Shown: positions 1 through 64,000 of the stretch, in pieces
How the letters are laid out: every line of letters starts with the position of its first letter
How positions within the stretch are numbered: position 1 is the stretch's first letter
Source of the DNA: Chromobacterium subtsugae
Lineage (GTDB): Bacteria; Pseudomonadota; Gammaproteobacteria; Burkholderiales; Chromobacteriaceae
NCBI RefSeq assembly: GCF_001676875.1
Contig: NZ_JYKA01000005.1
Span: forward strand, 248,001-312,000
DNA length: 64,000 nt
Direction of reading: 5' to 3'
Program-made: the position numbers and the translations under genes
The notes under the pieces: generated by a model
Database searches by the model: none
What the model saw: the letters and a program-made list of their open reading frames with translations, nothing else
What the model was told of the DNA's origin: nothing

Positions 1-349
1 GGCTGACGCGGCGGCCCTCCAGCCGCAGGTTGAGCACCGTCAGCAGCGGCGTGACGAAGCAATCGTCCAGCACCTGCGCCTCCCGGCTCTCGGCGGCCGC
101 GCATAGGCTGAGGCGGCCCTGGGGGTCAACCTCCAGCCGCTGCCAGGCGCCGTTCCGCCGCCAGCCTCCGGCGCGCAGGGCGCGCCAGGCGAAATAGCCC
201 GCCGCCGGCAGGCTGAGCAGATAAGCCGGCGGCAGATAGCGCGACAGCAGCAGCGCGTAGGCCAGCCAGCTCGCCAGCACCAGCGCCAGCCACAGCCGCG
301 ACGGCCGCATGGCGACGGCGAACGGTTGCAGCAGCGGCCGGTCTCGCAT
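1..349 (-). CDS. YgfX-like small membrane protein (partial, 3' end outside window)
   Basis: Reading from the ATG at 349 towards the left edge gives at least 116 residues with no stop. Residues about 18-58 are two closely spaced hydrophobic stretches. A short polar domain follows, containing an LEVDPQGRLSL-type strand, which matches the layout of YgfX/CptA proteins (about 135 residues, two membrane helices and a small cytoplasmic domain). In that family the protein is linked to SdhE or to cell-division control; nothing here shows which. It lies 8 bases downstream of the next minus-strand gene and is probably co-transcribed with it. The family call is from topology and weak motif similarity only; the reading frame itself is well supported by codon use. 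Confidence 0.5.
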   Translation of the reverse strand, partial: MRDRPLLQPFAVAMRPSRLWLALVLASWLAYALLLSRYLPPAYLLSLPAAGYFAWRALRAGGWRRNGAWQRLEVDPQGRLSLCAAAESREAQVLDDCFVTPLLTVLNLRLEGRRVS

Positions 350-357
350 GCCGGGTG

Positions 358-714
358 TTACAGGTCATTGGCCGGGTGGTTGGTGATGTCGGCGTCGACG
401 CTGTCCATCACCATCGAATGGATCTCCACGTCGAACCATTCCCAGAAAGCCTTCAGCGACAGGTCTTTCGGCCATTTCGCCTCGTCCTCGTCCCAGGAGG
501 CGAGCTCCATCTTGAACAGCTGCTCGCTGATTTCGTCGATATGGGCGACGCCCTCTTCCGGCTCGACGAATTCCGGCAGCAGGATGGCGGTGCAGTCGCT
601 GCGCAGGCTGTCCAGCGTCAGATCGATCATGTCGGTGTCCGGCAGCTGGTTCAGCCAGTCCAGGAACGGTTGCTTGGGTTTGATGACGGCGACGGCGCGA
701 TCGACGAAGTACAT
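358..714 (-). CDS. Conserved hypothetical protein, 118 aa
   Basis: This is a soluble, strongly acidic protein of 118 residues with no signal peptide or membrane segment. It is rich in Asp, Glu and Trp (for example EWFDVEIHSMVMDSVDAD near the C-terminus) and begins MYFVDRAVAVIKPKQPF. I do not recognise a family and assign no function. It is the upstream partner of the YgfX-like gene, 8 bases away, and is transcribed divergently from uup. The short gap to uup must hold both promoters. The frame is preferred over the overlapping plus-strand frame because its composition and codon use are protein-like. Confidence 0.6.
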   Translation of the reverse strand: MYFVDRAVAVIKPKQPFLDWLNQLPDTDMIDLTLDSLRSDCTAILLPEFVEPEEGVAHIDEISEQLFKMELASWDEDEAKWPKDLSLKAFWEWFDVEIHSMVMDSVDADITNHPANDL

Positions 715-857
715 GGTGCGGCCTTTCTGGGCAAAACGATTTGGCGCGCATTGTATCAGTCCGCCCGCGGCTAGGCGACCCGTTTGCCTGCAGGGTTTGC
801 CGCCGCATGCCCGTGTTACACTATGCGCCGTTTTTCCTTATCGCTAGACACATAAAC

Positions 858-2786
858 ATGGCCCTCATCACCGTCGAGAAAGCTTGCCTGGCTTTCGGAC
901 ACCACGCGCTGCTGGACAATGTCGACTTTTCGCTGGAGCCCGGCGAAGTCATCGGCCTGATCGGCCGCAACGGCGCCGGCAAATCCTCCTTGCTCAAGAG
1001 CATCGCCGGCGCAGTGCAGCTGGACGACGGCCGCATCAACATCAAAGGCGACGTCAAGGTGGCCTATGTGCCGCAGGAGCCGGAATTCAACCTTGAGCAT
1101 ACCGTGTTCGAGGCGGTGGCCGAAGGCCTGGGCGACCTGAAGGCGCTGCTCACCGACTACCACCACATCACCCACCAGCTGACGCAGGCGGACGCCGACC
1201 ACGAACAGGCGCTGGCGCGGATGGAAAGCATCCAGCAGCAACTGGAAGCGCGAGACGGCTGGCAGTTCGACGCGCTGATCAGCTCGGTGCTCAGCCACCT
1301 GGAGTTGAATCCCGACGTGCGCATCGGCGCGCTGTCCGGTGGCTGGAAAAAGCGGGTGGCGCTGGCGCGCGCGCTGGCGTCCAAGCCCGACGTGCTGTTG
1401 CTGGACGAGCCGACCAACCACCTGGATGTGGCCGCCATCGAATGGCTGGAAGGCCTGATCAAGAATTTTGCCGGCAGCGTGCTCTTGATCACCCACGACC
1501 GCCGCTTCCTCGACAACGTCGCCAGCCGCATCGTCGAGCTGGACCGCGGCCTGCTGCGCAGCTATCCGGGCAGTTTCAGCGCCTACCAGACGCGCAAGGC
1601 CGAAGAGATGGCGGTAGAAGAAGAGCAGAACCGCATCTTCGACAAATTCCACGCCCAGGAAGAAGTGTGGATACGCAAGGGCATCGAGGCGCGCCGCACT
1701 CGCAACGAAGGCCGCGTGCGCCGGCTGGAGGCCATTCGCCGCGAACGCTCCTCGCGCCGCGAGCGCGTGGGCCAGGTGAATTTCCAGCTGGACGCCGGCG
1801 AGCGCTCCGGCAAGCTGGTGGCCGAGCTGGAGCACGTCAGCAAGGGCTTCGGCGATAAACAGCTGATCCGCGATTTCACCAGCCGCATCCTGCGCGGCGA
1901 CAAGATCGGCCTGATCGGGCCGAACGGCGCCGGCAAGACCACGCTGCTGAAGCTGATCCTGGGCGAGCTGCAGCCCGACGCCGGCGTGGTGAAACAGGGC
2001 TCCAAACTGGAGATCGCCTATTTCGACCAGTTCCGCGAGCAGCTGGACGAAGACATGAGCGTGGCCGATGTCATCAGCCAGGGCAACGACTTCGTCGAGA
2101 TCGGCGGCGCCAAAAAGCACGTGATGAGCTATCTGGAAGACTTCCTGTTCTCGCCGCAGCGCGCCAGAAGCCCGGTGAAGTCGCTGTCCGGCGGCGAGCG
2201 CAACCGCCTGCTGTTGGCGCGCCTGTTCACCCGCCCCGCCAATGTGCTGGTGCTGGACGAGCCGACCAACGACCTGGACATCGACACCCTGGAGTTGCTG
2301 GAAGACGTGATCGCCCAGTACTCCGGCACCGTGTTCCTGGTCAGCCACGACCGCGCCTTCCTCGACAACGTCGTCACCCAGGTGATCGCCTTCGAAGGCG
2401 CGGGCCGGCTGGAAGAATACCCGGGCGGCTACCAGGACTGGCAGGACACCCGCCAGCGCATGGCGGCGCTGGGCGCGGCGGACAAGCCCAAGGAAGCCGC
2501 GCCGGCCGCTGCCGCCGCGCCGGCGCGCCAGGACAAGCCCAAGGCCGCGCGCGGCAAGCTGTCCTACAACGAGGGACGCGAACTGGCGGCCTTGCCTGAC
2601 CAGATCAGCGCGCTGGAGGCGGAACAGGCCGAGCTGAACCAGCGCCTGCTCGACCCGAACTGCTACCGCGACACCCCGCGCGAAGCCGTGGCCTGGCAGC
2701 AGCGCATCGAGGAAATCGACGAGCTGCTGCTGGAGAAGCTGGCGCGCTGGGAAGAGCTGGAAGCCGCGCAGCAACGCACGCGCTGA
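858..2786 (+). CDS. uup: ABC-F family ATPase Uup
   Basis: This 642-residue protein has two ABC ATPase domains in tandem and no membrane domain, the ABC-F layout. Walker A motifs are GRNGAGKSS and GPNGAGKTT. The signature motifs are LSGGWKKRVALARAL and LSGGERNRLLLARL, and both Walker B motifs continue into LLLDEPTNHLD or LVLDEPTNDLD. A lysine- and alanine-rich linker leads to a C-terminal coiled-coil domain (KLSYNEGRELAALP onward), which distinguishes Uup from the other ABC-F proteins. Uup binds DNA and ribosomes and affects transposon excision and translation. The start at 858 (MALITVEKACLAFG) is chosen because family members begin with this strand; the open frame extends upstream to 741 without homologous-looking sequence. 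Confidence 0.93.
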   Translation: MALITVEKACLAFGHHALLDNVDFSLEPGEVIGLIGRNGAGKSSLLKSIAGAVQLDDGRINIKGDVKVAYVPQEPEFNLEHTVFEAVAEGLGDLKALLTDYHHITHQLTQADADHEQALARMESIQQQLEARDGWQFDALISSVLSHLELNPDVRIGALSGGWKKRVALARALASKPDVLLLDEPTNHLDVAAIEWLEGLIKNFAGSVLLITHDRRFLDNVASRIVELDRGLLRSYPGSFSAYQTRKAEEMAVEEEQNRIFDKFHAQEEVWIRKGIEARRTRNEGRVRRLEAIRRERSSRRERVGQVNFQLDAGERSGKLVAELEHVSKGFGDKQLIRDFTSRILRGDKIGLIGPNGAGKTTLLKLILGELQPDAGVVKQGSKLEIAYFDQFREQLDEDMSVADVISQGNDFVEIGGAKKHVMSYLEDFLFSPQRARSPVKSLSGGERNRLLLARLFTRPANVLVLDEPTNDLDIDTLELLEDVIAQYSGTVFLVSHDRAFLDNVVTQVIAFEGAGRLEEYPGGYQDWQDTRQRMAALGAADKPKEAAPAAAAAPARQDKPKAARGKLSYNEGRELAALPDQISALEAEQAELNQRLLDPNCYRDTPREAVAWQQRIEEIDELLLEKLARWEELEAAQQRTR

Positions 2787-2942
2787 GTCCGCCGCCTTTG
2801 CCGCGCGCCGGTGCATGAACTACACAAGTAGAAGACTGCAATACCGGACGCCGGCCGGCACGGGAGCGGACAGCGCTTTTCCCTGCCGCGCTGGCGCGCG
2901 CTGCGCCGCGGCGAAGCGGCTCTATCATCGGGGGCAAGGCGG

Positions 2943-3740
2943 ATGGGGTTCACACTCGCGGGCTGGCAAGGCAGGCGCGTCCGGGCTTGGCGCCTGGCCG
3001 CGTGGCTGGCGCTTGCCGCCGCCGCCGCGCACGGCGCGCCGCTGCGCGCTTGCGCCTCCGATATCGACTTCCCGCCCTTCGTGCTGACCTCCGGCTTCGC
3101 CGAAGGCGCGCAAAGCACCGGCCTCGCCATCAATGTGCTGCAGCGGGCGCTGCGGCGCGCCGGCCGCGAACCGGCGGTGGTGGAGCGGCTGCCCTGGCGC
3201 CGCTGCCGGGAGACGGTGGCCTACGGCCAGCGCGACATCGCCATCGGCGTGCCGACCCGGGAGCTGGACCCGCGGCGCTTCCGCGCCACCCAGGCTTTCG
3301 CTTCCGTCCACCTGCTCTATTTCTATTCGGCCAAACGCCATCCCGAAGCCCCACCGCTGCGCACGCTGGCCGACCTCCGGCGCTACACCGTCTGCGGGCT
3401 GCTGGGCAGCCGCCTCGACGCTTTCGGCATCGCGCCCGAGCATCAGGACACCGGCTCGAAAAACGAGCGCAGCGCCATCGTCAAAGTCATCGAAGGCCGC
3501 TGCGACCTGTTCATCGAAGTCAGCGAAGTGATAGACAGCCTGTCCGCGCACGACGCGGAGCTGCGCGACTTGTTCAACGCTTCCGCCATCCGCCGCGCCG
3601 CCTTGCCCGGCAACACGCCCACCGGCCTGCATTTCGAATTCAGCCGCGCGCTGAAGGACGCCCCGGCGCTGCAGCGCTCGTTCGACGCCACCATCCAGGA
3701 CCTGATCCGCAACGGCGAAATGACGCGGATGACGCCCTAG
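2943..3740 (+). CDS. Periplasmic solute-binding protein, family 3 type
   Basis: The protein has 265 residues, with a signal peptide near residues 15-33 (LAAWLALAAAAAHGAP) and then a bacterial extracellular solute-binding protein family 3 fold (LRACASDIDFPPFV, followed by INVLQRALRRAG and the LADLRRYTVCGLLGS hinge strand). Such proteins normally bind amino acids or similar polar solutes. No permease or ATPase gene is next to it, so it may be an orphan receptor or serve a distant transporter; the ligand cannot be named. A purine-rich GGGGGCAAGGCGG sequence precedes the ATG. The gene is convergent with the next binding protein, whose stop lies only 4 bases away. Confidence 0.75.
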   Translation: MGFTLAGWQGRRVRAWRLAAWLALAAAAAHGAPLRACASDIDFPPFVLTSGFAEGAQSTGLAINVLQRALRRAGREPAVVERLPWRRCRETVAYGQRDIAIGVPTRELDPRRFRATQAFASVHLLYFYSAKRHPEAPPLRTLADLRRYTVCGLLGSRLDAFGIAPEHQDTGSKNERSAIVKVIEGRCDLFIEVSEVIDSLSAHDAELRDLFNASAIRRAALPGNTPTGLHFEFSRALKDAPALQRSFDATIQDLIRNGEMTRMTP

Positions 3741-3744
3741 CCGC

Positions 3745-4737
3745 TCACTTGCCCGCCCTGCCGAACACCGTCCGCGCCGCGATCGGCATCAACTGGTCTA
3801 CGTTGCGGCCGGTGGCCACCAGGATGGGCACCAGAATTTCCTTCGCCGGCTGGTGGCCGCGTAGCGAGGACAGCAGCGCCCCGGCGGCGGTGCTGCCCAT
3901 CAGATAAGGCTGCTGCATGCCGACCGCGATCAAGTCGCCGCTTTTCAGCAGACGCGCGACCTCTGGCATCGCGTCGAACGAAACCAGCAGCACCTGCCCG
4001 CTCTTGCCGGCCTCGCGTATCGCCCGCATCGCCCCCTCCACCGGCTGATCGGTTTCGATGAAAAATCCGCGCATCTTCGGCCTCGCCGCGAGAATCTCCC
4101 TGACATAGCGGTAACTTTCCTCGGCCGAGTAGTCCTTCATCTGCCGCAACGCGGCTTCGGACGCGAAGCCGGCATCCTTCATCGCGTCGCGGAAGCCGTC
4201 GGTGCGGTCCTGGCCGTTTTTGCGCGTCAGCTCTATCGTGATCATGCCGTAGCTGGCGCCAGTCCAGCCGCGCGATTTCAGCGCCGCCGCCAACTCTGAG
4301 CCGACATCGTAAGCGCCGCGGTAATTGTCCGACTTGACGAAGCTGACGTAGTCGCCGCCATTGCTGCCGATATCGGCGATGGCGATGGGAGTGTTGGCCT
4401 TTTTCGCCAGCCTCAGCGCGTCTTCCGCCGATTTGCTGTTGGTCGGCGAAATCACGATGCCCGCCGCCCGCCGCTCTATCGCCTGGCGCACATTCGCCAG
4501 CTGCGCATCCGCGCTGAGCTTGCTGTCCAGCATCGAAAACGTGTATCCGCCGGATTCGGCCGCGGCCCTGACGCCCTTGCCGACCGTGTCCCAGAACGGC
4601 AGATCGGCCTTGGCGGCGATGTAGACGATTTCCGCCGCCATCGCCGGCGCCGCCGCCAGGCCAATGGACAAGGCCAGGGCCGCCAGCTTGGCCAGCCAGG
4701 CGGAGCCACGCGCGCATCTTGCTGCTTTGCCACTCAT
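3745..4737 (-). CDS. Periplasmic sugar-binding-type protein (LacI-like fold)
   Basis: A 330-residue exported protein with a signal peptide ending ...AAAPAMAAE. The mature part is a type I periplasmic binding protein of the ribose/galactose group: EIVYIAAKADLPFWDTVGKG at the start, then GIVISPTNSKSAEDALRLA and a second lobe with LLVSFDAMPEVARLL and GSTAAGALL. The usual ligands are pentoses, hexoses or autoinducer-like sugars. No ABC permease or ATPase neighbours it, so its partner is unknown. The start at 4737 has GGGGAG 7-8 bases upstream; an in-frame ATG at 4770 would add 11 residues ahead of the signal peptide and is less likely. Confidence 0.75.
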   Translation of the reverse strand: MSGKAARCARGSAWLAKLAALALSIGLAAAPAMAAEIVYIAAKADLPFWDTVGKGVRAAAESGGYTFSMLDSKLSADAQLANVRQAIERRAAGIVISPTNSKSAEDALRLAKKANTPIAIADIGSNGGDYVSFVKSDNYRGAYDVGSELAAALKSRGWTGASYGMITIELTRKNGQDRTDGFRDAMKDAGFASEAALRQMKDYSAEESYRYVREILAARPKMRGFFIETDQPVEGAMRAIREAGKSGQVLLVSFDAMPEVARLLKSGDLIAVGMQQPYLMGSTAAGALLSSLRGHQPAKEILVPILVATGRNVDQLMPIAARTVFGRAGK

Positions 4738-5040
4738 CTCGATTCTCCCCGAACCCTGCCATATCTCCATTCTAGTTTGCCCGGCGCGCTCGGCAGCGTT
4801 GATGCGGCGCTTCAGGCCATGGGCATCGCCCAGTCACAGGTCATCGCAATTTGCCGCCAGGATTTACATAGGCTTAACGGCGGGCCGGCGGACTCGCGCT
4901 ATACTTTCGGCAAAGCGTTGGTCCTGGCTCCCCCGCGGAACAGTCAAGACACGCCAGCCATGCCCGTTCATGCGGCCGCGCCGCCAGATCGCGCAGAAAT
5001 CGCCAAGCGCCGCATGAACCTGACAGGAGTCCAAGCCTCG
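4738..5040. other. Divergent intergenic region, 303 bp
   Basis: This separates the minus-strand sugar-binding protein gene from the plus-strand NlpC/P60 gene and must hold both promoters. A TATACT hexamer at 4900-4905 could be a -10 element for the plus-strand gene, but I see no good -35 at the right distance. Open frames crossing the region lack protein-like composition. No repeat or RNA gene was seen. Confidence 0.4.
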
Positions 5041-5610
5041 ATGAAAGAAGATTTACCGATCGAAACCGGCCCAAGCCGCCGCCGTTTGCTGCAGAGCGCG
5101 GCATTGGCCGGCCTCGCTGCCCTGCTCGCCGCCTGCGGCACCACCCCGCCGCAGAAAACCAGCCAGCGCCCGCCCTACCGCCCCGGCAAACCCGGAGGCG
5201 ATGTCTCGCTCTCCAATCTGCAGGCGGATGGCAACGGCCGTGAAATCCTGCTGTACACCATAGGCTTGCTGGATGGCGGTTACCAGTTCGGCGGCAATAA
5301 CCCGGAAGCCGGCCTCGACTGCAGCGGCATGGTCAGCTACATCTATCAAAACGCCGTCGGCATCAAGCTGCCGCATAACGCCGCCAAGATCGCCGGCCTC
5401 GCCCGGCCCATCCCGGACAGCCAGATGCAGGTCGGCGACCTAGTGTTCTTCAACACCATGAGCCGCCCGTTTTCGCATATGGGCATCTTCATCGGCGACG
5501 GCAAGTTCGTCCATGCGCCGCGCACCAACAGCACCATACGCGTGGCCCGTCTGGACAATGTCTACTTCGCGCCCCGCTACGAAGGCGCCCGCACCGTATT
5601 GCGCACCTGA
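5041..5610 (+). CDS. NlpC/P60 family cell-wall peptidase, lipoprotein
   Basis: The product has 189 residues. A twin-arginine-like lipoprotein signal (SRRRLLQSAALAGLAALLAAC) ends in a lipobox with the acylated cysteine about residue 32. The catalytic domain carries the NlpC/P60 triad: Cys in LDCSGMVSYIYQ, His in SHMGIFIGDG and the third polar residue in FVHAPRT. These enzymes cut gamma-D-Glu-diaminopimelate bonds in peptidoglycan peptides. An AGGAG lies 10 bases before this ATG, and the signal begins shortly after it, so longer upstream frames are rejected. The gene stands alone. The arginine pair may only be the positive n-region; Tat export is an inference. Confidence 0.85.
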   Translation: MKEDLPIETGPSRRRLLQSAALAGLAALLAACGTTPPQKTSQRPPYRPGKPGGDVSLSNLQADGNGREILLYTIGLLDGGYQFGGNNPEAGLDCSGMVSYIYQNAVGIKLPHNAAKIAGLARPIPDSQMQVGDLVFFNTMSRPFSHMGIFIGDGKFVHAPRTNSTIRVARLDNVYFAPRYEGARTVLRT

Positions 5611-5897
5611 ATCTGGCCGCCATTCGGCCCGGGATGCAAAACGTGGCGCTGTCGGGAACAATCGCCCTCCCTGCCGCGTATATCCTGCTGGGAGCGAGAC
5701 ATCATTACCGCTCCTCCGCCCGCCCTGTCATGCCTCATGCATGGGCAGCGCCAGTCCTGGCTTCTCTCTCCCGGAGCGCCAGGACGACGCGCTACGCCAG
5801 CCGTGGGCGCTGCCCCAGAGCGATCCGGTGCCCGCAGATGTAAGCCCGGAATGGCTGTGATAAGCTGCCGCATCCACAATGCATTCCGCGACCCGCA
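5611..5897. other. Intergenic region before dapF, 287 bp
   Basis: Nothing protein-like was found between the NlpC/P60 gene and dapF. It contains no convincing terminator or promoter pair. The imperfect palindrome around 5730-5745 (CATGCCTCATGCATGG) is the only visible symmetry. Confidence 0.3.
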
Positions 5898-6728
5898 ATG
5901 AAACTGAAATTCAGCAAGATGCACGGCCTGGGCAACGACTTCATGGTCATCGATGGCGTCAGGCAGGCCGTGGCGCTCACGCCGGAGCGCATCCGCCAAC
6001 TAGGCGATCGTCAGATGGGCATAGGCTTTGATCAGCTGCTGCTGGTGGAGGCCCCGCGCGAGGTCGGCCATGATTTCCGTTACCGCATCTTCAACAACGA
6101 CGGCGGCGAGGTCGAGCAATGCGGCAACGGCTCGCGCTGCTTCGTCAAATTCGTCTGCGACGAGGGGTTGAGCGACAAGTCCGGGATCGCGGTGGAAACC
6201 GCGCGCGGCGTGATCCGCCCCGAATATCTGGGCGACGGCATGGCCCGGGTGGACATGGGCGTGCCCCGCTTCGCGCCCGTAGACATCCCCTTCATCGCCG
6301 AACAGGAAGCGCTGAGCTATCCGCTTGAGCTGGAAGACGGCCCATGCGTCGTCAGCGTCGCCTCGATGGGCAACCCCCACGCCGTGCAGCTGGTGGATGA
6401 CGTGGACACCGCCCCGGTGGCGGCCATCGGCCCGCAAGTGGAAAGCCACCCGCGCTTCCCCGAGCGCGTCAATGCCGGCTTCATGCAGATCGTCTCGCGC
6501 GGCGAGGTCCGCCTGCGCGTCTACGAGCGCGGCGCCGGCGAAACCCTGGCCTGCGGCACCGGCGCCTGCGCCGCGGTGGTGAGCGGCATCCGCCTGGGCC
6601 TGCTGGACGCGCGCGTGCTGGTCCACGCCCGCGGCGGCGACATGGTGATCGAATGGGCCGGCGCTGGCTGCCCGGTGATCATGACCGGCCCCGCCGTCAC
6701 GGTTTTTCAGGGCGAGATAGAACTTTAA
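5898..6728 (+). CDS. dapF: Diaminopimelate epimerase
   Basis: The protein has 276 residues, the usual DapF length. It interconverts LL- and meso-diaminopimelate in lysine and peptidoglycan synthesis, in the cytoplasm. Both catalytic cysteines are present: one in [14 protein letters not shown], the other in [14 protein letters not shown]. The N-terminal [19 protein letters not shown] and the [10 protein letters not shown] strand are also typical. It is followed 54 bases later by a DUF484 gene, the common dapF-DUF484 order of proteobacteria. Confidence 0.97.
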
Positions 6729-6782
6729 CGCCCTTAGAGACACCAACCCCACTAGCCGCATCATTTCGAAAGGACAAGGCAG

Positions 6783-7433
6783 ATGCACAGCGAACAGGTT
6801 CTGGCTTTTCTCGATGAACACCCCGACTTCCTGCAGCAGCATGCCGCTCGCCTCAACCTGCAGGCCGCGCCGCAGAACGGCGAACGGGTGGTGTCCTTTG
6901 TCGAGCGCCAGTTGCTGGAGCTCAAGGACCAGAATCGCCAACTGGAAGCGCAGCTGCAGCAGCTGGTCGAGCGCGCGCAGACCAACGAGCGCACTGTCGC
7001 ACGGCTGCACCGCCTGACGCTGGGCCTGCTGGCCAGCCGCGAGCTGAAGCCGCAAATCGAGGCGCTCAAGCGCAGCCTGCACCAGGAGTTTCAGCTGGAC
7101 CGCGTCGCGCTGAGGCTGTGGCACCCGGCGGCGGAAAGCGAGGCCGGGCATTACAACGCGCAGAACGACGTGCAAGGGCTGGCGCGCAATCTCACCACGC
7201 CCTACTGCGGCCCCTATGTCAACGACGAGGTGATGAGCTGGTTCCCCGCCACCCCCGTGCTGCAGTCATTCGCCCAGGTGGCGCTGCGCGGATCGGACGG
7301 CCAGGCTTTCGGCCTGCTGGTGCTCGCCAGCGACGATGCGCAGCGCTTCACCTTCGACATGCATACCCAGTACCTAAGCCAGATCGGCGAAGTCCTGTCC
7401 GCCGCCCTGCTGGGCGCGCTGGAGGCTAAATGA
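6783..7433 (+). CDS. DUF484 family protein
   Basis: A cytoplasmic protein of 216 residues. It opens with VLAFLDEHPDFLQQH, the hallmark of DUF484, then a coiled-coil stretch (residues about 38-75, rich in Gln, Leu and Glu) and a GAF-like C-terminal half. DUF484 genes usually sit between dapF and xerC; the molecular role is unknown. AAAGGACAAGGCAG upstream supplies the ribosome binding site. Its TGA overlaps the ATG of the next gene by four bases (ATGA), so the two are translationally coupled. Confidence 0.9.
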   Translation: MHSEQVLAFLDEHPDFLQQHAARLNLQAAPQNGERVVSFVERQLLELKDQNRQLEAQLQQLVERAQTNERTVARLHRLTLGLLASRELKPQIEALKRSLHQEFQLDRVALRLWHPAAESEAGHYNAQNDVQGLARNLTTPYCGPYVNDEVMSWFPATPVLQSFAQVALRGSDGQAFGLLVLASDDAQRFTFDMHTQYLSQIGEVLSAALLGALEAK

Positions 7434-7999
7434 CGGCAACGCCGGTCGGAGTATCGCTGCTGCTGGTCGTGCTGCTGTTCTTCCTGCATGCCTCATGGCG
7501 GCTGATCGCCAGCCGCAGCGGCAGCGCCATCGCCTGCTTTCTGGCCGCTTACGTGATGCTGGCGGCCCTGCTGAACTGCCACCCCGAGCCTATCTCGTTG
7601 ACCCCGCTGCTGCTGCCCTTCATCTACGCCTATGCTTGGCTGGGCATCGCCGCGGCGCTGTGGGCGGCGGTGATGATGCGGGTGACGCGCAAGGCGCTGC
7701 TGTTTCCGGGGCAAGACAAACGGCTGGCCGCGCTGTTCTCCAGCCAGCTGGCTTTGCATGTCGGCGTGTTTGGCCTGTCGCCGTGGCTGGATTGGCGGCC
7801 GCTGGCCGCTTACGCGATGGCGCCGCCGCTTCTGGCCTTCGTCAGCTACTTCGCCTATCGCGCGCAGCTGTTGGCCATGCGCCGGCGGGAGGATTGCGGC
7901 GCGTCTTGGGTATCCTGGGGCGCCATGTGCCTGTTGTTGCCGTTGATCCTGATGTGGCTGGCGCAATGGCTGACTCCCGCCATCCTGGATCTGACCTGA
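7430..7999 (+). CDS. Hypothetical multi-pass membrane protein, 189 aa
   Basis: The product is very hydrophobic, with about six predicted membrane segments: residues near 8-22, 30-48, 60-85, 100-120, 125-145 and 165-185. I do not recognise a domain and assign no function. It starts inside the stop of the DUF484 gene (ATGA overlap), so it is almost certainly in that operon. The position after dapF-DUF484 is normally taken by the recombinase gene xerC, which is absent here. A hairpin follows at 8026-8052. Confidence 0.65.
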   Translation: MTATPVGVSLLLVVLLFFLHASWRLIASRSGSAIACFLAAYVMLAALLNCHPEPISLTPLLLPFIYAYAWLGIAAALWAAVMMRVTRKALLFPGQDKRLAALFSSQLALHVGVFGLSPWLDWRPLAAYAMAPPLLAFVSYFAYRAQLLAMRRREDCGASWVSWGAMCLLLPLILMWLAQWLTPAILDLT

Positions 8000-8025
8000 T
8001 CTGCCCCATGCCCCTGGGCATGAGA

Positions 8026-8052
8026 AAGCGGCGCCGATTTTCGGGGCCGCTT
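8026..8052. terminator. Hairpin between convergent genes
   Basis: AAGCGGC pairs with GCCGCTT, and an inner CCGA/TCGG stem surrounds a TTT loop with one mismatch. A second small hairpin (CATGCCC-CT-GGGCATG, 8008-8023) precedes it. It lies between two convergent genes and could end transcription from both sides, although the T-runs are short on each strand. Confidence 0.5.
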
Positions 8053-8083
8053 GCGTTTGGACTCCGTTTCCGGCGCCGCGCGT

Positions 8084-9031
8084 TCAGGTTTGCGGCTCTT
8101 GCCGTCGCACCGTAGCTTGCGTGTCCGTGGCCGCCCGGCTGCGGGTGAGCGAACTGAGCGCGATGCCGCTGAAGATCGCAGCCAGGCCGGCAGCGTGGTA
8201 CCTGTGCAGCTCCTCGCCCAAAAACCAGATCGATTGCAGCGCGCCGAAGGCCGGCATCAGATACAGGAAACTGGCCGCCTTCGCCGTGCCCACCATGCCG
8301 ATGGCGCGGTTGTACATCAGATAGGCGGCGACCGACGGCAGCACGCCCAGATAAATCAGGCTGGCCAGCGCGGGGCCGTCCAGCGCCGGCAGCCCCCGCC
8401 CGGCGGCCTCCGCGGCGAACAAGGGCAGCAACAGCATCTCGCCCACCGCCAGCAGCACGCTCATCAGCACCAGCGAGTCTATGCCCGGCTTGAGTTTGCG
8501 CAGGCCCAGCGTGTAAATCGCCCAGCTCAGGCCGCCGGCCAGCACCAGCAGGTCGCCGCCGCCGAAATGGAAGCTGGACAAGGCTGCCGGATCGCCCCTC
8601 AGCACGATCAGCAAGGCGCCGGACAGCGCCACCGCCATGCCGCCCCACTGGCGGCGGCTCAGCCGCTGGCGAAAATACAGCGAACCCAGCAGCAGCACCA
8701 TCACCGGCGTCGCGCTGTTGAGGATCACGGCGTTGGTGGCTGATGTGGTCTGCACCGCCCAATAGACGAAGGTATTGGTCAGGCCTATGCCGAAAACGCC
8801 CAGCAGCAACAGCAAAGGCCACTGCGCGCGCAGCTTCGCCAAATTGCCGCGCAAACGCGGCAGCGCGAACGGCAGCAGGCAGCACAGCGCGATGCCCCAA
8901 CGCGAGAAGGCCAGCGTGAACGGGCCGACCTGGCTATGCAGCGCGCGGGCGATGACGAAATTGGTGGACCACATCAACATGGTCAGCACCAGCAGGAGAT
9001 AGGCGTTGCGGGAGGTGGAGCGGGCAGACAT
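8084..9031 (-). CDS. EamA/DMT family transporter
   Basis: A 315-residue inner-membrane protein with about ten membrane helices in two EamA repeats: first LTMLMWSTNFVIARAL to ALLIVLRGD, second LLVLAGGLSWAIYTLGLR to IFSGIALSSLT. This drug/metabolite transporter family exports amino acids, metabolites or drugs by proton exchange; the substrate is not visible. The N-terminal WSTNFV and the LGVLPSVAAYLMYNRAIG segment are typical. Upstream lies an AT-rich region with a near-perfect palindrome (9093-9118), a good candidate for its operator. Confidence 0.88.
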   Translation of the reverse strand: MSARSTSRNAYLLLVLTMLMWSTNFVIARALHSQVGPFTLAFSRWGIALCCLLPFALPRLRGNLAKLRAQWPLLLLLGVFGIGLTNTFVYWAVQTTSATNAVILNSATPVMVLLLGSLYFRQRLSRRQWGGMAVALSGALLIVLRGDPAALSSFHFGGGDLLVLAGGLSWAIYTLGLRKLKPGIDSLVLMSVLLAVGEMLLLPLFAAEAAGRGLPALDGPALASLIYLGVLPSVAAYLMYNRAIGMVGTAKAASFLYLMPAFGALQSIWFLGEELHRYHAAGLAAIFSGIALSSLTRSRAATDTQATVRRQEPQT

Positions 9032-9092
9032 GGCAAGCTTTTGAATGAAAGTGCGCCATTTTAAAACATGTCAATGATTTATTATGCTCAAT

Positions 9093-9118
9093 GTTGTTTA
9101 TTTATTAAAATAAACAAC
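9093..9118. promoter_or_regulatory. AT-rich palindrome, candidate operator
   Basis: Two 11-bp arms, GTTGTTTATTT and AAATAAACAAC, are perfect inverted copies around a 4-base ATTA centre. It sits about 62 bases upstream of the EamA exporter start and 82 bases downstream of the next minus-strand gene, in a strikingly AT-rich patch (about 9050-9170) within a GC-rich chromosome. The symmetry suggests a dimeric repressor or activator site; there is no run of T after it that would favour a terminator. Confidence 0.5.
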
Positions 9119-9199
9119 CATTTTAAAGTAAATAAATGGATTAATTTTCCAGTAAATTCGCAAATCACGACTTATACAACCTAAGCAAGGCAGCCAGCG

Positions 9200-9988
9200 T
9201 CACGGCTGCCAGTCCTGATAAGGCTGATGCACCTTGGCGTAAGCCTTCTGCAGTTCGCCGCTATCCCGGGCGGCGCGTATCGCCGCGCTCATCGCTTGGT
9301 TGACGAAGTCGCCGCGCTTGTTGCAGGAGAAGAACAGCACATCCGGATAGTCGTCCAGATGCTCGCGATGGATATGGCCGAGTCCGTCCTTGCGCACCAG
9401 GTAGTCCGCATCCTCCTGCGCCCATATCACCGCGTCTATCCGCCCCAGGTTCAGCTGTTTCAGCGACAGCTCCAGATTGATCACCCGACTGGCGGGAAAG
9501 TCCCAGCTGGCCGGCGGCGCGTGTATCGCCACCTCGTACTTGGGCAGCGTGGCCATCCGCAGCAGGTCGGCCTTGCCGAACGGTTTTTCCTTGTTGGAAT
9601 AGATGACGAAGCTGACCTTGCCCAACATTTCATGGGAAAACTGGAACGGCGTGCCCCGATCGGCGCCTTCGCGGATTTTCATGATGGGAAAACGGAAATC
9701 CACGCTTTTGTCGGAGGTGTCCAAGTACACCCGCTTGACTGGCTCGATGCTGAAGCGTATCCGCCCGGCCGGATAATGGCGGCCGACGACTTTCAGCAGG
9801 TCGGCGAAAGGCCCGGAATCGCTGCTCTCCAGCACTTTGGGCAGATACACCGCGATGCCTTGCAAGTCGGGCGCGTCGACTGCGGCCGCGCTGTCGGGTG
9901 CCGGCGCGCCGTCGCAGGCCCGAGCCGGCAAGACGAACAGACACGCCAGAAGCGCGCCAAGCCAAGTGTGCACCGGTGTCATCGCCAT
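9200..9988 (-). CDS. Periplasmic solute-binding protein, family 3-like
   Basis: The protein has 262 residues with a cleavable signal (WLGALLACLFVLPARA). The mature part resembles polar amino-acid binding proteins: IEPVKRVYLDTSDKSVDFRFPI, then a second lobe with SLKQLNLGRIDAVIWAQEDADYLV and a C-terminal SGELQKAYAKVHQ helix. It has no permease neighbour, like the binding protein at 2943. The ATG at 9988 is preceded by GGGAG; a TTG at 10000 and an ATG at 9982 are alternatives that change only the first few residues. Confidence 0.7.
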   Translation of the reverse strand: MAMTPVHTWLGALLACLFVLPARACDGAPAPDSAAAVDAPDLQGIAVYLPKVLESSDSGPFADLLKVVGRHYPAGRIRFSIEPVKRVYLDTSDKSVDFRFPIMKIREGADRGTPFQFSHEMLGKVSFVIYSNKEKPFGKADLLRMATLPKYEVAIHAPPASWDFPASRVINLELSLKQLNLGRIDAVIWAQEDADYLVRKDGLGHIHREHLDDYPDVLFFSCNKRGDFVNQAMSAAIRAARDSGELQKAYAKVHQPYQDWQP

Positions 9989-10048
9989 CGCTCCCGCCAA
10001 GTCCGCCCTGGTTCAGGTGTAGCACAGCCAGGACGGAACGGCGCCGGC

Positions 10049-10660
10049 TCAGGAGCGGCCGGCCGGCGGCTGCCACCATTCAGGATGCTGGCGCAGCGGC
10101 TGCGCCATTTCGCCGGACAAGGCGTCCAGCAGGCTTTGCAGGCCGGCCAGCGCCGCGTCGACGCCGGGGGCGGCCAGCGGGATGCTGCGGCTGAAGCTGC
10201 CGGCGGCCAGCAGCTTGCCGTCGGACACGCCTTGCAACTGCCACACCACCTCCAGCGCAGCCTGGCGTCCCGGCTGCAGGCTGAGCCGCCGCACGTCCAG
10301 CGCGTAGCGCAGGTCGCCGCCGTCCATTGTCGGCTGCGGATAGGCGTAGACGCTGGCGACGCCGCTGCGGCGCGACACCGCCAGCGTCAGGCTCTGCGCC
10401 AGCAGCCGGTCCAGCGGCGCGCTCCAGCGGTCGAACTCTTGCAGCCGCAACCGGCCGCCGCCGTCGTCCAGCACCAATTGCGGCCTGTCCAGCGCCGCCG
10501 GCAGGCTTACCGGCCCCAACATCACGCGTTTGCCGAATTGCGCCGGCTCGCCGGATGCGGCGGACGCGGATTCCAGGCTGTAAAAGCGGGCTTGCGGCGA
10601 CGCGCAGCCTGCCAGCGCCAGCAACAGCATGCCGGCGCCGCTCCATCGTCGCAGACTCAT
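10049..10660 (-). CDS. pqiC: PqiC-like ABC-type transport auxiliary lipoprotein
   Basis: An outer-membrane lipoprotein of 203 residues, with a signal ending LLLALAGC and the acylated Cys about residue 19. The fold is that of PqiC/YmbA: ARFYSLESA near the start, VMLGPVSLPAALDRPQLVL, then a Trp-containing W(S)APLDRLLAQSLTLAV region. In the Pqi system it anchors the PqiB tube to the outer membrane and helps intermembrane lipid transfer. Its ATG overlaps the pqiB stop by four bases. Confidence 0.85.
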   Translation of the reverse strand: MSLRRWSGAGMLLLALAGCASPQARFYSLESASAASGEPAQFGKRVMLGPVSLPAALDRPQLVLDDGGGRLRLQEFDRWSAPLDRLLAQSLTLAVSRRSGVASVYAYPQPTMDGGDLRYALDVRRLSLQPGRQAALEVVWQLQGVSDGKLLAAGSFSRSIPLAAPGVDAALAGLQSLLDALSGEMAQPLRQHPEWWQPPAGRS

Positions 10661-12282
10661 GGCTGCGCCTCCTTGCCCCGCACCAGCGCTTCCGGGTGGC
10701 GGTCCAGATAGTCTGCCAGCGCGCGGAAGCTGCGCGCGGTTTCCTTCACTTCCTGCGCCGCCGAGCGCACGTCTTGCTGCAGCGGCGAGTCTGCCTTCAT
10801 GGTCTGCCGGGTAGCGTCCAGCGTCTGCTGCAGCTGCTCCAGCGTCTTCAGCGTCTGCGGCAGCATTTCGCCGTTGATGCCGTCGGACAGCTTGCGCATG
10901 CTGTCCAGCGTCTGGTGCAGCGACTTCAGCGAGGCGTCCATCTCCTGGCCTATGCTGTCGAACGGCACCGCGTCCAGCTTTTTGGCGATGCGCTGCAACA
11001 CGCGCTGCAGCTCTTCCAGATCGCCCGGGATGGTGGGCAGCTCGGCGATGCCGCCGCGCACCACCAGCTTGGCCGGCGGCGCGTCGCGGAAGAAGTCCAG
11101 CGCCACGTACAGCTGACCGGTGATCAGGCTGCCGGAGCGCAACTGCGCGCGCATGCCGTTGGCCACCAGCTGTTGCGACGACAGCTTGCGCGAGATGCGC
11201 GAGCCGTGCGACAGGCTGTCCAACCGGCTGGGGTAGGTGCGGATGTCCACCGTCATGTCGAAGTCCTTGCGTTCCGGCACGTATTCCACGCCTATCGCCG
11301 TCACCTCGCCGATGATGATGCCGCGGAAGTCCACCGGCGCGCCGATAGCCAAGCCGCGCAGCGACTGGCGGAAGCGCAGGCGGAAGGCCTGCATTTCGCG
11401 GTCGGGGTTCTGCAACGCTTTATCGCGGGTGTCGTGCAGGATGAAATTGCGGTCGGACAAAGGGATGGCGGCATTGTCCGACAGCGGCGTTTCAAAGGCG
11501 ATGCCGCCCAACGCGATCGCCGCCAGCGACTGCGTGTTGACGTTCAGCCCGTTGGCGCTCAGCGACACGTCGACGCCGCTGGCGTGCCAGAAGCGGCTGT
11601 TGGCGTTGACGAAACGGTCGTAAGGCGCGTTGATGAACACGCTGACGCGCACGAAACTGCCCTTCTGGTCCAGTTCGTACCCCACTACTTGGCCCACCGG
11701 CACCCGGCGGAAATACACCGGCGAGCCGGTGTTGAGCGAGCCCAGGTTGTCGGCGCGCAGGAAGAAAGTCTGCCCCGGCAGGTCGGCGTTGATGATGGGC
11801 GGCGTTTCCAGGCCGACGAATTCGGTCTTGCGCGCCAAGCTTTTGCCTACGTCCATGCCGATATAGGAGCCCGACAGCACGGTGCCCAGCCCCGACACGC
11901 CGCCGCCGGAGACGCGCGGCCGCACCACCCAGAAGCGGCTGTCCGCCGCGAGGTAGTCGTTGGCCTGTTTGCTCAGTTCGGCGGTGGCCAGGATGGACTG
12001 GCGGTCGGCGCTCAGCGCCACTGCCGTCACCTCGCCGATTTCCACATCCTTGTATTTGATTCTGGTTTTGCCGGCCTCTATCCCTTCGGCGTTCTGAAAG
12101 GATATGGTGATGGTCGGCCCGCGCGACATGATGGCGTGCGCGGCCAGCCAGCCGCCTATCAGCGCGGCCACCACGGGGATCAGCCACACCAGTGACGGCG
12201 CCCAGCGGCGGCGCTTCAACACCACGGCCTGCGGCAGTTGCGGCTCCTGGCCTTGCGGTTCTACCGGTTCTTCACTGCTCAT
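10657..12282 (-). CDS. pqiB: Intermembrane transport protein PqiB (MCE protein)
   Basis: The protein has 541 residues with one N-terminal membrane helix (LVWLIPVVAALIGGWLAAHA, about residues 32-51). Three MCE/MlaD domains follow: beginning PTITISFQNAEGIEAGKTRI, then FLRADNLGSLNTGSPVYFRR, then FRLRFRQSLRGLAIGAPVDF. A C-terminal helical coiled-coil region (LQRVLQRIAKKLDAVPFDS onward) completes the usual PqiB architecture: a periplasm-spanning tube that moves lipid between membranes. Its start overlaps the end of the second pqiA gene by 11 bases, so the operon is translationally coupled. Confidence 0.92.
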   Translation of the reverse strand: MSSEEPVEPQGQEPQLPQAVVLKRRRWAPSLVWLIPVVAALIGGWLAAHAIMSRGPTITISFQNAEGIEAGKTRIKYKDVEIGEVTAVALSADRQSILATAELSKQANDYLAADSRFWVVRPRVSGGGVSGLGTVLSGSYIGMDVGKSLARKTEFVGLETPPIINADLPGQTFFLRADNLGSLNTGSPVYFRRVPVGQVVGYELDQKGSFVRVSVFINAPYDRFVNANSRFWHASGVDVSLSANGLNVNTQSLAAIALGGIAFETPLSDNAAIPLSDRNFILHDTRDKALQNPDREMQAFRLRFRQSLRGLAIGAPVDFRGIIIGEVTAIGVEYVPERKDFDMTVDIRTYPSRLDSLSHGSRISRKLSSQQLVANGMRAQLRSGSLITGQLYVALDFFRDAPPAKLVVRGGIAELPTIPGDLEELQRVLQRIAKKLDAVPFDSIGQEMDASLKSLHQTLDSMRKLSDGINGEMLPQTLKTLEQLQQTLDATRQTMKADSPLQQDVRSAAQEVKETARSFRALADYLDRHPEALVRGKEAQP

Positions 12283-12892
12283 CTTCTTCCTCTACGGGAT
12301 CCCAGATCATTCTGGGATCGAAACTCATTGCGGCCAGCATGGTCAGCACCACCACCGCGCCGAAAGCCACCGCGCCGGCGCCGGCCTTGATGCTAGCCAG
12401 CGACTGCCATTGCACCAGGGCCACCATCAGCGCCACCACGAAAATATCCAGCATCGACCACGGCCCGATCAGCTCTATCAGCCGGTACAGCCCGGTGCGC
12501 TGCCGCGGCGCCCATGACCAGCGCCATTGCACGCTGCACAGCAGCAACAGCAAGGCCAGTATCTTCAGCAACGGCACCAGCACGCTAGCGGTGAACACCA
12601 CCAGCGCCAGCGGCCAGGAGTCGTTGTTCCACAAATAGACCACGCCGCTGAGTATGGTGTCGCGCTGCACGCCGGTCAGCGCGGTGGTTTCCATGATGGG
12701 CAGCAGGTTGGCCGGCAAATAGCTGATGATGGCCGCCAGCAGCAGCGCCCAGCAGCGCTGCAGCGCCGCCGGCCGGCGCAGGTGCAGCGGCGCCCTGCAA
12801 CGCGGGCAAACGCCGGCGGCGCCGGCCTCCAGCCGGCATAGCAGGCCGCAGCCGTGGCACAGCGCCAGGTTGCGCGCCGCCGCGCTTTTCAT
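12272..12892 (-). CDS. PqiA-like membrane protein, second half
   Basis: This 206-residue protein corresponds to one PqiA repeat. It starts with a zinc-ribbon-like pair of CxxC motifs (CHGCGLLCRL and CPRCRAPLHL) and then about four membrane helices, including ILALLLLLCSVQ and SMLDIFVVALMVALVQ. E. coli PqiA carries two such repeats in one 417-residue chain; here the halves are separate genes. The ATG at 12892 overlaps the stop of the first half by four bases. A frame open further upstream (to 13477) merely shadows the first half. Confidence 0.85.
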   Translation of the reverse strand: MKSAAARNLALCHGCGLLCRLEAGAAGVCPRCRAPLHLRRPAALQRCWALLLAAIISYLPANLLPIMETTALTGVQRDTILSGVVYLWNNDSWPLALVVFTASVLVPLLKILALLLLLCSVQWRWSWAPRQRTGLYRLIELIGPWSMLDIFVVALMVALVQWQSLASIKAGAGAVAFGAVVVLTMLAAMSFDPRMIWDPVEEEDEQ

Positions 12893-13524
12893 TCCGTAGC
12901 CTGGCATGCCTGGTAGCGCTCCCACAGTTGCACCGGCTTGAAGCGGCTGGCGCAAGCCGCCATCAGCACGATCAAACCGAAAAAAGCCCATAGCCCGATG
13001 CCGGGATGCACTGCCGCCAGATGCACCAGCTTGACCAGCGAAACCAGCACCCCCAGCAGGAAAACCTCCACCATGCACCAGGGCCGCGCCAGCTGCCGCA
13101 GCCGCATCACCGCCGCAAAGCCCGGCGGCGCGCGTCCGTACTGCAGGGGCAGCAGCAGGTACAGCATGCTGGCCAGCTCCAGCGCCGGCATCACGATGCC
13201 GGTGAACAGCACCAGCAGCGCCACTTCCGCCATCCCCTGCCCTTGCAGCGCCAACGCGGTCTGCCACAGCGTGGCGGCGTTGCGGTTGCCGGCGATTTCC
13301 AAGACCAGCACCGGGTAGCTGTTGGCGATGACGAAGGCCACCGCGCCGGCCACCGCCAGCGCCGCGCCGGCATGCAGCGCGCCGTCGGCCTGCTCGTGCA
13401 GCAAGGCGCCGCAGCGCGGGCAATGGATGCAGGCGCGGTCGGCGGCGGCGGCCGGCAGCCGCAGCAGCAAATCGCAATCATGGCAGGCGGCCAGCGGCCC
13501 GCGCGGCGGCGTCACTGCGGCCAT
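12889..13524 (-). CDS. PqiA-like membrane protein, first half
   Basis: A 211-residue protein with an N-terminal cysteine pair (CHDCDLLLRLP and CPRCGALL) followed by about four membrane helices (for example AVAGAVAFVIANSYPVLVLE and VEVFLLGVLVSLVKLVHL). It is the first repeat of a PqiA-type inner-membrane protein working with PqiB and PqiC. The ATG at 13524 has GGAG 11 bases upstream and overlaps the end of the HhH gene by 13 bases. A GTG at 13554 is possible and would add ten residues. Confidence 0.83.
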   Translation of the reverse strand: MAAVTPPRGPLAACHDCDLLLRLPAAAADRACIHCPRCGALLHEQADGALHAGAALAVAGAVAFVIANSYPVLVLEIAGNRNAATLWQTALALQGQGMAEVALLVLFTGIVMPALELASMLYLLLPLQYGRAPPGFAAVMRLRQLARPWCMVEVFLLGVLVSLVKLVHLAAVHPGIGLWAFFGLIVLMAACASRFKPVQLWERYQACQATE

Positions 13525-13826
13525 CGGCGCTTGCGCTCCGCGGTGAAGCTCCACCAGCTGCGAGCTTCGCCGGTGTCCATGTAATGGCAGATGGACAGCA
13601 TCACGTCCAGCACGCAGGGATCATGCCGCTGGCCGGTTCTATCGCACAACTCCAGATAAAGCTGATGAGGATCGCGGCCGCGCAGCTGCCCTGGCTCTTG
13701 GATGCCCAGGCGTTCCAGATCGGCAGCCGCGCGCGGCCCGACATTGGGCAATTGCAGCAGGCTAAACGCCGCGTCTGGCGCGGGGCAACGAGATGGATGC
13801 ATGGAAAGGAACCGCCAAGTAGTCAT
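13512..13826 (-). CDS. Cdd1-like helix-hairpin-helix protein
   Basis: A protein of 104 residues. LLQLPNVGPRAAADLERLGI is a classic helix-hairpin-helix motif, followed by LRGRDPHQLYLELCDRTG and a C-terminal WWSFTAERKR tail, matching the Cdd1 ('pathogenicity locus') family. Such proteins are small and of unknown function; HhH motifs usually contact DNA non-specifically. It heads the pqi operon, with its stop inside the first pqiA gene. The ATG at 13826 has only a weak binding site; an internal ATG at 13802 would remove eight residues. Confidence 0.7.
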   Translation of the reverse strand: MTTWRFLSMHPSRCPAPDAAFSLLQLPNVGPRAAADLERLGIQEPGQLRGRDPHQLYLELCDRTGQRHDPCVLDVMLSICHYMDTGEARSWWSFTAERKRRWPQ

Positions 13827-13843
13827 TCTGCCTACATGATAAA

Positions 13844-13879
13844 GGAGCGGGACGCGCAGTTCAAAGCGCGTCCCGCTCC
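13844..13879 (-). terminator. Rho-independent terminator after the TSUP gene
   Basis: A perfect 14-bp stem (GGAGCGGGACGCGC with GCGCGTCCCGCTCC) encloses an 8-base loop. On the minus strand the stem is followed by TTTATC. It lies 22 bases after the stop of the TSUP transporter and separates it from the pqi operon. Confidence 0.8.
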
Positions 13880-13901
13880 CGGCGGCCAGGCCGGCGCGCG
13901 A

Positions 13902-14666
13902 TCAGCCGCGCAGAATGTCCCAACCCAGCTTGCAGATCAGCACGCTGGTCAGCATCAAGAACAAGATGCGGACGAAACCGGCGCCCTTTTTCATCGCCAA
14001 GCGCGTGCCCACCATCGCGCCGGCCATATTGGCCGCCGCCATCGGCAGCGCGTAGGCCAGCAGGATATGGCCGCCGATGGCGAAGGACAGCAGCGCCGCC
14101 ACATTGGTGGTGAGATTGACGACCTTGGCCGCCGCCGAGGCGTGCAGGAAGTCGAAGGCGAAAAAGCGGATGAACAGGAACATCAGGAAACTGCCGGTGC
14201 CGGGGCCGAACAGGCCGTCGTAAAAACCGATGGCGCCGCCTATCGCCATGCCCATCAGCAACTCGCGCCGGCCTATCGCCACCGGCTTGTGCAGCTTGCC
14301 GAAATCTTTCTTCCACAGCGTGTACGCTGCCATGATCAGCAGCAGGGTCAGCACCAAGGGCCGGATCACGTCCTTGGGTATCAGCGCCACCACCTGGGCG
14401 CCGGCGAACGAAAACACGAAGGCCATCGCCGCGCAAGGCAGCACCAGTCGCCAAGGCAACCGCACCCGACGCAGATAGGAGCGCGCCGCCGACAAGGTTC
14501 CCACCGCCGACGCCAGCTTATTGGTGCCGAACAAGGTGGCCGGCGCCACATTCGGCAAGGCGCTGAACAGGCCCGGAATCTGGATCAAGCCCCCGCCGCC
14601 GACAGCGGCGTCGACCAGTCCGGCAAAAAAAGCGATCACGCACAAAAAACTCAAGCTCAACAACAT
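13902..14666 (-). CDS. TSUP family transporter (TauE/SafE type)
   Basis: A 254-residue inner-membrane protein with about eight helices. Features of the sulfite exporter TauE/SafE family are the N-terminal GLVDAAVGGGGLIQIPGLF and its repeat GFYDGLFGPGTGSFLMF. Members move organosulfur compounds, sulfite or small organic anions; the substrate here is unknown. The start at 14666 is placed 9 bases after a strong AGGAGG; the ATG at 14690 would put that site inside the gene. A LysR regulator is divergent, with a palindrome between them. Confidence 0.88.
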   Translation of the reverse strand: MLLSLSFLCVIAFFAGLVDAAVGGGGLIQIPGLFSALPNVAPATLFGTNKLASAVGTLSAARSYLRRVRLPWRLVLPCAAMAFVFSFAGAQVVALIPKDVIRPLVLTLLLIMAAYTLWKKDFGKLHKPVAIGRRELLMGMAIGGAIGFYDGLFGPGTGSFLMFLFIRFFAFDFLHASAAAKVVNLTTNVAALLSFAIGGHILLAYALPMAAANMAGAMVGTRLAMKKGAGFVRILFLMLTSVLICKLGWDILRG

Positions 14667-14715
14667 TGGCATTCTCCTCCTTGCACGCATTCTAAGGCCT
14701 GGGCCAGATTCATGC

Positions 14716-14734
14716 TTGCAATGTAATATTGCAA
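14716..14734. promoter_or_regulatory. LysR-type palindrome between TSUP and LysR genes
   Basis: TTGCAAT and ATTGCAA are perfect 7-bp inverted repeats around GTAAT, in the 90-bp gap between the divergent transporter and regulator genes. It contains the T-N11-A core typical of LysR-type binding sites and is likely where the adjacent regulator binds. Confidence 0.55.
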
Positions 14735-14756
14735 TAAACGCAATACTGGAGGCGCG

Positions 14757-15671
14757 ATGAAGCCGCTATGGGGAGTCAGGATATTTTGCGCGGTGGTGGA
14801 GCGCCGAAGCTTCGTCGCCGCCGCGCGCCAGCTGGGCACCTCGCCCAGCAGCGCCACCCGCGCGCTGCAGGCGCTGGAAGAGGAAATGGGCGCGGCGCTG
14901 CTGGCCCGATCCAGCAAGCAGGTGGAGCTGACCATGGCCGGCGAGGCTTATTATCCTATCGCCCGGCAGATGCTGGACCTGCAGCAGCAGGCGGAAGAGG
15001 AACTCAATCAGCAAGTCGCCGCGCCGCGCGGCCTGCTGCGCTTCTCCGCGCCGGAAACGCTGGGGCGCGGCATCCTGCCGCGGGTGCTGGCCCGCCTCGC
15101 CGAGGAAAACCCGGACCTGCGCTTCGACGTGCTGTACAGCGACGCCACGCTGGAGCCGATTCGGGAAAAGCTGGATTTCGCCATCCGCGGCGCGTTTCCC
15201 GCCTCCAGCGAACTGATAGGCTATCCGCTATGGGACTACCGGCGCCATCTATATGCCAGCCCCGCCTACTTGGCGCGCCACGGCGCGCCGGCCAGCCCGC
15301 GCGAGCTGCCTGAGCACCGGGTGATCATCCACACCGCGCCGCGCGTGCTGAAAGCCTGGAACTTCGTCAGCGCGGGCAGCCAGATCAGCCTCAACCTCAG
15401 CGCCTGGCACCGCAGCAACTCCGGCAACGGCGTGCTGGAGGCGATTCGCGCCGGCATGGGCATCGGGAGGCTGGGAGACTGGTTGGCCGAGCCATTGGCG
15501 GCAAACGGCGAACTGGTCCGGCTATGTCCTGAGTTTCGCATCGTCTCCAGCCATGGCGACGATCCGCAAATGCACGCGGTGTTCCCCAGCCGCAACATTC
15601 CGCGCAAGGCTCGGGTGCTGCTGGATGCGCTGCGCCAAGAGGGGCGCGCCGCGGCGATACCCGCGCCATGA
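14757..15671 (+). CDS. LysR family transcriptional regulator
   Basis: A 304-residue protein with an N-terminal winged helix-turn-helix (FCAVVERRSFVAAARQLGTS, SPSSATRALQALEEEMG) and a C-terminal effector-binding domain (GLLRFSAPETLGRGILPRVL, then YASPAYLARHGAP). GGAGG lies just upstream of the ATG. Its divergent position suggests control of the neighbouring TSUP transporter gene in response to the transported compound or a related one; this is inferred from context. Confidence 0.9.
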   Translation: MKPLWGVRIFCAVVERRSFVAAARQLGTSPSSATRALQALEEEMGAALLARSSKQVELTMAGEAYYPIARQMLDLQQQAEEELNQQVAAPRGLLRFSAPETLGRGILPRVLARLAEENPDLRFDVLYSDATLEPIREKLDFAIRGAFPASSELIGYPLWDYRRHLYASPAYLARHGAPASPRELPEHRVIIHTAPRVLKAWNFVSAGSQISLNLSAWHRSNSGNGVLEAIRAGMGIGRLGDWLAEPLAANGELVRLCPEFRIVSSHGDDPQMHAVFPSRNIPRKARVLLDALRQEGRAAAIPAP

Positions 15672-15678
15672 AAGCGAA

Positions 15679-15700
15679 AACCCCGCCGAGAGGCGGGGTT
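15679..15700 (-). terminator. Rho-independent terminator of ppiD
   Basis: AACCCCGCC and GGCGGGGTT form a perfect 9-bp stem with a GAGA loop. Read on the minus strand it continues with TTCGCTTT. It lies 23 bases beyond the ppiD stop and could also stop the convergent LysR transcript. Confidence 0.8.
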
Positions 15701-15722
15701 GGCGGAGCGAATGCGTCCGAGC

Positions 15723-17564
15723 TTACTGGCTATTGTCGTTCAGCGACTGCTTGCCGGCCGTCACCGGGTACTTCTGCCGCAGCGCCTGCAGATAGCTGCC
15801 CAATTGGTTATTGGCGGAGATCTCTCCCAGCACCCCGCCCAGCTGGGCGCGATCGGCTTCGCTGACAGCGGGAGCCGCAATCACCTTGTTCACGCGGTAA
15901 ATCACATACTCGCCGGTATCGTGGCGCACGCCGGCGAACCCCGGCAGCTTGGCTGCGGCCACGCTGAACACCACGCGCGCATCGGCCATCGGCAGGCCGC
16001 CAGACGCGCGGCGCGATACCGTCTGCTCGGCGCCCCACTTCTGCGCGTCCACGCCCTTCCCAGCCTTCAGCTCGGCCAGCAATGCCTGGCCTTTCTTGTC
16101 GGCCAGCTTGGCGCCTTCGCGCTCAACCAGTTCGCGCCTGATGTCTTCGCGCACATCCGCGACCGGGCGCTGGCGCTCTGGCTGATGCTCGGCCACGCGC
16201 GCCACCACCAGACGGCCGCCGCCGACATCCACGACTTCGCTGTTGTGCTTTTTCTTCAGCACATCGTCGCTGAACACCGCCGCCAGCAACTTGTCGTTGC
16301 CCAGCAGCTCATCCTTGCCCGGCTGATTGCGCTGCAGCCAGTCGGAGTGTTTGACTTCCAGCTTCAGCGCATCGACCACGCCCTTCAGCGAGTCGGCCTG
16401 CTGGTAAGCGACTTCGTTCAGCTTGTCCGCTTGTTCGCGGAACAGGGCCGAAGCTTTCTGCTTCTGCAGTTTGTCGACGATGGCGGCCCTGGCCTCTTCC
16501 AGCCCCTGGGTCTTGATCGCATCCAGGCGAATGATGTGGAAGCCGTAGTCGGTTTCCACCAGGTCGCTGATCTGGCCAGGCTTCATCGAGAACACGGCGT
16601 CGTCGAACGGCTTGACCATCATGCCGCGCGCGTTGAGACCCAAATCGCCGCCCTTCTCCGCCGAGCCCGGATCCTGCGACTTGGCCTTGGCGATTTCGGC
16701 GAACTTGCCCGGATTGGCGCGCACTTCCTTCAGAATGGCCTCGGCCTCCGCCTTGATCTTGGCCTTCTGCTCAGGTTTTGCGCCCTTCGGCACCGTCAGC
16801 AGGATGTGCGAGGCGCGGCGCTGCTCGCTGGCGAGGTCCGACTTGTGCTGATCGAAATACTTCTGCACGTCGGCGTCGGACACCTTGACGCTTTGCGCCA
16901 GCGCGTCTTGCGACAGCACCACGTAATCCAGCTTGACGCTTTCCGGCGTGCGGAAGCGCTTGGCGTTGGCGTCGTAGTAGGCCTTGACCGCCGCGTCGTC
17001 GGTTTTCACTTCGGCGGCGAAATCGGACGGCTTCAGCGTCAGCGGCTGCAGCACGCGGCCTTCGCCCAGCAATGCCGCCATGCGGGTCACCACGGTGTTG
17101 GACACGAACTGGGTGCCGGCGACGGCTGTCAGCTGGTTCCTGATCAGCATGTCCTCGCTGATTTCGGCTTCGAAATCGGCGGCGGAGCGATAGCGGTTTT
17201 TCAGAAACTCCTCATAGCGCTGCGGGCTGAACTGGCCGTTGTCCTGAAACAGCGGAATGGAGGCGATGACTTTGCGCAGCTGGTCCGGGCTGATGGCGGC
17301 GCCATGATCGCGGGCGTCGGCCAGGACCAGCTTGTTGCGGATCATTTCCTCCAAAGCGGCCTGACGGGTGGCCGGATCGCTGGGCTTGCCCTCCAGCGCG
17401 CGATCAAGATCGCGCTTGGATATCTTGACGCTGCCCACCTTGACCAGATAGGGGTCTGCGGTGACGTCGCTGTAGCTGCTGACGCCGAAGCCGACGAAAG
17501 TCAGCGCGACAGCCCCCAGGATGACTTGAATGACGGTTTTGTTGTTCTGGACAAACTCGAACAT
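15723..17564 (-). CDS. ppiD: Periplasmic folding chaperone PpiD (SurA-like PPIase)
   Basis: The protein has 613 residues, one N-terminal membrane helix ([18 protein letters not shown]) and a large periplasmic part. A SurA-type N-terminal chaperone region ([32 protein letters not shown]) is followed by a parvulin domain near residues 255-365 ([54 protein letters not shown]) and a C-terminal chaperone part. PpiD assists proteins leaving the Sec translocon. It lies downstream of hupB and two tRNA genes, a common order after lon-hupB. Only 25 bases separate its ATG from a strong terminator. Confidence 0.93.
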
Positions 17565-17589
17565 GACGATTGGCTAAGGCCACCCCTGT

Positions 17590-17624
17590 AAAAAAAAGGT
17601 GAACGCGTTGAACCGGTTCACCTT
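17590..17624 (-). terminator. Rho-independent terminator after the tRNA genes
   Basis: On the minus strand AAGGTGAAC and GTTCACCTT form a 9-bp stem, followed at once by a run of eight T (17590-17597). It lies 12 bases after the tRNA-Asp gene and just before ppiD. Confidence 0.85.
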
Positions 17625-17636
17625 CTCTCGTGTATT

Positions 17637-17713
17637 TGGCGGAGCGGACGGGGCTCGAACCCGCGACCCCCGGCGTGACAGGCCGGTATTCTGACCAACT
17701 GAACTACCGCTCC
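17637..17713 (-). tRNA. tRNA-Asp (anticodon GTC)
   Basis: A 77-nt cloverleaf on the minus strand: acceptor stem GGAGCGG/CCGCTCC, D-arm AGTTCAGTTGGTC, anticodon arm CCGGCCTGTCACGCCGG with GTC at 17677-17679, T-arm CGGGTTCGAGCCCCG, and an encoded 3' CCA. Confidence 0.97.
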
Positions 17714-17719
17714 GGACCT

Positions 17720-17795
17720 TGGTGGGCGTTGACGGAGTCGAACCGCCGACATTCTGCTTGTAAGGCAGACGCTCTACCAACTGAGCTAAACGCCC
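17720..17795 (-). tRNA. tRNA-Val (anticodon TAC)
   Basis: A 76-nt cloverleaf on the minus strand: acceptor stem GGGCGTT/AACGCCC, D-arm AGCTCAGTTGGTAGAGC, anticodon arm TCTGCCTTACAAGCAGA with TAC at 17760-17762, T-arm GGCGGTTCGACTCCGTC and an encoded CCA. It is transcribed ahead of tRNA-Asp, 6 bases apart. Confidence 0.97.
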
Positions 17796-17845
17796 GTCTG
17801 CCCCGCCGCGGAACCGGTCAGACCGGCCCTGCGGCAGGGGCGCCG

Positions 17846-17875
17846 ATTATAGCGCGTCTTTCAGTGCCTTGCCAG
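17846..17875 (-). promoter_or_regulatory. Candidate tRNA promoter overlapping the hupB stop
   Basis: A perfect TATAAT lies at 17851-17846 on the minus strand and overlaps the hupB stop codon. CTGGCA (4 of 6 bases of the -35 consensus) lies 18 bases upstream within the hupB coding region. A GC-rich segment (CGGCGCCCC) follows the -10, the type of discriminator seen at stringently controlled stable-RNA promoters. The tRNA-Val gene starts about 50 bases downstream. Confidence 0.5.
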
Positions 17876-18116
17876 CACGGAACTTCGGAGAACGTGCAGC
17901 CGGGATCTTGATGGTTTCGCCGGTCTTCGGATTGCGGCCGCTACGCTCTGCGCGCTCGCCCACATAGAAGGTGCCGAAACCCACCAGAGTCACGGTATCG
18001 CCTTTTTTCAGGGCGTCGGTAACGGCAGCAACCATGCCGTCCAGAGCTTTCGCGGCAGCGGCTTTGGAAATGTCGGCTTCTGCCGCGATGGCGTCAATCA
18101 GTTCAGACTTGTTCAC
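17847..18116 (-). CDS. hupB: DNA-binding protein HU-beta
   Basis: A protein of 89 residues, the standard HU length. [20 protein letters not shown] starts the dimerisation helices, [20 protein letters not shown] leads into the DNA-binding arm, and [20 protein letters not shown] is the family signature around the proline that inserts into DNA. It is a histone-like nucleoid protein that bends DNA. It lies directly downstream of lon, as in many proteobacteria, 174 bases away, so it probably has its own promoter as well. Confidence 0.97.
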
Positions 18117-18290
18117 GTAAGTCCCCTTTCGTCGTTCTTCGGTCTACGTAATTCGGATAAAAACGCTTGCTTTATAGCAAGGCGGAAATCCTTGTGTCAA
18201 GCGGCTTCCACGGGTGTTTTGCTAATTCGCAAGCACATTTGGAAGCCGCGAAACCACAAGATATTCACAGCTTCGGTAAGGCCATGATTC

Positions 18291-20705
<2,415 letters not shown>

Positions 20706-20740
20706 ATCACCTAACCTTAGCTTTGGGGAAACAATGCATG

Positions 20741-20770
20741 GAAAATGGGGTGCAAGGCCAGAATATCAAC
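20741..20770 (-). promoter_or_regulatory. Candidate heat-shock (sigma-32) promoter of lon
   Basis: On the minus strand TTGATA (20770-20765) is followed after 14 bases by CCCCATTT (20750-20743), close to the sigma-32 -10 consensus CCCCATnT. The start codon of lon is about 40 bases downstream. The -35 matches the CTTGAA consensus only partly. Confidence 0.45.
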
Positions 20771-20810
20771 ACCCCATACTAAAACAGATTACATGGACGA
20801 CAAATAAAAA

Positions 20811-20830
20811 ACCGCCCTGCCGGGCGGTTC
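20811..20830 (-). terminator. Rho-independent terminator of clpX
   Basis: AACCGCCC and GGGCGGTT form an 8-bp stem with a 4-base loop, followed on the minus strand by TTTTTATTTG. It lies 20 bases past the clpX stop and separates tig-clpP-clpX from lon. Confidence 0.85.
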
Positions 20831-20849
20831 AGTCATTCAGGCCAGGCTA

Positions 20850-22130
20850 TCAGGCGGATTGTGCCACACCGCCCTCTTCGCGATAGATGAAAAGCGGCTT
20901 GTCGCCCTTCTCGATCACCTTCTCGTCCACCACGACTTTTTCCACGTCCTGCATGGACGGCAGATCGTACATGGTGTCGAGCAGCGCGCGCTCCAGGATG
21001 GAGCGCAGGCCGCGGGCGCCGGTCTTGCGGATCAGCGCCTGCTTGGCGATGACGCGCAGCGCCGACGGACGCACCTCCAGTTCCACCGACTCCATCGAGA
21101 ACAGGCGCTGGTACTGCTTGATCAGCGCGTTCTTCGGCTGGGTGAGGATGGTGACCAGCGCCTCTTCGTCCAGTTCCTCCAGCGTGGCGACCACCGGCAG
21201 GCGGCCGATCAGCTCGGGAATCAGGCCGAAGCGGATGATGTCCTGCGGTTCGACATCCTTGAACAGCGTACTCAGGCTCTTGCCGTCGTCCTTGGAGGAC
21301 ACTTCGGCGCCGAAGCCGATGCCGCCCTTCTCGGAGCGTTGGCGAATGATCTTCTCCAGGCCGTCGAAAGCGCCGCCGCACACAAACAGGATATTGGTGG
21401 TATCCACCTGGATGAATTCCTGGTTCGGATGCTTGCGGCCGCCCTGCGGCGGCACCGATGCCACCGTGCCCTCGATCAGCTTCAGCAGCGCCTGCTGCAC
21501 GCCCTCGCCCGATACGTCGCGGGTGATGGACGGGTTTTCCGACTTGCGCGAGATCTTGTCGATCTCATCGATGTAGACAATGCCGCGCTGGGCCTTTTCC
21601 ACATCGTAGTCGCACTTCTGCAGCAGCTTCTGGATGATGTGCTCGACATCCTCGCCGACATACCCCGCCTCAGTCAGCGTGGTGGCGTCGGCGATGACGA
21701 AGGGCACGTCCAAGAGGCGCGCCAGCGACTGCGCCAGCAGGGTCTTGCCGGAGCCGGTGGGGCCGATCAGGAGAATATTGCTCTTGGCCAGCTCCACGTC
21801 GTCCTTGCCGCTCTTCTGGTACAGACGCTTGTAGTGGTTGTACACCGCAACCGACAGGGTTTTCTTGGCGAAATCCTGGCCGATGATGTACTGGTCCAGA
21901 TCCGCGCGAATTTCCTGCGGCGTCGGCAGCGGGCGGTCGGCGGACGCGCCGCCCACCACTTCGCTGCTGCTACCCTTCTCCAGCTCTTCGCGGATGATGT
22001 CGTTGCACAGCTCGACGCATTCATTGCAAATGAATACCTGCGGGCCGGCGATCAGCCGCTGCACTTCGTGCTGGCTCTTTCCGCAGAAAGAGCAATAGAG
22101 AAGTTTCTCGTTGCTGTTTTTGTCAGCCAT
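20850..22130 (-). CDS. clpX: ATP-dependent Clp protease ATP-binding subunit ClpX
   Basis: A 426-residue AAA+ unfoldase. It has an N-terminal zinc-binding domain ([11 protein letters not shown] and CNECVELC), a Walker A motif [12 protein letters not shown], Walker [11 protein letters not shown], a ClpP-docking IGF loop ([10 protein letters not shown]) and sensor-2 [15 protein letters not shown]. ClpX unfolds tagged substrates and feeds them to ClpP, whose gene is 16 bases upstream. The stop is followed by a strong terminator. Confidence 0.98.
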
Positions 22131-22146
22131 TAGCCAATTCCACTAC

Positions 22147-22779
22147 TTACGCCGTGACATCCTTGCGGGAAGACAGCACTTTATCGATCAGGCCGTAGAC
22201 ACGGGCCTCTTCCGCCGACATGAAGTTATCACGCTCGGTATCCGCCTCCAGCTGCTCCATGGTCTTGCCGGAGTGCTTGGCCATCAGCTCGTTCATCTTG
22301 GCTTTCACCTTGACGAGTTCGCGGGCGTGGATTTCGATGTCGGTCACCTGGCCGGACAGGCCGCCGCCGTACAGCAGCGGCTGGTGAATCATCACCCGGC
22401 TGTTCTCCAGCGCGAAACGCTTGCCCTCGGCGCCTGCCGACAGCAGGAAGGCGCCCATGCTGGCCGCTTGGCCAATGCACAGGGTGGAAACGTCCGGCTT
22501 GATGAAGTTCATCGTATCGTAGATCGACATGCCGGCGGTGATGGAGCCGCCCGGCGAGTTGATGTAGAAATGGATGTCCTTGTCCGGATTTTCCGACTCC
22601 AGGAACAGCATCTGCGCGACAACCAGGTTGGCCGATTCGTCCGAGACGGGGCCGACCAGGAAGACGATGCGCTCCTTCAGCAGACGCGAATAGATGTCAT
22701 AGGCGCGCTCGCCGCGACCGCTCTGCTCCACCACCATGGGCACCAGGCCCAACCCTTGCGGTTCCATCATCGATTTCAT
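22147..22779 (-). CDS. clpP: ATP-dependent Clp protease proteolytic subunit ClpP
   Basis: A serine peptidase of 210 residues that forms the barrel of the Clp protease. The catalytic triad is visible: Ser in [11 protein letters not shown], His in [10 protein letters not shown] and Asp in [30 protein letters not shown] gives the oxyanion-hole region. The short N-terminal extension [14 protein letters not shown] is probably a processed propeptide. It lies 22 bases after tig and 16 before clpX. Confidence 0.98.
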
Positions 22780-22801
22780 CGGCCACTCCTAGAGGTTGTT
22801 A

Positions 22802-24109
22802 TCAGGCTTGGCTGCCCATCAGTTCGTCGAAGGACAGCGCCTTCTCTACTACATTGGCCTGAGACAGCACAAATTCAACCACGTTGTCTTCCAGCACCAT
22901 CGAGGTCGGGCCTTCCAGGCGGTCGGCGCTCTCGTAGTACCAGGCCAGCACGTCTTCCGGCTCTTCGTAGCTGTCGGCGAATTCGACGATCATCGAGCGA
23001 ACCTGTTCCGGCTTGGCTTCCAGCTTGTTGGCTTCCACCACTTCGGACAGGATCAGGCCCAGCTTGACGCGGCGTTCCGCTTGGGCGGTGAACAGCTCCG
23101 GCGGGAACGGCATGTCTTTGACGTTCATGCCGCGTTGCTGCATGTCGCGACGGGCCTGCTCGACCAGACGGCCGATTTCCAGGCCGACCAGCGCCTTCGG
23201 CAGTTCGATTTCGGTCACGTCGATCAGCGCCTGCATCACGTTTTCCTTGGTGCGGGCCTGCAGGCGGCGCTTCACTTCGCGCTCGACGTTCTTGCGGATT
23301 TCGCCGCGCATTTTTTCCACGTCGCCTTCGGCGATGCCCAGCATCTTGGCGAACTCTTCGTTCACTTCCGGCAGGATGGCTTCGGCCACGTTCTTCACCA
23401 GGATTTCGAACACGGCGGTTTTGCCGGCCACGTCCTTGCCGTGGTAATCAGCCGGGAAGCTCACTTCCACGCTCTTGATGTCGCCTTCTTTGGCGCCGAC
23501 GATGCCGGCTTCGAATTCGGCCAGCATCTGGCCTTGGCCCAGCACGAAGGGGAAGTTCTCGGAGGAGCCGCCTTCGAAGGCCACGCCGTCGATGGCGCCC
23601 TTGAAGTCGATGATCACGCGGTCGCCGACGGCGGCTTCGCGCTCAACGCGGTTGTAGCGGGTGCGCTGCTTGCGCAGGATGTCGATGGTCTTCTCGATTT
23701 CGGCGTCGCCCACGGTGACGGCCGGCTTCTCGATTTCCTTGCCCGCCAGCTCGCCAACCTTCACTTCCGGGTACACTTCGAAAGTGGCGGCGAACTTGAA
23801 GTTTTCCTTGTCGTCGCCAGCGGCAACCGGCTCGAAGCGCGGGTAGCCGGCAACGCGCAGCTTCTGCTCGGTCACGGCCTTGTAGAAGCCTTGCTGAACC
23901 TGTTCACCCATAACTTCTTCACGCACCTGGGCGCCGTAGTTCATCTCCACGATCTTCAGCGGCGCCTTGCCCGGGCGGAAACCTTGAATCTTGGCGCTGC
24001 GGGCCACGCGCTTCAGGCGCTCGGTGATTTGCGAATCAATGGCGGCCATCGGCAGGGCGATGTCCATGCGGCGTTCAAGATTGCTCAGTGTTTCCAGCTG
24101 TACTTGCAT
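22802..24109 (-). CDS. tig: Trigger factor
   Basis: A 435-residue ribosome-bound chaperone. The N-terminal ribosome-binding domain has the signature region IQGFRPGKAPLKIVE. The middle FKBP-type domain starts at AAVGDRVIIDFKGAIDGVAF. The C-terminal helical chaperone domain covers the last 180 residues. It cradles nascent chains at the tunnel exit and catalyses prolyl isomerisation. It is the first gene of the tig-clpP-clpX operon; a candidate promoter lies about 130 bases upstream. Confidence 0.97.
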   Translation of the reverse strand: MQVQLETLSNLERRMDIALPMAAIDSQITERLKRVARSAKIQGFRPGKAPLKIVEMNYGAQVREEVMGEQVQQGFYKAVTEQKLRVAGYPRFEPVAAGDDKENFKFAATFEVYPEVKVGELAGKEIEKPAVTVGDAEIEKTIDILRKQRTRYNRVEREAAVGDRVIIDFKGAIDGVAFEGGSSENFPFVLGQGQMLAEFEAGIVGAKEGDIKSVEVSFPADYHGKDVAGKTAVFEILVKNVAEAILPEVNEEFAKMLGIAEGDVEKMRGEIRKNVEREVKRRLQARTKENVMQALIDVTEIELPKALVGLEIGRLVEQARRDMQQRGMNVKDMPFPPELFTAQAERRVKLGLILSEVVEANKLEAKPEQVRSMIVEFADSYEEPEDVLAWYYESADRLEGPTSMVLEDNVVEFVLSQANVVEKALSFDELMGSQA

Positions 24110-24533
24110 GTTAAATCCTTCGAAGTGTGACAGGTTGTAGTCATCTGGGACGGTACGACGCCGGACGGCGCGCTCCCGCGGGCGGGAAAGCTGCCGCTCA
24201 GGCGCTGCGCGGAGTTACACCGCGCACCCAACGAAACGCACAGTATATCACGCACCTCGCGCTTGTCTGCCCCCGCGCGGGCCGCCCGACCCGCCAGCGG
24301 CGGGCGCCGCCAGCCCGCCCGGACCGGCCTTGGCGCCCAGGCGCCGCGCCGGCCTTTCGCTTGCCGTTTGATATTGCTGGACAATTTCGCCGCGCCGCTC
24401 CCGGCCCGGCCAGCCATCTGCTATGATTCCGCATCATGCGAATTGCCAGCCAAGACAAGAAAAATATCCGTTCAGAATGACACGCCCGACAGCCGACTCC
24501 CGCCCGAAACCCGATCCGCACCATGGTGACGCC
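24110..24533. other. Divergent intergenic region between tig and the macroglobulin gene, 424 bp
   Basis: Very GC-rich, especially 24270-24360. Besides the tig promoter candidate I see no gene, RNA or clear repeat. Short frames crossing it are arginine- and alanine-rich by-products of composition. An in-frame ATG at 24477 would extend the macroglobulin ahead of its signal peptide and is not favoured. Confidence 0.4.
24242..24269 (-). promoter_or_regulatory. Candidate tig promoter
   Basis: On the minus strand CAGACA (24269-24264) and TATACT (24247-24242) are 16 bases apart, a reasonable housekeeping promoter. It lies about 130 bases upstream of the tig start. Confidence 0.4.
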
Positions 24534-27500
24534 ATGAAAACACCGCTGCGCCCAGGCCTGATCGCCGCCTGGCTGCTCCTGCCCGGCCTTTGCGCCGCCG
24601 CCGGAGTCACCACCTTCAGCCCGCAAGGCGAAGTGAAGGAAGTCACCCAGGTACGCGCCACCTTCAACAGCAGCATGATCGCGCTGGGCAACAGCGCTGC
24701 GCCGGCGCCGTTCGCCTGGAGCTGCGGCTTGAAGGGCAAGGGCCACTGGGTGGACGACAAGACCTGGACGCTGGACGTGCGCGAAACGCCGCCGGCCAAT
24801 ACTGATTGCCGCTTCACCCCCAAGCCTGGCCTGAAGGACCTGCAGGGCAACGCCGTAGCATCGGGCCAAAGCTACCGCTTCTACACCGGCCAGCCCATCA
24901 TCGCCGCAAGCTGGCCTTCGGATGGCCGCATCGAAGAAGACCAGGCCTTCGTGCTGCGCTTCAACGCCAGCGGCGTCAAGCCCGCGGCGCTGTATTGCCA
25001 GTCGTCCAGCCTGCCCGAGCGCATTCCGGTGCGAACGCTGGCCGCGGCCGACCGCGCCGCGCTGCTCAAACACCTGAAACTGGAAAAACAGGCCGCCAAC
25101 GTGCTGACCGTGCGCTGCGACCAGCGCCTGGCGCCGGACAGCAAGCTGACGCTGGTGCACCTGCGCGGCGCCAGCGCGCCGGACAAGCAGCAATACCAGG
25201 TGCGGCCGGCCTTTGCCGCCAGCATGAGCTGCCAGCGCGAAAACGCCAAAGGCGCCTGCATTCCGTTCAAGCCGATCACGCTGAATTTCAGCTCGCCGGT
25301 GCCGGCCAAGCTGGCCCAGGCGATCCGGCTGTCCGGCGGCGGCGCCGAGCGCGCGCCGCAAGCGGAGCAGCGCAACAAGGGCGAGCCGGTGGACAACGTC
25401 AGCTTCGCACCGCCCTTCCCGCCGCTGGCAACCCTGACCCTCGCGCTGCCCAAGGACTTCCGCGACGAAGTGGGCCGGCAGCCGGTCAACGCCGGCCGCT
25501 TCCCGCTGTCGATCAAACTGGCCGACTACCCGCCGCTGGCCAAGTTCGCGGCCGCGCCGTTCGGCATCATCGAATCCGGCGCCGACGCCGCCCTGCCCAT
25601 CACGCTGCGCAGCGTGGAGGGCGACCTCAACATCAAGTCGGTGCAACTGGGCGGGCAGGCGCTGCGCCTCAGCCGCGACGCCGACATGATGGCCTGGCTG
25701 GCCAAGGTGGAACGCTACCATGAGAGCAATCTGCCGGCCGGCAAGGACAAGACGGTGGAAAGCCGGCGCGTGTCGCTGCTGAACAAGAACCGCGACGCCG
25801 TGCCGCTCAAGCTGCCGGCCAAGCCCGACGGCAACGGCAAGTGGCCGTTCGAGGTGGTGGGCATCCCGCTGCCCAAGCCGGGCCTCTACGTGGTGGAGGT
25901 GTCGTCCCGGCTGCTGGGCAAATCGCTGCTGGCCGCCAACAAGCCGATGTACGTGCGCACCGCCGCGCTGGTCACCAACCTGGCGGTGCATCTGAAAAAA
26001 TCCGGCGAAAACGCCGCGGTCTGGGTCACCACGCTGGACAAGGGCAAGCCGGTGCCCAATGCCCGCATCAACATCTACGACTGCAAGGGCAACGCGCTAT
26101 GGAGCGGCACAACAAACGCCCAGGGCAGCGCGCTGGCCAAGAGCGCGCTGCCGGCCGGCGATTGCTCCGACGAAGAACTGTCCGGCCTGTTCGTCACCGC
26201 CCGCGCCAAGGACGCGCAGGGCAACGAAGACGTGTCCTTCGTCCGCTCCAGCTGGAACCGCGGCATAGAGTCCTGGCGCTTCCCCTTCCCGACCCAGGGC
26301 GGCGACGGCCCGGCCATCATCGCCCACAGCATCCTGGACCGCGCGCTGTTCCGCGCCGGCGAAACGGTGTCGATGAAGCACCTGCTGCGGGTGCAGGCCG
26401 GCAAGGGCCTGGCGCAGCTGAAACCCGGCCAGCTGCCGCAGCAGCTGCGCATCGTCCACGACGGCAGCGGCGACGAAGTCAGCCTGCCGCTGACCTGGCG
26501 CAAGGGCCGCTACGCCGAAAGCAGCTACGCGCTGCCCAAGGAGGCCAAGCTGGGCGAATACACGCTGTATCTGGAACGCAAGGGCACTCGCGGCCCGGCC
26601 GACCAAGGCAAGCCGTCCAGCCCGGAGCTGGACGGCTACTCGCTGCAAAGCGGCAGCTTCCGGGTGGAGGAATTCCGCCTGCCGGCGATGACCGGCCGCA
26701 TCGCCACCGCCAAGAACGCCGGCATCGCCCCGGCGCAGGTGCCGCTCAATGTTTCGCTGTCCTGGGGCAACGGCGGACCGGCCAAAGGCTGGCCGGTGGA
26801 AGTCAGCGCCATGCTGGCCGACGGCTACCAGCGGCTGAAAGCCTACGACGACTTCAGCTTCTCGCCGCCGCAGCGCAGCCGCGAAAACAGCGAGGCCTCG
26901 CTGGACGGCAAGGTGGTGCTGGACAAAGCCGCCATCCAGCTGGACGGCAACGGCAACGGCAAGGCCATCGTCGACAAGCTGCCCAAGCTGGACCGCCGCT
27001 ACGACCTGGTGACCGAAGCCGCCTACCGCGATCCCAACGGCGAAACCCAGACCCTCACCCGCCGCATCGCGCTGTGGCCGTCCGCCGTGCAGGTGGGCAT
27101 CAGCGTGGACAGCTGGATCACCGCCGGCCGCGCCTTGCAGATGAAAGCCGTGGCGCTGGACACCGCCGGCAAGCCGCTGGCGGGCAAGGACATCAAGGTC
27201 ACCCTGCGCGAGCATCGCTACCTGTCCAGCCGCAAACGGCTGGTGGGCGGCTTTTACGCCTGGGACCACAACGAGGAAACCGACGACAAGGGCAAGGTGT
27301 GCAGCGGCACCACCGACGGCCGCGGCCTGATCTACTGCGAGCTGAGTCTGAAAGACGCCGGCGACATGGAGCTGATCGCCGAAGCCAAAGATGAGCAAGG
27401 CAACGTCGCCCGCAGCTCGCAATCGGTATGGGTCAGCCAGCACGACGAGCTGTGGTTCGATGTCGACAACAACGACCGCATCGACGTGCTGCCGGAAAAA

Positions 27501-30215
27501 ACCAGCTACGCGCCTGGGGAAACCGCCCGCTTCCAGGTGCGCATGCCCTTCCGCAAAGCCACCGCCTGGGTGGCGATAGAACGCGAAGGCATCCTGGAAA
27601 CCCGCGTGGTGGAACTGGAAGGCAAGAACCCGTCGATCGAACTGAAGATCGCGCCGGACTGGACGCCGAATGTCTATGTTTCGGTGCTGGCCGTGCGCGG
27701 CCGCATCCGCGACGTGCCCTGGTATTCCTTCTTCACCTGGGGCTGGAAGAGCCCGTCGGAATGGTGGGACGCCTACTGGAACGAAGGCGGCGACTACGCG
27801 CCGCCGACCGCGATGGTGGACCTGTCGCGCCCGGCGTTCAAATACGGCATCGCCGAAATCCAGGTCGGCGACGCCGCCAAGCGCCTGAGCGTGGAAGTGA
27901 CGCCGGCCAAAAAAACTTATGGCATCCGCGAAACCGCCGACGTCGCCATCAAGGTGAAGCTGCCCAACGGCAAGCCGGCGCCGGCCGGCACCGAAGTGGC
28001 TTTCGCCGCGGTGGACGAGGCGCTGCTGGAGCTGCAGCCCAATCACAGCTGGGAGCTGATGCAGGCGATGTACCAGCGGCACAGCTACGGCGTGGAAACC
28101 GCCACCGCCCAGCTGGAAGTCGTGGGCAAGCGCCACTACGGCCGCAAATCGCTGCCGCCGGGCGGCGGCGGCGGCAAGGCGCCGACCCGCGAGCTGCTGG
28201 ATACCCTGCTTACCTGGCAGCCCCGGGTGACGCTGGACGCCAACGGCAGCGCCCGCGTCAAGGTGCCGATCAACGACGCCCTCACCCGCTTCCGCTTGGT
28301 GGCGGTGGCCGATCTCGGCAATGACCAGTTCGGCACCGGCGAAGCCGGCTTCAATGTGACGCAAGACCTGCAGCTGACGTCCGGCATCCCGCCGCTGGCG
28401 CGCGAAGGCGACCAGTTCCAGGCCGGCGTCACCGTGCGCAACGGCGGCGACAAGACGCTGAACATCAAGGTGCAAGCCGGCGCGCCGGGCCTGCCGGCGC
28501 TGCCCGCGCGCCAGCTCGCGCTGCCGGTGGGCGAATCGCGGCTGGTGAGCTGGCCGGTGACCGTGCCCAGCGACATCAAGGAGCTGAAGTGGACGTTCAG
28601 CGCCCAGCAAGTGGACGGCAAGGCCGCCGACAAGCTGGCGATCAGCCAGCGGATCGACCCGGCGGTGCCGGTGACGGTGGAACAGGCCACGCTGCAACGG
28701 GTATCGCCTGAGCTGTCCATCCCGGTGGCGCTGCCGCCGGGCGCGCTGCCTGGCCGCGGCGGCATCCGCGTCAGCCTGCAGGCCAAGCTCGGCAACAGCC
28801 TGCCCGGCGTGCGCCGCTGGTTCGAGGACTACCCCTACGCCTGCCTGGAGCAGCGCAGCTCGATCGCGCTCGGCCTGTCCGACCGCAAGCGCTGGGATCA
28901 GCTGATGAGCGAGCTGCCGCTGTATCTGGACGGCAACGGCCTCGCCGCCTACTTCCCGCTGGGCGAAGGCGCGCCGGACCGCGGCAGCGACGTGCTGACC
29001 AGCTATCTGCTGGCCGTCGCCGGCGAAGCCGGCATGGAAATCCCGGAAAGTCCGCGCGGCAAGATGCTGGACGGCCTGTCCGCCTTCGTCGAGGGCCGCC
29101 TCAAACGCGATCTGCCTATCAACCGCCAGGACGCCGACGCGCGCCGCCTGGCCGCGATGGACGCGCTGTCGCGCTACGGCCGCTTCCGCCCGGCCATGCT
29201 GGACGTGCTGGACCTCAATCCGCAGAAGATGAGCACTTCGATGCTGGCGGACTGGCTGTCGCTGCTGAACCGCGCGGCCGACATCCCGCAACGCGCCGCC
29301 CGCATCAGCGAAGCGTCCAACCTGCTGCGCGCCCGCCTGACCTACCAGGGCACCCGGATGGGTTTCAGCACCGAGTCCGGCGACAACGCCTGGTGGCTGA
29401 TGGGCAACGGCGACGTCAACGCCGCCAAGCTGCTGCTGGCCGTCCGCAAGCTGCCCGACTGGCAGGCCGACATGCCGCGCCTGCTGACCGGCCTGCTCGC
29501 CCGCCAGCAACGCGGCCACTGGGACACCACCACCGCCAATATGTGGGGCTCGCTGGCGGTGGCGCAGTTCTCCCGGCAGTTTGAGAACGCGCCGGTGAGC
29601 GGCCAGACCCGCGCGCTGCTCGGCAAATCCAGCCTCAGCCTCGCCTGGCCGCAGGAAGGCGTCAAACAGCTGGGCCTGCTGCCGTGGCCGGCTGGCGGGG
29701 CCAGCCTGCAGCTCAAGCACGCCGGCTCCGGCGCGCCGTGGGCCACCATCCAGGCGGAAGCCGCCATCCCGCTGAAAACCGCGCGCTACGCCGGCTACAG
29801 CATCAAGAAGACGCTGACGCCGGTCAGCCAGAAGGTGGGCGGCCAGTACCAGCCCGGCGACGTGGTCAAGGTGACGCTGGAAATCCGCGCGCAGAACGAC
29901 ATGAGCTGGGTGGTGGTGGACGACCCGATCCCGGCCGGCGCGGCGATTCAGGGCAGCGGCCTGGGCCGCGACTCCGCCATCGACGCCAAGTCCGGCAACG
30001 GCGGCGACTACGCCGACTACATCGAGCGCCGCTTCGCCGGCTACCGCGCCTACTACAGCTACGTGCCACGCGGCGAGTTCAAGGTGGAATACACGATGCG
30101 TTTGAACAATCCCGGCGCCTTCAAGCTGCCACCCACCCGGGTGGAGGCGATGTACGCGCCGGAGGTGTTCGGCATGGCGCCGAACGGGGTGTTCCGGGTG
30201 ATGGACGGACAATGA
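24534..30215 (+). CDS. Alpha-2-macroglobulin-like protein with thioester motif
   Basis: A very large exported protein of 1893 residues. The signal peptide (LIAAWLLLPGLCAAAG) follows the ATG; an upstream ATG at 24477 would only lengthen its front. The thioester motif CLEQ is intact at about residues 1437-1440, in YPYACLEQRSS. MG/BRD-type domains precede it (RAGETVSMKHLLRV, then the bait-like segment around GGGGGKAPTRELL), and the C-terminal receptor-like domain ends it. Bacterial A2Ms trap foreign proteases in the periplasm. The usual partner gene pbpC is downstream, after one inserted gene. The signal lacks a proper lipobox (Leu precedes the Cys), unlike E. coli YfhM, so it may be soluble. 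Confidence 0.92.
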   Translation: MKTPLRPGLIAAWLLLPGLCAAAGVTTFSPQGEVKEVTQVRATFNSSMIALGNSAAPAPFAWSCGLKGKGHWVDDKTWTLDVRETPPANTDCRFTPKPGLKDLQGNAVASGQSYRFYTGQPIIAASWPSDGRIEEDQAFVLRFNASGVKPAALYCQSSSLPERIPVRTLAAADRAALLKHLKLEKQAANVLTVRCDQRLAPDSKLTLVHLRGASAPDKQQYQVRPAFAASMSCQRENAKGACIPFKPITLNFSSPVPAKLAQAIRLSGGGAERAPQAEQRNKGEPVDNVSFAPPFPPLATLTLALPKDFRDEVGRQPVNAGRFPLSIKLADYPPLAKFAAAPFGIIESGADAALPITLRSVEGDLNIKSVQLGGQALRLSRDADMMAWLAKVERYHESNLPAGKDKTVESRRVSLLNKNRDAVPLKLPAKPDGNGKWPFEVVGIPLPKPGLYVVEVSSRLLGKSLLAANKPMYVRTAALVTNLAVHLKKSGENAAVWVTTLDKGKPVPNARINIYDCKGNALWSGTTNAQGSALAKSALPAGDCSDEELSGLFVTARAKDAQGNEDVSFVRSSWNRGIESWRFPFPTQGGDGPAIIAHSILDRALFRAGETVSMKHLLRVQAGKGLAQLKPGQLPQQLRIVHDGSGDEVSLPLTWRKGRYAESSYALPKEAKLGEYTLYLERKGTRGPADQGKPSSPELDGYSLQSGSFRVEEFRLPAMTGRIATAKNAGIAPAQVPLNVSLSWGNGGPAKGWPVEVSAMLADGYQRLKAYDDFSFSPPQRSRENSEASLDGKVVLDKAAIQLDGNGNGKAIVDKLPKLDRRYDLVTEAAYRDPNGETQTLTRRIALWPSAVQVGISVDSWITAGRALQMKAVALDTAGKPLAGKDIKVTLREHRYLSSRKRLVGGFYAWDHNEETDDKGKVCSGTTDGRGLIYCELSLKDAGDMELIAEAKDEQGNVARSSQSVWVSQHDELWFDVDNNDRIDVLPEKTSYAPGETARFQVRMPFRKATAWVAIEREGILETRVVELEGKNPSIELKIAPDWTPNVYVSVLAVRGRIRDVPWYSFFTWGWKSPSEWWDAYWNEGGDYAPPTAMVDLSRPAFKYGIAEIQVGDAAKRLSVEVTPAKKTYGIRETADVAIKVKLPNGKPAPAGTEVAFAAVDEALLELQPNHSWELMQAMYQRHSYGVETATAQLEVVGKRHYGRKSLPPGGGGGKAPTRELLDTLLTWQPRVTLDANGSARVKVPINDALTRFRLVAVADLGNDQFGTGEAGFNVTQDLQLTSGIPPLAREGDQFQAGVTVRNGGDKTLNIKVQAGAPGLPALPARQLALPVGESRLVSWPVTVPSDIKELKWTFSAQQVDGKAADKLAISQRIDPAVPVTVEQATLQRVSPELSIPVALPPGALPGRGGIRVSLQAKLGNSLPGVRRWFEDYPYACLEQRSSIALGLSDRKRWDQLMSELPLYLDGNGLAAYFPLGEGAPDRGSDVLTSYLLAVAGEAGMEIPESPRGKMLDGLSAFVEGRLKRDLPINRQDADARRLAAMDALSRYGRFRPAMLDVLDLNPQKMSTSMLADWLSLLNRAADIPQRAARISEASNLLRARLTYQGTRMGFSTESGDNAWWLMGNGDVNAAKLLLAVRKLPDWQADMPRLLTGLLARQQRGHWDTTTANMWGSLAVAQFSRQFENAPVSGQTRALLGKSSLSLAWPQEGVKQLGLLPWPAGGASLQLKHAGSGAPWATIQAEAAIPLKTARYAGYSIKKTLTPVSQKVGGQYQPGDVVKVTLEIRAQNDMSWVVVDDPIPAGAAIQGSGLGRDSAIDAKSGNGGDYADYIERRFAGYRAYYSYVPRGEFKVEYTMRLNNPGAFKLPPTRVEAMYAPEVFGMAPNGVFRVMDGQ

Positions 30216-30225
30216 CGCGAACGGT

Positions 30226-30247
30226 CCCTCTTCGCAATCGAAGAGGG
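30226..30247 (+). terminator. Hairpin after the macroglobulin gene
   Basis: CCCTCTTCG and CGAAGAGGG form a perfect 9-bp stem with a CAAT loop, 10 bases past the stop, followed by GCCTGTTTCATT. The T-run is weak, so termination may be partial and leave some transcription of the following genes. Confidence 0.65.
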
Positions 30248-30357
30248 GCCTGTTTCATTATGACGCCGATCCGGTCGCTATGCCGCGCGGTTCGCGTGGT
30301 AGAAAATCAGAGGCGAGGCCCAAGCCCTCCACTCTGCAAACCACTACCGCATCCGAC

Positions 30358-31059
30358 ATGGCCATGGACATCGAACAGATCAAAACCCTGCTGGCCAAAC
30401 CCATCGCCAAACTGACCGCCGGCGGCTTTCGCCCCACTTATCAGGAAACGGAAAGTTGGCTGGGCAAGGTGTCACTATTTGCGCCTGGCGAAGCCATTCC
30501 GCTCGACGATGCGGGCAAGCCGATGCTGCCGCTAGCCCAGCTTTGCATTCCGGCTCTGCCTGTCATCTCGCCGCGGCTTGCCGATACCAGGCTTTTGACG
30601 GTATTCATTTCCGCCACGCTGCCAGAACCATTCGAAGCGATGGGGGCCAACTGGCTCGTCAGGGAATATGGGCATGGCGATTTGCTGATCCGCCAGGATT
30701 TCCTGCCTCAGGGCCCCAGCCTGAAAGCCTTTCCGCTGCAAGCGGAGCGCATCGACGAGGACTATCCGCTATGGGACAGCGGCGACATTCCCCTGGAGCT
30801 GGAGAGTGAGATCCTCCGCCAGGAAAGAGCCGGCAAGATCGCTGGCTATTACGATTTGACCTGCCACACCTATACACACAAAATTGGCGGTTATCCTTCT
30901 TATTACCAGTCGGGCGTGGGTCTTGGCGAAGGTTTTGAATTTGTTTTCCAGATTGCGTCCGACTCCAAAATCCATCTCAACATCATCGACAACGGCTGCC
31001 TGATGTTCTGGAAGCACAAAACCACTGGCCAATGGGCTCTCTACTACGATTTTTATTGA
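30358..31059 (+). CDS. DUF1963 (YwqG-like) protein
   Basis: A 233-residue soluble protein with no signal peptide. The middle and C-terminal parts fit DUF1963/YwqG: PLAQLCIPALPVISPRLAD, then the hallmark HKIGGYPSYYQSG and FVFQIASDSKIHLNI, ending in a WALYYDFY strand. The biochemical function of this family is not known. The start is uncertain: no clear Shine-Dalgarno precedes the ATG at 30358 or the one at 30364. It lies between the macroglobulin and pbpC genes, which are normally adjacent; codon use is a little less GC-biased than in its neighbours. Confidence 0.72.
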   Translation: MAMDIEQIKTLLAKPIAKLTAGGFRPTYQETESWLGKVSLFAPGEAIPLDDAGKPMLPLAQLCIPALPVISPRLADTRLLTVFISATLPEPFEAMGANWLVREYGHGDLLIRQDFLPQGPSLKAFPLQAERIDEDYPLWDSGDIPLELESEILRQERAGKIAGYYDLTCHTYTHKIGGYPSYYQSGVGLGEGFEFVFQIASDSKIHLNIIDNGCLMFWKHKTTGQWALYYDFY

Positions 31060-31096
31060 GGCACGCGCCTGACGCTCCGCCCCGCGAAACCACACC

Positions 31097-33310
31097 ATGC
31101 CGCTGAACGACTCATCCCATCACATTGCACCGGCCAGGAAGCTCGCGCCGGCCCCCTCGGCTCGCCGCCGGCCAAAGCTGTCGCTCGTCCTGCTCGCCCT
31201 CCTCTCCGCCCCCGTCTGCGCGCAGCCCACCTTCAAGGAAGTGAAAGCCGCCTGGCAGCCGTCCGACGTGACGCTGCTGGACCGCCACGGCCAGGTGCTG
31301 CAGCGGCTGAGGGTGGACAAACAGGCGCGGCGGCAGGATTGGGTTGGCCTGGCCGACACCTCGCCCGCCTTCCGCCAGGCGCTGGTGCTGTCCGAGGACA
31401 AACGCTTCTACCAGCACAGCGGAGTGGACTGGTCCGGCGCGGCCGCGGCGGCCTGGGCCAACTTGTGGAACACCCGCACCCGCGGCGCGTCCACGCTGAC
31501 CATGCAGCTGGCCGGCCTGCTGGACGATGATCTGAAAGCCGGCAAGGGCGGGCGCAGTCTATGGCAGAAGATGGGGCAGACCTGGTCCGCCGCCTGGCTG
31601 GAGCGGCACTGGAGCAAGGCGGAGATTCTGGAGGCCTATCTCAATCTGGTGGGGTTCCGCGGCGAATTGGTGGGGCTGTCCTCGTTGTCGTCCACATTAT
31701 TCGGCAAATTGCCGGCGGGGCTGAATCTGGAAGAGTCGGCGATCGCGGTGGCTTTGATCCGCGCGCCCAATGCCGCGCCGGACAAGGTGGCGGGCCGCGC
31801 CTGCCGCATTTTGCAGGACATGGGCCGCAAGCCCGACTGCGGCGTCGTCGCCGTCCACACCGCGCAGGCGCTGGCCAAAAGCCGCGCCGCCAACCCGCTG
31901 GCCGAACAGGACGCGCCGCACTTCGCGCAAAAGCTGCTGCAAAGGCAAAAGCTGGCGGCCGGCAGCCGGGTGGCCACCACGCTGGACCTGCCGTTGCAGC
32001 GCTATGCCAGCGCCGCGCTGCGCCGCCATCTGGCCGCGCTGTCGCAACGCAATGTCCAGGACGGCGCGCTGGTGGTGCTGGACAACCAGAGCGGCGACAT
32101 CCTGGCCTGGGTGGGTTCCAGCGGCCGCGGCCTGTCCAATGCCGCCCAGGTGGACGGCGTCACCTCGCTGCGCCAGGCCGGCTCCTCGCTCAAACCCTTT
32201 CTTTACCAGATGGCGCTGCAACAGCGCTACCTGACCGCCGCCTCGCTGCTGGACGACAGCCCGCTGGACCTGCAAACCGGCGCCGGACTCTATGCGCCGC
32301 AAAACTACTCGAAAGATTTCAAGGGCCTGGTGCCGGTACGCACCGCGCTGGCGTCGTCATTGAACATCCCGGCGGTGCGGACGATAGAAATGGTCACCCC
32401 CAACGCCTTCCGCGACCGGCTGGTCCAGCTGGGCTTCGCCAGCCTGACCGAAGACGGCGACTATTACGGCTACAGCCTGGCGCTGGGCGCGGCCGACATC
32501 CGCCTGCTGGATCTGGCCAACGCCTATCGCACGCTGGCCAACCAGGGCCTGGCCAGCCCGCCGCGCTGGACGCTGGCCGACGCCAAAGCGAAGCCGACTC
32601 GGCTGCTGGATGCGGCCAGCAGCTTCATCATCGCCGACATCCTGTCCGACCGCACCGCGCGCGCGCTCACCTTCGGGCTGGAAAGCGCGCTGTCCACCCG
32701 TTACTGGAGCGCGGTGAAGACCGGCACCAGCAAGGATATGCGCGACAACTGGGCGGTGGGCTTCTCGCGCCGCTACACGGTGGCGGCCTGGGTGGGCAAC
32801 GCCGGCGGCGAGCCGATGTGGGACGTGTCCGGCATGCATGGCGCGGCGCCGATGTGGCAGACGGTGCTGGATCGCGCCCAGCAATCGGCGCCGCCATCGC
32901 AGCCTCCGGCGCCGCCGCCCGGTCTGGCACGCCAGCGCGTGCGTTACCAGGGCGATGTGGCCGCGCCGCGCACCGAGTGGTTCCTGGCCGGCACCCAGCG
33001 CGCGCTGATCGTGCCGCAAAAGGGCTCCGCCGCCGACCTGACGCCGGGCATCGCCGCGCCGGTGGACGGCAGCATCTTCGCGCTCGACCCGGACATTCCG
33101 CCGGCCAACCAGCGCATGGTGCTGCGCGCGCGCGGCGTCGCCAAGCCGCAGTGGTGGCTGGATGGCAAGAAGCTGGGCAATGGCGCGGAGCTGGCCTGGT
33201 TTCCCTGGCCGGGCCGGCATCGGCTGGAGTTGCGCGCCGGCGACGGCAAGAGCGTGGAGAAGGTGAAGTTCGAGGTGCGCGGCGCCGCGGCGAAGCCTAA
33301 GCCGCGCTGA
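31097..33310 (+). CDS. pbpC: Penicillin-binding protein 1C
   Basis: A bifunctional peptidoglycan synthase of 737 residues, with an N-terminal signal-anchor (LVLLALLSAPVCA). The GT51 glycosyltransferase domain has its catalytic Glu at about residue 100 (LSEDKRFYQHSGVDW), and RGASTLTMQLAGLL follows. The transpeptidase domain has SxxK at Ser363 (AGSSLKPFLYQ), SLN (ASSLNIPAVR) and KTGTS. A C-terminal domain typical of PBP1C (BiPBP_C) begins near residue 640. It is the standard partner of periplasmic A2M proteins, thought to repair the cell wall when host proteases breach it. Confidence 0.95.
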   Translation: MPLNDSSHHIAPARKLAPAPSARRRPKLSLVLLALLSAPVCAQPTFKEVKAAWQPSDVTLLDRHGQVLQRLRVDKQARRQDWVGLADTSPAFRQALVLSEDKRFYQHSGVDWSGAAAAAWANLWNTRTRGASTLTMQLAGLLDDDLKAGKGGRSLWQKMGQTWSAAWLERHWSKAEILEAYLNLVGFRGELVGLSSLSSTLFGKLPAGLNLEESAIAVALIRAPNAAPDKVAGRACRILQDMGRKPDCGVVAVHTAQALAKSRAANPLAEQDAPHFAQKLLQRQKLAAGSRVATTLDLPLQRYASAALRRHLAALSQRNVQDGALVVLDNQSGDILAWVGSSGRGLSNAAQVDGVTSLRQAGSSLKPFLYQMALQQRYLTAASLLDDSPLDLQTGAGLYAPQNYSKDFKGLVPVRTALASSLNIPAVRTIEMVTPNAFRDRLVQLGFASLTEDGDYYGYSLALGAADIRLLDLANAYRTLANQGLASPPRWTLADAKAKPTRLLDAASSFIIADILSDRTARALTFGLESALSTRYWSAVKTGTSKDMRDNWAVGFSRRYTVAAWVGNAGGEPMWDVSGMHGAAPMWQTVLDRAQQSAPPSQPPAPPPGLARQRVRYQGDVAAPRTEWFLAGTQRALIVPQKGSAADLTPGIAAPVDGSIFALDPDIPPANQRMVLRARGVAKPQWWLDGKKLGNGAELAWFPWPGRHRLELRAGDGKSVEKVKFEVRGAAAKPKPR

Positions 33311-33328
33311 AGAGCCGCGCATGCCGCC

Positions 33329-34033
33329 CTATGCCGGTTTGCGCCGCGCGAGCGATTGCATCAGCTGATCCGCCCGTTGCGCCGCGCCGGCCTTCTGCTG
33401 ATCGGTCAGCGCCTGGTAGTCCTTGGTCTTCAGGAACCAGTCGGCGCTGAGCGCATCGCCTGAACGGCGCGCCACCTGGTTCCAGGCCGCGGCCTCCAGC
33501 GGCTGTTTTTCCAGCAGATAGCTCTCCGAAATCATCGCCGCCGCATGCATATTGCCCAGCGCGTAGGCCTGCTGCAGCGCCTCGCGCGCTTCGTCGCGGT
33601 AGCGGAAGCCAGCCTCGTAGCCGGGCTCGCCCGGATGGCCGTCCAGCTGGAACAGGTAGCGCTCGGCCAGATGCGTCAAGGCCTGCACGTTGCCTTGCTT
33701 CGCCAGCTCGCGCAGTTGCGCCAGCGACATCTGGTAATAGCGCGCCTCGATCTGGTAGCCAAGCTTGCGCAACTGCTGCTTGCGCTGGCGCTCGGCCGGC
33801 GTTTCCGGCGGCGGCGCCGCCTGGCCTTGGACAGCGGGATTGCCGCCCACCGCGAAGCTGAAGCCGTCAGCCGGCGCCGCGGCCGCCACCGCCCGTCCCG
33901 CCGCCGGGCCGGAAGTCGGTTGCGACGCATGCGTCGCCCCGGCCGCCGGCCCCTGCGCGCGGGGCCCCCATAGCCAGCCCGCCGCCACCGCCGTCCCAAC
34001 GGCGGCGACGAGCAACAAGGGTGCGCCCCTCAT
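33329..34033 (-). CDS. Exported Sel1-like hypothetical protein
   Basis: The protein has 234 residues. A hydrophobic N-terminal segment (LLLVAAVGTAVAAGWLW) is a signal peptide or anchor, followed by a low-complexity Ala/Pro/Gly linker to about residue 90. The C-terminal half is helical and Sel1/TPR-like (QGNVQALTHLAERYLFQ, EALQQAYALGNMHAAAMISE). Such repeats bind partner proteins. It begins one base after the stop of the metallopeptidase gene, so the two are surely co-transcribed and may act together outside the cytoplasm. Confidence 0.65.
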   Translation of the reverse strand: MRGAPLLLVAAVGTAVAAGWLWGPRAQGPAAGATHASQPTSGPAAGRAVAAAAPADGFSFAVGGNPAVQGQAAPPPETPAERQRKQQLRKLGYQIEARYYQMSLAQLRELAKQGNVQALTHLAERYLFQLDGHPGEPGYEAGFRYRDEAREALQQAYALGNMHAAAMISESYLLEKQPLEAAAWNQVARRSGDALSADWFLKTKDYQALTDQQKAGAAQRADQLMQSLARRKPA

Positions 34034-34034
34034 G

Positions 34035-34586
34035 TCAGATCCGGTTCAGGCAAGTGTTGAGGCCGTTGGCGTAGCCGTAGCGCGAGTAGTAGTCGCGTTG
34101 CGACGGCGTGCCGTGCTCGGCGTAGTCGGCCGCGTCGCGGGCGGAGGCCACCGCGTTTTCGATGAAGCTTGGGTAGCGCAGATTGGTCTCGGCGTACTTG
34201 GCGAAGGTGCCGCCCACGCAGTCCGCCTGCAGCTCTTGCATCGGCGGCTGGCGGTTGATGCCGCGGGTGAACTGGATGGTGTGGCCCCATTCGTGCGCCA
34301 GGATGAACTTGGCCACGTAGTTGCCGTAGCTGCTTTCCTGCTGCTGCAGGAAGCCGACGCCGACGCTGATGGTGTACGGACCGCAAGCCATCGCGCTGGC
34401 CTGGCCTTCGCCGCAGGCCGACTGGTCGACATACACCGTCGGGCGGGAGTACGAGCCGAGCTGGCCGCGGATCTCATTGGCGCTGGACTGGATGTAGGCG
34501 TTGCTGACCGGCATGGCCAGCGCGCCGGCCGCCTGTCCCGCGATCGCCACTGCCAGGGCTGCCGCGTTGAAGATTTTCCTTGTCAT
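34035..34586 (-). CDS. Exported zinc metallopeptidase (HEWGH, YpfJ-like)
   Basis: A secreted protein of 183 residues with a Sec signal (AALAVAIAGQAAGALA). The catalytic motif HEWGH sits in KFILAHEWGHTIQF. A downstream ELQADCVGGTFAKY segment supplies the third ligand (Glu) in the manner of the neutral zinc metallopeptidase family. It is shorter than YpfJ (about 290 residues) and lacks its N-terminal part. Four cysteines suggest disulphides. It heads a two-gene unit with a Sel1-like protein, after an AT-rich 210-bp region. The substrate is unknown. Confidence 0.82.
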   Translation of the reverse strand: MTRKIFNAAALAVAIAGQAAGALAMPVSNAYIQSSANEIRGQLGSYSRPTVYVDQSACGEGQASAMACGPYTISVGVGFLQQQESSYGNYVAKFILAHEWGHTIQFTRGINRQPPMQELQADCVGGTFAKYAETNLRYPSFIENAVASARDAADYAEHGTPSQRDYYSRYGYANGLNTCLNRI

Positions 34587-34755
34587 GATCTCTTTCTCCT
34601 TGGGTTGTTACATCAGGGAGATTTGTTTATGCGATATAAATAAATCATTTTGAAAGAATTATTTTGCCTAAAAATTCAATTCAATATGCTCGTTATATGT
34701 CAATGTATTATTTACATCAAGATCAGACAATCTCTGCAGATACTGAATAAAAAAA

Positions 34756-34774
34756 GGGCGGCCCATTGCCGCCC
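34756..34774 (-). terminator. Rho-independent terminator of the SDR gene
   Basis: GGGCGGC and GCCGCCC form a 7-bp stem with a 5-base loop, followed on the minus strand by TTTTTTTATTC. It lies 24 bases past the SDR stop codon. Confidence 0.85.
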
Positions 34775-34798
34775 CTTTTCCGTCAAGCCGATCCGGAC

Positions 34799-35521
34799 TC
34801 AGGCCGCCTGCCCGGTCGCCGCCAGCACGATCTCGCGGATGCATACCCGCTGCGGCTGGCCATAGGCGTAGGCGATGGCCTCGGCCACGTCCTGCGCCTC
34901 CAGCACGCCGCCAATGCCCTGCTTCCACTCCTGGTAGCCTGCCTTGATCGCCTCGTCGGTGGTGTGGCCCAAAAGCTCGGTCTCCACCGCGCCCGGGGCA
35001 ATGGTGATCACCCGCACGCCGCTGCCCGCCACCTCCTCGCGCAAATTCTCCGAAATGGCGTGCACGGCGAACTTGGTGCCGCAATAGGCCGCGTGGCTGG
35101 GAAAGGTTTTCCGCCCGGCGATCGAGCTGATGTTGATGATGCTGCCGCGGCCGCGCGCCTGCATGCCGGCCAGCACCGCGTGGATGCCGTTGAGCAGGCC
35201 CTTGACGTTGACGTCCAGCATCGCCTGCCATTCGTCCGGGTCCTGCCGCGCCAGCGCGCCCAGCAGCATCACGCCGGCGTTGTTGACGATGGCGTCGGCC
35301 GGACCGAAGCGGGCCTCCGCCTCGGCCACCGCCGCCAGCATCGCGGCGCGATCGGTCACGTCCACCTGCCGGCACAGGGTGTCCGGCAAATCCAGGGCCT
35401 GCAGGCGGTCGATGCGGCGCGCCAGCAACAGCAGCGGGTGGCCTTGCTGGGAAAACAGTTTGGCGGCGGCGGCGCCGATGCCGGAACTGGCGCCGGTGAT
35501 CACGATCAGGGCTTTAGTCAT
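34799..35521 (-). CDS. Short-chain dehydrogenase/reductase
   Basis: A 240-residue classical SDR. The cofactor-binding motif is VITGASSGIGAAAAKLF, NNAGV follows, and the catalytic Ser (NISSIAG) and Tyr-x-x-x-Lys (YCGTKFAVH) are present. The fingerprint resembles the YdfG-like clade acting on 3-hydroxy acids or similar alcohols; the substrate is not known. The start at 35521 has GGAGAG nine bases upstream; an in-frame ATG at 35536 has no such site. A LysR regulator is divergent and probably controls it. Confidence 0.9.
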   Translation of the reverse strand: MTKALIVITGASSGIGAAAAKLFSQQGHPLLLLARRIDRLQALDLPDTLCRQVDVTDRAAMLAAVAEAEARFGPADAIVNNAGVMLLGALARQDPDEWQAMLDVNVKGLLNGIHAVLAGMQARGRGSIINISSIAGRKTFPSHAAYCGTKFAVHAISENLREEVAGSGVRVITIAPGAVETELLGHTTDEAIKAGYQEWKQGIGGVLEAQDVAEAIAYAYGQPQRVCIREIVLAATGQAA

Positions 35522-35532
35522 AATTGGGCTCT

Positions 35533-35635
35533 CCATAGAAAAATACGATGTGTTTTTGATGGCTGGAGTATATTCATCGCAGTGCGGCTCTGAAAAATGA
35601 TAAAAATCTCTACCTGGCATCGAAATTTTCTATGG
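35533..35635. repeat. Distant inverted 10-mers between SDR and LysR genes
   Basis: CCATAGAAAA (35533-35542) and TTTTCTATGG (35626-35635) are perfect inverted copies, 83 bases apart. Each sits at the 5' edge of one divergent gene, and the second includes the LysR start codon. They could be two half-sites for one regulator acting on both genes, or chance. Confidence 0.3.
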
Positions 35636-36489
35636 ATATCCGTCAACTAAAGGCCTTCATCGCGGTTTTCGAGGAACGCAGCATCACGCTGGCCGCCCAG
35701 CGGCTGTTCGTCACCCAGCCAACGCTGTCGGTCACCATCCGCCAATTGGAAGAGGCGCTGGGCGCGCAGCTGTTCGAACGGCTGCCGCGCGGCGTGGAGG
35801 TCAGCGAGGAAGCCCGGCTGCTGTATCCGCAGGCCAGGCGGCTGGTGGCCCAGGCCGAGGCGCTGGCGCGGATGTTCCGCCAGCCGCACGATTGCCTGCC
35901 GCTGACCCTGGGCGTGGACGCAGATGTCGGCCCCGGGCAGCTGGAAGCATTTCTCGCCATGGCCGCGCGGGCCTCGCCGGCCATTCTGCTCAGCGTGGAG
36001 GAAGGCTGCGTCGGCGACGCCAGGCTGGCGGCGGAGGACAGCCGCTGCGAGGACGAGCTGTTTGTCCCGCTATGGGAGGAAAGTTTTGTGCTGGCGGTTA
36101 CGGCCAGACATGCGCTGGCGGAACGGCGGCAGGTGGAGATGAGCGAACTGGCCGGCGCCGACTGGGTCACCTGCCCGGCGCACGCGTCGCATCAGCGCCT
36201 GCTGGATCTGCATGGCGCGGTGGCGCCGGAACTGGCGCTGGCGGCACAGGCCGGCAGCCTGCGGCTGGCCGCGCGCATGGCGGCGGCGGGACTGGGCTTG
36301 GCATTGCTGCCGGCCTCACTGCTGGCGGGCGCGGACGGGCTTGCGCCCATTCCGCTGGCCGGCGCCACGTTGACGCGCCGCGTCGGCCTGTGCCACGCGG
36401 CGCAGGCGCAGGAGCTTCCCGCGCTACAGGCGCTGCTGGCTTGCCTGCCGGCCCAGGATCACAGCGGCAGCGGCGCGGACAAGCCGTAG
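35632..36489 (+). CDS. LysR family transcriptional regulator
   Basis: A 285-residue protein with the N-terminal helix-turn-helix (MDIRQLKAFIAVFEERSITL, AQRLFVTQPTLSVTIRQLEE) and a substrate-binding domain ending near residue 280. It is divergent from the SDR gene and probably regulates it. No clear Shine-Dalgarno precedes the ATG. Its last 31 bases overlap the end of the ArgO-like gene on the other strand. Confidence 0.88.
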   Translation: MDIRQLKAFIAVFEERSITLAAQRLFVTQPTLSVTIRQLEEALGAQLFERLPRGVEVSEEARLLYPQARRLVAQAEALARMFRQPHDCLPLTLGVDADVGPGQLEAFLAMAARASPAILLSVEEGCVGDARLAAEDSRCEDELFVPLWEESFVLAVTARHALAERRQVEMSELAGADWVTCPAHASHQRLLDLHGAVAPELALAAQAGSLRLAARMAAAGLGLALLPASLLAGADGLAPIPLAGATLTRRVGLCHAAQAQELPALQALLACLPAQDHSGSGADKP

Positions 36490-37106
36490 TTGCCGATCAG
36501 CATCGCCGCGGTGAACAGCATCACCAGACCGATCACGCAATCCAGCACCTTCCAGCTGGATGGTTTCTGGAACAGCGGCGCCAGCTTGCCGGCGAACAGC
36601 CCGATGGCGCCGAACCACAGCACCGACGCGCACAGGCTGCCCAGCAGGAAGGACAGCGCGCCGTGCTCGCCGTACACCGAGGACACGCCGCCTATCAGCA
36701 CCACGGTATCCAGCCAGACATAGGGATTGAGCAACGTAACCGCCAAAATGGTGCGGATGGCGCGCTTGCGGTCGCGCTCCACGCTGCCCTCCAGCGACAT
36801 CGCGCCGGCGGAAAAGGCGGAGCGGAAGGATTTGAAGCCCAGCCACAGGATGAAAGCCGCGCCGCCCCAGGCGACCACGCCGACAAAACCGGGAATGCCG
36901 GCCACCACCTTGCCCATGCCCAGCACGCCGCTGGCGATCAGCAGAATGTCGGCCACGATGCAAATCAGGATGATGGGCACCACATGGCTGCGACCGATGC
37001 CCTGGCGCAGCACGTAAGCGTTCTGCGGGCCGATGCCCACGATCTGGCTGAAGGAAATGCCCAGTGCGGAAAGAAATACGCTGAAGTTGAACACAGTCTG
37101 CTCCAA
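36459..37106 (-). CDS. argO: LysE/ArgO-type amino-acid exporter
   Basis: A 215-residue membrane protein with about six helices. QIVGIGPQNAYVLRQGI is the LysE/ArgO signature, and LNPYVWLDTVVLIGG is another typical segment. Members export arginine, lysine or related basic amino acids. An ArgP-like regulator lies 2.6 kb away, on the far side of the GGDEF-EAL gene, which supports the ArgO call. It ends in a 31-base convergent overlap with the LysR gene. Confidence 0.85.
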   Translation of the reverse strand: MEQTVFNFSVFLSALGISFSQIVGIGPQNAYVLRQGIGRSHVVPIILICIVADILLIASGVLGMGKVVAGIPGFVGVVAWGGAAFILWLGFKSFRSAFSAGAMSLEGSVERDRKRAIRTILAVTLLNPYVWLDTVVLIGGVSSVYGEHGALSFLLGSLCASVLWFGAIGLFAGKLAPLFQKPSSWKVLDCVIGLVMLFTAAMLIGNYGLSAPLPL

Positions 37107-37160
37107 AATTATTCTATTACAGACTACCTGCGCATTTTCATTCAGTAAAACTAATAAAAA

Positions 37161-39539
37161 TCATGATACATAAGAATTATTAATATCTGCCGTCGCACCC
37201 TTGCGCAGCCAATTTCGGGTCCACGCCGGCAACTCGGCGGCGGCCAGCGGCGGCGAAATGCCGTAACCCTGGCCGTCATGGCAGCCTATCTCCAGCAAGC
37301 GGCTCCAGATGGCGCGGCTTTCCACCCCCTCCACCACCAGCTTGCGCCCGGTATAGTGGGCGAAGGACACCATGCTGCGGATGATGGCTTCGTTGCCCGG
37401 CATTTCCAGCAACAAGCGCACGAAACGCTGATCGATCTTGATGGTGTCGAATGGCAACTGCTGCAGATGCACCAGCGACGAGGCGCCGGTGCCGAAATCG
37501 TCCAGCGCGATCGACAGGCCCAGGTCGCGGCAGCGCTCCAGCTTGGAAGTGATCTGCTCCGCCTCCTGCTGGGTGACGCTTTCCAGCACCTCCAACTCCA
37601 GGAAGCCGGCCGGCAGCGGATTGGCCTCCAACAGCGCTTCCAGCGTGCGCAGGAAATCGTCGTGCTTGATGGTGGCGGCGGACAGGTTGACGCTCACCGG
37701 CATCGGCAGCCCCTGCTGGCGCCACTCGCAAGCCTGGCGCACCGCTTCGCGCAGCACCCACCAGTCCAGCTCGCGCATCTGATCGGTGTTTTCTATCGCT
37801 GGGAAGAACTCCCCCGGCGCGATCAGCTGGCCGTCGCGCGTCCAGCGCACCAACGCCTCGGCGCCTTCTATCCGGTGGTTTTGCAGATTGATCTTGGGCT
37901 GGTAGTAAAGCATCAGCTCGCCGCGCGCTATCGCCAGCGCGAAAGCGCTGCGCAGCGCGTGCAGCTTGTGGATTTCCTCATCCATCGCCGCGTCGTAATG
38001 GCGGAAATGGCCGCCGCCCTGGGCCTTGGCCCGGGTCAGCGCCAAGTCGGCGCGCCGCAACAACGCGGCGGCGTCGCAAGGGCCTGGGCTGCTCACCGCT
38101 GCGCCGACGCTGCAGCGCATTTCCACTGCCACCCCCATCGCGTCCACCGGCCGCGGCAGGCTCTGCAGCACGGCATCCGCCAGCGATTGCAGCTGATCGA
38201 TCCGCTCCGAGCACGCGATGAAGCGCGACGCGCCCACCCTGCCGACGTAGCCGAACGGATAGATGGCCTGGCGCAGCCGCCGCGCCATCTCGCACAGCAC
38301 CGCGTCGCCGCCGTCATAGCCCAGCCTGGCGTTGATGTCGTGGAAACCCTCCACCGCGATGGCCATCACCGCCACTTGCCCGTCGTTGAAGCGGGCTTGC
38401 AGCAGCCTGGCGATCAACTCCTGCATCTGGCTGCGGTTGGGCAGGCCGGTCAGCGCGTCGTGGCGGGCCAGGAAAGCCAGTTCGGTTTCGGCGCGGTGGC
38501 TGCGCTCCAGCGCGTCCAGCCGCTCCAGCGCGCGGCCTATCTCGCGCGCCATCACATCGAACAGCGCCAGTTTCGCTTGGTCGAAATAAGCGGTCTCGCG
38601 CGAATACAGCGACAAGGTGCCCACCACTTCGCCGCGGACCAGCAAAGGCGCCACCAGCAAGCTGTTGATGCCGTGGCGGCGCAATTCCGACTGCCAGGGC
38701 TGCAGCGAGGCGTCGCGCCTGGCGTGGTTCACCACCTGGACCACCCGGCTGCGGATGGCGCGGCCACTGGGGCCGAGTCCATATGGATTGTCGGGGTCGC
38801 CCGAGACATTCGGGGCATTGGTCAGCGGCGTCATGCCGCAATTGGACAGCGCCGCCACCTGGACATGGCGGCGGGTCGGATCCAGCATGCCGATCCAGGC
38901 CATGCCGAACTTGGCTTCGCGCACGCAGACGTCGCATACGGCCTGCAGCAAGGCGCGCCGGTCCGGGCTTTCCGCCAGCGCGAGACTGACGCCGCTGAGG
39001 GTGGCGTACAGGCTGGACATTGTCTGGAAGTGCCCGCGCCGCCGCGCGGCCTCGCCATGCAGGAAGCGCTGGTAGCCGTGGATTTTCAGCATCTGGTCCA
39101 GTAGGATGCGCTTGCGCAGCAGGCGGGAGAGCGCCTCTTGGCCGGCGGCGCCGGGCAAGGCCGCCAGGCTCGCCAGCAGGTGCGTCTGGCAACGCTCGTA
39201 CAGGCCAAACAGCCAGCCCAGGCTCACGCCCAACTGGCAATACAGCTCGCCCTGCTCGGCCAGCTTGCGCGCGCCGCCTTCGTCCAGCGGGTCGCGCAGC
39301 AAAGCCTCCCACTCCCGCAGCAGGCGCGCCGCCAGGGCTTCCATCGCCTCGCCGTAGTGCCGCTGCAACGGCTCAGCCTCCTGCGGACTCTTCAGCAAAT
39401 GCCAGTACAGCTCCTTGGCCAGCAGTTCGCTCCTCGCCAGACAGGCGTCGGCCTGAAGCGACAACGCGGCCAGGTGTTCGGTCCGGATCCCGATAAAGCG
39501 GCACATGCCTGCCAGGAGCGCCATATTATCCGTCTGCAT
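37161..39539 (-). CDS. GAF-GGDEF-EAL c-di-GMP protein, probable phosphodiesterase
   Basis: A 792-residue cytoplasmic protein. Residues 1-165 are an all-helical region of unknown type, perhaps a sensor; it has no membrane segment. A GAF domain covers about 185-345, GGDEF 355-510 and EAL 530-775. The GGDEF signature is degenerate (RVGASRF), so cyclase activity is unlikely. The EAL domain keeps its key residues: EALVRW, VNLSA, ALDDFGTGASSL, KIDQRFV and the Glu of VEGVES, so c-di-GMP hydrolysis is likely. It lies between the ArgO-like exporter and the ArgP-like regulator. An ATG six codons downstream is a possible alternative start. Confidence 0.85.
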   Translation of the reverse strand: MQTDNMALLAGMCRFIGIRTEHLAALSLQADACLARSELLAKELYWHLLKSPQEAEPLQRHYGEAMEALAARLLREWEALLRDPLDEGGARKLAEQGELYCQLGVSLGWLFGLYERCQTHLLASLAALPGAAGQEALSRLLRKRILLDQMLKIHGYQRFLHGEAARRRGHFQTMSSLYATLSGVSLALAESPDRRALLQAVCDVCVREAKFGMAWIGMLDPTRRHVQVAALSNCGMTPLTNAPNVSGDPDNPYGLGPSGRAIRSRVVQVVNHARRDASLQPWQSELRRHGINSLLVAPLLVRGEVVGTLSLYSRETAYFDQAKLALFDVMAREIGRALERLDALERSHRAETELAFLARHDALTGLPNRSQMQELIARLLQARFNDGQVAVMAIAVEGFHDINARLGYDGGDAVLCEMARRLRQAIYPFGYVGRVGASRFIACSERIDQLQSLADAVLQSLPRPVDAMGVAVEMRCSVGAAVSSPGPCDAAALLRRADLALTRAKAQGGGHFRHYDAAMDEEIHKLHALRSAFALAIARGELMLYYQPKINLQNHRIEGAEALVRWTRDGQLIAPGEFFPAIENTDQMRELDWWVLREAVRQACEWRQQGLPMPVSVNLSAATIKHDDFLRTLEALLEANPLPAGFLELEVLESVTQQEAEQITSKLERCRDLGLSIALDDFGTGASSLVHLQQLPFDTIKIDQRFVRLLLEMPGNEAIIRSMVSFAHYTGRKLVVEGVESRAIWSRLLEIGCHDGQGYGISPPLAAAELPAWTRNWLRKGATADINNSYVS

Positions 39540-39750
39540 CTTGTTTTCTGCGCCTGTCGTGGCCAGGGCGCGCTCCTGCCGGCACGCGCCCTCCTTGCTG
39601 TCTTGCCCGCCTGCCCGAAAGCAGGCGATTATTGTCGGCGCAAGCGCCTTGCGCCGAAGCCTGCCAAAATGCCACGGCGCTGGCTTTTAAGCAAGTCCAC
39701 GGGCATTATTAACCAGATAATTATTTTTTAGCGGCATTGGAAAGCGTTTC

Positions 39751-40680
39751 GTGCTTGATCCCCGACAATTGCAGACTCTGGCCGCGGTGGCGGAAACCGG
39801 CGGCTTCGACAAGGCGGCGAAAAAGCTGTTTCTGACCCAGTCGGCCGTATCCCAGCGCATACGCCAGCTGGAAGAACAGCTTGGCCAACCGGTGCTGACC
39901 CGCACCTCGCCGGCCGAGCCCACCGAGGCCGGGCGACAGCTGTTGCAGCACCATCAGCAGCTGATGTTGATGGAAAACCAGCTGTTGAGGCAGCTGAGCC
40001 CGGCGCCGCGGCAGCGCGAATTCACCACGCTGGCGGTGGGCGTCAACGCCGACAGCCTGGCCACCTGGTATCTGCAGGCGGTGGCGCCTGCGCTGGAAGA
40101 AAACGACCTGCTGCTGGACATCGTGGTGGACGACCAGGACCACACTCACGAACTGATGCGCACCGGCCATGTGATAGGCTGCGTCAGCACCCGGCCGGTG
40201 CCGATCCAGAGCGGCATCCAGCACTATCTGGGCGCCATGCGCTACCGCTGCCTGGCCACGCCGGCCTTCGCCGAACGCCACTTTCCGGACGGCGTCAGCC
40301 ATGCCGCGCTGGCGCGCGCGCCCAGCATCATCTTCAGCCGCAAGGACGCCGTGCACGGGCAATTCCTGCTGCAGGCCGCCGGCTACCAGGGCCATTTCCC
40401 CTGCATGACGGTGCCCACCGCCCAAGGCTTCGTCGAGCTGACCCGCCAGGGGCTGGCGTATTGCCTGCTGCCGGAGCTGATGCTGGACGACGACCTGGCC
40501 AGCGGACGGCTGGTGGACCTGTTTCCCGGCCAATGGCTGGACATCCCGCTTTACTGGCACCACTGGCGGGTGGAGTCGCGGCTGTCGCAGGCGTTGACCG
40601 AAGCGATGCTGGCCTATTGCGGCCGCCACTTGCGCCAGGACAAGGACGCCGCCCCCGCCGCCGGCGGAGAATGCCGCTGA
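39751..40680 (+). CDS. argP: ArgP-like LysR regulator
   Basis: A 309-residue LysR-type protein that starts at a GTG. Its N-terminus MLDPRQLQTLAAVAETGGFD and the helix-turn-helix LTQSAVSQRIRQLEEQLGQP are characteristic of ArgP/IciA. ArgP activates the arginine/lysine exporter gene argO in response to the balance of these amino acids. The upstream sequence is AT-rich (39700-39750), as expected for its promoter. cdd follows 80 bases later with its own ribosome binding site. Confidence 0.85.
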   Translation: MLDPRQLQTLAAVAETGGFDKAAKKLFLTQSAVSQRIRQLEEQLGQPVLTRTSPAEPTEAGRQLLQHHQQLMLMENQLLRQLSPAPRQREFTTLAVGVNADSLATWYLQAVAPALEENDLLLDIVVDDQDHTHELMRTGHVIGCVSTRPVPIQSGIQHYLGAMRYRCLATPAFAERHFPDGVSHAALARAPSIIFSRKDAVHGQFLLQAAGYQGHFPCMTVPTAQGFVELTRQGLAYCLLPELMLDDDLASGRLVDLFPGQWLDIPLYWHHWRVESRLSQALTEAMLAYCGRHLRQDKDAAPAAGGECR

Positions 40681-40760
40681 CAACGCTCGACAGGCGCCGG
40701 ATTGACAAGGCAAGGGTCCTGGCGCATCATCCGTCGCCGACCTGGTTTTATGGAGGCAGC

Positions 40761-41198
40761 ATGACCAGCAATCAACAAGCACCCAGCAAGGCACAATGGG
40801 CCGAACTGGAAACCGCCGCCCGGCAGGCGGCCAGCCAAGCCTACGCGCCATACAGCAAGTTTTCCGTCGGCGCCGCCATTCTCGACGGCGCCGGCAAGAT
40901 CCACATCGGCTGCAATGTGGAAAACGCCTCATACAGCCTGGGCAACTGCGCGGAACGCACCGCGGTGTACTCGGCCCGCGTCAACCACGGCATGCGCGAG
41001 GTGGTGGCGGTCTGCATCTACACTCCCACCGCGACGCCCACCCCGCCCTGCGGCGCCTGCCGCCAGGTGCTGAATGAGTTCGGGCCGACGATGCGGGTAC
41101 GCGCGATCTGCGACGGCGGCGACGTGATAGACGCCACGCTGGACGCGCTGCTGCCCGGAGCCTTTGGCCCTAAAAATCTGCAGGACGCCGCCGGCTGA
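40761..41198 (+). CDS. cdd: Cytidine deaminase
   Basis: A 145-residue enzyme, the size of the homotetrameric cytidine deaminases. The zinc site is complete: the His is replaced by Cys in NCAERTAV (with the catalytic Glu), and PPCGACRQVLNEF supplies the other two cysteines. It converts cytidine and deoxycytidine to uridine for pyrimidine salvage. GGAGG lies 5 bases before the ATG. A good terminator follows at 41228. The neighbouring convergent genes are unrelated. Confidence 0.95.
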   Translation: MTSNQQAPSKAQWAELETAARQAASQAYAPYSKFSVGAAILDGAGKIHIGCNVENASYSLGNCAERTAVYSARVNHGMREVVAVCIYTPTATPTPPCGACRQVLNEFGPTMRVRAICDGGDVIDATLDALLPGAFGPKNLQDAAG

Positions 41199-41227
41199 AG
41201 CGCCGCCCCGTCCTTGCCCGCCACGCC

Positions 41228-41257
41228 AGCGGAAGCCTAGCGCTTCCGCTTTCTTTT
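41228..41257 (+). terminator. Rho-independent terminator of cdd
   Basis: AGCGGAAGC and GCTTCCGCT form a perfect 9-bp stem around a 5-base loop, followed by TTCTTTTTGT on the plus strand. It lies 30 bases past the cdd stop and just before the stop of the convergent DUF2063 gene. Confidence 0.9.
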
Positions 41258-41270
41258 TGTCCGCGCCGGC

Positions 41271-42116
41271 TCAAACCGCCTCGCGGCGGCGCACCAGCCC
41301 CAAGTCCTGCGCCGTCGGCAGCCAAGCGGCGGCCCGGGCGCGCAGCCAGGCCGCCTCTACGCCGGCTTGCTCGGCCGCCTCGGACAAAGCCTTTTCGCCG
41401 CCGCCCAGCCGCGCCATAGCCTGCAACAACTCGAATTGCCACGGCTCCAGCTCGTGCGCGCTCACTCGCCATTGCCGCCGCGCCAGCGCCAAGCGCCCTT
41501 CCGCCAATGCCGGCACCGCCAGTCGCTGTCCGCGCTGCAGCTCATGCCAGCAGGCCAGGAGCGGCAGACTGGTTTTCAGCAGCCGCACGCTGTCCGGCAG
41601 CGCCATGCCGGCCAACGGACTCTCCGCGCCCAGCAGGACCAGCCAGTCGTCGAATGGCGGCGGCGACGCGCCCTCCACGCCTTCCGCCCGGCCTATCTCG
41701 GCATGGGCCCGCTCCAGCCGCGCCAGCTCCACCGGCAGCCGGCACTCCGCCGCGTCCGGGTCTGGCTGGCTGGCCGCCAGAAAATCGGCGAAATCCGCGC
41801 CCAAGTCATGCAGCGACGGCGAGCGCGATGGCCGCGACGCGATGTAGCCGCGCGCCAGCAGGTCGAACAAGGGCTGGCCCAGCAAGACGAGCAGCATCGG
41901 ATAGTCGGCGCGCAGGCACTCCAGCAGCCGCGCCCAATAGCCATGCTGATATACGCCGATGCGATCGCGCCGCTTGCCGCGCGGCGGCTCGGCCACCAGG
42001 TCTTCGCCCAGCCCGCAGCGGGACCGCGCCAGCGCCAGGCCCTGCTCCAGCGCGCCGCCGGCCGTCATCGCCGTCAGCAGCCACGTCTGGCTGTCAAGCA
42101 AGGCAGGCCGGCTCAT
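41271..42116 (-). CDS. DUF2063 protein, partner of the MNIO enzyme
   Basis: A 281-residue protein with no signal or membrane segment. The N-terminal half ([19 protein letters not shown], then [29 protein letters not shown]) matches DUF2063, an all-helical domain that in RiPP-type systems recognises the precursor and hands it to a DUF692 enzyme. The start at 42116 overlaps the DUF692 gene by 23 bases, so the pair is translationally coupled; the frame open to 42221 lies wholly in shadow of that gene. In bufferin-type operons the equivalent gene is BufC. Confidence 0.87.
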
Positions 42117-42978
42117 GGCTTTCCTTTCCTCCCGGCAGCGCCTGCGGCGCGTATTCGGCCAGCAAGCGCCTGGCCTTGTCCAATTCTGCCAGCAGCTCCG
42201 GATACGGCGGAATGTCGGCATCCCACTCCAGCAGCGTGCTGACGCCGCCGCAAAGCCGCTGCGCCAAGAGGTAGAGCTGCCAGACGCGCTCCGGCACCGG
42301 ATGGTCGTGGGTATCGATCAGGCAATCGCCGCAGTCGCTCGGCCCTGCCAGGTGGATTTGCACGATATGGTCGGCCGGCAGCTGGCGGATATAGTGCTCC
42401 GGATCGAAGCCGTGGTTGTAGCCGGAAACGTAGACGTTGTTGACGTCCAGCAGCAGGCCGCAGCCGCATGCCTCGGCCAGCCGGGACAAAAACGCCCATT
42501 CCGGCATCGTGGAGTGGGAAAACTGCAGATAGCTGCTGGGATTTTCCAGCACCAGCGGGCGGCCCAAAAAGTCCTGGACCTGCAGCACGCGGTCCCGCAC
42601 ATGGCGATAGCTTTCCTCGGTCAACGGCATCGGCAGCAGGTCGTGGGAATTGACCGACGCCACGCCGGTCCAGCACAGGTGGTCGGACAACCACGCCGGC
42701 CGCAACTCATCGGCCAGCCGGCGCAGTTGTTCCAGATAGCCCCGGTTCAGCGGGTCGCTGCCGCCTATCGACAGCGACACCCCATGCATGACGATGGGAA
42801 CCTGCTGCCGCAGCTGGTCCAGCATGTGCCGGGCGTAGCCGCGGTGGCCGATGAAGTTCTCGCTGATGATCTCGAACCAGTCGACGCCGGCGCCGTGCTC
42901 GGCAAGGTGCTGGAAATGCACATTGCGCAAGCCGACGCCGAAGCCCAGGTTCGGCAAACCCAAACGGGGCAAGGTCAC
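42094..42978 (-). CDS. DUF692 multinuclear non-heme iron oxidase (MNIO)
   Basis: A 294-residue TIM-barrel enzyme of the MbnB/TglH/BufB family, which oxidatively modifies cysteine and other residues in ribosomal peptides with a cluster of two or three iron ions. The family's metal-binding positions are all visible: His65 ([10 protein letters not shown]), His100 (LSDHLCW), Glu145-Asn146 (LENPSSY), Asp178/Asn180 ([10 protein letters not shown]), His209 (IHLAGP), Asp222-His224 (DTHDH) and Glu251 (EWD). It lies 13 bases downstream of the ferritin-like cysteine-rich protein gene and upstream of DUF2063. The substrate is inferred, not shown. Confidence 0.92.
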
Positions 42979-42991
42979 ATCGCGCTCCTTT

Positions 42992-45025
42992 TCAGGTCGA
43001 GGGCGGCAGGGCCACCCGCAGCGGCGTAGGCGTCGGCGGATCGCCGGCAGGTTTGCCGCCGCTGGCGGCCATCACTTCGCGATAGGCTTGCCAGGCCTTG
43101 TCGTATACCGATTCGCCGACGGCGAAATCCAGCGTCTTCGGCAACGGCTCGCTGGCATGCATCGGTCCGACGAATTTGTACAGCAGCATCGTGCCCTGGC
43201 TAGGGAACAATTGCGACGCCGAAATCGGCACCGCGCAGCCGCCGAAGCTGGCGCACTTGTTGTCGCTTGGCGCGCTGAAGGCATCCGTGGGCGGGGTTGG
43301 CTCCGGCGGCATGCAGCACTGCGCGCCGGCGGCCGCGTTCAAATTCGGCGCGGCGCGGCGCATCGCCGAACAGGAGCCGCCGCCCTTGTCGCTCTGCACA
43401 AAGCCGCAGCCGCCTTCCGCCTTGCAGCTGTTGGAGCCGCGGCAGGTGTGGTAAACCTCGATCGCCGCGCAGGTTTCCCCGCTTGAGCCGTCCAGATTCA
43501 TGCCCTGGCATGCGTGGTACAGCTTGCCGGCTTCGCGCTGCCCGACGCCCAGCGCCAGATTGGGCGCCTTGCCCAAAGCCGCCCAGCACAAGGAAACGCG
43601 GTCGCCCGAACCCACCATGGAAGGATATGGAAAAGTGGTCTGCTGCTTCTGCCAGTAGGTGTTCAACACCGTGGTGACGCCGGCGATGGCGCCCGCCGAT
43701 ACGAAGCTCAGCACCCGGAACATCGACGGGTCCTGCTTCAGCGTGTTCAGCGCGTCGGCCACTTGGCTCGGAGACGGGATGTTCTTCGGCGCGATGGCCG
43801 GGTCGTACGCCGGATTTTTCAGCATGTCCGCCGTCCAGCGATTGCCTTTGGCATGCCATTGCTCCCAGGTTTCCACCTGCCGCAGCAACGCGTACAGTTC
43901 GGCGAAACGCTCGTAGTGGGTCCAGGCGGCGCTGTCGCAGCGCGCGGCGGCATCGGCCGACGGCACCGGCTTGCCGGCGCCGTCGTAGGACGGATAGTCC
44001 ACCTCCAGCGCCTTGCGGTCCTCGCGGTAGGGCTCCTTCACTTCTTGCAGCATGCCGCCGCGGCGATAGCGACTGAGGCTAGTCTGCGCGCCCTCGCCCT
44101 GATCGGTGATGGCCGCCATCATGTCGATGGCCTTGTTGAACGAGCGATCTTTGCCGCTGAAGTCTTCCGGGACGAACAGCGTCGACAGCTGCGGAAATTC
44201 CCGCATCGGGTGGCCGCCGCCCTGGGCATTGAACAAATCCTGCTGTACCGAATTCGCCCCTGCCGTCACCCCTGGCTGGTCTGCGCTGGTCAGGTAGTCC
44301 CACAGCGACTTGCCGCTGGCGTATTCGATGCTGACATATTGGGCCAAGCACTCGTACATCCAGCCTATGGTGCCGAACAGCGGCAGGTTCTGCACCCCCA
44401 TGTCCGGCTTCCAGCCGGCGAAAGGCACTTTCGGGAAATACTTGGCCTGCACCGGCGGCGGCTGCCTGGCCAGCTCGGCCCGCGCCGCGCCTTCCGGCTG
44501 CTCGATAGCGCGGAACAATTCGATCTGGTTTTCGTTCAAGGCCTCCAGATTGACCCGCACCTTGTTGTAGGTGCTGGTATCGCGCAGGTCGATGATATGC
44601 GGCAGCATCGACTGCTGCGGCCCGTAGCAGATCCAGCCCAGCCGCTGGTCCACCAGTCCCGGCGGCGTGAAGTCGGGCTGCACGCCCATCGCCGTGGCCA
44701 GGTTGGCCGCCATCTGCAGATGCAGCATTTCCTGGATGAACACGCTGAAAATGACATTGAACGCGCGCTCGTTGCTGTTGCGCGGCTGGCTGACGGGCGC
44801 GGAGCCCGGCCATTGGCGGCCGCGATAATAATCCAGGTTCTTGCTGTTGATCTGGTGGGTGCCCTGAATGGAGTACATGGTGGTCATGTACAGCGGGATG
44901 GTGAACAACTCCACGCTGACCGCAGCCTGAATGATGGCGCGGGCCGCCGACTTGTCGCTTTCCAACTCGTTCAGGCTGCGATCGGTGATTCGATTCAAAC
45001 TGGCGCCGAGAACAGGAATTTCCAT
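42992..45025 (-). CDS. Ferritin-like protein with cysteine-rich C-terminal region, candidate MNIO substrate
   Basis: A 677-residue protein without a signal peptide. The N-terminal part is a ferritin-like fold of the VioB/StaD type: [12 protein letters not shown] (Glu39) and [14 protein letters not shown] (Glu99, His102) are likely metal ligands. Between residues 506 and 597 lie ten cysteines, in motifs such as [13 protein letters not shown] and [15 protein letters not shown]. Near the end is a short globular domain. AGGAGG five bases before the ATG fixes the start. It is the first gene of a three-gene unit with a DUF692 and a DUF2063 gene. The function is unknown; metal or metabolite oxidation and being a modification substrate are both inferences. 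Confidence 0.82.
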
Positions 45026-45151
45026 CTCATCCTCCTAAAAAGCGCGCGAGGCGCAAGGCTGGGGTGCTGCCTTATAACCTTAGGAGTCCGGATGCACGGA
45101 GAAAGCGCATATGAGCGGGACTAAGAAATAGTACTTATGAGCGGCCGTGAA

Positions 45152-45177
45152 AAACCCGCCGGCAAACCGGCGGGTTT
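45152..45177 (-). terminator. Rho-independent terminator of the FAD oxidoreductase gene
   Basis: AAACCCGCCGG and CCGGCGGGTTT form a perfect 11-bp stem around CAAA, followed by TTCAC on the minus strand. It lies 27 bases past the oxidoreductase stop and isolates the ferritin-like/MNIO unit from upstream transcription. Confidence 0.85.
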
Positions 45178-45203
45178 CAGAGGCTTCGCGGCGGCAAACT
45201 GCC

Positions 45204-46808
45204 TCAGCGGCCTGCCAGGATCGCCTGCGCGACCGCCTCGGCGATCTTGATGCCGTCCACGCCGGCCGACAAGATGCCGCCGGCGTAACCGGCGCCCTCG
45301 CCCGCCGGGAACAGGCCTTTGATGTTCAGGCTCTGCAGGTCTTCGCCGCGGGTGATGCGCAGCGGCGAGCTGGTGCGGGTTTCTAGTCCGGTCAGCACCG
45401 CGTCGTTGAGGTCGTAGCCGCGGATCTGGCGCGCGAAATGCGGAATCGCCTCGCGCATCGCCTCCACGCAGAAGTCCGGCAGGATGCGCGCGAGGTCGGT
45501 CATGGTCACGCCCGGCTTGTACGACGGCTCCACCTCGCCCAGCTTGGTGGACGCCTTGCCGGCCATGAAGTCGCCCAGCAATTGCGCCGGGGCGAAGTAG
45601 TCGCCGCCGCCCAGCTCATACGCCTTGCTTTCCAGTTCGCGCTGGAAATCCAGGCCCGCCAGCGGGCCGCCCGGGTAGTCCACCTCCGGCGAAATGCTGA
45701 CCACGAAGCCGGAGTTGGCGTTGCGCTCGTTGCGCGAGTACTGGCTCATGCCGTTGGTGACCACGCGCTTCTCTTCCGAAGTGGCCGCCACCACGGTGCC
45801 GCCCGGGCACATGCAGAAGCTGTAGACCGCTCGTCCATTGCTGGCGTGGTGCACCAACTTGTAGTCCGCCGCGCCCAGAATCGGGTGGCCGGCGTACTTG
45901 CCCCAGCGCGCCGCGTCGATCAGCGATTGCGGATGCTCGATGCGCACGCCGATGGAGAACGGCTTGGCTTCCATATAAACGCCGCGCTGTTCCAGCATCT
46001 GGAAAGTGTCGCGCGCGCTGTGGCCCAGCGCCAGCACCACGTGATCGCTGAAAATCTCGCCGCCGTCGGCCAACTTCACGCCGCGCACGCGGTCGCCATC
46101 CAGGATCAGATCGTCCACCCGCTGCTCAAAGCGGATCTCGCCGCCCAGCGCGATGATTTCGGCACGCATATTCTCCACCATGGAAACCAGACGGAAGGTG
46201 CCGATGTGCGGGCGGGCCAAGTAGAGGATTTCCTCCGGCGCGCCGGCCTTGACGAATTCGGTCAGCACCTTGCGGCCCAGATGGCGGGGGTCTTTGATCT
46301 GGCTGTACAGCTTGCCGTCGGAGAAGGTGCCGGCGCCGCCTTCGCCGTATTGCACGTTGGATTCGGTATTGAGTTCGCTCTTGCGCCACAGGCCCCAGGT
46401 GTCCTTGGTGCGCTGACGCACTTCCTTGCCGCGCTCCAGCACAATGGGCTTGAAGCCCATCTGGGCCAGGATCAGCGCGGCGAAAATGCCGCAGGGACCG
46501 AAGCCGACCACCAGCGGGCGCTGTTTCAGCTCGGCCGGCGCCTGGCCGGCATAGTAGTAATCGGTGTCCGGGGTGGGCATCACCCGGCGGTCGCCCTTGA
46601 AGCGGGAGAACAGTTTGTCTTCATCGACCGCATCGACGTCGATGATGTAAACCAGGCTCATCACGCCCTTGCGCGCGTCGTAGCTGCGCTTGAACACGGT
46701 AAAGCCGCGAACGTCACCGGCCGCGATCTTCAAAAAGCCGGCAACGGCAGCCGCCAACTCCTCCGGGGAGTGATCCAGCGGCAGTTTCAGTTCGGAAATA
46801 CGCAACAT
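45204..46808 (-). CDS. NAD(P)/FAD-dependent oxidoreductase
   Basis: A 534-residue flavoprotein with a Rossmann FAD-binding motif (VVGFGPCGIFAALILAQMG) preceded by a 90-residue N-terminal domain. SNVQYGEGGAGTFSDGKLYS, RPHIGTFRLVSMVENMRAEI and the C-terminal GLFPAGEGAGYAGGILSAG are the family's conserved blocks, similar to the uncharacterised bacterial proteins often called FAD-dependent dehydrogenases. The substrate is unknown. The start at 46808 (MLRISELKLP) is chosen because the sequence upstream is not protein-like; its binding site is poor. Confidence 0.88.
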   Translation of the reverse strand: MLRISELKLPLDHSPEELAAAVAGFLKIAAGDVRGFTVFKRSYDARKGVMSLVYIIDVDAVDEDKLFSRFKGDRRVMPTPDTDYYYAGQAPAELKQRPLVVGFGPCGIFAALILAQMGFKPIVLERGKEVRQRTKDTWGLWRKSELNTESNVQYGEGGAGTFSDGKLYSQIKDPRHLGRKVLTEFVKAGAPEEILYLARPHIGTFRLVSMVENMRAEIIALGGEIRFEQRVDDLILDGDRVRGVKLADGGEIFSDHVVLALGHSARDTFQMLEQRGVYMEAKPFSIGVRIEHPQSLIDAARWGKYAGHPILGAADYKLVHHASNGRAVYSFCMCPGGTVVAATSEEKRVVTNGMSQYSRNERNANSGFVVSISPEVDYPGGPLAGLDFQRELESKAYELGGGDYFAPAQLLGDFMAGKASTKLGEVEPSYKPGVTMTDLARILPDFCVEAMREAIPHFARQIRGYDLNDAVLTGLETRTSSPLRITRGEDLQSLNIKGLFPAGEGAGYAGGILSAGVDGIKIAEAVAQAILAGR

Positions 46809-47182
46809 AAAAAATCCAGTACCAGGTTGGTGTCTATTCAACGAGGCGCCATTGTAACGGCAAACCGCCCAGCGAGCACGGCCATGGCCCAGCCTGCGAT
46901 TGCAATTCACCCGCGCCTTGGCTATAGCGTACTGTGGCTCCATGTGGGCCGCGGCGCCGCATGCCTTGCGCCTGCGGCATCCCCGTTTGCCGCCGGCGCG
47001 GTGACGTGGCCATCCAAGCCGCACGGCTCCAGACAGTGCCGGCTGGACATCAAGTTGCAAGTGATCGGACCGCTGCGATTTTGCCGCGCCCGCCGCGGCG
47101 GCAACAAGGCGACATCGCCATGCGCGCGGCCTTTGCCAGAAAGGTCAAGGCGAGCGGGAAGTTTTGCACCAAGGAGAACCTC
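46809..47182. other. Divergent intergenic region, 374 bp
   Basis: Between the minus-strand flavoprotein gene and the plus-strand SnoaL-like gene. I find no gene, repeat or clear promoter pair. Small frames covering it are arginine-rich and not protein-like. Confidence 0.4.
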
Positions 47183-47503
47183 ATGGATCTGGACATGCTC
47201 ACCCAGCCGGTGGTGCGGCTGGCGATAGAAGCGTTGCAGCAAGGCAACGAAATCATTTGGCTGGAGCAATTCGTCCCCGACGCGACCCTAACCGACGACG
47301 GCCTGCCCGCCAACTTCCACAAATTCAGCGAACATGCCATGGGCCACGAGCGCTTCACCCGCATCGACCGCGTGGAAAACCAGGGGCTGGACATCTACGG
47401 CGCCTTCCACAGCGACCGCTGGGGCGACTTCGACGCCTGTTTCAAGTTCCGCCTCGACGCCAACGGCAAGATCTGTCAATTGGACATAGGCCAGGCAGCC
47501 TGA
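47183..47503 (+). CDS. SnoaL-like (NTF2 fold) small protein
   Basis: A 106-residue protein with AAGGAG 6 bases before the ATG. The layout is that of a small alpha+beta barrel of the NTF2/SnoaL superfamily: helices first (VVRLAIEALQQGN, WLEQFVPDA), then strands (GLDIYGAFHS, CFKFRLDANGKICQLDIG). Members are enzymes or ligand-binding proteins of many kinds; no catalytic residues can be named. It stands between two unrelated genes. Confidence 0.75.
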   Translation: MDLDMLTQPVVRLAIEALQQGNEIIWLEQFVPDATLTDDGLPANFHKFSEHAMGHERFTRIDRVENQGLDIYGAFHSDRWGDFDACFKFRLDANGKICQLDIGQAA

Positions 47504-47590
47504 CCTCTCTCCCTCGGCGGACTCCCGCGCAATGCCCGCTATAATGCAGAGCGCGCGCTTGCAACCGGACGCTTCCGCCGAGGAGAGGCA

Positions 47591-48796
47591 ATGCACCAGA
47601 TACTGATCGTGGATGACGATGCCGTATCTCAGCAATTCCTGCTGATGGTGTTGCGCCGGCTCGGCCATGACAATATCGCGGTAGCCAACGACGGCATAGA
47701 CGCGCTGATCCAGCTGGACGCCGGCGACCGGTTGTTCGACGTGATTTTCTGCGACCTGGACATGCCGCGGATGGACGGCATCGAATTCGTCCGCCATCTG
47801 GGCGAGCGCGGCTATCAAGGCAAGCTGCTGATTTCCAGCGGCTTCGACGAGCGCGTGCTCGAATCGGTAGCCGAACTCGCGCGCCTGTACGACCTGTGGC
47901 TGGCCGGCCTGCTGCCCAAACCCATCAACCACCAGCACCTGCAGGCGCTACTGAGCCAGCCGCCGCCTAGCATCCGCCGACCCGGCAATATCAGCCACCC
48001 CTCGGAAGACGATTTGCGCACCGGCATCGAAAAAGGCGAGTTCCGCCCCTTTTTCCAGCCGCAAGTGGAAATGGCGTCGGGAGTGGTCCGCTCAGTCGAA
48101 GTGCTGGCGCGCTGGCAGCACCCCCGTCTCGGGCTCACCAGCCCGCTCCAGTTCATCGAACTAGCGGAGACTTCCGGCCTGATCACGGATCTCACCAAGC
48201 GCCTGCTGGACGATGCCGCGCAGATCGTGGCCAAGCTGCCGCCAGATCCGCCGCTCCACATGTCGATCAACCTGTCGATGGCCTCGCTGAGCGAAACCAG
48301 CTTGGTCGCCGAATTCGAGGCCATCTTGCGCAACAATGGCTTTCCCATGTCGCGGCTGACGGTGGAAGTCACCGAAAGCGGCCTGATGGCCAATCCAACC
48401 CGGGCGCTGGAAGTGCTGTCGCGCCTGCGGCTGAAGGGCGCCGGACTGTCGATAGACGATTTCGGCACCGGATTCGCCAGCATGGACCGTCTGTCCCGCA
48501 TCCCGTTCACCGAGCTGAAAATAGACAAAGGCTTCGTCATCGACGCGCTGCAGAACCCCACCAATATGTCCATCCTGCGCGCCAGCGCCGAACTGGGGCG
48601 CCAGCTAGGCCTGAAGGTGGTGGCCGAGGGCGTCGCCTCTTTCGCCGAATGGCAACTATGCCGAGACCTGGACGTGGAAATGGTGCAGGGCTCGTACATT
48701 TCCCCGCCGGTCGATGCGGAAAGCTTTCGCCGCTGGCTGTTGAAGCACCAGGGAAGCTTCCCGCTGCCGCCGGCCGCCGATGCCGGCCCCGCTTAA
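47591..48796 (+). CDS. Response regulator with EAL domain (VieA-like)
   Basis: A 401-residue cytoplasmic protein. The N-terminal receiver domain has the acidic pocket IVDDDAV, the phosphoacceptor Asp at residue 55 (CDLDMPRMDG) and the Lys near 112 (LLPKPIN). The C-terminal EAL domain begins near residue 145 and has EVLARWQ, INLSM, SIDDFGTGFASM and KIDKGFV, so c-di-GMP hydrolysis is plausible, although some secondary residues differ (AEGVAS, QGSYISPP). GAGGAG precedes the ATG. It is the first of three genes with an exported protein and a hybrid kinase, which is probably its partner. Confidence 0.9.
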   Translation: MHQILIVDDDAVSQQFLLMVLRRLGHDNIAVANDGIDALIQLDAGDRLFDVIFCDLDMPRMDGIEFVRHLGERGYQGKLLISSGFDERVLESVAELARLYDLWLAGLLPKPINHQHLQALLSQPPPSIRRPGNISHPSEDDLRTGIEKGEFRPFFQPQVEMASGVVRSVEVLARWQHPRLGLTSPLQFIELAETSGLITDLTKRLLDDAAQIVAKLPPDPPLHMSINLSMASLSETSLVAEFEAILRNNGFPMSRLTVEVTESGLMANPTRALEVLSRLRLKGAGLSIDDFGTGFASMDRLSRIPFTELKIDKGFVIDALQNPTNMSILRASAELGRQLGLKVVAEGVASFAEWQLCRDLDVEMVQGSYISPPVDAESFRRWLLKHQGSFPLPPAADAGPA

Positions 48797-48820
48797 TCCC
48801 CATCATCAAGGAGCCTTACC

Positions 48821-49333
48821 ATGCGTACGCTGCGCGTTCTCCTGATATCGATCCCGCTCCTGTTTTCCGCCGCGCCGCGCGCTCAAGGCGAAGCCATGCT
48901 GGAGAAGCCCGCCGGCAAAGTGGTGCTGACCATCAGCGGCCAGATCAGCAACAAAAACCACGACAATGACGCGGTGTTCGACATGTCCATGCTCGGCAAG
49001 CTGCCGCAACACACCATCGCCACCCATACGCCATGGCTGCCCGGCGTCAGCCGCTTCACCGGCCCCTACCTGGAGGACGTGCTCGCCTTGGTCGGCGCCA
49101 GGGGCAAGATGCTGAAGGCCATTGCCTTGAACGACTACAAGACCGACATTCCACTGGAAGACGCCTCCCGCTTCAATATCGTGCTGGCCTTGCTGTTGAA
49201 CGGCAAACCGATGCCGGTGCGCGACAAAGGCCCGCTATTCATCGTCTATCCCTACGACAGCCAGCCGGAGCTGCGCTCGGAGCTCTATTACAGCCGCTCG
49301 GCCTGGCAACTGAAAACCCTGCAGGTGGAGTAA
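48821..49333 (+). CDS. Exported molybdopterin-domain-like protein
   Basis: A protein of 170 residues with a Sec signal (LRVLLISIPLLFSAAPRAQG). The mature part resembles the oxidoreductase molybdopterin-binding fold (LTISGQISNKNHDNDAVFDM, then GVSRFTGPYLEDVLALVGAR and a C-terminal YYSRSAWQLKTLQVE), but it is short and has no visible molybdenum-binding cysteine. A role as a periplasmic sensor subunit is likely: it lies between the REC-EAL gene and a hybrid kinase with a sizable periplasmic loop, only 3 bases before the latter. Confidence 0.7.
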   Translation: MRTLRVLLISIPLLFSAAPRAQGEAMLEKPAGKVVLTISGQISNKNHDNDAVFDMSMLGKLPQHTIATHTPWLPGVSRFTGPYLEDVLALVGARGKMLKAIALNDYKTDIPLEDASRFNIVLALLLNGKPMPVRDKGPLFIVYPYDSQPELRSELYYSRSAWQLKTLQVE

Positions 49334-49336
49334 GGC

Positions 49337-51535
49337 ATGTCCGTCCTCAAACGGCAGCGCCTGGATTGGCGGATGCTGATCGCGATCGGCGCCACCTTGA
49401 TCTGCGTGTTCATCGGCGTCGCCTATATCCAGTTCCGTCAATCTGAGATGCTGGCCGGCGCGCTGCGCGACCAGAACGACAACGTCACCTGGGCGTATTT
49501 CCAGCTGGAAACCGAAGGACTGCGCCTGCAAGCGGCGCTGCAAAAGGCGCAGCGCCGCCGCGTCGATCCCGAGGAGCTGCAGCAGCGCTATGACATTTTC
49601 GTCAGCCGCGTCGGCATCATCCGCAGCGGCCTGTATCAAAGCCTGCTGCAGGACCAGCCTGAGTATCGGACAATGCAGCCGCGGCTGGACCGCTTCATCC
49701 GCCAGGGCGACGCCCTGCTCTCCCGCCCCGGCGCGCTCCAGGATCCGGCGGCGCTGGAAAGGCTGGCCAGCCAGTTGGCCAGCCTCGCCGACGGCCTGCA
49801 TGACATGTCGCTTAGCGCCAACCAGGCCATGGCCGAACGCTCCGACCTGCGCAACCGGGCGATGGAGCAGCACATCGCCATCGGCAACTGGCTGATGGGC
49901 TTCGAATGGGCGCTGGCGCTGGGCTTCGGCTTCACCGTCATCCGCCAGTTGCGCCAATTGGAGAAGCGCCGCCAGACGCTGGAAATCCTCACCGCGCGGC
50001 TGGAGGAGGCGCGCAAGCAAGCCGAAGCCGGCAGCTTGGCCAAGAGCGTCTTCCTCGCCAATATGAGCCATGAAATCCGCACCCCGCTCAACGGCGTGCT
50101 GGGCATGCTGTCGCTGCTGGCCAGCGAAGCCCCCAGCCCGGTCCAGGCCGGCTATATCCGCACCGCGGAAGAGTCCGCCAAACACCTGCTGTTGCTGCTC
50201 AACGATGTGCTGGACGCCAGCAAGCTGGAATCCGGCAAGCTGGAGCTGGCGCCGGTCACCTGCAATCTCAGCTACCTGCTGCGGCAGCTCGCCAAACTGA
50301 TGAGCGCGCAGGCCCAGGCCAAGGGCCTGATGCTGAGCCTGGACATGGCGACCGCGATTCCGGAATGGGTGGAGGTCGATCCCACCCGGCTGCGGCAGAT
50401 CCTCCTCAATTTGCTGAGCAACGCCGTCAAGTTCACCGAGCGCGGCGGCGTCGCCATCCACGCCTCCTGCACACCTGGCGCGCGCGCGGACCAGTGCAAT
50501 CTGCAGCTGATCGTCACCGACACTGGCGTAGGCATGAGCAAGGAAACGCTGTCCCGACTGTTCAGGCGTTTTTCACAAGGGGATAGCTCCACCGCGCGCC
50601 AGTATGGCGGCAGCGGCCTGGGCTTGGAGATCTCCCAGAGCCTGGCCGCGCTGATGGGCGGCGAGATTTCGGTCACCAGCGTCCTGGGGCAAGGCAGCTG
50701 CTTCCAGCTGAGCCTGCCCTTGAAAATCATCCAGGCGCCGCAGTTGCCTGAAGAGGCGGCCAGCCCGCCGCTCCGGCTGGATGATGGCTCGCCCCGCCGC
50801 GTGCTGGTGGTGGATGACAACGAGGTCAATCGCAAATACATCCAGGCGATGCTGGAGCGGATGAACCAGCAGCCGACGATGGCGGGCACGGGTCCGGAAG
50901 CGCTGGAAATCGCAAGAAAGCAGCCGTTCGACCTGGTGTTGATGGATTTGCACATGCCGGGCATGGACGGCATCGAGACCAGCCGGCGCCTGCGCGAGGA
51001 GGCGCTGACGCCGCGAATGGCCATCGTGGCGCTGACTGCCGATGCCTTCCCCGAAACGCGGCAAACGACGCTGCGCCAAGGGCTGGACGGCTTTCTGGCC
51101 AAACCTGTCGATGGCGATCAACTGCTGGCGGCGTTGCGGCGGCATTTGCCGCCGGCCGCGCCAGTCGCTGCGCTCGACGATGCGCCCGAGCTCGACGAAA
51201 AAACCATCGCCGGCTTCATCGAATTGCTGTCGCCCGCCAAATACCGCGAACTGGCCACCCAGTTTTTCTCCAACCACGAATCCACGCTGCGGCTGCTGGA
51301 AGCCAACCGGCAAGCACCCGACCGCGACCAGTTGTTCCATCTGGCCCACAGCCTGAAGGGCGGCGCCCTGACCCTGGGATTCTCCGGCCTAGCCCGGCGC
51401 TGCCAGGAACTGGAGCAGGAAGCCCAGCAGGACGTCTGCGCGCCAGAGCAGATCATCGGCCAGTTGGCGGCGCAATTCCGCGCCACGCGGGAGGCCTGCG
51501 TGCGGCAAGGCTATCTCGCCTGCGCCGCCGGCTAA
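49337..51535 (+). CDS. Hybrid sensor histidine kinase with receiver and Hpt domains
   Basis: A 732-residue inner-membrane phosphorelay kinase. Two membrane helices (about 13-33 and 180-200) enclose a periplasmic helical loop. HisKA has the phosphorylated His245 ([15 protein letters not shown]); HATPase motifs N, G1 and G2 are in [25 protein letters not shown] and GSGLGLEI. A receiver domain has Asp537 ([11 protein letters not shown]), and an Hpt domain at the end has His671 ([11 protein letters not shown]). Its ATG is 3 bases after the exported-protein stop, so the phosphorelay probably passes to the adjacent REC-EAL regulator. Confidence 0.95.
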
Positions 51536-51542
51536 CAAGGCC

Positions 51543-51758
51543 TCAGGCGACGCGCGCCAACCGGCCGCCGTCAGCCTCGGGAACCTCGAACCGTTTCCAG
51601 TCGACGATCATCACCTGGCTGAGGCCGCAGTCCAGCGCCAGCTGGGCTTCGATCTCTTCCAATACCTGGTGGCAATGGATGACGCCATTGATGGCGACCT
51701 CGGCCCGACGCATCACGCTGTCGTCGGCGGTGACAAACCAGATGCAGTATCGGCTCAT
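51543..51758 (-). CDS. Small hypothetical protein, 71 aa
   Basis: A protein of 71 residues with no signal or membrane segment, beginning MSRYCIWFVTADDSVMRRAE. GGAGG lies 8 bases before the ATG, which makes translation credible. I do not recognise a family. It is 36 bases downstream of the glycosylase gene and could be the last gene of the large envelope operon. Confidence 0.6.
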   Translation of the reverse strand: MSRYCIWFVTADDSVMRRAEVAINGVIHCHQVLEEIEAQLALDCGLSQVMIVDWKRFEVPEADGGRLARVA

Positions 51759-51794
51759 CGGCTACCCTCCCGCAAAGTGCCGCAAAACACAGGC

Positions 51795-52304
51795 TCAGGA
51801 ATGTAAATATCGGTCCAATTGCCGCCAGACTGCAAGTTTTGCCTCGAAGGCCAGGGTATGCGCGGGGCTGGACGAAGGCAAGGCGAGCCAAGCCTCCTTG
51901 CGGCCGGCCAGTTGCGGCGCGGCTTTGGCGGCGGTCGCGCCATTGAAGGCCACCGCCCGAAGGCCGGGAAGGCTATCCAGCAAGCGGCTCAGATCGTTGC
52001 GGCGGACGTCGCGCAGATCGGCATCCAGGCTGCCCTTGCGGCTTGCCTCGGCCACCACGTCCCACAAGCCTATGCCTGCCCCCTGCAACGCCGACAACTT
52101 GTCCGGGTAAGGCAGCGCGTGCAACTCCCGCCCCAGCAGCGCGCCCAACAGCCGCCAGAACTGGTTGCGCGGATGCGCGTAATACTGGCTGGCAGCCAGC
52201 GAAGCGTCGCCCGGCAGCGAGCCCAGTATCAACACGCGGGTATTGGCGTCGACCACGGGAGGGAAGCAGCGTTTCTGTTCCACTGCGCTCAGCGGAGTAT
52301 CCAT
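51795..52304 (-). CDS. DNA-deoxyinosine / uracil-type glycosylase
   Basis: A 169-residue enzyme of the uracil-DNA glycosylase superfamily. The motif LILGSLPGDASLAASQYYAH (catalytic loop) is followed by PRNQFWRLLGALLG, GIGLWDVVAEASRKGSLDAD, VAFNGATAAK and PSSSPAHTLAF. This pattern fits DNA-deoxyinosine glycosylases, which excise hypoxanthine, and related Mug-like repair enzymes. Its ATG is only two bases after the rnhB stop, so it belongs to the same operon. Which damaged base it removes is uncertain. Confidence 0.85.
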   Translation of the reverse strand: MDTPLSAVEQKRCFPPVVDANTRVLILGSLPGDASLAASQYYAHPRNQFWRLLGALLGRELHALPYPDKLSALQGAGIGLWDVVAEASRKGSLDADLRDVRRNDLSRLLDSLPGLRAVAFNGATAAKAAPQLAGRKEAWLALPSSSPAHTLAFEAKLAVWRQLDRYLHS

Positions 52305-52306
52305 GC

Positions 52307-52894
52307 TCAGAATAGCTGGCCCTGGTGGCTGGCCAGCCAGGACCGGACCGGCCCGAAGGTTTTGCGGTGTTCCGCCAGCACGCCATGGCGCTCGATGGCG
52401 GCCAGATGCTCGGCGGTGGGATACCCCTTGTGGCGCGCGAAACCGTACTGCGGGTGCCGCGCGTCCAGCGCCACCAGCTCGGCGTCGCGGGCGGTTTTGG
52501 CCAGAATCGAGGCGGCGGAGATCGCCGCCACCTTGGCATCGCCCTTGACGATGGCCTCGCCCGGCACCGGCAGATGCTTGGGCACGCGGTTGCCGTCTAT
52601 CTGCGCCAGGTCCGGGCGCGTCGACAAGCCTTCCACCGCGCGGGTCATCGCCAGCATGGTGGCATGCAGGATGTTGAGCTTGTCGATCTCTTCGACGCTG
52701 GCGCTGGCGATGCACCAGGCCAGCGCGTCGCGCTTGATCCAGGCGGCCAATGCGTCGCGCTTCGCCTCGCTCAGCACCTTGGAGTCGGCCAGCCCGGCGA
52801 TGGGCTTGGCCGGATCCAGGATGACCGCGGCGGCGAACACCGCGCCGGCCAGCGGCCCGCGGCCGGCCTCGTCGACGCCACAAATCAATGGCAT
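52307..52894 (-). CDS. rnhB: Ribonuclease HII
   Basis: A 195-residue enzyme that cuts RNA in RNA-DNA hybrids and removes single ribonucleotides. [20 protein letters not shown] contains the DEAGRG active-site motif, and [15 protein letters not shown] and [15 protein letters not shown] complete the family features. The start at 52894 overlaps the lpxB stop by 10 bases. The order lpxA-lpxB-rnhB is standard. Confidence 0.97.
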
Positions 52895-54057
52895 CGCGCC
52901 ACCTCCAGCACCGCGCGCGCGGCGCGGGTGGCGGTGTCCTGACGCAAGGCCAGATGCAGCTCGGTGAACGCCTTTTCCATATCCGCGCGCGCCGCGGAGT
53001 CGGTGTACAGCCGTTGCATCTCTTCGGCCAGCTTCTGCGGGGTAGCCTGGCCTTGCAGCAGCTCCGGCACCACGAAGCGCCCGCACAGGATATTGGGCAG
53101 GCCGACATAAGGCAGCTTGATCTTGCGCTTGACCAGGCGGTAAGTGAACGCCGACAGCTTGTAGCTGATCACCATCGGTCGCTTGGTCAGCGCCACCTCC
53201 AGCGTGGCGGTGCCGCTGGTCACCAACACCACGTCGCTGGCGATGGTGGCCATCTGCGCGTGGCCGAACAGCTTGCGGATCGGCAGATCGCGCGCCTTGT
53301 AGCGGTACAGCATCTGCTCGAACAGGTCCAGCGTGGCGCGGGTGGCCAGCGGCACCAGGAACTGGGCGTCCGGATACTGGCGCAGCAGCAGGCGGGCGGT
53401 GTCCAAGTATACCGGCACCATGTATTCCAGCTCGCTCTTGCGGCTGCCGGGCATCAGCGTGAACACCGGCACCTGCAGCGGCACGCCCAACTGCTCACGC
53501 ATCGCGTCCTTGTCGGGATCAAGCGGGATTTCGCTGGCCAGCGGGTGGCCGACATAGGTCACCGGCACGCCGGCCTGGCGGTACAGCGGCGGCTCCATCG
53601 GAAACAGGCACAGCACGTGGTTCACCGACTTGCCTATCTTCTGCACCCGCTCCGGCCGCCAGGCCCATACTGACGGGCTGACGTAATGCACGGTGGGAAT
53701 GCCGCCCTTCTTCAACGCGCCTTCCAGCGCCAGGTTGAAATCGGGGGCGTCCACGCCGATGAACACATCCGGCCTTTCCGCCAACAGGCGGTCGCGCAGC
53801 TGGCGGCGGATGCGCAGCAACTCCGGCAGGCTTTTGATCACCTCGGAATAGCCCCGCACCGCCAGCTTTTCCTGCGGCACCATGCTGTGAAAGCCGCGGG
53901 CTTCCATTCTGGGGCCGCCGATGCCGGCGAATTCGATATCGCTGCGATGGGCGCGCAACGCATCCATCAGATGGGCGGCAAGAAGGTCGCCAGAGGCCTC
54001 GCCGGCCACCATGGCGACCTTCAAGGCCCCCTTGCGCTTGAACAAGTGATCGCTCAT
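52885..54057 (-). CDS. lpxB: Lipid-A-disaccharide synthase
   Basis: A 390-residue peripheral membrane glycosyltransferase that joins UDP-2,3-diacylglucosamine and lipid X into the lipid A disaccharide. [49 protein letters not shown] and [11 protein letters not shown] are family motifs, and the length is normal. It lies 5 bases after lpxA. Confidence 0.97.
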
Positions 54058-54062
54058 AGGGC

Positions 54063-54839
54063 TTAGCGGATGATGCCTCGCGCCGATTGTCCGAAGAAGC
54101 GGGTGAACGCCTCCAGCTCGACGTGCCCTTCGGCCGCCTCGGCCAGGATCGCTGCCTTGGCTTCATCGTAGCTCAAGCCCTGGCGGTACAGCGTCTTGTA
54201 GGCGCTGCGCACGCGGCGGATCTGCTCCGGCGTGAAGCCTCGGCGCTTCATGCCCTCGGCATTGATGCCGGAAGGCACCGCGCGGTTGCCATGCGCCGTC
54301 ACGTACGCAGGAATATCCTGCGCCACGGCGCTGGCGAAAGCAGTCATCGCATGCTCGCCGACAATGACGAACTGGTGCACGCTGGTGAAACCGCCCAGGA
54401 ACACCCAGTCGCCGAGATGCACATGGCCGGCCAGCGTCGCATTATTGGCCAGGATAATGTGGTTGCCGACCTGGCAATCGTGCGCGATGTGCACGTAGGC
54501 CATGATCCAATTATCGCTGCCGATGCGGGTGATTCCGCCATCCTGCACCGTGCCGGTGTTGAAGGTGCAGAATTCGCGGATGGTATTGTTGTCGCCGATT
54601 TCCAGACGCGTCGGCTCGCCCGCGTATTTCAAATCCTGCGGGATAGCGCCCAGCGAGCAGAACTGGAACACGCGGTTGTTCTTGCCGATGCTGGTGTGGC
54701 CCTCGATCACCACGTGCGGGCCGATCCAGCTGCCGGCGCCGATGCTGACATTCGGGCCGATGATAGAGTAAGCGCCGATTTCGACATCGTCGGCGATCTG
54801 CGCCTTGGGATCGACAATGGCGGTCGGATGAATAGTCAT
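54063..54839 (-). CDS. lpxA: UDP-N-acetylglucosamine acyltransferase LpxA
   Basis: A 258-residue trimeric left-handed beta-helix enzyme that adds the first 3-hydroxyacyl chain to UDP-GlcNAc. Hexapeptide repeats run from [20 protein letters not shown], the catalytic His is in [16 protein letters not shown], and the C-terminal helical domain begins near residue 190. The start at 54839 ([10 protein letters not shown]) is the family start; the frame open to 54881 runs back into fabZ. It overlaps nothing and is two bases from fabZ. Confidence 0.97.
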
Positions 54840-54841
54840 GC

Positions 54842-55294
54842 TCACACCTCGCGACGGGCGCACATGATTTCGGCCTCGCAAGCCACCTGGCCGTCCACCA
54901 GCGCGCGCGCGGCGTACTTGCCGATGCCGCGCTTGACGGTCATCTGCGTCACTTCGAACACCAGTTGGTCGCCCGGCACCACCTGGCGCTTGAAGCGGGC
55001 ATTGTCGATGCCGACGAAGAAGTACAACTCATTCTCCGAGCGCTCGCCCTGGCTCTTGATCGCCAGGATGCCGGCGGCCTGCGCCAGCGCCTCGATGATC
55101 AGCACGCCCGGCATCACCGGATATTGTTCGAAATGGCCGACGAAGAACGGCTCGTTGATGGTGACGTTCTTCAGCGCCTTGATGCGCACGTTGGCTTCCA
55201 GCTCGGTGACGCGGTCAACCAGCAGGAACGGGTAACGATGCGGCAGGCAGCGCATGATCTCGCGGACATCGATCGAGACAGCGTGTTCACTCAT
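54842..55294 (-). CDS. fabZ: 3-hydroxyacyl-ACP dehydratase FabZ
   Basis: A 150-residue hot-dog fold dehydratase of fatty-acid elongation. The catalytic His is in [14 protein letters not shown] and the catalytic Glu in [14 protein letters not shown]. It sits between lpxD and lpxA, balancing membrane phospholipid and lipid A acyl supply, and its start overlaps the lpxD end by eight bases. Confidence 0.97.
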
Positions 55295-56333
55295 GAGGTT
55301 CTTCCTTCGATTTTTTCAGTGTTTCCAGTTCCCGCTCAAGCTGCTTGACGCGCTTGGCGAAATCATCCAGATGACGCACGTGGACGGCGTTGGACAGCCA
55401 GTCCTTCATGCTTTGCAAAGGGTAGGACGAGGCGTAATTGCCCGCTTCCTTGATCGACTTCGACACCAGGGTGCCGCCGCCGATATGGGTGCGGTCGGCC
55501 ACTTCGATATGGCCGACGAACATCGCCGCGCCGCCGACGGTGCAGCGCGCGCCGATCTTGGCGCTGCCGGCGATGCCGACGCAGCCCGCGATGGCGGTAT
55601 GCTCGCCGATTTCGACGTTGTGGGCAATCTGCACCAGATTGTCTATCTTGGCGCCCTTGCGGATCACGGTGTCAGCCATCGCGCCGCGGTCCACCGTAGT
55701 GTTGGCGCCAATCTCGACATCGTCTTCCAGCACCGCGCGGCCGGTCTGCGGAATCTTGAACCAGTGGTCCTTGTCCCAGGCCAGGCCGAAGCCGTCGGCG
55801 CCTATCACGCTGCCGGAGTGCACGCCGACTCGGTTGCCGATCACGCAGCCATGATAAACCGTGACATTGGGATGCAGCGTGACATCGTCGCCGATCACGC
55901 AGTCGTCGCCCACCACCACGCCCGGCAACAGGCGGCAGCGCTCGCCGATGACCACCCGGTCGCCGATGGTGACGTTGGCGGCGATCTCGCTGCTGGCGGC
56001 GATGCGCGCGCCCTCGCCCACCACCGCGCGCGGATGGATGCCGGCGCGCGGCTGCGCTTGCGGGTGGAACAGGCTGGCCAGCCGGGCGAAATACAGGTAG
56101 GGATCGGCGGCCACGATCAGCGAACGGCCCTGCAGCTCGGCTGCCAGAGCTTCGGTCACGATCAGCGCGCCGGCGCCGCTCGCCAGCATCTGGCGGCGGA
56201 GCTTGGCGTGCGCGACGAAGGCGATCTCGTCGGAACCGGCCCGCTCCAGCGGAGCCAGCCTGACGACCGCCAGATCGTCGCCGCGCAATTCGCCGCCCAG
56301 CTGTTCAACAATATAAGCAAGTGTATAGGACAT
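55287..56333 (-). CDS. lpxD: UDP-3-O-acylglucosamine N-acyltransferase LpxD
   Basis: A 348-residue enzyme that adds the second acyl chain in lipid A synthesis. The N-terminal uridine-binding domain begins [14 protein letters not shown]. Hexapeptide repeats follow ([20 protein letters not shown] and on), with the catalytic His in [17 protein letters not shown] and a C-terminal helix. The ATG at 56333 is the family start, but no Shine-Dalgarno precedes it: an almost perfect hairpin ends 8 bases upstream and runs into TTTGTTTTTG. An in-frame TTG at 56342 is an alternative. Confidence 0.95.
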
Positions 56334-56341
56334 CAAAAACA

Positions 56342-56362
56342 AAGCCGACCGGGGGTCGGCTT
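56342..56362 (-). promoter_or_regulatory. Hairpin abutting the lpxD start codon
   Basis: AAGCCGACC and GGTCGGCTT form a 9-bp stem with a 3-base loop. On the minus strand it is followed by TGTTTTTG and then the lpxD ATG. It resembles an intrinsic terminator between skp and lpxD, placed where a ribosome binding site would be expected; partial termination or translational control are possible. Confidence 0.6.
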
Positions 56363-56384
56363 ACTCCGGTGACGGTTGAGACGA

Positions 56385-56870
56385 CTACTTGTCCAGTTCT
56401 TTCAACACCTGCGGCGTCAGATCGAACTTGGGATTGATGTAGACCGCGTCTTGCAGGATCAGATCATATTGCTCGCGCGCGGCGATCTCCTTGACCAGGC
56501 GATTGGCGCGCTCGGTGACCCCGGCGAACTCCTCATTGCGGCGCTGATTGTAATCTTCCGCCAATTCGCGCGTCTTGGCGCGGTAATCGCGGTCCAGGCT
56601 CGCGTACTCGCGCTCGTAACGCTTGCGGTCTTCCTGCTGCAGGCTGTTTTTGCCCAGCAGGGTTTCCAGCTCCTTGGCGCGCGCCTCCATCTGCTTCATC
56701 GCCTCGCGCCGGTCGGCGAACTCCTTGTCCAGCTTCTTGTAGATGGCAATGGACGCGCCCGCCTCCCGGTAGATGCGCTCAACGTTGATGTAGCCCAGCT
56801 TGAAGTCGGCAGCGTGAACCGGCAAGGCAGCCACGCTCAAAACCGCGAGCCACCATTTCAATGCTTTCAT
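56385..56870 (-). CDS. skp: Periplasmic chaperone Skp (OmpH)
   Basis: A 161-residue exported protein. The signal peptide ends ...AVLSVAALPVHA. Then DFKLGYINVERIYREAGASI begins the small trimerisation body, and long charged helices (residues about 40-120, rich in Lys, Arg and Glu) form the tentacles that hold unfolded outer membrane proteins. It is directly downstream of bamA, as in most proteobacteria. Confidence 0.95.
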   Translation of the reverse strand: MKALKWWLAVLSVAALPVHAADFKLGYINVERIYREAGASIAIYKKLDKEFADRREAMKQMEARAKELETLLGKNSLQQEDRKRYEREYASLDRDYRAKTRELAEDYNQRRNEEFAGVTERANRLVKEIAAREQYDLILQDAVYINPKFDLTPQVLKELDK

Positions 56871-56891
56871 GATTGCATCCTGAGAATCGGG

Positions 56892-59204
56892 TTAGAACGA
56901 AGCGCCCAACTGGAATTGGAAGCGCTGGATCTTGTCATTCGGTTCTTTCTTCAGCGGATTGGCAATACTGAATTTCATCGGTCCCATCGGCGACAGCCAA
57001 GTCAAGGCCAAGCCGGCGGAATAGCGCAGGCCGTTGCTGGCATTGCTGGCGGTTTGCGGATCGTTCGGACCCGGGGTCCAGCTGGTGTTCCACAAAGTGC
57101 CGGCATCGAAGAACAGGCTGGTCCGCAACGATTTATTATCCTTCATCCCCGGGAAGGGGAACAGGATTTCCGCATTGGCCACCACCTTGCGGTTGCCGCC
57201 GATGAAGTTGCCGCTGCCGTCTACCGGGCCGATGCTGCTGGTATCATAGCCGCGCACCGAGCCCAGGCCGCCCATGTAGAAGTTCTGGAAGAACGGCAGC
57301 TGCTTGGTCTTGCCATAACCGTCGGCATAGCCCAACTCGCCATTCAGCATCAAGGTGAAGTCTTTGGACAGCGGGAAGAACCAGGTCTGCTGATGAGTCA
57401 GCCGGTAGTACTGCATGCTGCCGCCAGGCAAGCCGGCGTCGGCGTTCACCTTGATGGAGGCGCCGCGAGTCGGCCACAGCGCGCTGTCGCGGGTGTCCCG
57501 CGCCCAGCCTACCGTGCCCAGAACGGTGTAATTGCTGTTGCCGTATTTGTTGACGAAATCGATGTATTGCGACGGGCTGTTCGCATACGTGGTGATATCG
57601 GTTTTTTCGGCGCCCAGCGTGAAGTTGATGCGATCATATTCAGTGATTGGCACCCCGAAACGCACATCCGCGCCGACCGTGCTGGTCTTGTACGCCGAAA
57701 TCGACGTGGCGTCCGGGTTGTAGACGCGGTCATAAATGTCATAACCCAGGCTCACGCCGTCCGGCGTGAAGTAAGGGTCGGTGAACGACAGCGAGTAATT
57801 CTTGTTGACCTGGCCGGTGGACATGCTCAGCGACATGTACTTGCCGGAGCCGAAGATGTTGCTCTGCGAAATGCTGGCGCCCAGCACCAGGCCTTCGCCC
57901 TGCACATAGCCCAAACTGCCGGAAATGCTGCCGGTGGAGCGCTCTTTCAGGCTGATGTTCATGTCGACCTGGTCCGGCGCGTCGGACACCGCCGGCGTTT
58001 CGACGTTGACGTCTTCGAAGTAGCCCAGCAGCTCCAGTCTTTCCTTGCTGCGCTTGACGTCGGCGGCGTTGTACGGCGCGCCCTCCAGCTGGCGCAGCTC
58101 GCGGCGGATCACTTCATCGCGGGTCTTGCTGTTGCCGGCCACGTTGACGCGGCGGACGTAGGTCTTGCGGCCCGGGTCCACGAAGAAGGTGAAGGCGGCG
58201 GTTTGTTTGTCGTGATCGATGTCCGGCAGCACGTTGACGTTGGCGAAGGCGTAGCCGGCGACGCCCAGGCGGTCGCTGATCGCCTTGACCGACTCGGTCA
58301 CTTTCTCGTTGTCGAAGGTGTCGCCGCTCTTGATCAGCACCAGCTTGCGCAGCTCGGCTTCCGGCACTTTCAGGTCGCCGGCCAGGCGCACGTCGGACAC
58401 GGTGAACTTCTTGCCCTCGTGCACGTTGATCACCAGATACATTTCCTGCTTGTCCGGACTGATCGACACCTGCGAGGAATCGATCGCGAACTCCATATAG
58501 CCCTGATTCTGGTAGAAGGCTTTCAGCTTCTCCAGATCGCCGGTCAGCTTCTGCTTCGAGTATTGATCGTCCTTGGTGATCCAGGACAGCCAGCCGCCGG
58601 TGGTCAGGCTGAATTCGTCCAGCAGCTTCGACTGGGCGAAGGCGTTGGCCCCGACGATGCGGATTTCCTTGATGCGGGCGGTGACGCCCTCGTTGATGTC
58701 CAGCGTCACCGAAACGCGGTTGCGCTCCAGCTTGGTCACCGACGGGGTGATTTCCACCGAATACTTGCCGCGGCTATAGTATTGGCGCTTCAGTTCCTGC
58801 ACCGCGCCGTCCAGCAGCGCCTGGTCGAAGATCAGCGATTCGGCGAAACCGTTGTCCTTCAGCGCTTTCTTCAGCTGGTCCTTGCTGAATTCCTTGGCGC
58901 CGTTGATGTTCAGCTGGGTGATCACCGGACGCTCGGCGACGGTGACGATCAGCGTGTCGCCGCGGCTTTCCACCCGGACATCGTTGAAGAAGCCGGTGTT
59001 GAACAGGGCCTTGATCGACTCCTGCGCCTTGGCGTCGGTGAAGGTGTCTCCCACCTTGACCGGCAAATAGTTGAAGACCGTGCCCGGCTCGGTACGCTGC
59101 AGGCCTTCAACGCGGATATCCTTGATTACAAACGGGTCAGCAGCCATGGCGACGGAGGCCATGGACAGGCCCAATACGGCCGCTGCGAGTCGCTTCAATT
59201 TCAT
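56892..59204 (-). CDS. bamA: Outer membrane protein assembly factor BamA
   Basis: A 770-residue outer membrane protein with a signal peptide (AAAVLGLSMASVAMA). Five POTRA domains occupy residues about 23-420 (first FVIKDIRVEGLQRTEPGTVF), then a beta-barrel. The conserved loop-6 motif VRGY (GGLGSVRGYDTSSIGP) is present and the chain ends in a Phe (FQFQLGASF), the signal for barrel assembly. It is the central insertase of the BAM complex. It lies 10 bases after rseP, in the usual order. Confidence 0.98.
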   Translation of the reverse strand: MKLKRLAAAVLGLSMASVAMAADPFVIKDIRVEGLQRTEPGTVFNYLPVKVGDTFTDAKAQESIKALFNTGFFNDVRVESRGDTLIVTVAERPVITQLNINGAKEFSKDQLKKALKDNGFAESLIFDQALLDGAVQELKRQYYSRGKYSVEITPSVTKLERNRVSVTLDINEGVTARIKEIRIVGANAFAQSKLLDEFSLTTGGWLSWITKDDQYSKQKLTGDLEKLKAFYQNQGYMEFAIDSSQVSISPDKQEMYLVINVHEGKKFTVSDVRLAGDLKVPEAELRKLVLIKSGDTFDNEKVTESVKAISDRLGVAGYAFANVNVLPDIDHDKQTAAFTFFVDPGRKTYVRRVNVAGNSKTRDEVIRRELRQLEGAPYNAADVKRSKERLELLGYFEDVNVETPAVSDAPDQVDMNISLKERSTGSISGSLGYVQGEGLVLGASISQSNIFGSGKYMSLSMSTGQVNKNYSLSFTDPYFTPDGVSLGYDIYDRVYNPDATSISAYKTSTVGADVRFGVPITEYDRINFTLGAEKTDITTYANSPSQYIDFVNKYGNSNYTVLGTVGWARDTRDSALWPTRGASIKVNADAGLPGGSMQYYRLTHQQTWFFPLSKDFTLMLNGELGYADGYGKTKQLPFFQNFYMGGLGSVRGYDTSSIGPVDGSGNFIGGNRKVVANAEILFPFPGMKDNKSLRTSLFFDAGTLWNTSWTPGPNDPQTASNASNGLRYSAGLALTWLSPMGPMKFSIANPLKKEPNDKIQRFQFQLGASF

Positions 59205-59213
59205 AGGTGTGCT

Positions 59214-60557
59214 TTAACCCCCAAATAGCCGGCTGAAATCATTCAGGATGGCGAACGCCATCAAAGACGCCAGCAATATGAAACCAATTTTCTGTCCGAG
59301 CAATTGCACCCGTTCGCTGACGGGCTTACCTCTAACCAGCTCCGCGACATAATACATCAAGTGCCCACCATCCAGAACCGGTATAGGCAGCAGATTCAAT
59401 ATGCCGATGCTGACGCTGATCAGCGCCAGGAACTCCAGATACGGCGTCAAGCCTTCACGCGCGGTCTGGCCGGCGACATTGGCGATGGTCAGCGGGCCGG
59501 ACAGGTTGTCGAGTGAAGCGTGGCCGATCAACATATTGCCAAGGAACTTGACGCTCATCCAGGCGGTGTCGCCGGTCTTGGTCGCCGCGGCCAGCAAGGC
59601 CCCCATCGCATCGTAATGCAGAGTGAAGCCCAGCTTGTCGTTCCAGGCGCGGTCGGGCATCGGCCCCACGCCGATCCGCCCCACCACCTCGTCATCCTGC
59701 GTCACCGCCATCGGCCGCAGTTTGACTTCCATGTCCTGCCCCTTGCGTTCTATGCGCAGCGCCAAATCCTTGCCGGGACTGTTGCGCACGATCTGCACCC
59801 ATTCCTCCCAGCTGCGCAGCATCACCCCATTGACTGCCAGCAGCTTGTCGCCGGTCTTGAGACCGGCCCGCGCCGCCACGCTGTTTTCCTCCAGCGCGCC
59901 CAGCACCGGCAGGAAGCGCGCCGGAGACAGGCCCGGATCGCCCTGCTGCAAGGCCTGCGCCGCCTTGTCGCCGAAACGTTGGGCGTCGATGCGGCGCTCG
60001 CGGCTGGCGCCGGAAGCGTTTTGCACCACCACCGGCACCGCGCCGCCCGACATCGCCGCATCCACCAGCGCCAGGCGGACATCCTGCCAGCTGGACACCC
60101 GCTGCCCGGCTACGCTCAGAATGCGTTCGCCTTCCTGAAAGCCGGCCGCCGCCGCCGGCGTCTGCCCGATCACAGTGCCGATCAGCGGCTTCAACTGCGG
60201 CACGCCCTGGGCGATCACGCCCCAGTACAGCAGCACCGCCAGCAGCAGATTGGCCGCCGGCCCCGCCGCCACAATGGCCATGCGCTTGAGCACATGCTGA
60301 TTGTTGAAGGCGCGGCCGCGTTCGGACGGCGCGACGAAACCCTCGCGCTCGTCCAGCATCTTCACATAGCCGCCCAGCGGGATCGGACACACCACCCACT
60401 CGGTTTCGCGCGGGCGAAAACGCAGCAAGGGCGAGCCGAAACCGAGGGAAAAGCGCAGCACCTTCACGCCGCACAGCTTGGCGACCCAATAATGGCCAAG
60501 CTCATGAAAAGTCACCAGCAGGCCGATGGCCAACAAAAAAGCCAGGAGCGTCAGCAT
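59214..60557 (-). CDS. rseP: Site-2 protease RseP
   Basis: A 447-residue intramembrane metalloprotease that cleaves the anti-sigma-E factor and signal peptide remnants. The first zinc motif is in [20 protein letters not shown] and the second ligand in [14 protein letters not shown]. Two PDZ domains lie between (ending ...[14 protein letters not shown] and [17 protein letters not shown]). It overlaps the end of dxr by 7 bases. Confidence 0.97.
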
Positions 60558-61735
60558 GCCGCCACCCTGCCGCGGGCGAAGCGCCGCGCATCCTCATCCC
60601 GCGCCAGCAGCGCGTCCAGGCTTGCGCTGGCGGCCAGGTCCACTCCCGACAAGGTCTCGGATACCACCTTGGGAATGTCGACGAAGCGCAGCCGCCCGTT
60701 CAGGAAGGCGTCCACCGCCACCTCGTTGGCAGCGTTCAGCACCGCCGGCGCGTCGCCTCCCATCGCCAGCGCGTCGAAGGCCAGCCGCAGGCAGGGGAAA
60801 TTCGCCAGATCGGGCTTTTCGAAACTCAGGCTGGACAGCGAGAAGAAGTCCAGCGGTTCTACGCCGGCGTCGATGCGCTCCGGCCACGCCAATGCGCAGG
60901 CGATCGGCGTGCGCATGTCGGGGGAGCCCAGCTGCGCGATCACGGAGCCGTCGCGGTACTGCACCATCGAATGGATCACGCTCTGCGGATGCACCACCAC
61001 CTCGATCTGCTCCGGCGGCACGCCGAACAGCCAATGCGCCTCTATCACCTCCAGCCCCTTGTTCATCAAGGATGCGGAGTCGACCGATATCTTGCGCCCC
61101 ATGCTCCAGTTGGGGTGGCGGCAGGCGTCGGCCGGCGTCACGTCCAGCAGCTCGGCCGCGCTCTTGCCGCGGAATGGCCCGCCGGAGGCGGTGAGAATGA
61201 TTTTGCGGATGCCCGCCAGCGCAGGCTGGCCGGCATAGTCAGCGGGCAGCGACTGGAAAATCGCGCTGTGCTCGCTATCGACCGGCAACAGGCCGGCGCC
61301 GCTGCGCCGCACCGCGTCCATGAACAAGCGCCCCGCCACCACCAGCGATTCCTTGTTGGCCAACAGAATGCGCTTGCCGGCGCCGGCGGCCGCCAGCGCG
61401 GAAGGCAGGCCGGCCGCGCCGACGATGGCCGCCATCACGGCATCCACCTCGGGCAGGCGGACGATCTCCTCCAACGCCTGAGGCCCATGCAGCACCTCGC
61501 CCGGCAGGCCAGCCTGCTCCAGTCGCAGCGCCAGTTGCGCGGCGGCGTCAGCATCGGCCACAACCAGGTAATCCGGCCGGAAGCGGCTGGCCTGCTCGAA
61601 AAGCTTGTCCAGCTGGCGATGGCCGCTCAGCGCCACCACCCGATAGCGCTCCGGATGCCGGGCGATCACGTCCAGCGTGCTGCAGCCGACGCTGCCGGTC
61701 GCCCCCAGCACGGCAATACCCTGAGGTTTGGTCAT
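60551..61735 (-). CDS. dxr: 1-deoxy-D-xylulose-5-phosphate reductoisomerase
   Basis: A 394-residue enzyme that makes 2-C-methyl-D-erythritol 4-phosphate, the committed step of the non-mevalonate isoprenoid pathway. It has the NADPH motif [16 protein letters not shown], the metal and substrate residues in [13 protein letters not shown] and ASGGPFRG, and [16 protein letters not shown]. It supplies precursors for the undecaprenyl carrier made by UppS, two genes upstream. The start at 61735 is the family start; the frame open to 61888 is shadow of cdsA. Confidence 0.97.
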
Positions 61736-61752
61736 TTGAATCGATTCCAGAA

Positions 61753-62559
61753 TTACATGCCGCCCAGCGCGCGCAGGGCATTGCTGACCGCCAGCACGGC
61801 GATCAGGCTGTCGATGCGGTCGTACACGCCGCCATGGCCTGGCAGCAGACGGCTGCTGTCCTTGACGCCCGCGGCGCGCTTGAACCACGACTCAAGCAAA
61901 TCGCCGCACACGCTCACCGCCGTCAGCGGCAAGGCCAGCAACAACAGCCCCCACAGCGGCAGCTTGATGTCCAGCCAGCCGAAATGATCCACCAATGCGA
62001 CGTAAACCGCCACGCAGATCACGGCGCCATATACGCCCTCCCAGCTCTTGCCGGGGCTGATGGCCGGCGCCAGCTTGCGTTTGCCGAACGCCTTGCCGGA
62101 AAAATAGGCGGCGATGTCCGCCACCCATACCAGGCCCATCACCGCCAGCAGGGCCAAAGCATCGTGCCGGCTAGGCTGCGGGCGCCACTCCAGGAAGGCA
62201 AACCAGGCCGGCAGCATCAATACCCAGCCCAACAGCCAGGCCGGCGCGCCGCCCGGGATGGTCCAGCGCCGCGCCAGCCAGCACGGCATCAACGCCAGCC
62301 AGAACGCCAGCACCACGCCATGCAGCAGCGGCCCCGCCTTCCAGCCCATGGCCCAGCAAACGGCGGCCAGCAGCGAAGAGAGAACCAGGTAACAGGCCTG
62401 CTGCGGCCGGCCCATGCCGGCCATGCGGGAGTACTCCCACAACGCCAGCCCGACGATCAGCCAGGAAAAGCCGGCCCAGATGGGGGCCGGAAAAAAGAAA
62501 AGCGCCGCCAGCATCAAGGGCAGCAGCGCCAGCGCGGTCAGAATTCGCGTTTTCAGCAT
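61753..62559 (-). CDS. cdsA: Phosphatidate cytidylyltransferase
   Basis: A 268-residue inner-membrane enzyme with about eight helices that makes CDP-diacylglycerol for phospholipid synthesis. The family signature lies in the last third ([16 protein letters not shown]), and [18 protein letters not shown] is the other conserved block. It starts 6 bases after uppS. Confidence 0.95.
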
Positions 62560-62565
62560 GAATGG

Positions 62566-63321
62566 TCAGGGTGTGTCGCGGCGCAAATGTTCCGGCAATT
62601 GCTCGCTGGTGCGACCAAAGCGCCGTTCACGCTGCCAATAGGAAGAAATCGCCTGCTCCAGCGCCGCGCGGTCGAAATCGGGCCAAAGCAGATCGGTGAA
62701 ATACAATTCCGAATACGCCAACTGCCACAGCAGGAAATTGCTGATGCGCTGCTCGCCGCCGGTGCGGATGAACAGATCAGGCTCCGGCGCCCAGGACATG
62801 GCCAGACGCTTGGTCAGCGCCTCTTCGGTAATCGGCGCCACGCCTTCCGCGACCAGTTGATTCACCGCGTTGACGATATCCCAGCGACCGCCGTAATCGG
62901 CGGCGATGGTCAGAACCAAGCCGTCGTTGTCGGCGGTTTTCGCCTCGGCGCGCGCGATGCGCTCAGACAGCTCCGCGCTGAAGCGCTCGCGCGAGCCCAG
63001 CACCTGCAGGCGGATATTATTGCTGTGCAGCTTGCTGACCTCGTGCTCCAGCGCGCGCAGGAACAAGTCCATCAGGAAGGTCACTTCCTCCTGCGGCCTG
63101 CGCCAGTTCTCAGTGGAAAACGCGAACAGAGTCAGATAGCCGACGCCCATTTCCTTGCAGGCGCCGACCACCTCGCGCACGGCGTCCAGCCCGCGCTTGT
63201 GCCCGGCCACCCTGGGCAGGAACCGCTTCTTGGCCCAGCGGCCGTTGCCATCCATGATGATGGCCACATGCCGGGGCGGCTGGCGCCCCTCCGGCATTGG
63301 TTTCAAAGAACCGGAAAACAA
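62566..63321 (-). CDS. uppS: Undecaprenyl diphosphate synthase
   Basis: A 251-residue cis-prenyltransferase that makes the C55 lipid carrier for cell-wall and O-antigen synthesis. The catalytic Asp lies in HVAIIMDGNGRWAKKR, FAFSTENWRRP follows, and RTGGEQRISNFLLWQLAYSE is the C-terminal signature. The start is taken at the TTG at 63321, which has AAGGGG six bases upstream and gives an N-terminus of the usual length; the ATG at 63297 has no binding site and would shorten it by eight residues. Confidence 0.95.
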   Translation of the reverse strand: MFSGSLKPMPEGRQPPRHVAIIMDGNGRWAKKRFLPRVAGHKRGLDAVREVVGACKEMGVGYLTLFAFSTENWRRPQEEVTFLMDLFLRALEHEVSKLHSNNIRLQVLGSRERFSAELSERIARAEAKTADNDGLVLTIAADYGGRWDIVNAVNQLVAEGVAPITEEALTKRLAMSWAPEPDLFIRTGGEQRISNFLLWQLAYSELYFTDLLWPDFDRAALEQAISSYWQRERRFGRTSEQLPEHLRRDTP

Positions 63322-63331
63322 GGCCTGCCCC

Positions 63332-63889
63332 TTATACTGCGAGCAGGTCGGCTTCTTTTGCGGCCAGCGCCTTGTCGATCTCGGCGGTGTACTTGTCGGT
63401 CAGCTTCTGGATCTCGTCCTGGCCGCGGCGCTCGTCGTCCTCGGTGATGGACTTGTCCTTCAGCAGATTCTTGAATTCGGTGTTGGAATCGCGGCGGACA
63501 TTGCGCACCGCCACGCGGGCGCCTTCGGCCTCGGCGCGCACCACCTTGATCAGGTCCTTGCGGCGCTCTTCGGTCAGCATCGGCATCGGCACGCGGATGA
63601 TCTCGCCCATGGAAGCCGGATTCAGGCCCAGATCGGAATCGCGGATGGCTTTTTCGATCTTCGCCACCATGGGTTTTTCCCAAGCCTGGACGCCGATGGT
63701 GCGGGCGTCGATCAGGGTGACGTTGGCAACTTGATTGACCGGCACGTCGCTGCCGTAATAATCAACCATGACATGATCCAGAATGCCGGTATGGGCGCGG
63801 CCGGTGCGAACCTTGGACAGATCGTTTTTGAACGATTCCAGTGTTTTTTGCATTTTTTGTTCGGCCGACTTCTTGACGTCGTTAATCAT
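63332..63889 (-). CDS. frr: Ribosome recycling factor
   Basis: A 185-residue protein that splits the post-termination ribosome with [23 protein letters not shown] begins the helical domain, [19 protein letters not shown] is the signature, and the C-terminal helices end [14 protein letters not shown] lies close to the ATG at 63889; the frame open to 63955 adds no family-like sequence. It is the first gene of the long envelope operon seen here; pyrH would be expected just beyond the window. Confidence 0.97.
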
Positions 63890-63919
63890 GTCCACTCCCA
63901 TCAAAACTTCAAATGACAA

Positions 63920-63947
63920 GGCGAAAACAGCCATTGCCGTTTTCGCC
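63920..63947 (-). terminator. Hairpin upstream of frr
   Basis: GGCGAAAAC and GTTTTCGCC form a 9-bp stem, extended after one mismatch by two more pairs around a CATT loop. On the minus strand it is followed by TTGTCATTTG. It lies about 30 bases before frr and may end or attenuate transcription from the gene upstream (probably pyrH). Confidence 0.5.
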
Positions 63948-64000
63948 CTCAGCAATTTTCAAACTCAGCAGTGTACCAGCGTGCCTTCGTCTTCGCCAAG

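Follow-up and report, generated by a model that had tools for sequence, protein, structure and literature searches.

A cysteine-rich bufferin-like module fused to a ferritin-like protein as a probable in-place substrate of a dedicated MNIO in Chromobacterium subtsugae

The window analysed here, a stretch of 64,000 nucleotides of Chromobacterium subtsugae (contig NZ_JYKA01000005.1, positions 248,001 to 312,000), carries what appears to be a self-contained cassette of three genes. As judged from sequence comparison, and with a probability of about 0.7, an MNIO dedicated to this task modifies the bufferin-like module of a cytosolic ferritin-like protein in place, the products probably being thiooxazoles that bind copper. 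This suggests that the MNIO/DUF2063 pair may act here on a whole protein and not just on a small peptide. The observations behind this reading are the association of the genes, their conservation, the homology between fused and split forms of the module, and an MNIO clade dedicated to these loci. The features of the locus are listed in Table 1.

Table 1. Features of the cassette, in positions of the window
Feature	Coordinates	Strand	Remarks
Large protein, 677 aa	42992..45025	-	Ferritin-like domain and BufA2-like cysteine module, fused
PF12902 ferritin-like domain, residues 32-317	44075..44932	-	Profile match and alignment of relatives
Cysteine module, residues 503-608	43202..43519	-	Homologous to the small protein of split loci; proposed MNIO substrate
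Helix, residues 637-654, behind the cysteine module	43064..43117	-	Aligns with part of the split small protein
C-terminal tail ending PPST, residues 668-677	42995..43024	-	Conserved
MNIO (DUF692, PF05114), BufB type, 294 aa, GTG start	42094..42978	-	Catalytic Asp253 followed by Ala254
DUF2063 partner, 281 aa, PME-type 1	41271..42116	-	C-terminal RRE-like fold

The coordinates, strand and lengths of the three genes, with a 13-base gap and a 23-base overlap, were reproduced as given in a preliminary description of this DNA, as was the SD-led start (AGGAGG ahead of the first ATG). The flanking terminators claimed there held only in part. The hairpin at 41228, taken for the end of the minus-strand unit, has its T-run on the plus strand and therefore fits a convergent plus-strand gene and not the end of the three genes; the hairpin near 45152, behind the upstream gene, was visible by eye and absent from the scan list. 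The unit showed no small gene of bufferin type, in agreement with the earlier statement that it lacks a small precursor. A precursor missed elsewhere was rejected as well, the only two matches of the BufA2 model in the same genome being DUF2282/BufA1-type peptides on contig C1, both adjoining the second MNIO of the genome. The split-module profile gave no match in this genome at E 0.001 and also missed the large protein of the window itself, so this search is no strong test.

The second gene matched PF05114 with 350.6 bits (cut-off 25) and NF050167 (MNIO_BufB) with 350.7 bits (cut-off 310). In line with the earlier remark that the DUF692 metal ligands are present, H65, H100, E145, D178, H209, D222, H224, E251 and the catalytic base D253 align with 3bww; some of these residues would bind iron. 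Across 60 family rows these nine His/Glu/Asp positions are each kept in 97% or more, and in a set of 18 rows they do not vary. For the third gene, a match to PF09836 (DUF2063) of 67.1 bits (cut-off 27.2) was obtained. Its structural model (pLDDT 91.8) matched TglI (8hi7/8hci) and NGO1945 (3dee) with E values of 2.3e-4 or lower, and TbiB1 and PqqD, both RRE proteins, at no better than E 0.77 and 1.0. The DUF2063 signature together with an RRE-like second domain places this protein in PME-type 1.

The ten cysteines reported for residues 506-597 of the large protein were found at positions 506, 519, 528, 534, 540, 552, 570, 571, 591 and 597. Seven of them are invariant in all 61 aligned rows, and nine are kept in 53 to 61 rows. 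One of the pair C570/C571 is conserved, although which one varies between alignments, and nine of the ten can thus be counted as conserved; poor conservation, which would have spoken against the original proposal, was not observed. Two loci (L087 and L140) each lack one otherwise invariant cysteine. This alignment omits L001, L003, L005, L006 and L014, which duplicate the window or other rows. Many of those aligned are closely related to one another, and L089, whose contig is as long as that of L046, is probably a second copy of it. Invariance peaks at residues 503-545, with 16 invariant sites out of 43, and at 585-608, with 15 out of 24; these stretches mostly have pLDDT values below 50 in the AlphaFold model, where the segment is of low confidence overall. 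The location of the modified part at the C-terminus, as first proposed, has to be revised: it would be internal, at about residues 503-608, with a conserved hairpin, a helix and the PPST-type tail behind it (L137 ends in IPN and L140 in PPN). The helix is a candidate docking element for the enzyme pair. For the module of the window protein, no family match was found in Pfam or NCBIfam, and the BufA2 bufferin model (NF050166) matched neither this protein nor its C-terminal part.

Of 58 related loci, whose hosts range from Chromobacterium to Sphingomonas and Vibrio, 57 have the order large protein, MNIO, DUF2063 on one strand; at the 58th, the contig ends inside the large gene. A chance neighbourhood is thereby rejected, and full-length homologues regularly lacking a DUF692 neighbour, which were expected if the proposal was wrong, did not turn up. 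The distribution is patchy: the full-length protein occurs in 5 of the family's 61 genomes and, in the sample of the order, in 2 of 399 (with a divergent fusion in addition), and the segment profile matched 2 of 398 genomes of the phylum sample. Together with the genes around the cassette, which vary by genus, this could indicate a cassette that merely spreads as a unit, the ferritin-like protein and the MNIO pair having no functional link. We consider this extremely improbable, as the order is conserved across many genera, the MNIOs form a dedicated clade and one module exists in both fused and split forms. In a crude clustering of open reading frames, no shared protease or exporter gene stood out among the loci; because of antisense frames the clustering recovered the MNIO itself in 28 of 58 loci, so that a rarer shared neighbour could be missed. 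Neighbours were named by NCBIfam for L067, L019, L023, L053, L056, L028 and L030, plus L089 and L074. At L067 (Ralstonia) the cassette adjoins CusA/CusB/CusF-type genes; as this copper neighbourhood was seen at that locus alone and few loci were named, it is not used as evidence.

Split loci, found in 4 of 399 genomes of the order, encode a ferritin-like protein, a separate cysteine protein of 157-172 aa, an MNIO and a DUF2063 protein. The position of the separate cysteine protein before the same enzyme pair implies that the fused segment corresponds to a free precursor. The fused and split modules matched each other with an HHalign probability of 98 (pairwise E 2.7e-13), and with 97.6 (E 3.3e-12) when the four split proteins were used alone. 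The split module in turn scored 45.8 (E 2e-8) with BufA2, while none of 100 column shuffles exceeded 18.1. In NCBIfam searches at E up to 1, BufA2 was the sole match of the split small protein (E 4.3e-4), which with 20.4 bits lies below the NF050166 cut-off of 60; since a chance-like Pfam match (PRR18) reached E 0.0023, this value is weak if taken alone. The fused module was only marginally above its shuffles when compared to BufA2 directly (24.9, maximum 24.7) and also exceeded them for BufA1 (19.8, maximum 17.8), so the direct link is not specific; by these comparisons, it is the split form that apparently connects the fused module to BufA2. None of the fused proteins tested had a bufferin match in NCBIfam except the divergent L091 (E 0.063). 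The split small protein may belong to the short adjamnio families (adjamnio-1, adjamnio-I) of PMC12452194. The split version and its BufA2 link support the proposal that the MNIO modifies the cysteine segment, and were not available to the preliminary description.

The first gene matched PF12902 (Ferritin-like) with 90.3 bits (cut-off 22.3), and in Foldseek the two chains of 3hl1 were the only structure found at E below 0.001 (E 5.6e-9). Six possible metal ligands, of which E39, E99, H102, E175 and E311 lie inside the domain and H370 just outside its boundary, are kept in 18 of 18 aligned fused, split and stand-alone relatives. In the tree of these proteins, the fused and split ferritins stand apart with the stand-alone ones between them, on long branches; as a single fused and split clade was not rejected in the AU test on 18 rows (p 0.43), two separate recruitments of the domain are not claimed. 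The relatives that lack the module had neither MNIO nor DUF2063 genes within flanks of about 3-4 kb at any of ten loci (L088 and L096-L104). Eight of these are from Chromobacterium, with near-copy groups of five and three, so that the ten represent about four independent lineages; three Rhizobium plasmid matches of the stand-alone kind were left out of this count.

The ferritin-like domain could also be a second tailoring enzyme fused to its own precursor, as the methyltransferase of borosins is, the MNIO acting first, the dimetal domain oxidising further and the peptide perhaps being cut out. Split loci do have a separate, enzyme-sized ferritin-like gene ahead of the precursor, the six possible ligands are common to all the relatives aligned, and fusion of a precursor to its enzyme has a precedent in the borosins (PMC7878506). 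PF12902 is also present in VioB, an oxidative biosynthetic enzyme; the split ferritin-like protein reached 30.9 bits against TIGR04492 (VioB), far below the cut-off of 1250, and the window protein gave no match at E up to 1. However, the crude clustering pointed to no shared protease or exporter, and the conserved sequence on both sides of the module together with the conserved tail is more in keeping with a domain that is retained than with a peptide that is cut out. We therefore regard this explanation as rather unlikely.

In a tree of 53 MNIOs (27 chosen among over 60 fused rows; 4 split; 1 divergent fusion; 12 BufA2; 9 BufA1), the enzymes of fused and split loci formed one clade (SH-aLRT 99) beside the BufA2 MNIOs. 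BufA loci entered this tree only if the stretch retrieved contained a full MNIO frame and their peptide passed the motif filter. The residue after the catalytic Asp is Ala or Gly in all 32 fused and split MNIOs and Asp in 10 of 12 BufA2 MNIOs; Asp at this site is a feature of Cys-Lys captophorin MNIOs (PMC13097082), which the window MNIO does not share. Distances between MNIOs correlated with those between large proteins (r = 0.886, 60 protein pairs, species descent not corrected for). Of eight clade MNIOs that were ranked, five are rows of the profile used in the ranking. G636, an MNIO of this clade, has neither a ferritin nor a cysteine protein at its side, and none turned up in the rest of that genome at E 0.001. 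This fits the alternative that the cysteine segment is an ordinary zinc, iron-sulfur or disulfide site, for which the cysteines and HxC motifs could suffice alone, and that the MNIO acts on something else. Against this stand the pairing with an MNIO in 57 of 58 loci, the missing MNIOs near all ten module-less ferritin-like proteins, the precursor position of the module in split loci, and its relation to BufA2, whose partners are MNIOs. The alternative is accordingly improbable.

The following scheme is inferred with respect to the substrate and its chemistry, the docking site, the metal and the physiological role. The large gene would encode a PF12902 dimetal-type domain fused to a cytosolic module that descends from a bufferin of BufA2 type. 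Once translated, the large protein would be docked by the DUF2063 partner with its RRE-like fold, perhaps via the helix behind the cysteines, and the MNIO would oxidise some conserved cysteines in place, each becoming a thiooxazole-type group (-4 Da); those in HxC[RK]GSNxCxxxGGCGF and [15 protein letters not shown] are the likeliest candidates. In the resulting cytosolic protein, a thiol/thiooxazole site for Cu(I) would be linked to the dimetal domain, and the protein would probably capture or oxidise copper or iron. Tentatively, the bufferin module could descend from a free, exported peptide and now serve a ferritin-like oxidase as built-in cofactor domain (or as substrate in cis), giving a family of cytosolic dimetal proteins a permanent enzyme-installed thiooxazole metal site with the MNIO as dedicated maturation factor. 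The MNIO studies consulted deal with small precursor peptides; action of MNIOs on whole proteins is an open suggestion of the landscape paper (PMC12452194). The present family is a widely spread test case for it, having fused and split versions of one putative substrate, a dedicated clade of enzymes marked by a distinct residue at a specificity site, and module-less, MNIO-less relatives as a natural control group. If confirmed, it would represent a RiPP modification used for maturing a metalloprotein.

No description of a fusion between a ferritin-like protein and a bufferin was found in the literature consulted. The word "ferritin" is absent from the main text of PMC12452194, and the parts seen of PMC12636315 and PMC12538549 contain nothing on such a fusion. 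Among sources seen in part that pair DUF692/MNIO with ferritin, ferritin-like or VioB, none described one; the one DUF692/ferritin-like match, a Caulobacter copper paper, has the ferritin term in its reference list.

The cassette shares with the BufA2-BufB-BufC bufferin systems (Cys-Lys captophorins) the NxCKG/NxCxxxGGC-type cysteine motifs, the precursor position directly before MNIO and DUF2063 genes, and an MNIO above the BufB cut-off. It differs from them in a module that is fused to, or beside, a ferritin-like protein, in an altered cysteine spacing, in scores below the BufA2 cut-off, and in Ala or Gly instead of Asp after the catalytic Asp. The Sec signal peptide of BufA2 was not seen by eye at the N-terminus of the window protein or the split proteins; a crude hydropathy count did not cleanly separate the groups. 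DUF2063 partners correlate with Sec-exported precursors (PMC12452194), a correlation that the present family breaks. Compared to VioB/RebD-type and other PF12902 proteins (3hl1), the fold is common, as is the Glu/His set among the relatives aligned, whereas the ten stand-alone relatives, unlike the window locus, have neither cysteine module nor MNIO neighbours. Borosins likewise combine a catalytic-looking domain and a putative modified segment in one chain, but the domains are unrelated and here a separate MNIO is the expected modifier. Bufferin-domain fusions are already published (MerC-Buf1/Buf2, Buf1-cytochrome c-FGE-sulfatase and Buf_EGKCG-EF-hand; PMC12452194) and, as here, join a bufferin domain to a larger metal-related protein; the present family differs in its PF12902 partner, its own MNIO clade, and the lack of a visible signal peptide or membrane anchor. 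New here are the split version, the BufA2 relation of its small protein, and the joint MNIO clade with Ala or Gly.

Pfam and NCBIfam searches assigned the three genes to the ferritin-like, MNIO (DUF692) and DUF2063 families, and together with the coordinates these assignments bore out the minus-strand unit of the preliminary description. The terminator at 41228, proposed there as the end of the unit, had to be abandoned, as the T-run of this hairpin lies on the plus strand and fits a convergent plus-strand gene. The MNIO scored 350.7 bits against the bufferin maturase model BufB and passed its cut-off of 310. The genome encodes one other MNIO, which is linked to DUF2282 peptides according to Pfam, and the window MNIO is therefore a second, separate enzyme. 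A shorter stand-alone PF12902 protein without the cysteine module or an MNIO neighbour is also encoded.

Features of the unit and of related loci (window positions unless a genome or locus is named)
Feature	Coordinates	Strand	Remark
Large protein, 677 residues	42992-45025	minus	First gene of unit
MNIO/DUF692 enzyme	42094-42978	minus	Second gene, GTG start
DUF2063 protein	41271-42116	minus	Third gene, 23-base overlap
Hairpin with T-run	41228-41250	plus	Reads as a terminator
Other MNIO locus of own genome	L075, G000:C1:447000-457500		Two DUF2282/BufA1-type peptides, MNIO, DUF2063, DoxX
Stand-alone PF12902 protein, own genome	L097, G000:C34:265593-265952
Large protein, Sphingomonas	L056, 5935-8253
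Large protein, Sphingomonas	L052, 5977-8313
Unit in Ralstonia sp. A12	L067, 10428-14074		Copper efflux genes convergent
MNIO and DUF2063 pair of G636	L175/L151, G636:C1 near 1206130

The cysteine segment is proposed to be the substrate of the MNIO, and the strongest support comes from its match to a split version of the unit. Among 399 genomes of the order, with at most three candidates scored per genome, eight matched the full-length profile, and their surroundings were then inspected. The fused form was present in two (own genome and G663), a divergent fusion in G560 (locus L091), the ferritin-like gene alone in G519 and the split form in four (G664, G540, G588 and G622). The split gene order is ferritin-like (422-432 residues), cysteine protein (157-172 residues), MNIO and DUF2063, with the small protein in the position of bufferin precursors. 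Profile comparison matched the fused segment to the split small proteins plus the divergent fusion with probability 98 (pairwise E 2.7e-13), and to the four split proteins alone with 97.6 (E 3.3e-12); the window's large protein was absent from the matches of the split profile in a single-profile search.

At E up to 1, NCBIfam matched the split small protein to BufA2 alone (E 4.3e-4; 20.4 bits against a cut-off of 60), which is weak on its own because an irrelevant Pfam match reached E 0.0023. Against 25 aligned BufA2-type peptides the protein scored 45.8 (E 2e-8; maximum of 100 column shuffles 18.1), and against BufA1 14.2, inside the shuffle range (maximum 18.7). The fused segment alone scored 24.9 against BufA2 (shuffle maximum 24.7) and 19.8 against BufA1 (17.8), so close to these maxima that the bufferin link is clear only via the split form. 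In 369 genomes of the class the split profile gave ten weak matches, comprising the fused proteins of L137 and L140 and eight short proteins recognisable by motif as BufA2-like peptides.

Nine of the ten cysteines first described in the segment are conserved, while only one of the pair C570/C571 is kept and which one varies by alignment. C506, C519, C528, C534, C540, C591 and C597 were present in all 61 aligned rows, C552 in 53 and C570 in 58. After extension to 66 rows by five more, three of them distant (L087, L137 and L140), C506, C528, C540, C591 and C597 were found in 66/66 and C519 and C534 in 65/66. Conservation peaked at residues 503-545 and 585-608, with no invariant position in the intervening 546-584. 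In the AlphaFold model of the large protein (pLDDT 78.4, pTM 0.83, 43 rows) the ferritin-like part and a C-terminal hairpin and helix were ordered, and most of 519-606 stood at pLDDT below 50. Strict conservation with low structural confidence would fit a processed or metal-loaded segment. The C-terminal part is expanded in the Sphingomonas proteins, where as many as 19 cysteines and as many as seven CGxP motifs lie behind residue 485, many within CGTPTP-like repeats that may be extra modification sites.

A pattern scan of 84,980 species (one genome each), which picks up close relatives only, found relatives of the large protein at 58 loci, the closest named matches being C. sinusclupearum and C. 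alticapitis (79-80% identity). Homologues kept their DUF692 neighbour, as had been anticipated: 57 loci have the MNIO and DUF2063 genes next on the strand of the large gene, and the 58th (L047) is truncated by a contig end within that gene. The loci belong to Chromobacterium, Janthinobacterium, Massilia, Undibacterium, Ralstonia, Caulobacter, Sphingomonas, Vibrio, Motilimonas, Pokkaliibacter and Marinobacterium. The large protein also occurs on two Pseudoalteromonas plasmid records, with the unit present in the one fetched. No further common neighbour stood out by crude ORF clustering; in Ralstonia sp. A12, CusA/CusB/CusF-type genes converge on the unit. The full-length protein was found in 5/61 genomes of the family and the segment profile matched in 2/398 of the phylum sample, a patchy occurrence that suggests horizontal spread of the cassette.

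In a quick tree of 53 MNIOs without bootstrap (27 fused, four split and one divergent fusion, with BufA2 and a BufA1 outgroup), the fused, split and divergent-fusion enzymes formed one clade (SH-aLRT 99) adjoining the BufA2 MNIOs. The position following the catalytic Asp, which has been linked to the choice of residues around the cysteine (PMC13097082), holds Ala or Gly in 32/32 enzymes of these three groups, compared with Asp in 10/12 BufA2 and Thr in 6/9 BufA1 MNIOs. A clade profile over 300 genomes of the order gave eight MNIOs at 485 bits or more and the next at 437, a gap partly built in because five of the eight are rows of the profile. Seven of the eight sit with the ferritin-like and cysteine partner. 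The eighth, from genome G636, is not a row of the profile and breaks an otherwise perfect association, as this MNIO and DUF2063 pair belongs to the clade but lacks such a partner, and neither the full-length nor the split profile matched anywhere in its genome. Upstream lie an NAD synthase gene and, directly before the pair, a short TnpB/Cas12f-type zinc-finger-domain fragment (PF07282, just over cut-off), which points to a substrate gene probably lost or displaced.

The model of the DUF2063 protein (pLDDT 91.8) matched TglI of the TglHI holoenzyme (8hi7, 8hci) and NGO1945 (3dee), and more weakly the leader-binding RRE protein TbiB1 (E 0.77) and PqqD (E 1.0). It is a genuine PME-type 1 protein; partners of this kind are reported to accompany precursors exported by Sec (PMC12452194). 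By inspection no signal peptide was seen in the large protein or the split small protein, and the unit therefore departs from this correlation.

For the ferritin-like domain, Foldseek gave 3hl1, a PF12902 protein of Caulobacter, as the only match at E below 0.001. Residues E39, E99, H102, E175, E311 and H370 are identical in 18/18 aligned fused, split and stand-alone relatives and would fit a dimetal site. The main rival explanation is that this domain acts in cis as a second tailoring enzyme. Near stand-alone relatives lacking the module, MNIO or DUF2063 genes were found at 0/10 loci (flanks of about 3-4 kb, about four independent lineages), so the MNIO goes with the module rather than with the ferritin-like domain.

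With the module as substrate, the MNIO and its DUF2063 partner would most likely act in the cytosol, on some of its cysteines within an almost complete protein. The products would probably be thiooxazole-type groups with four H lost per site, as reported for a captophorin (PMC13097082); NACKG is one repeat type tested as common in captophorin precursors (PMC13097082). The best candidate for docking is the conserved stretch behind the cysteines, where GxxVxxxA of the fused protein aligns with GKSVWVRA of the split protein. Maturation would yield a ferritin-like protein loaded with metal and possibly redox-active, with copper as the first metal candidate because bufferins chelate excess copper (PMC12452194).

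MNIO modification of proteins is a suggestion made in PMC12452194, in the main text of which the term "ferritin" is absent. No description of a ferritin-like/bufferin fusion was found in open-licence PubMed Central; an earlier listing under another name is possible in supplementary tables. In the bufferin fusions already listed the partners are MerC, cytochrome c/FGE-sulfatase and EF-hand domains (PMC12452194), whereas here the partner is a ferritin-like domain.
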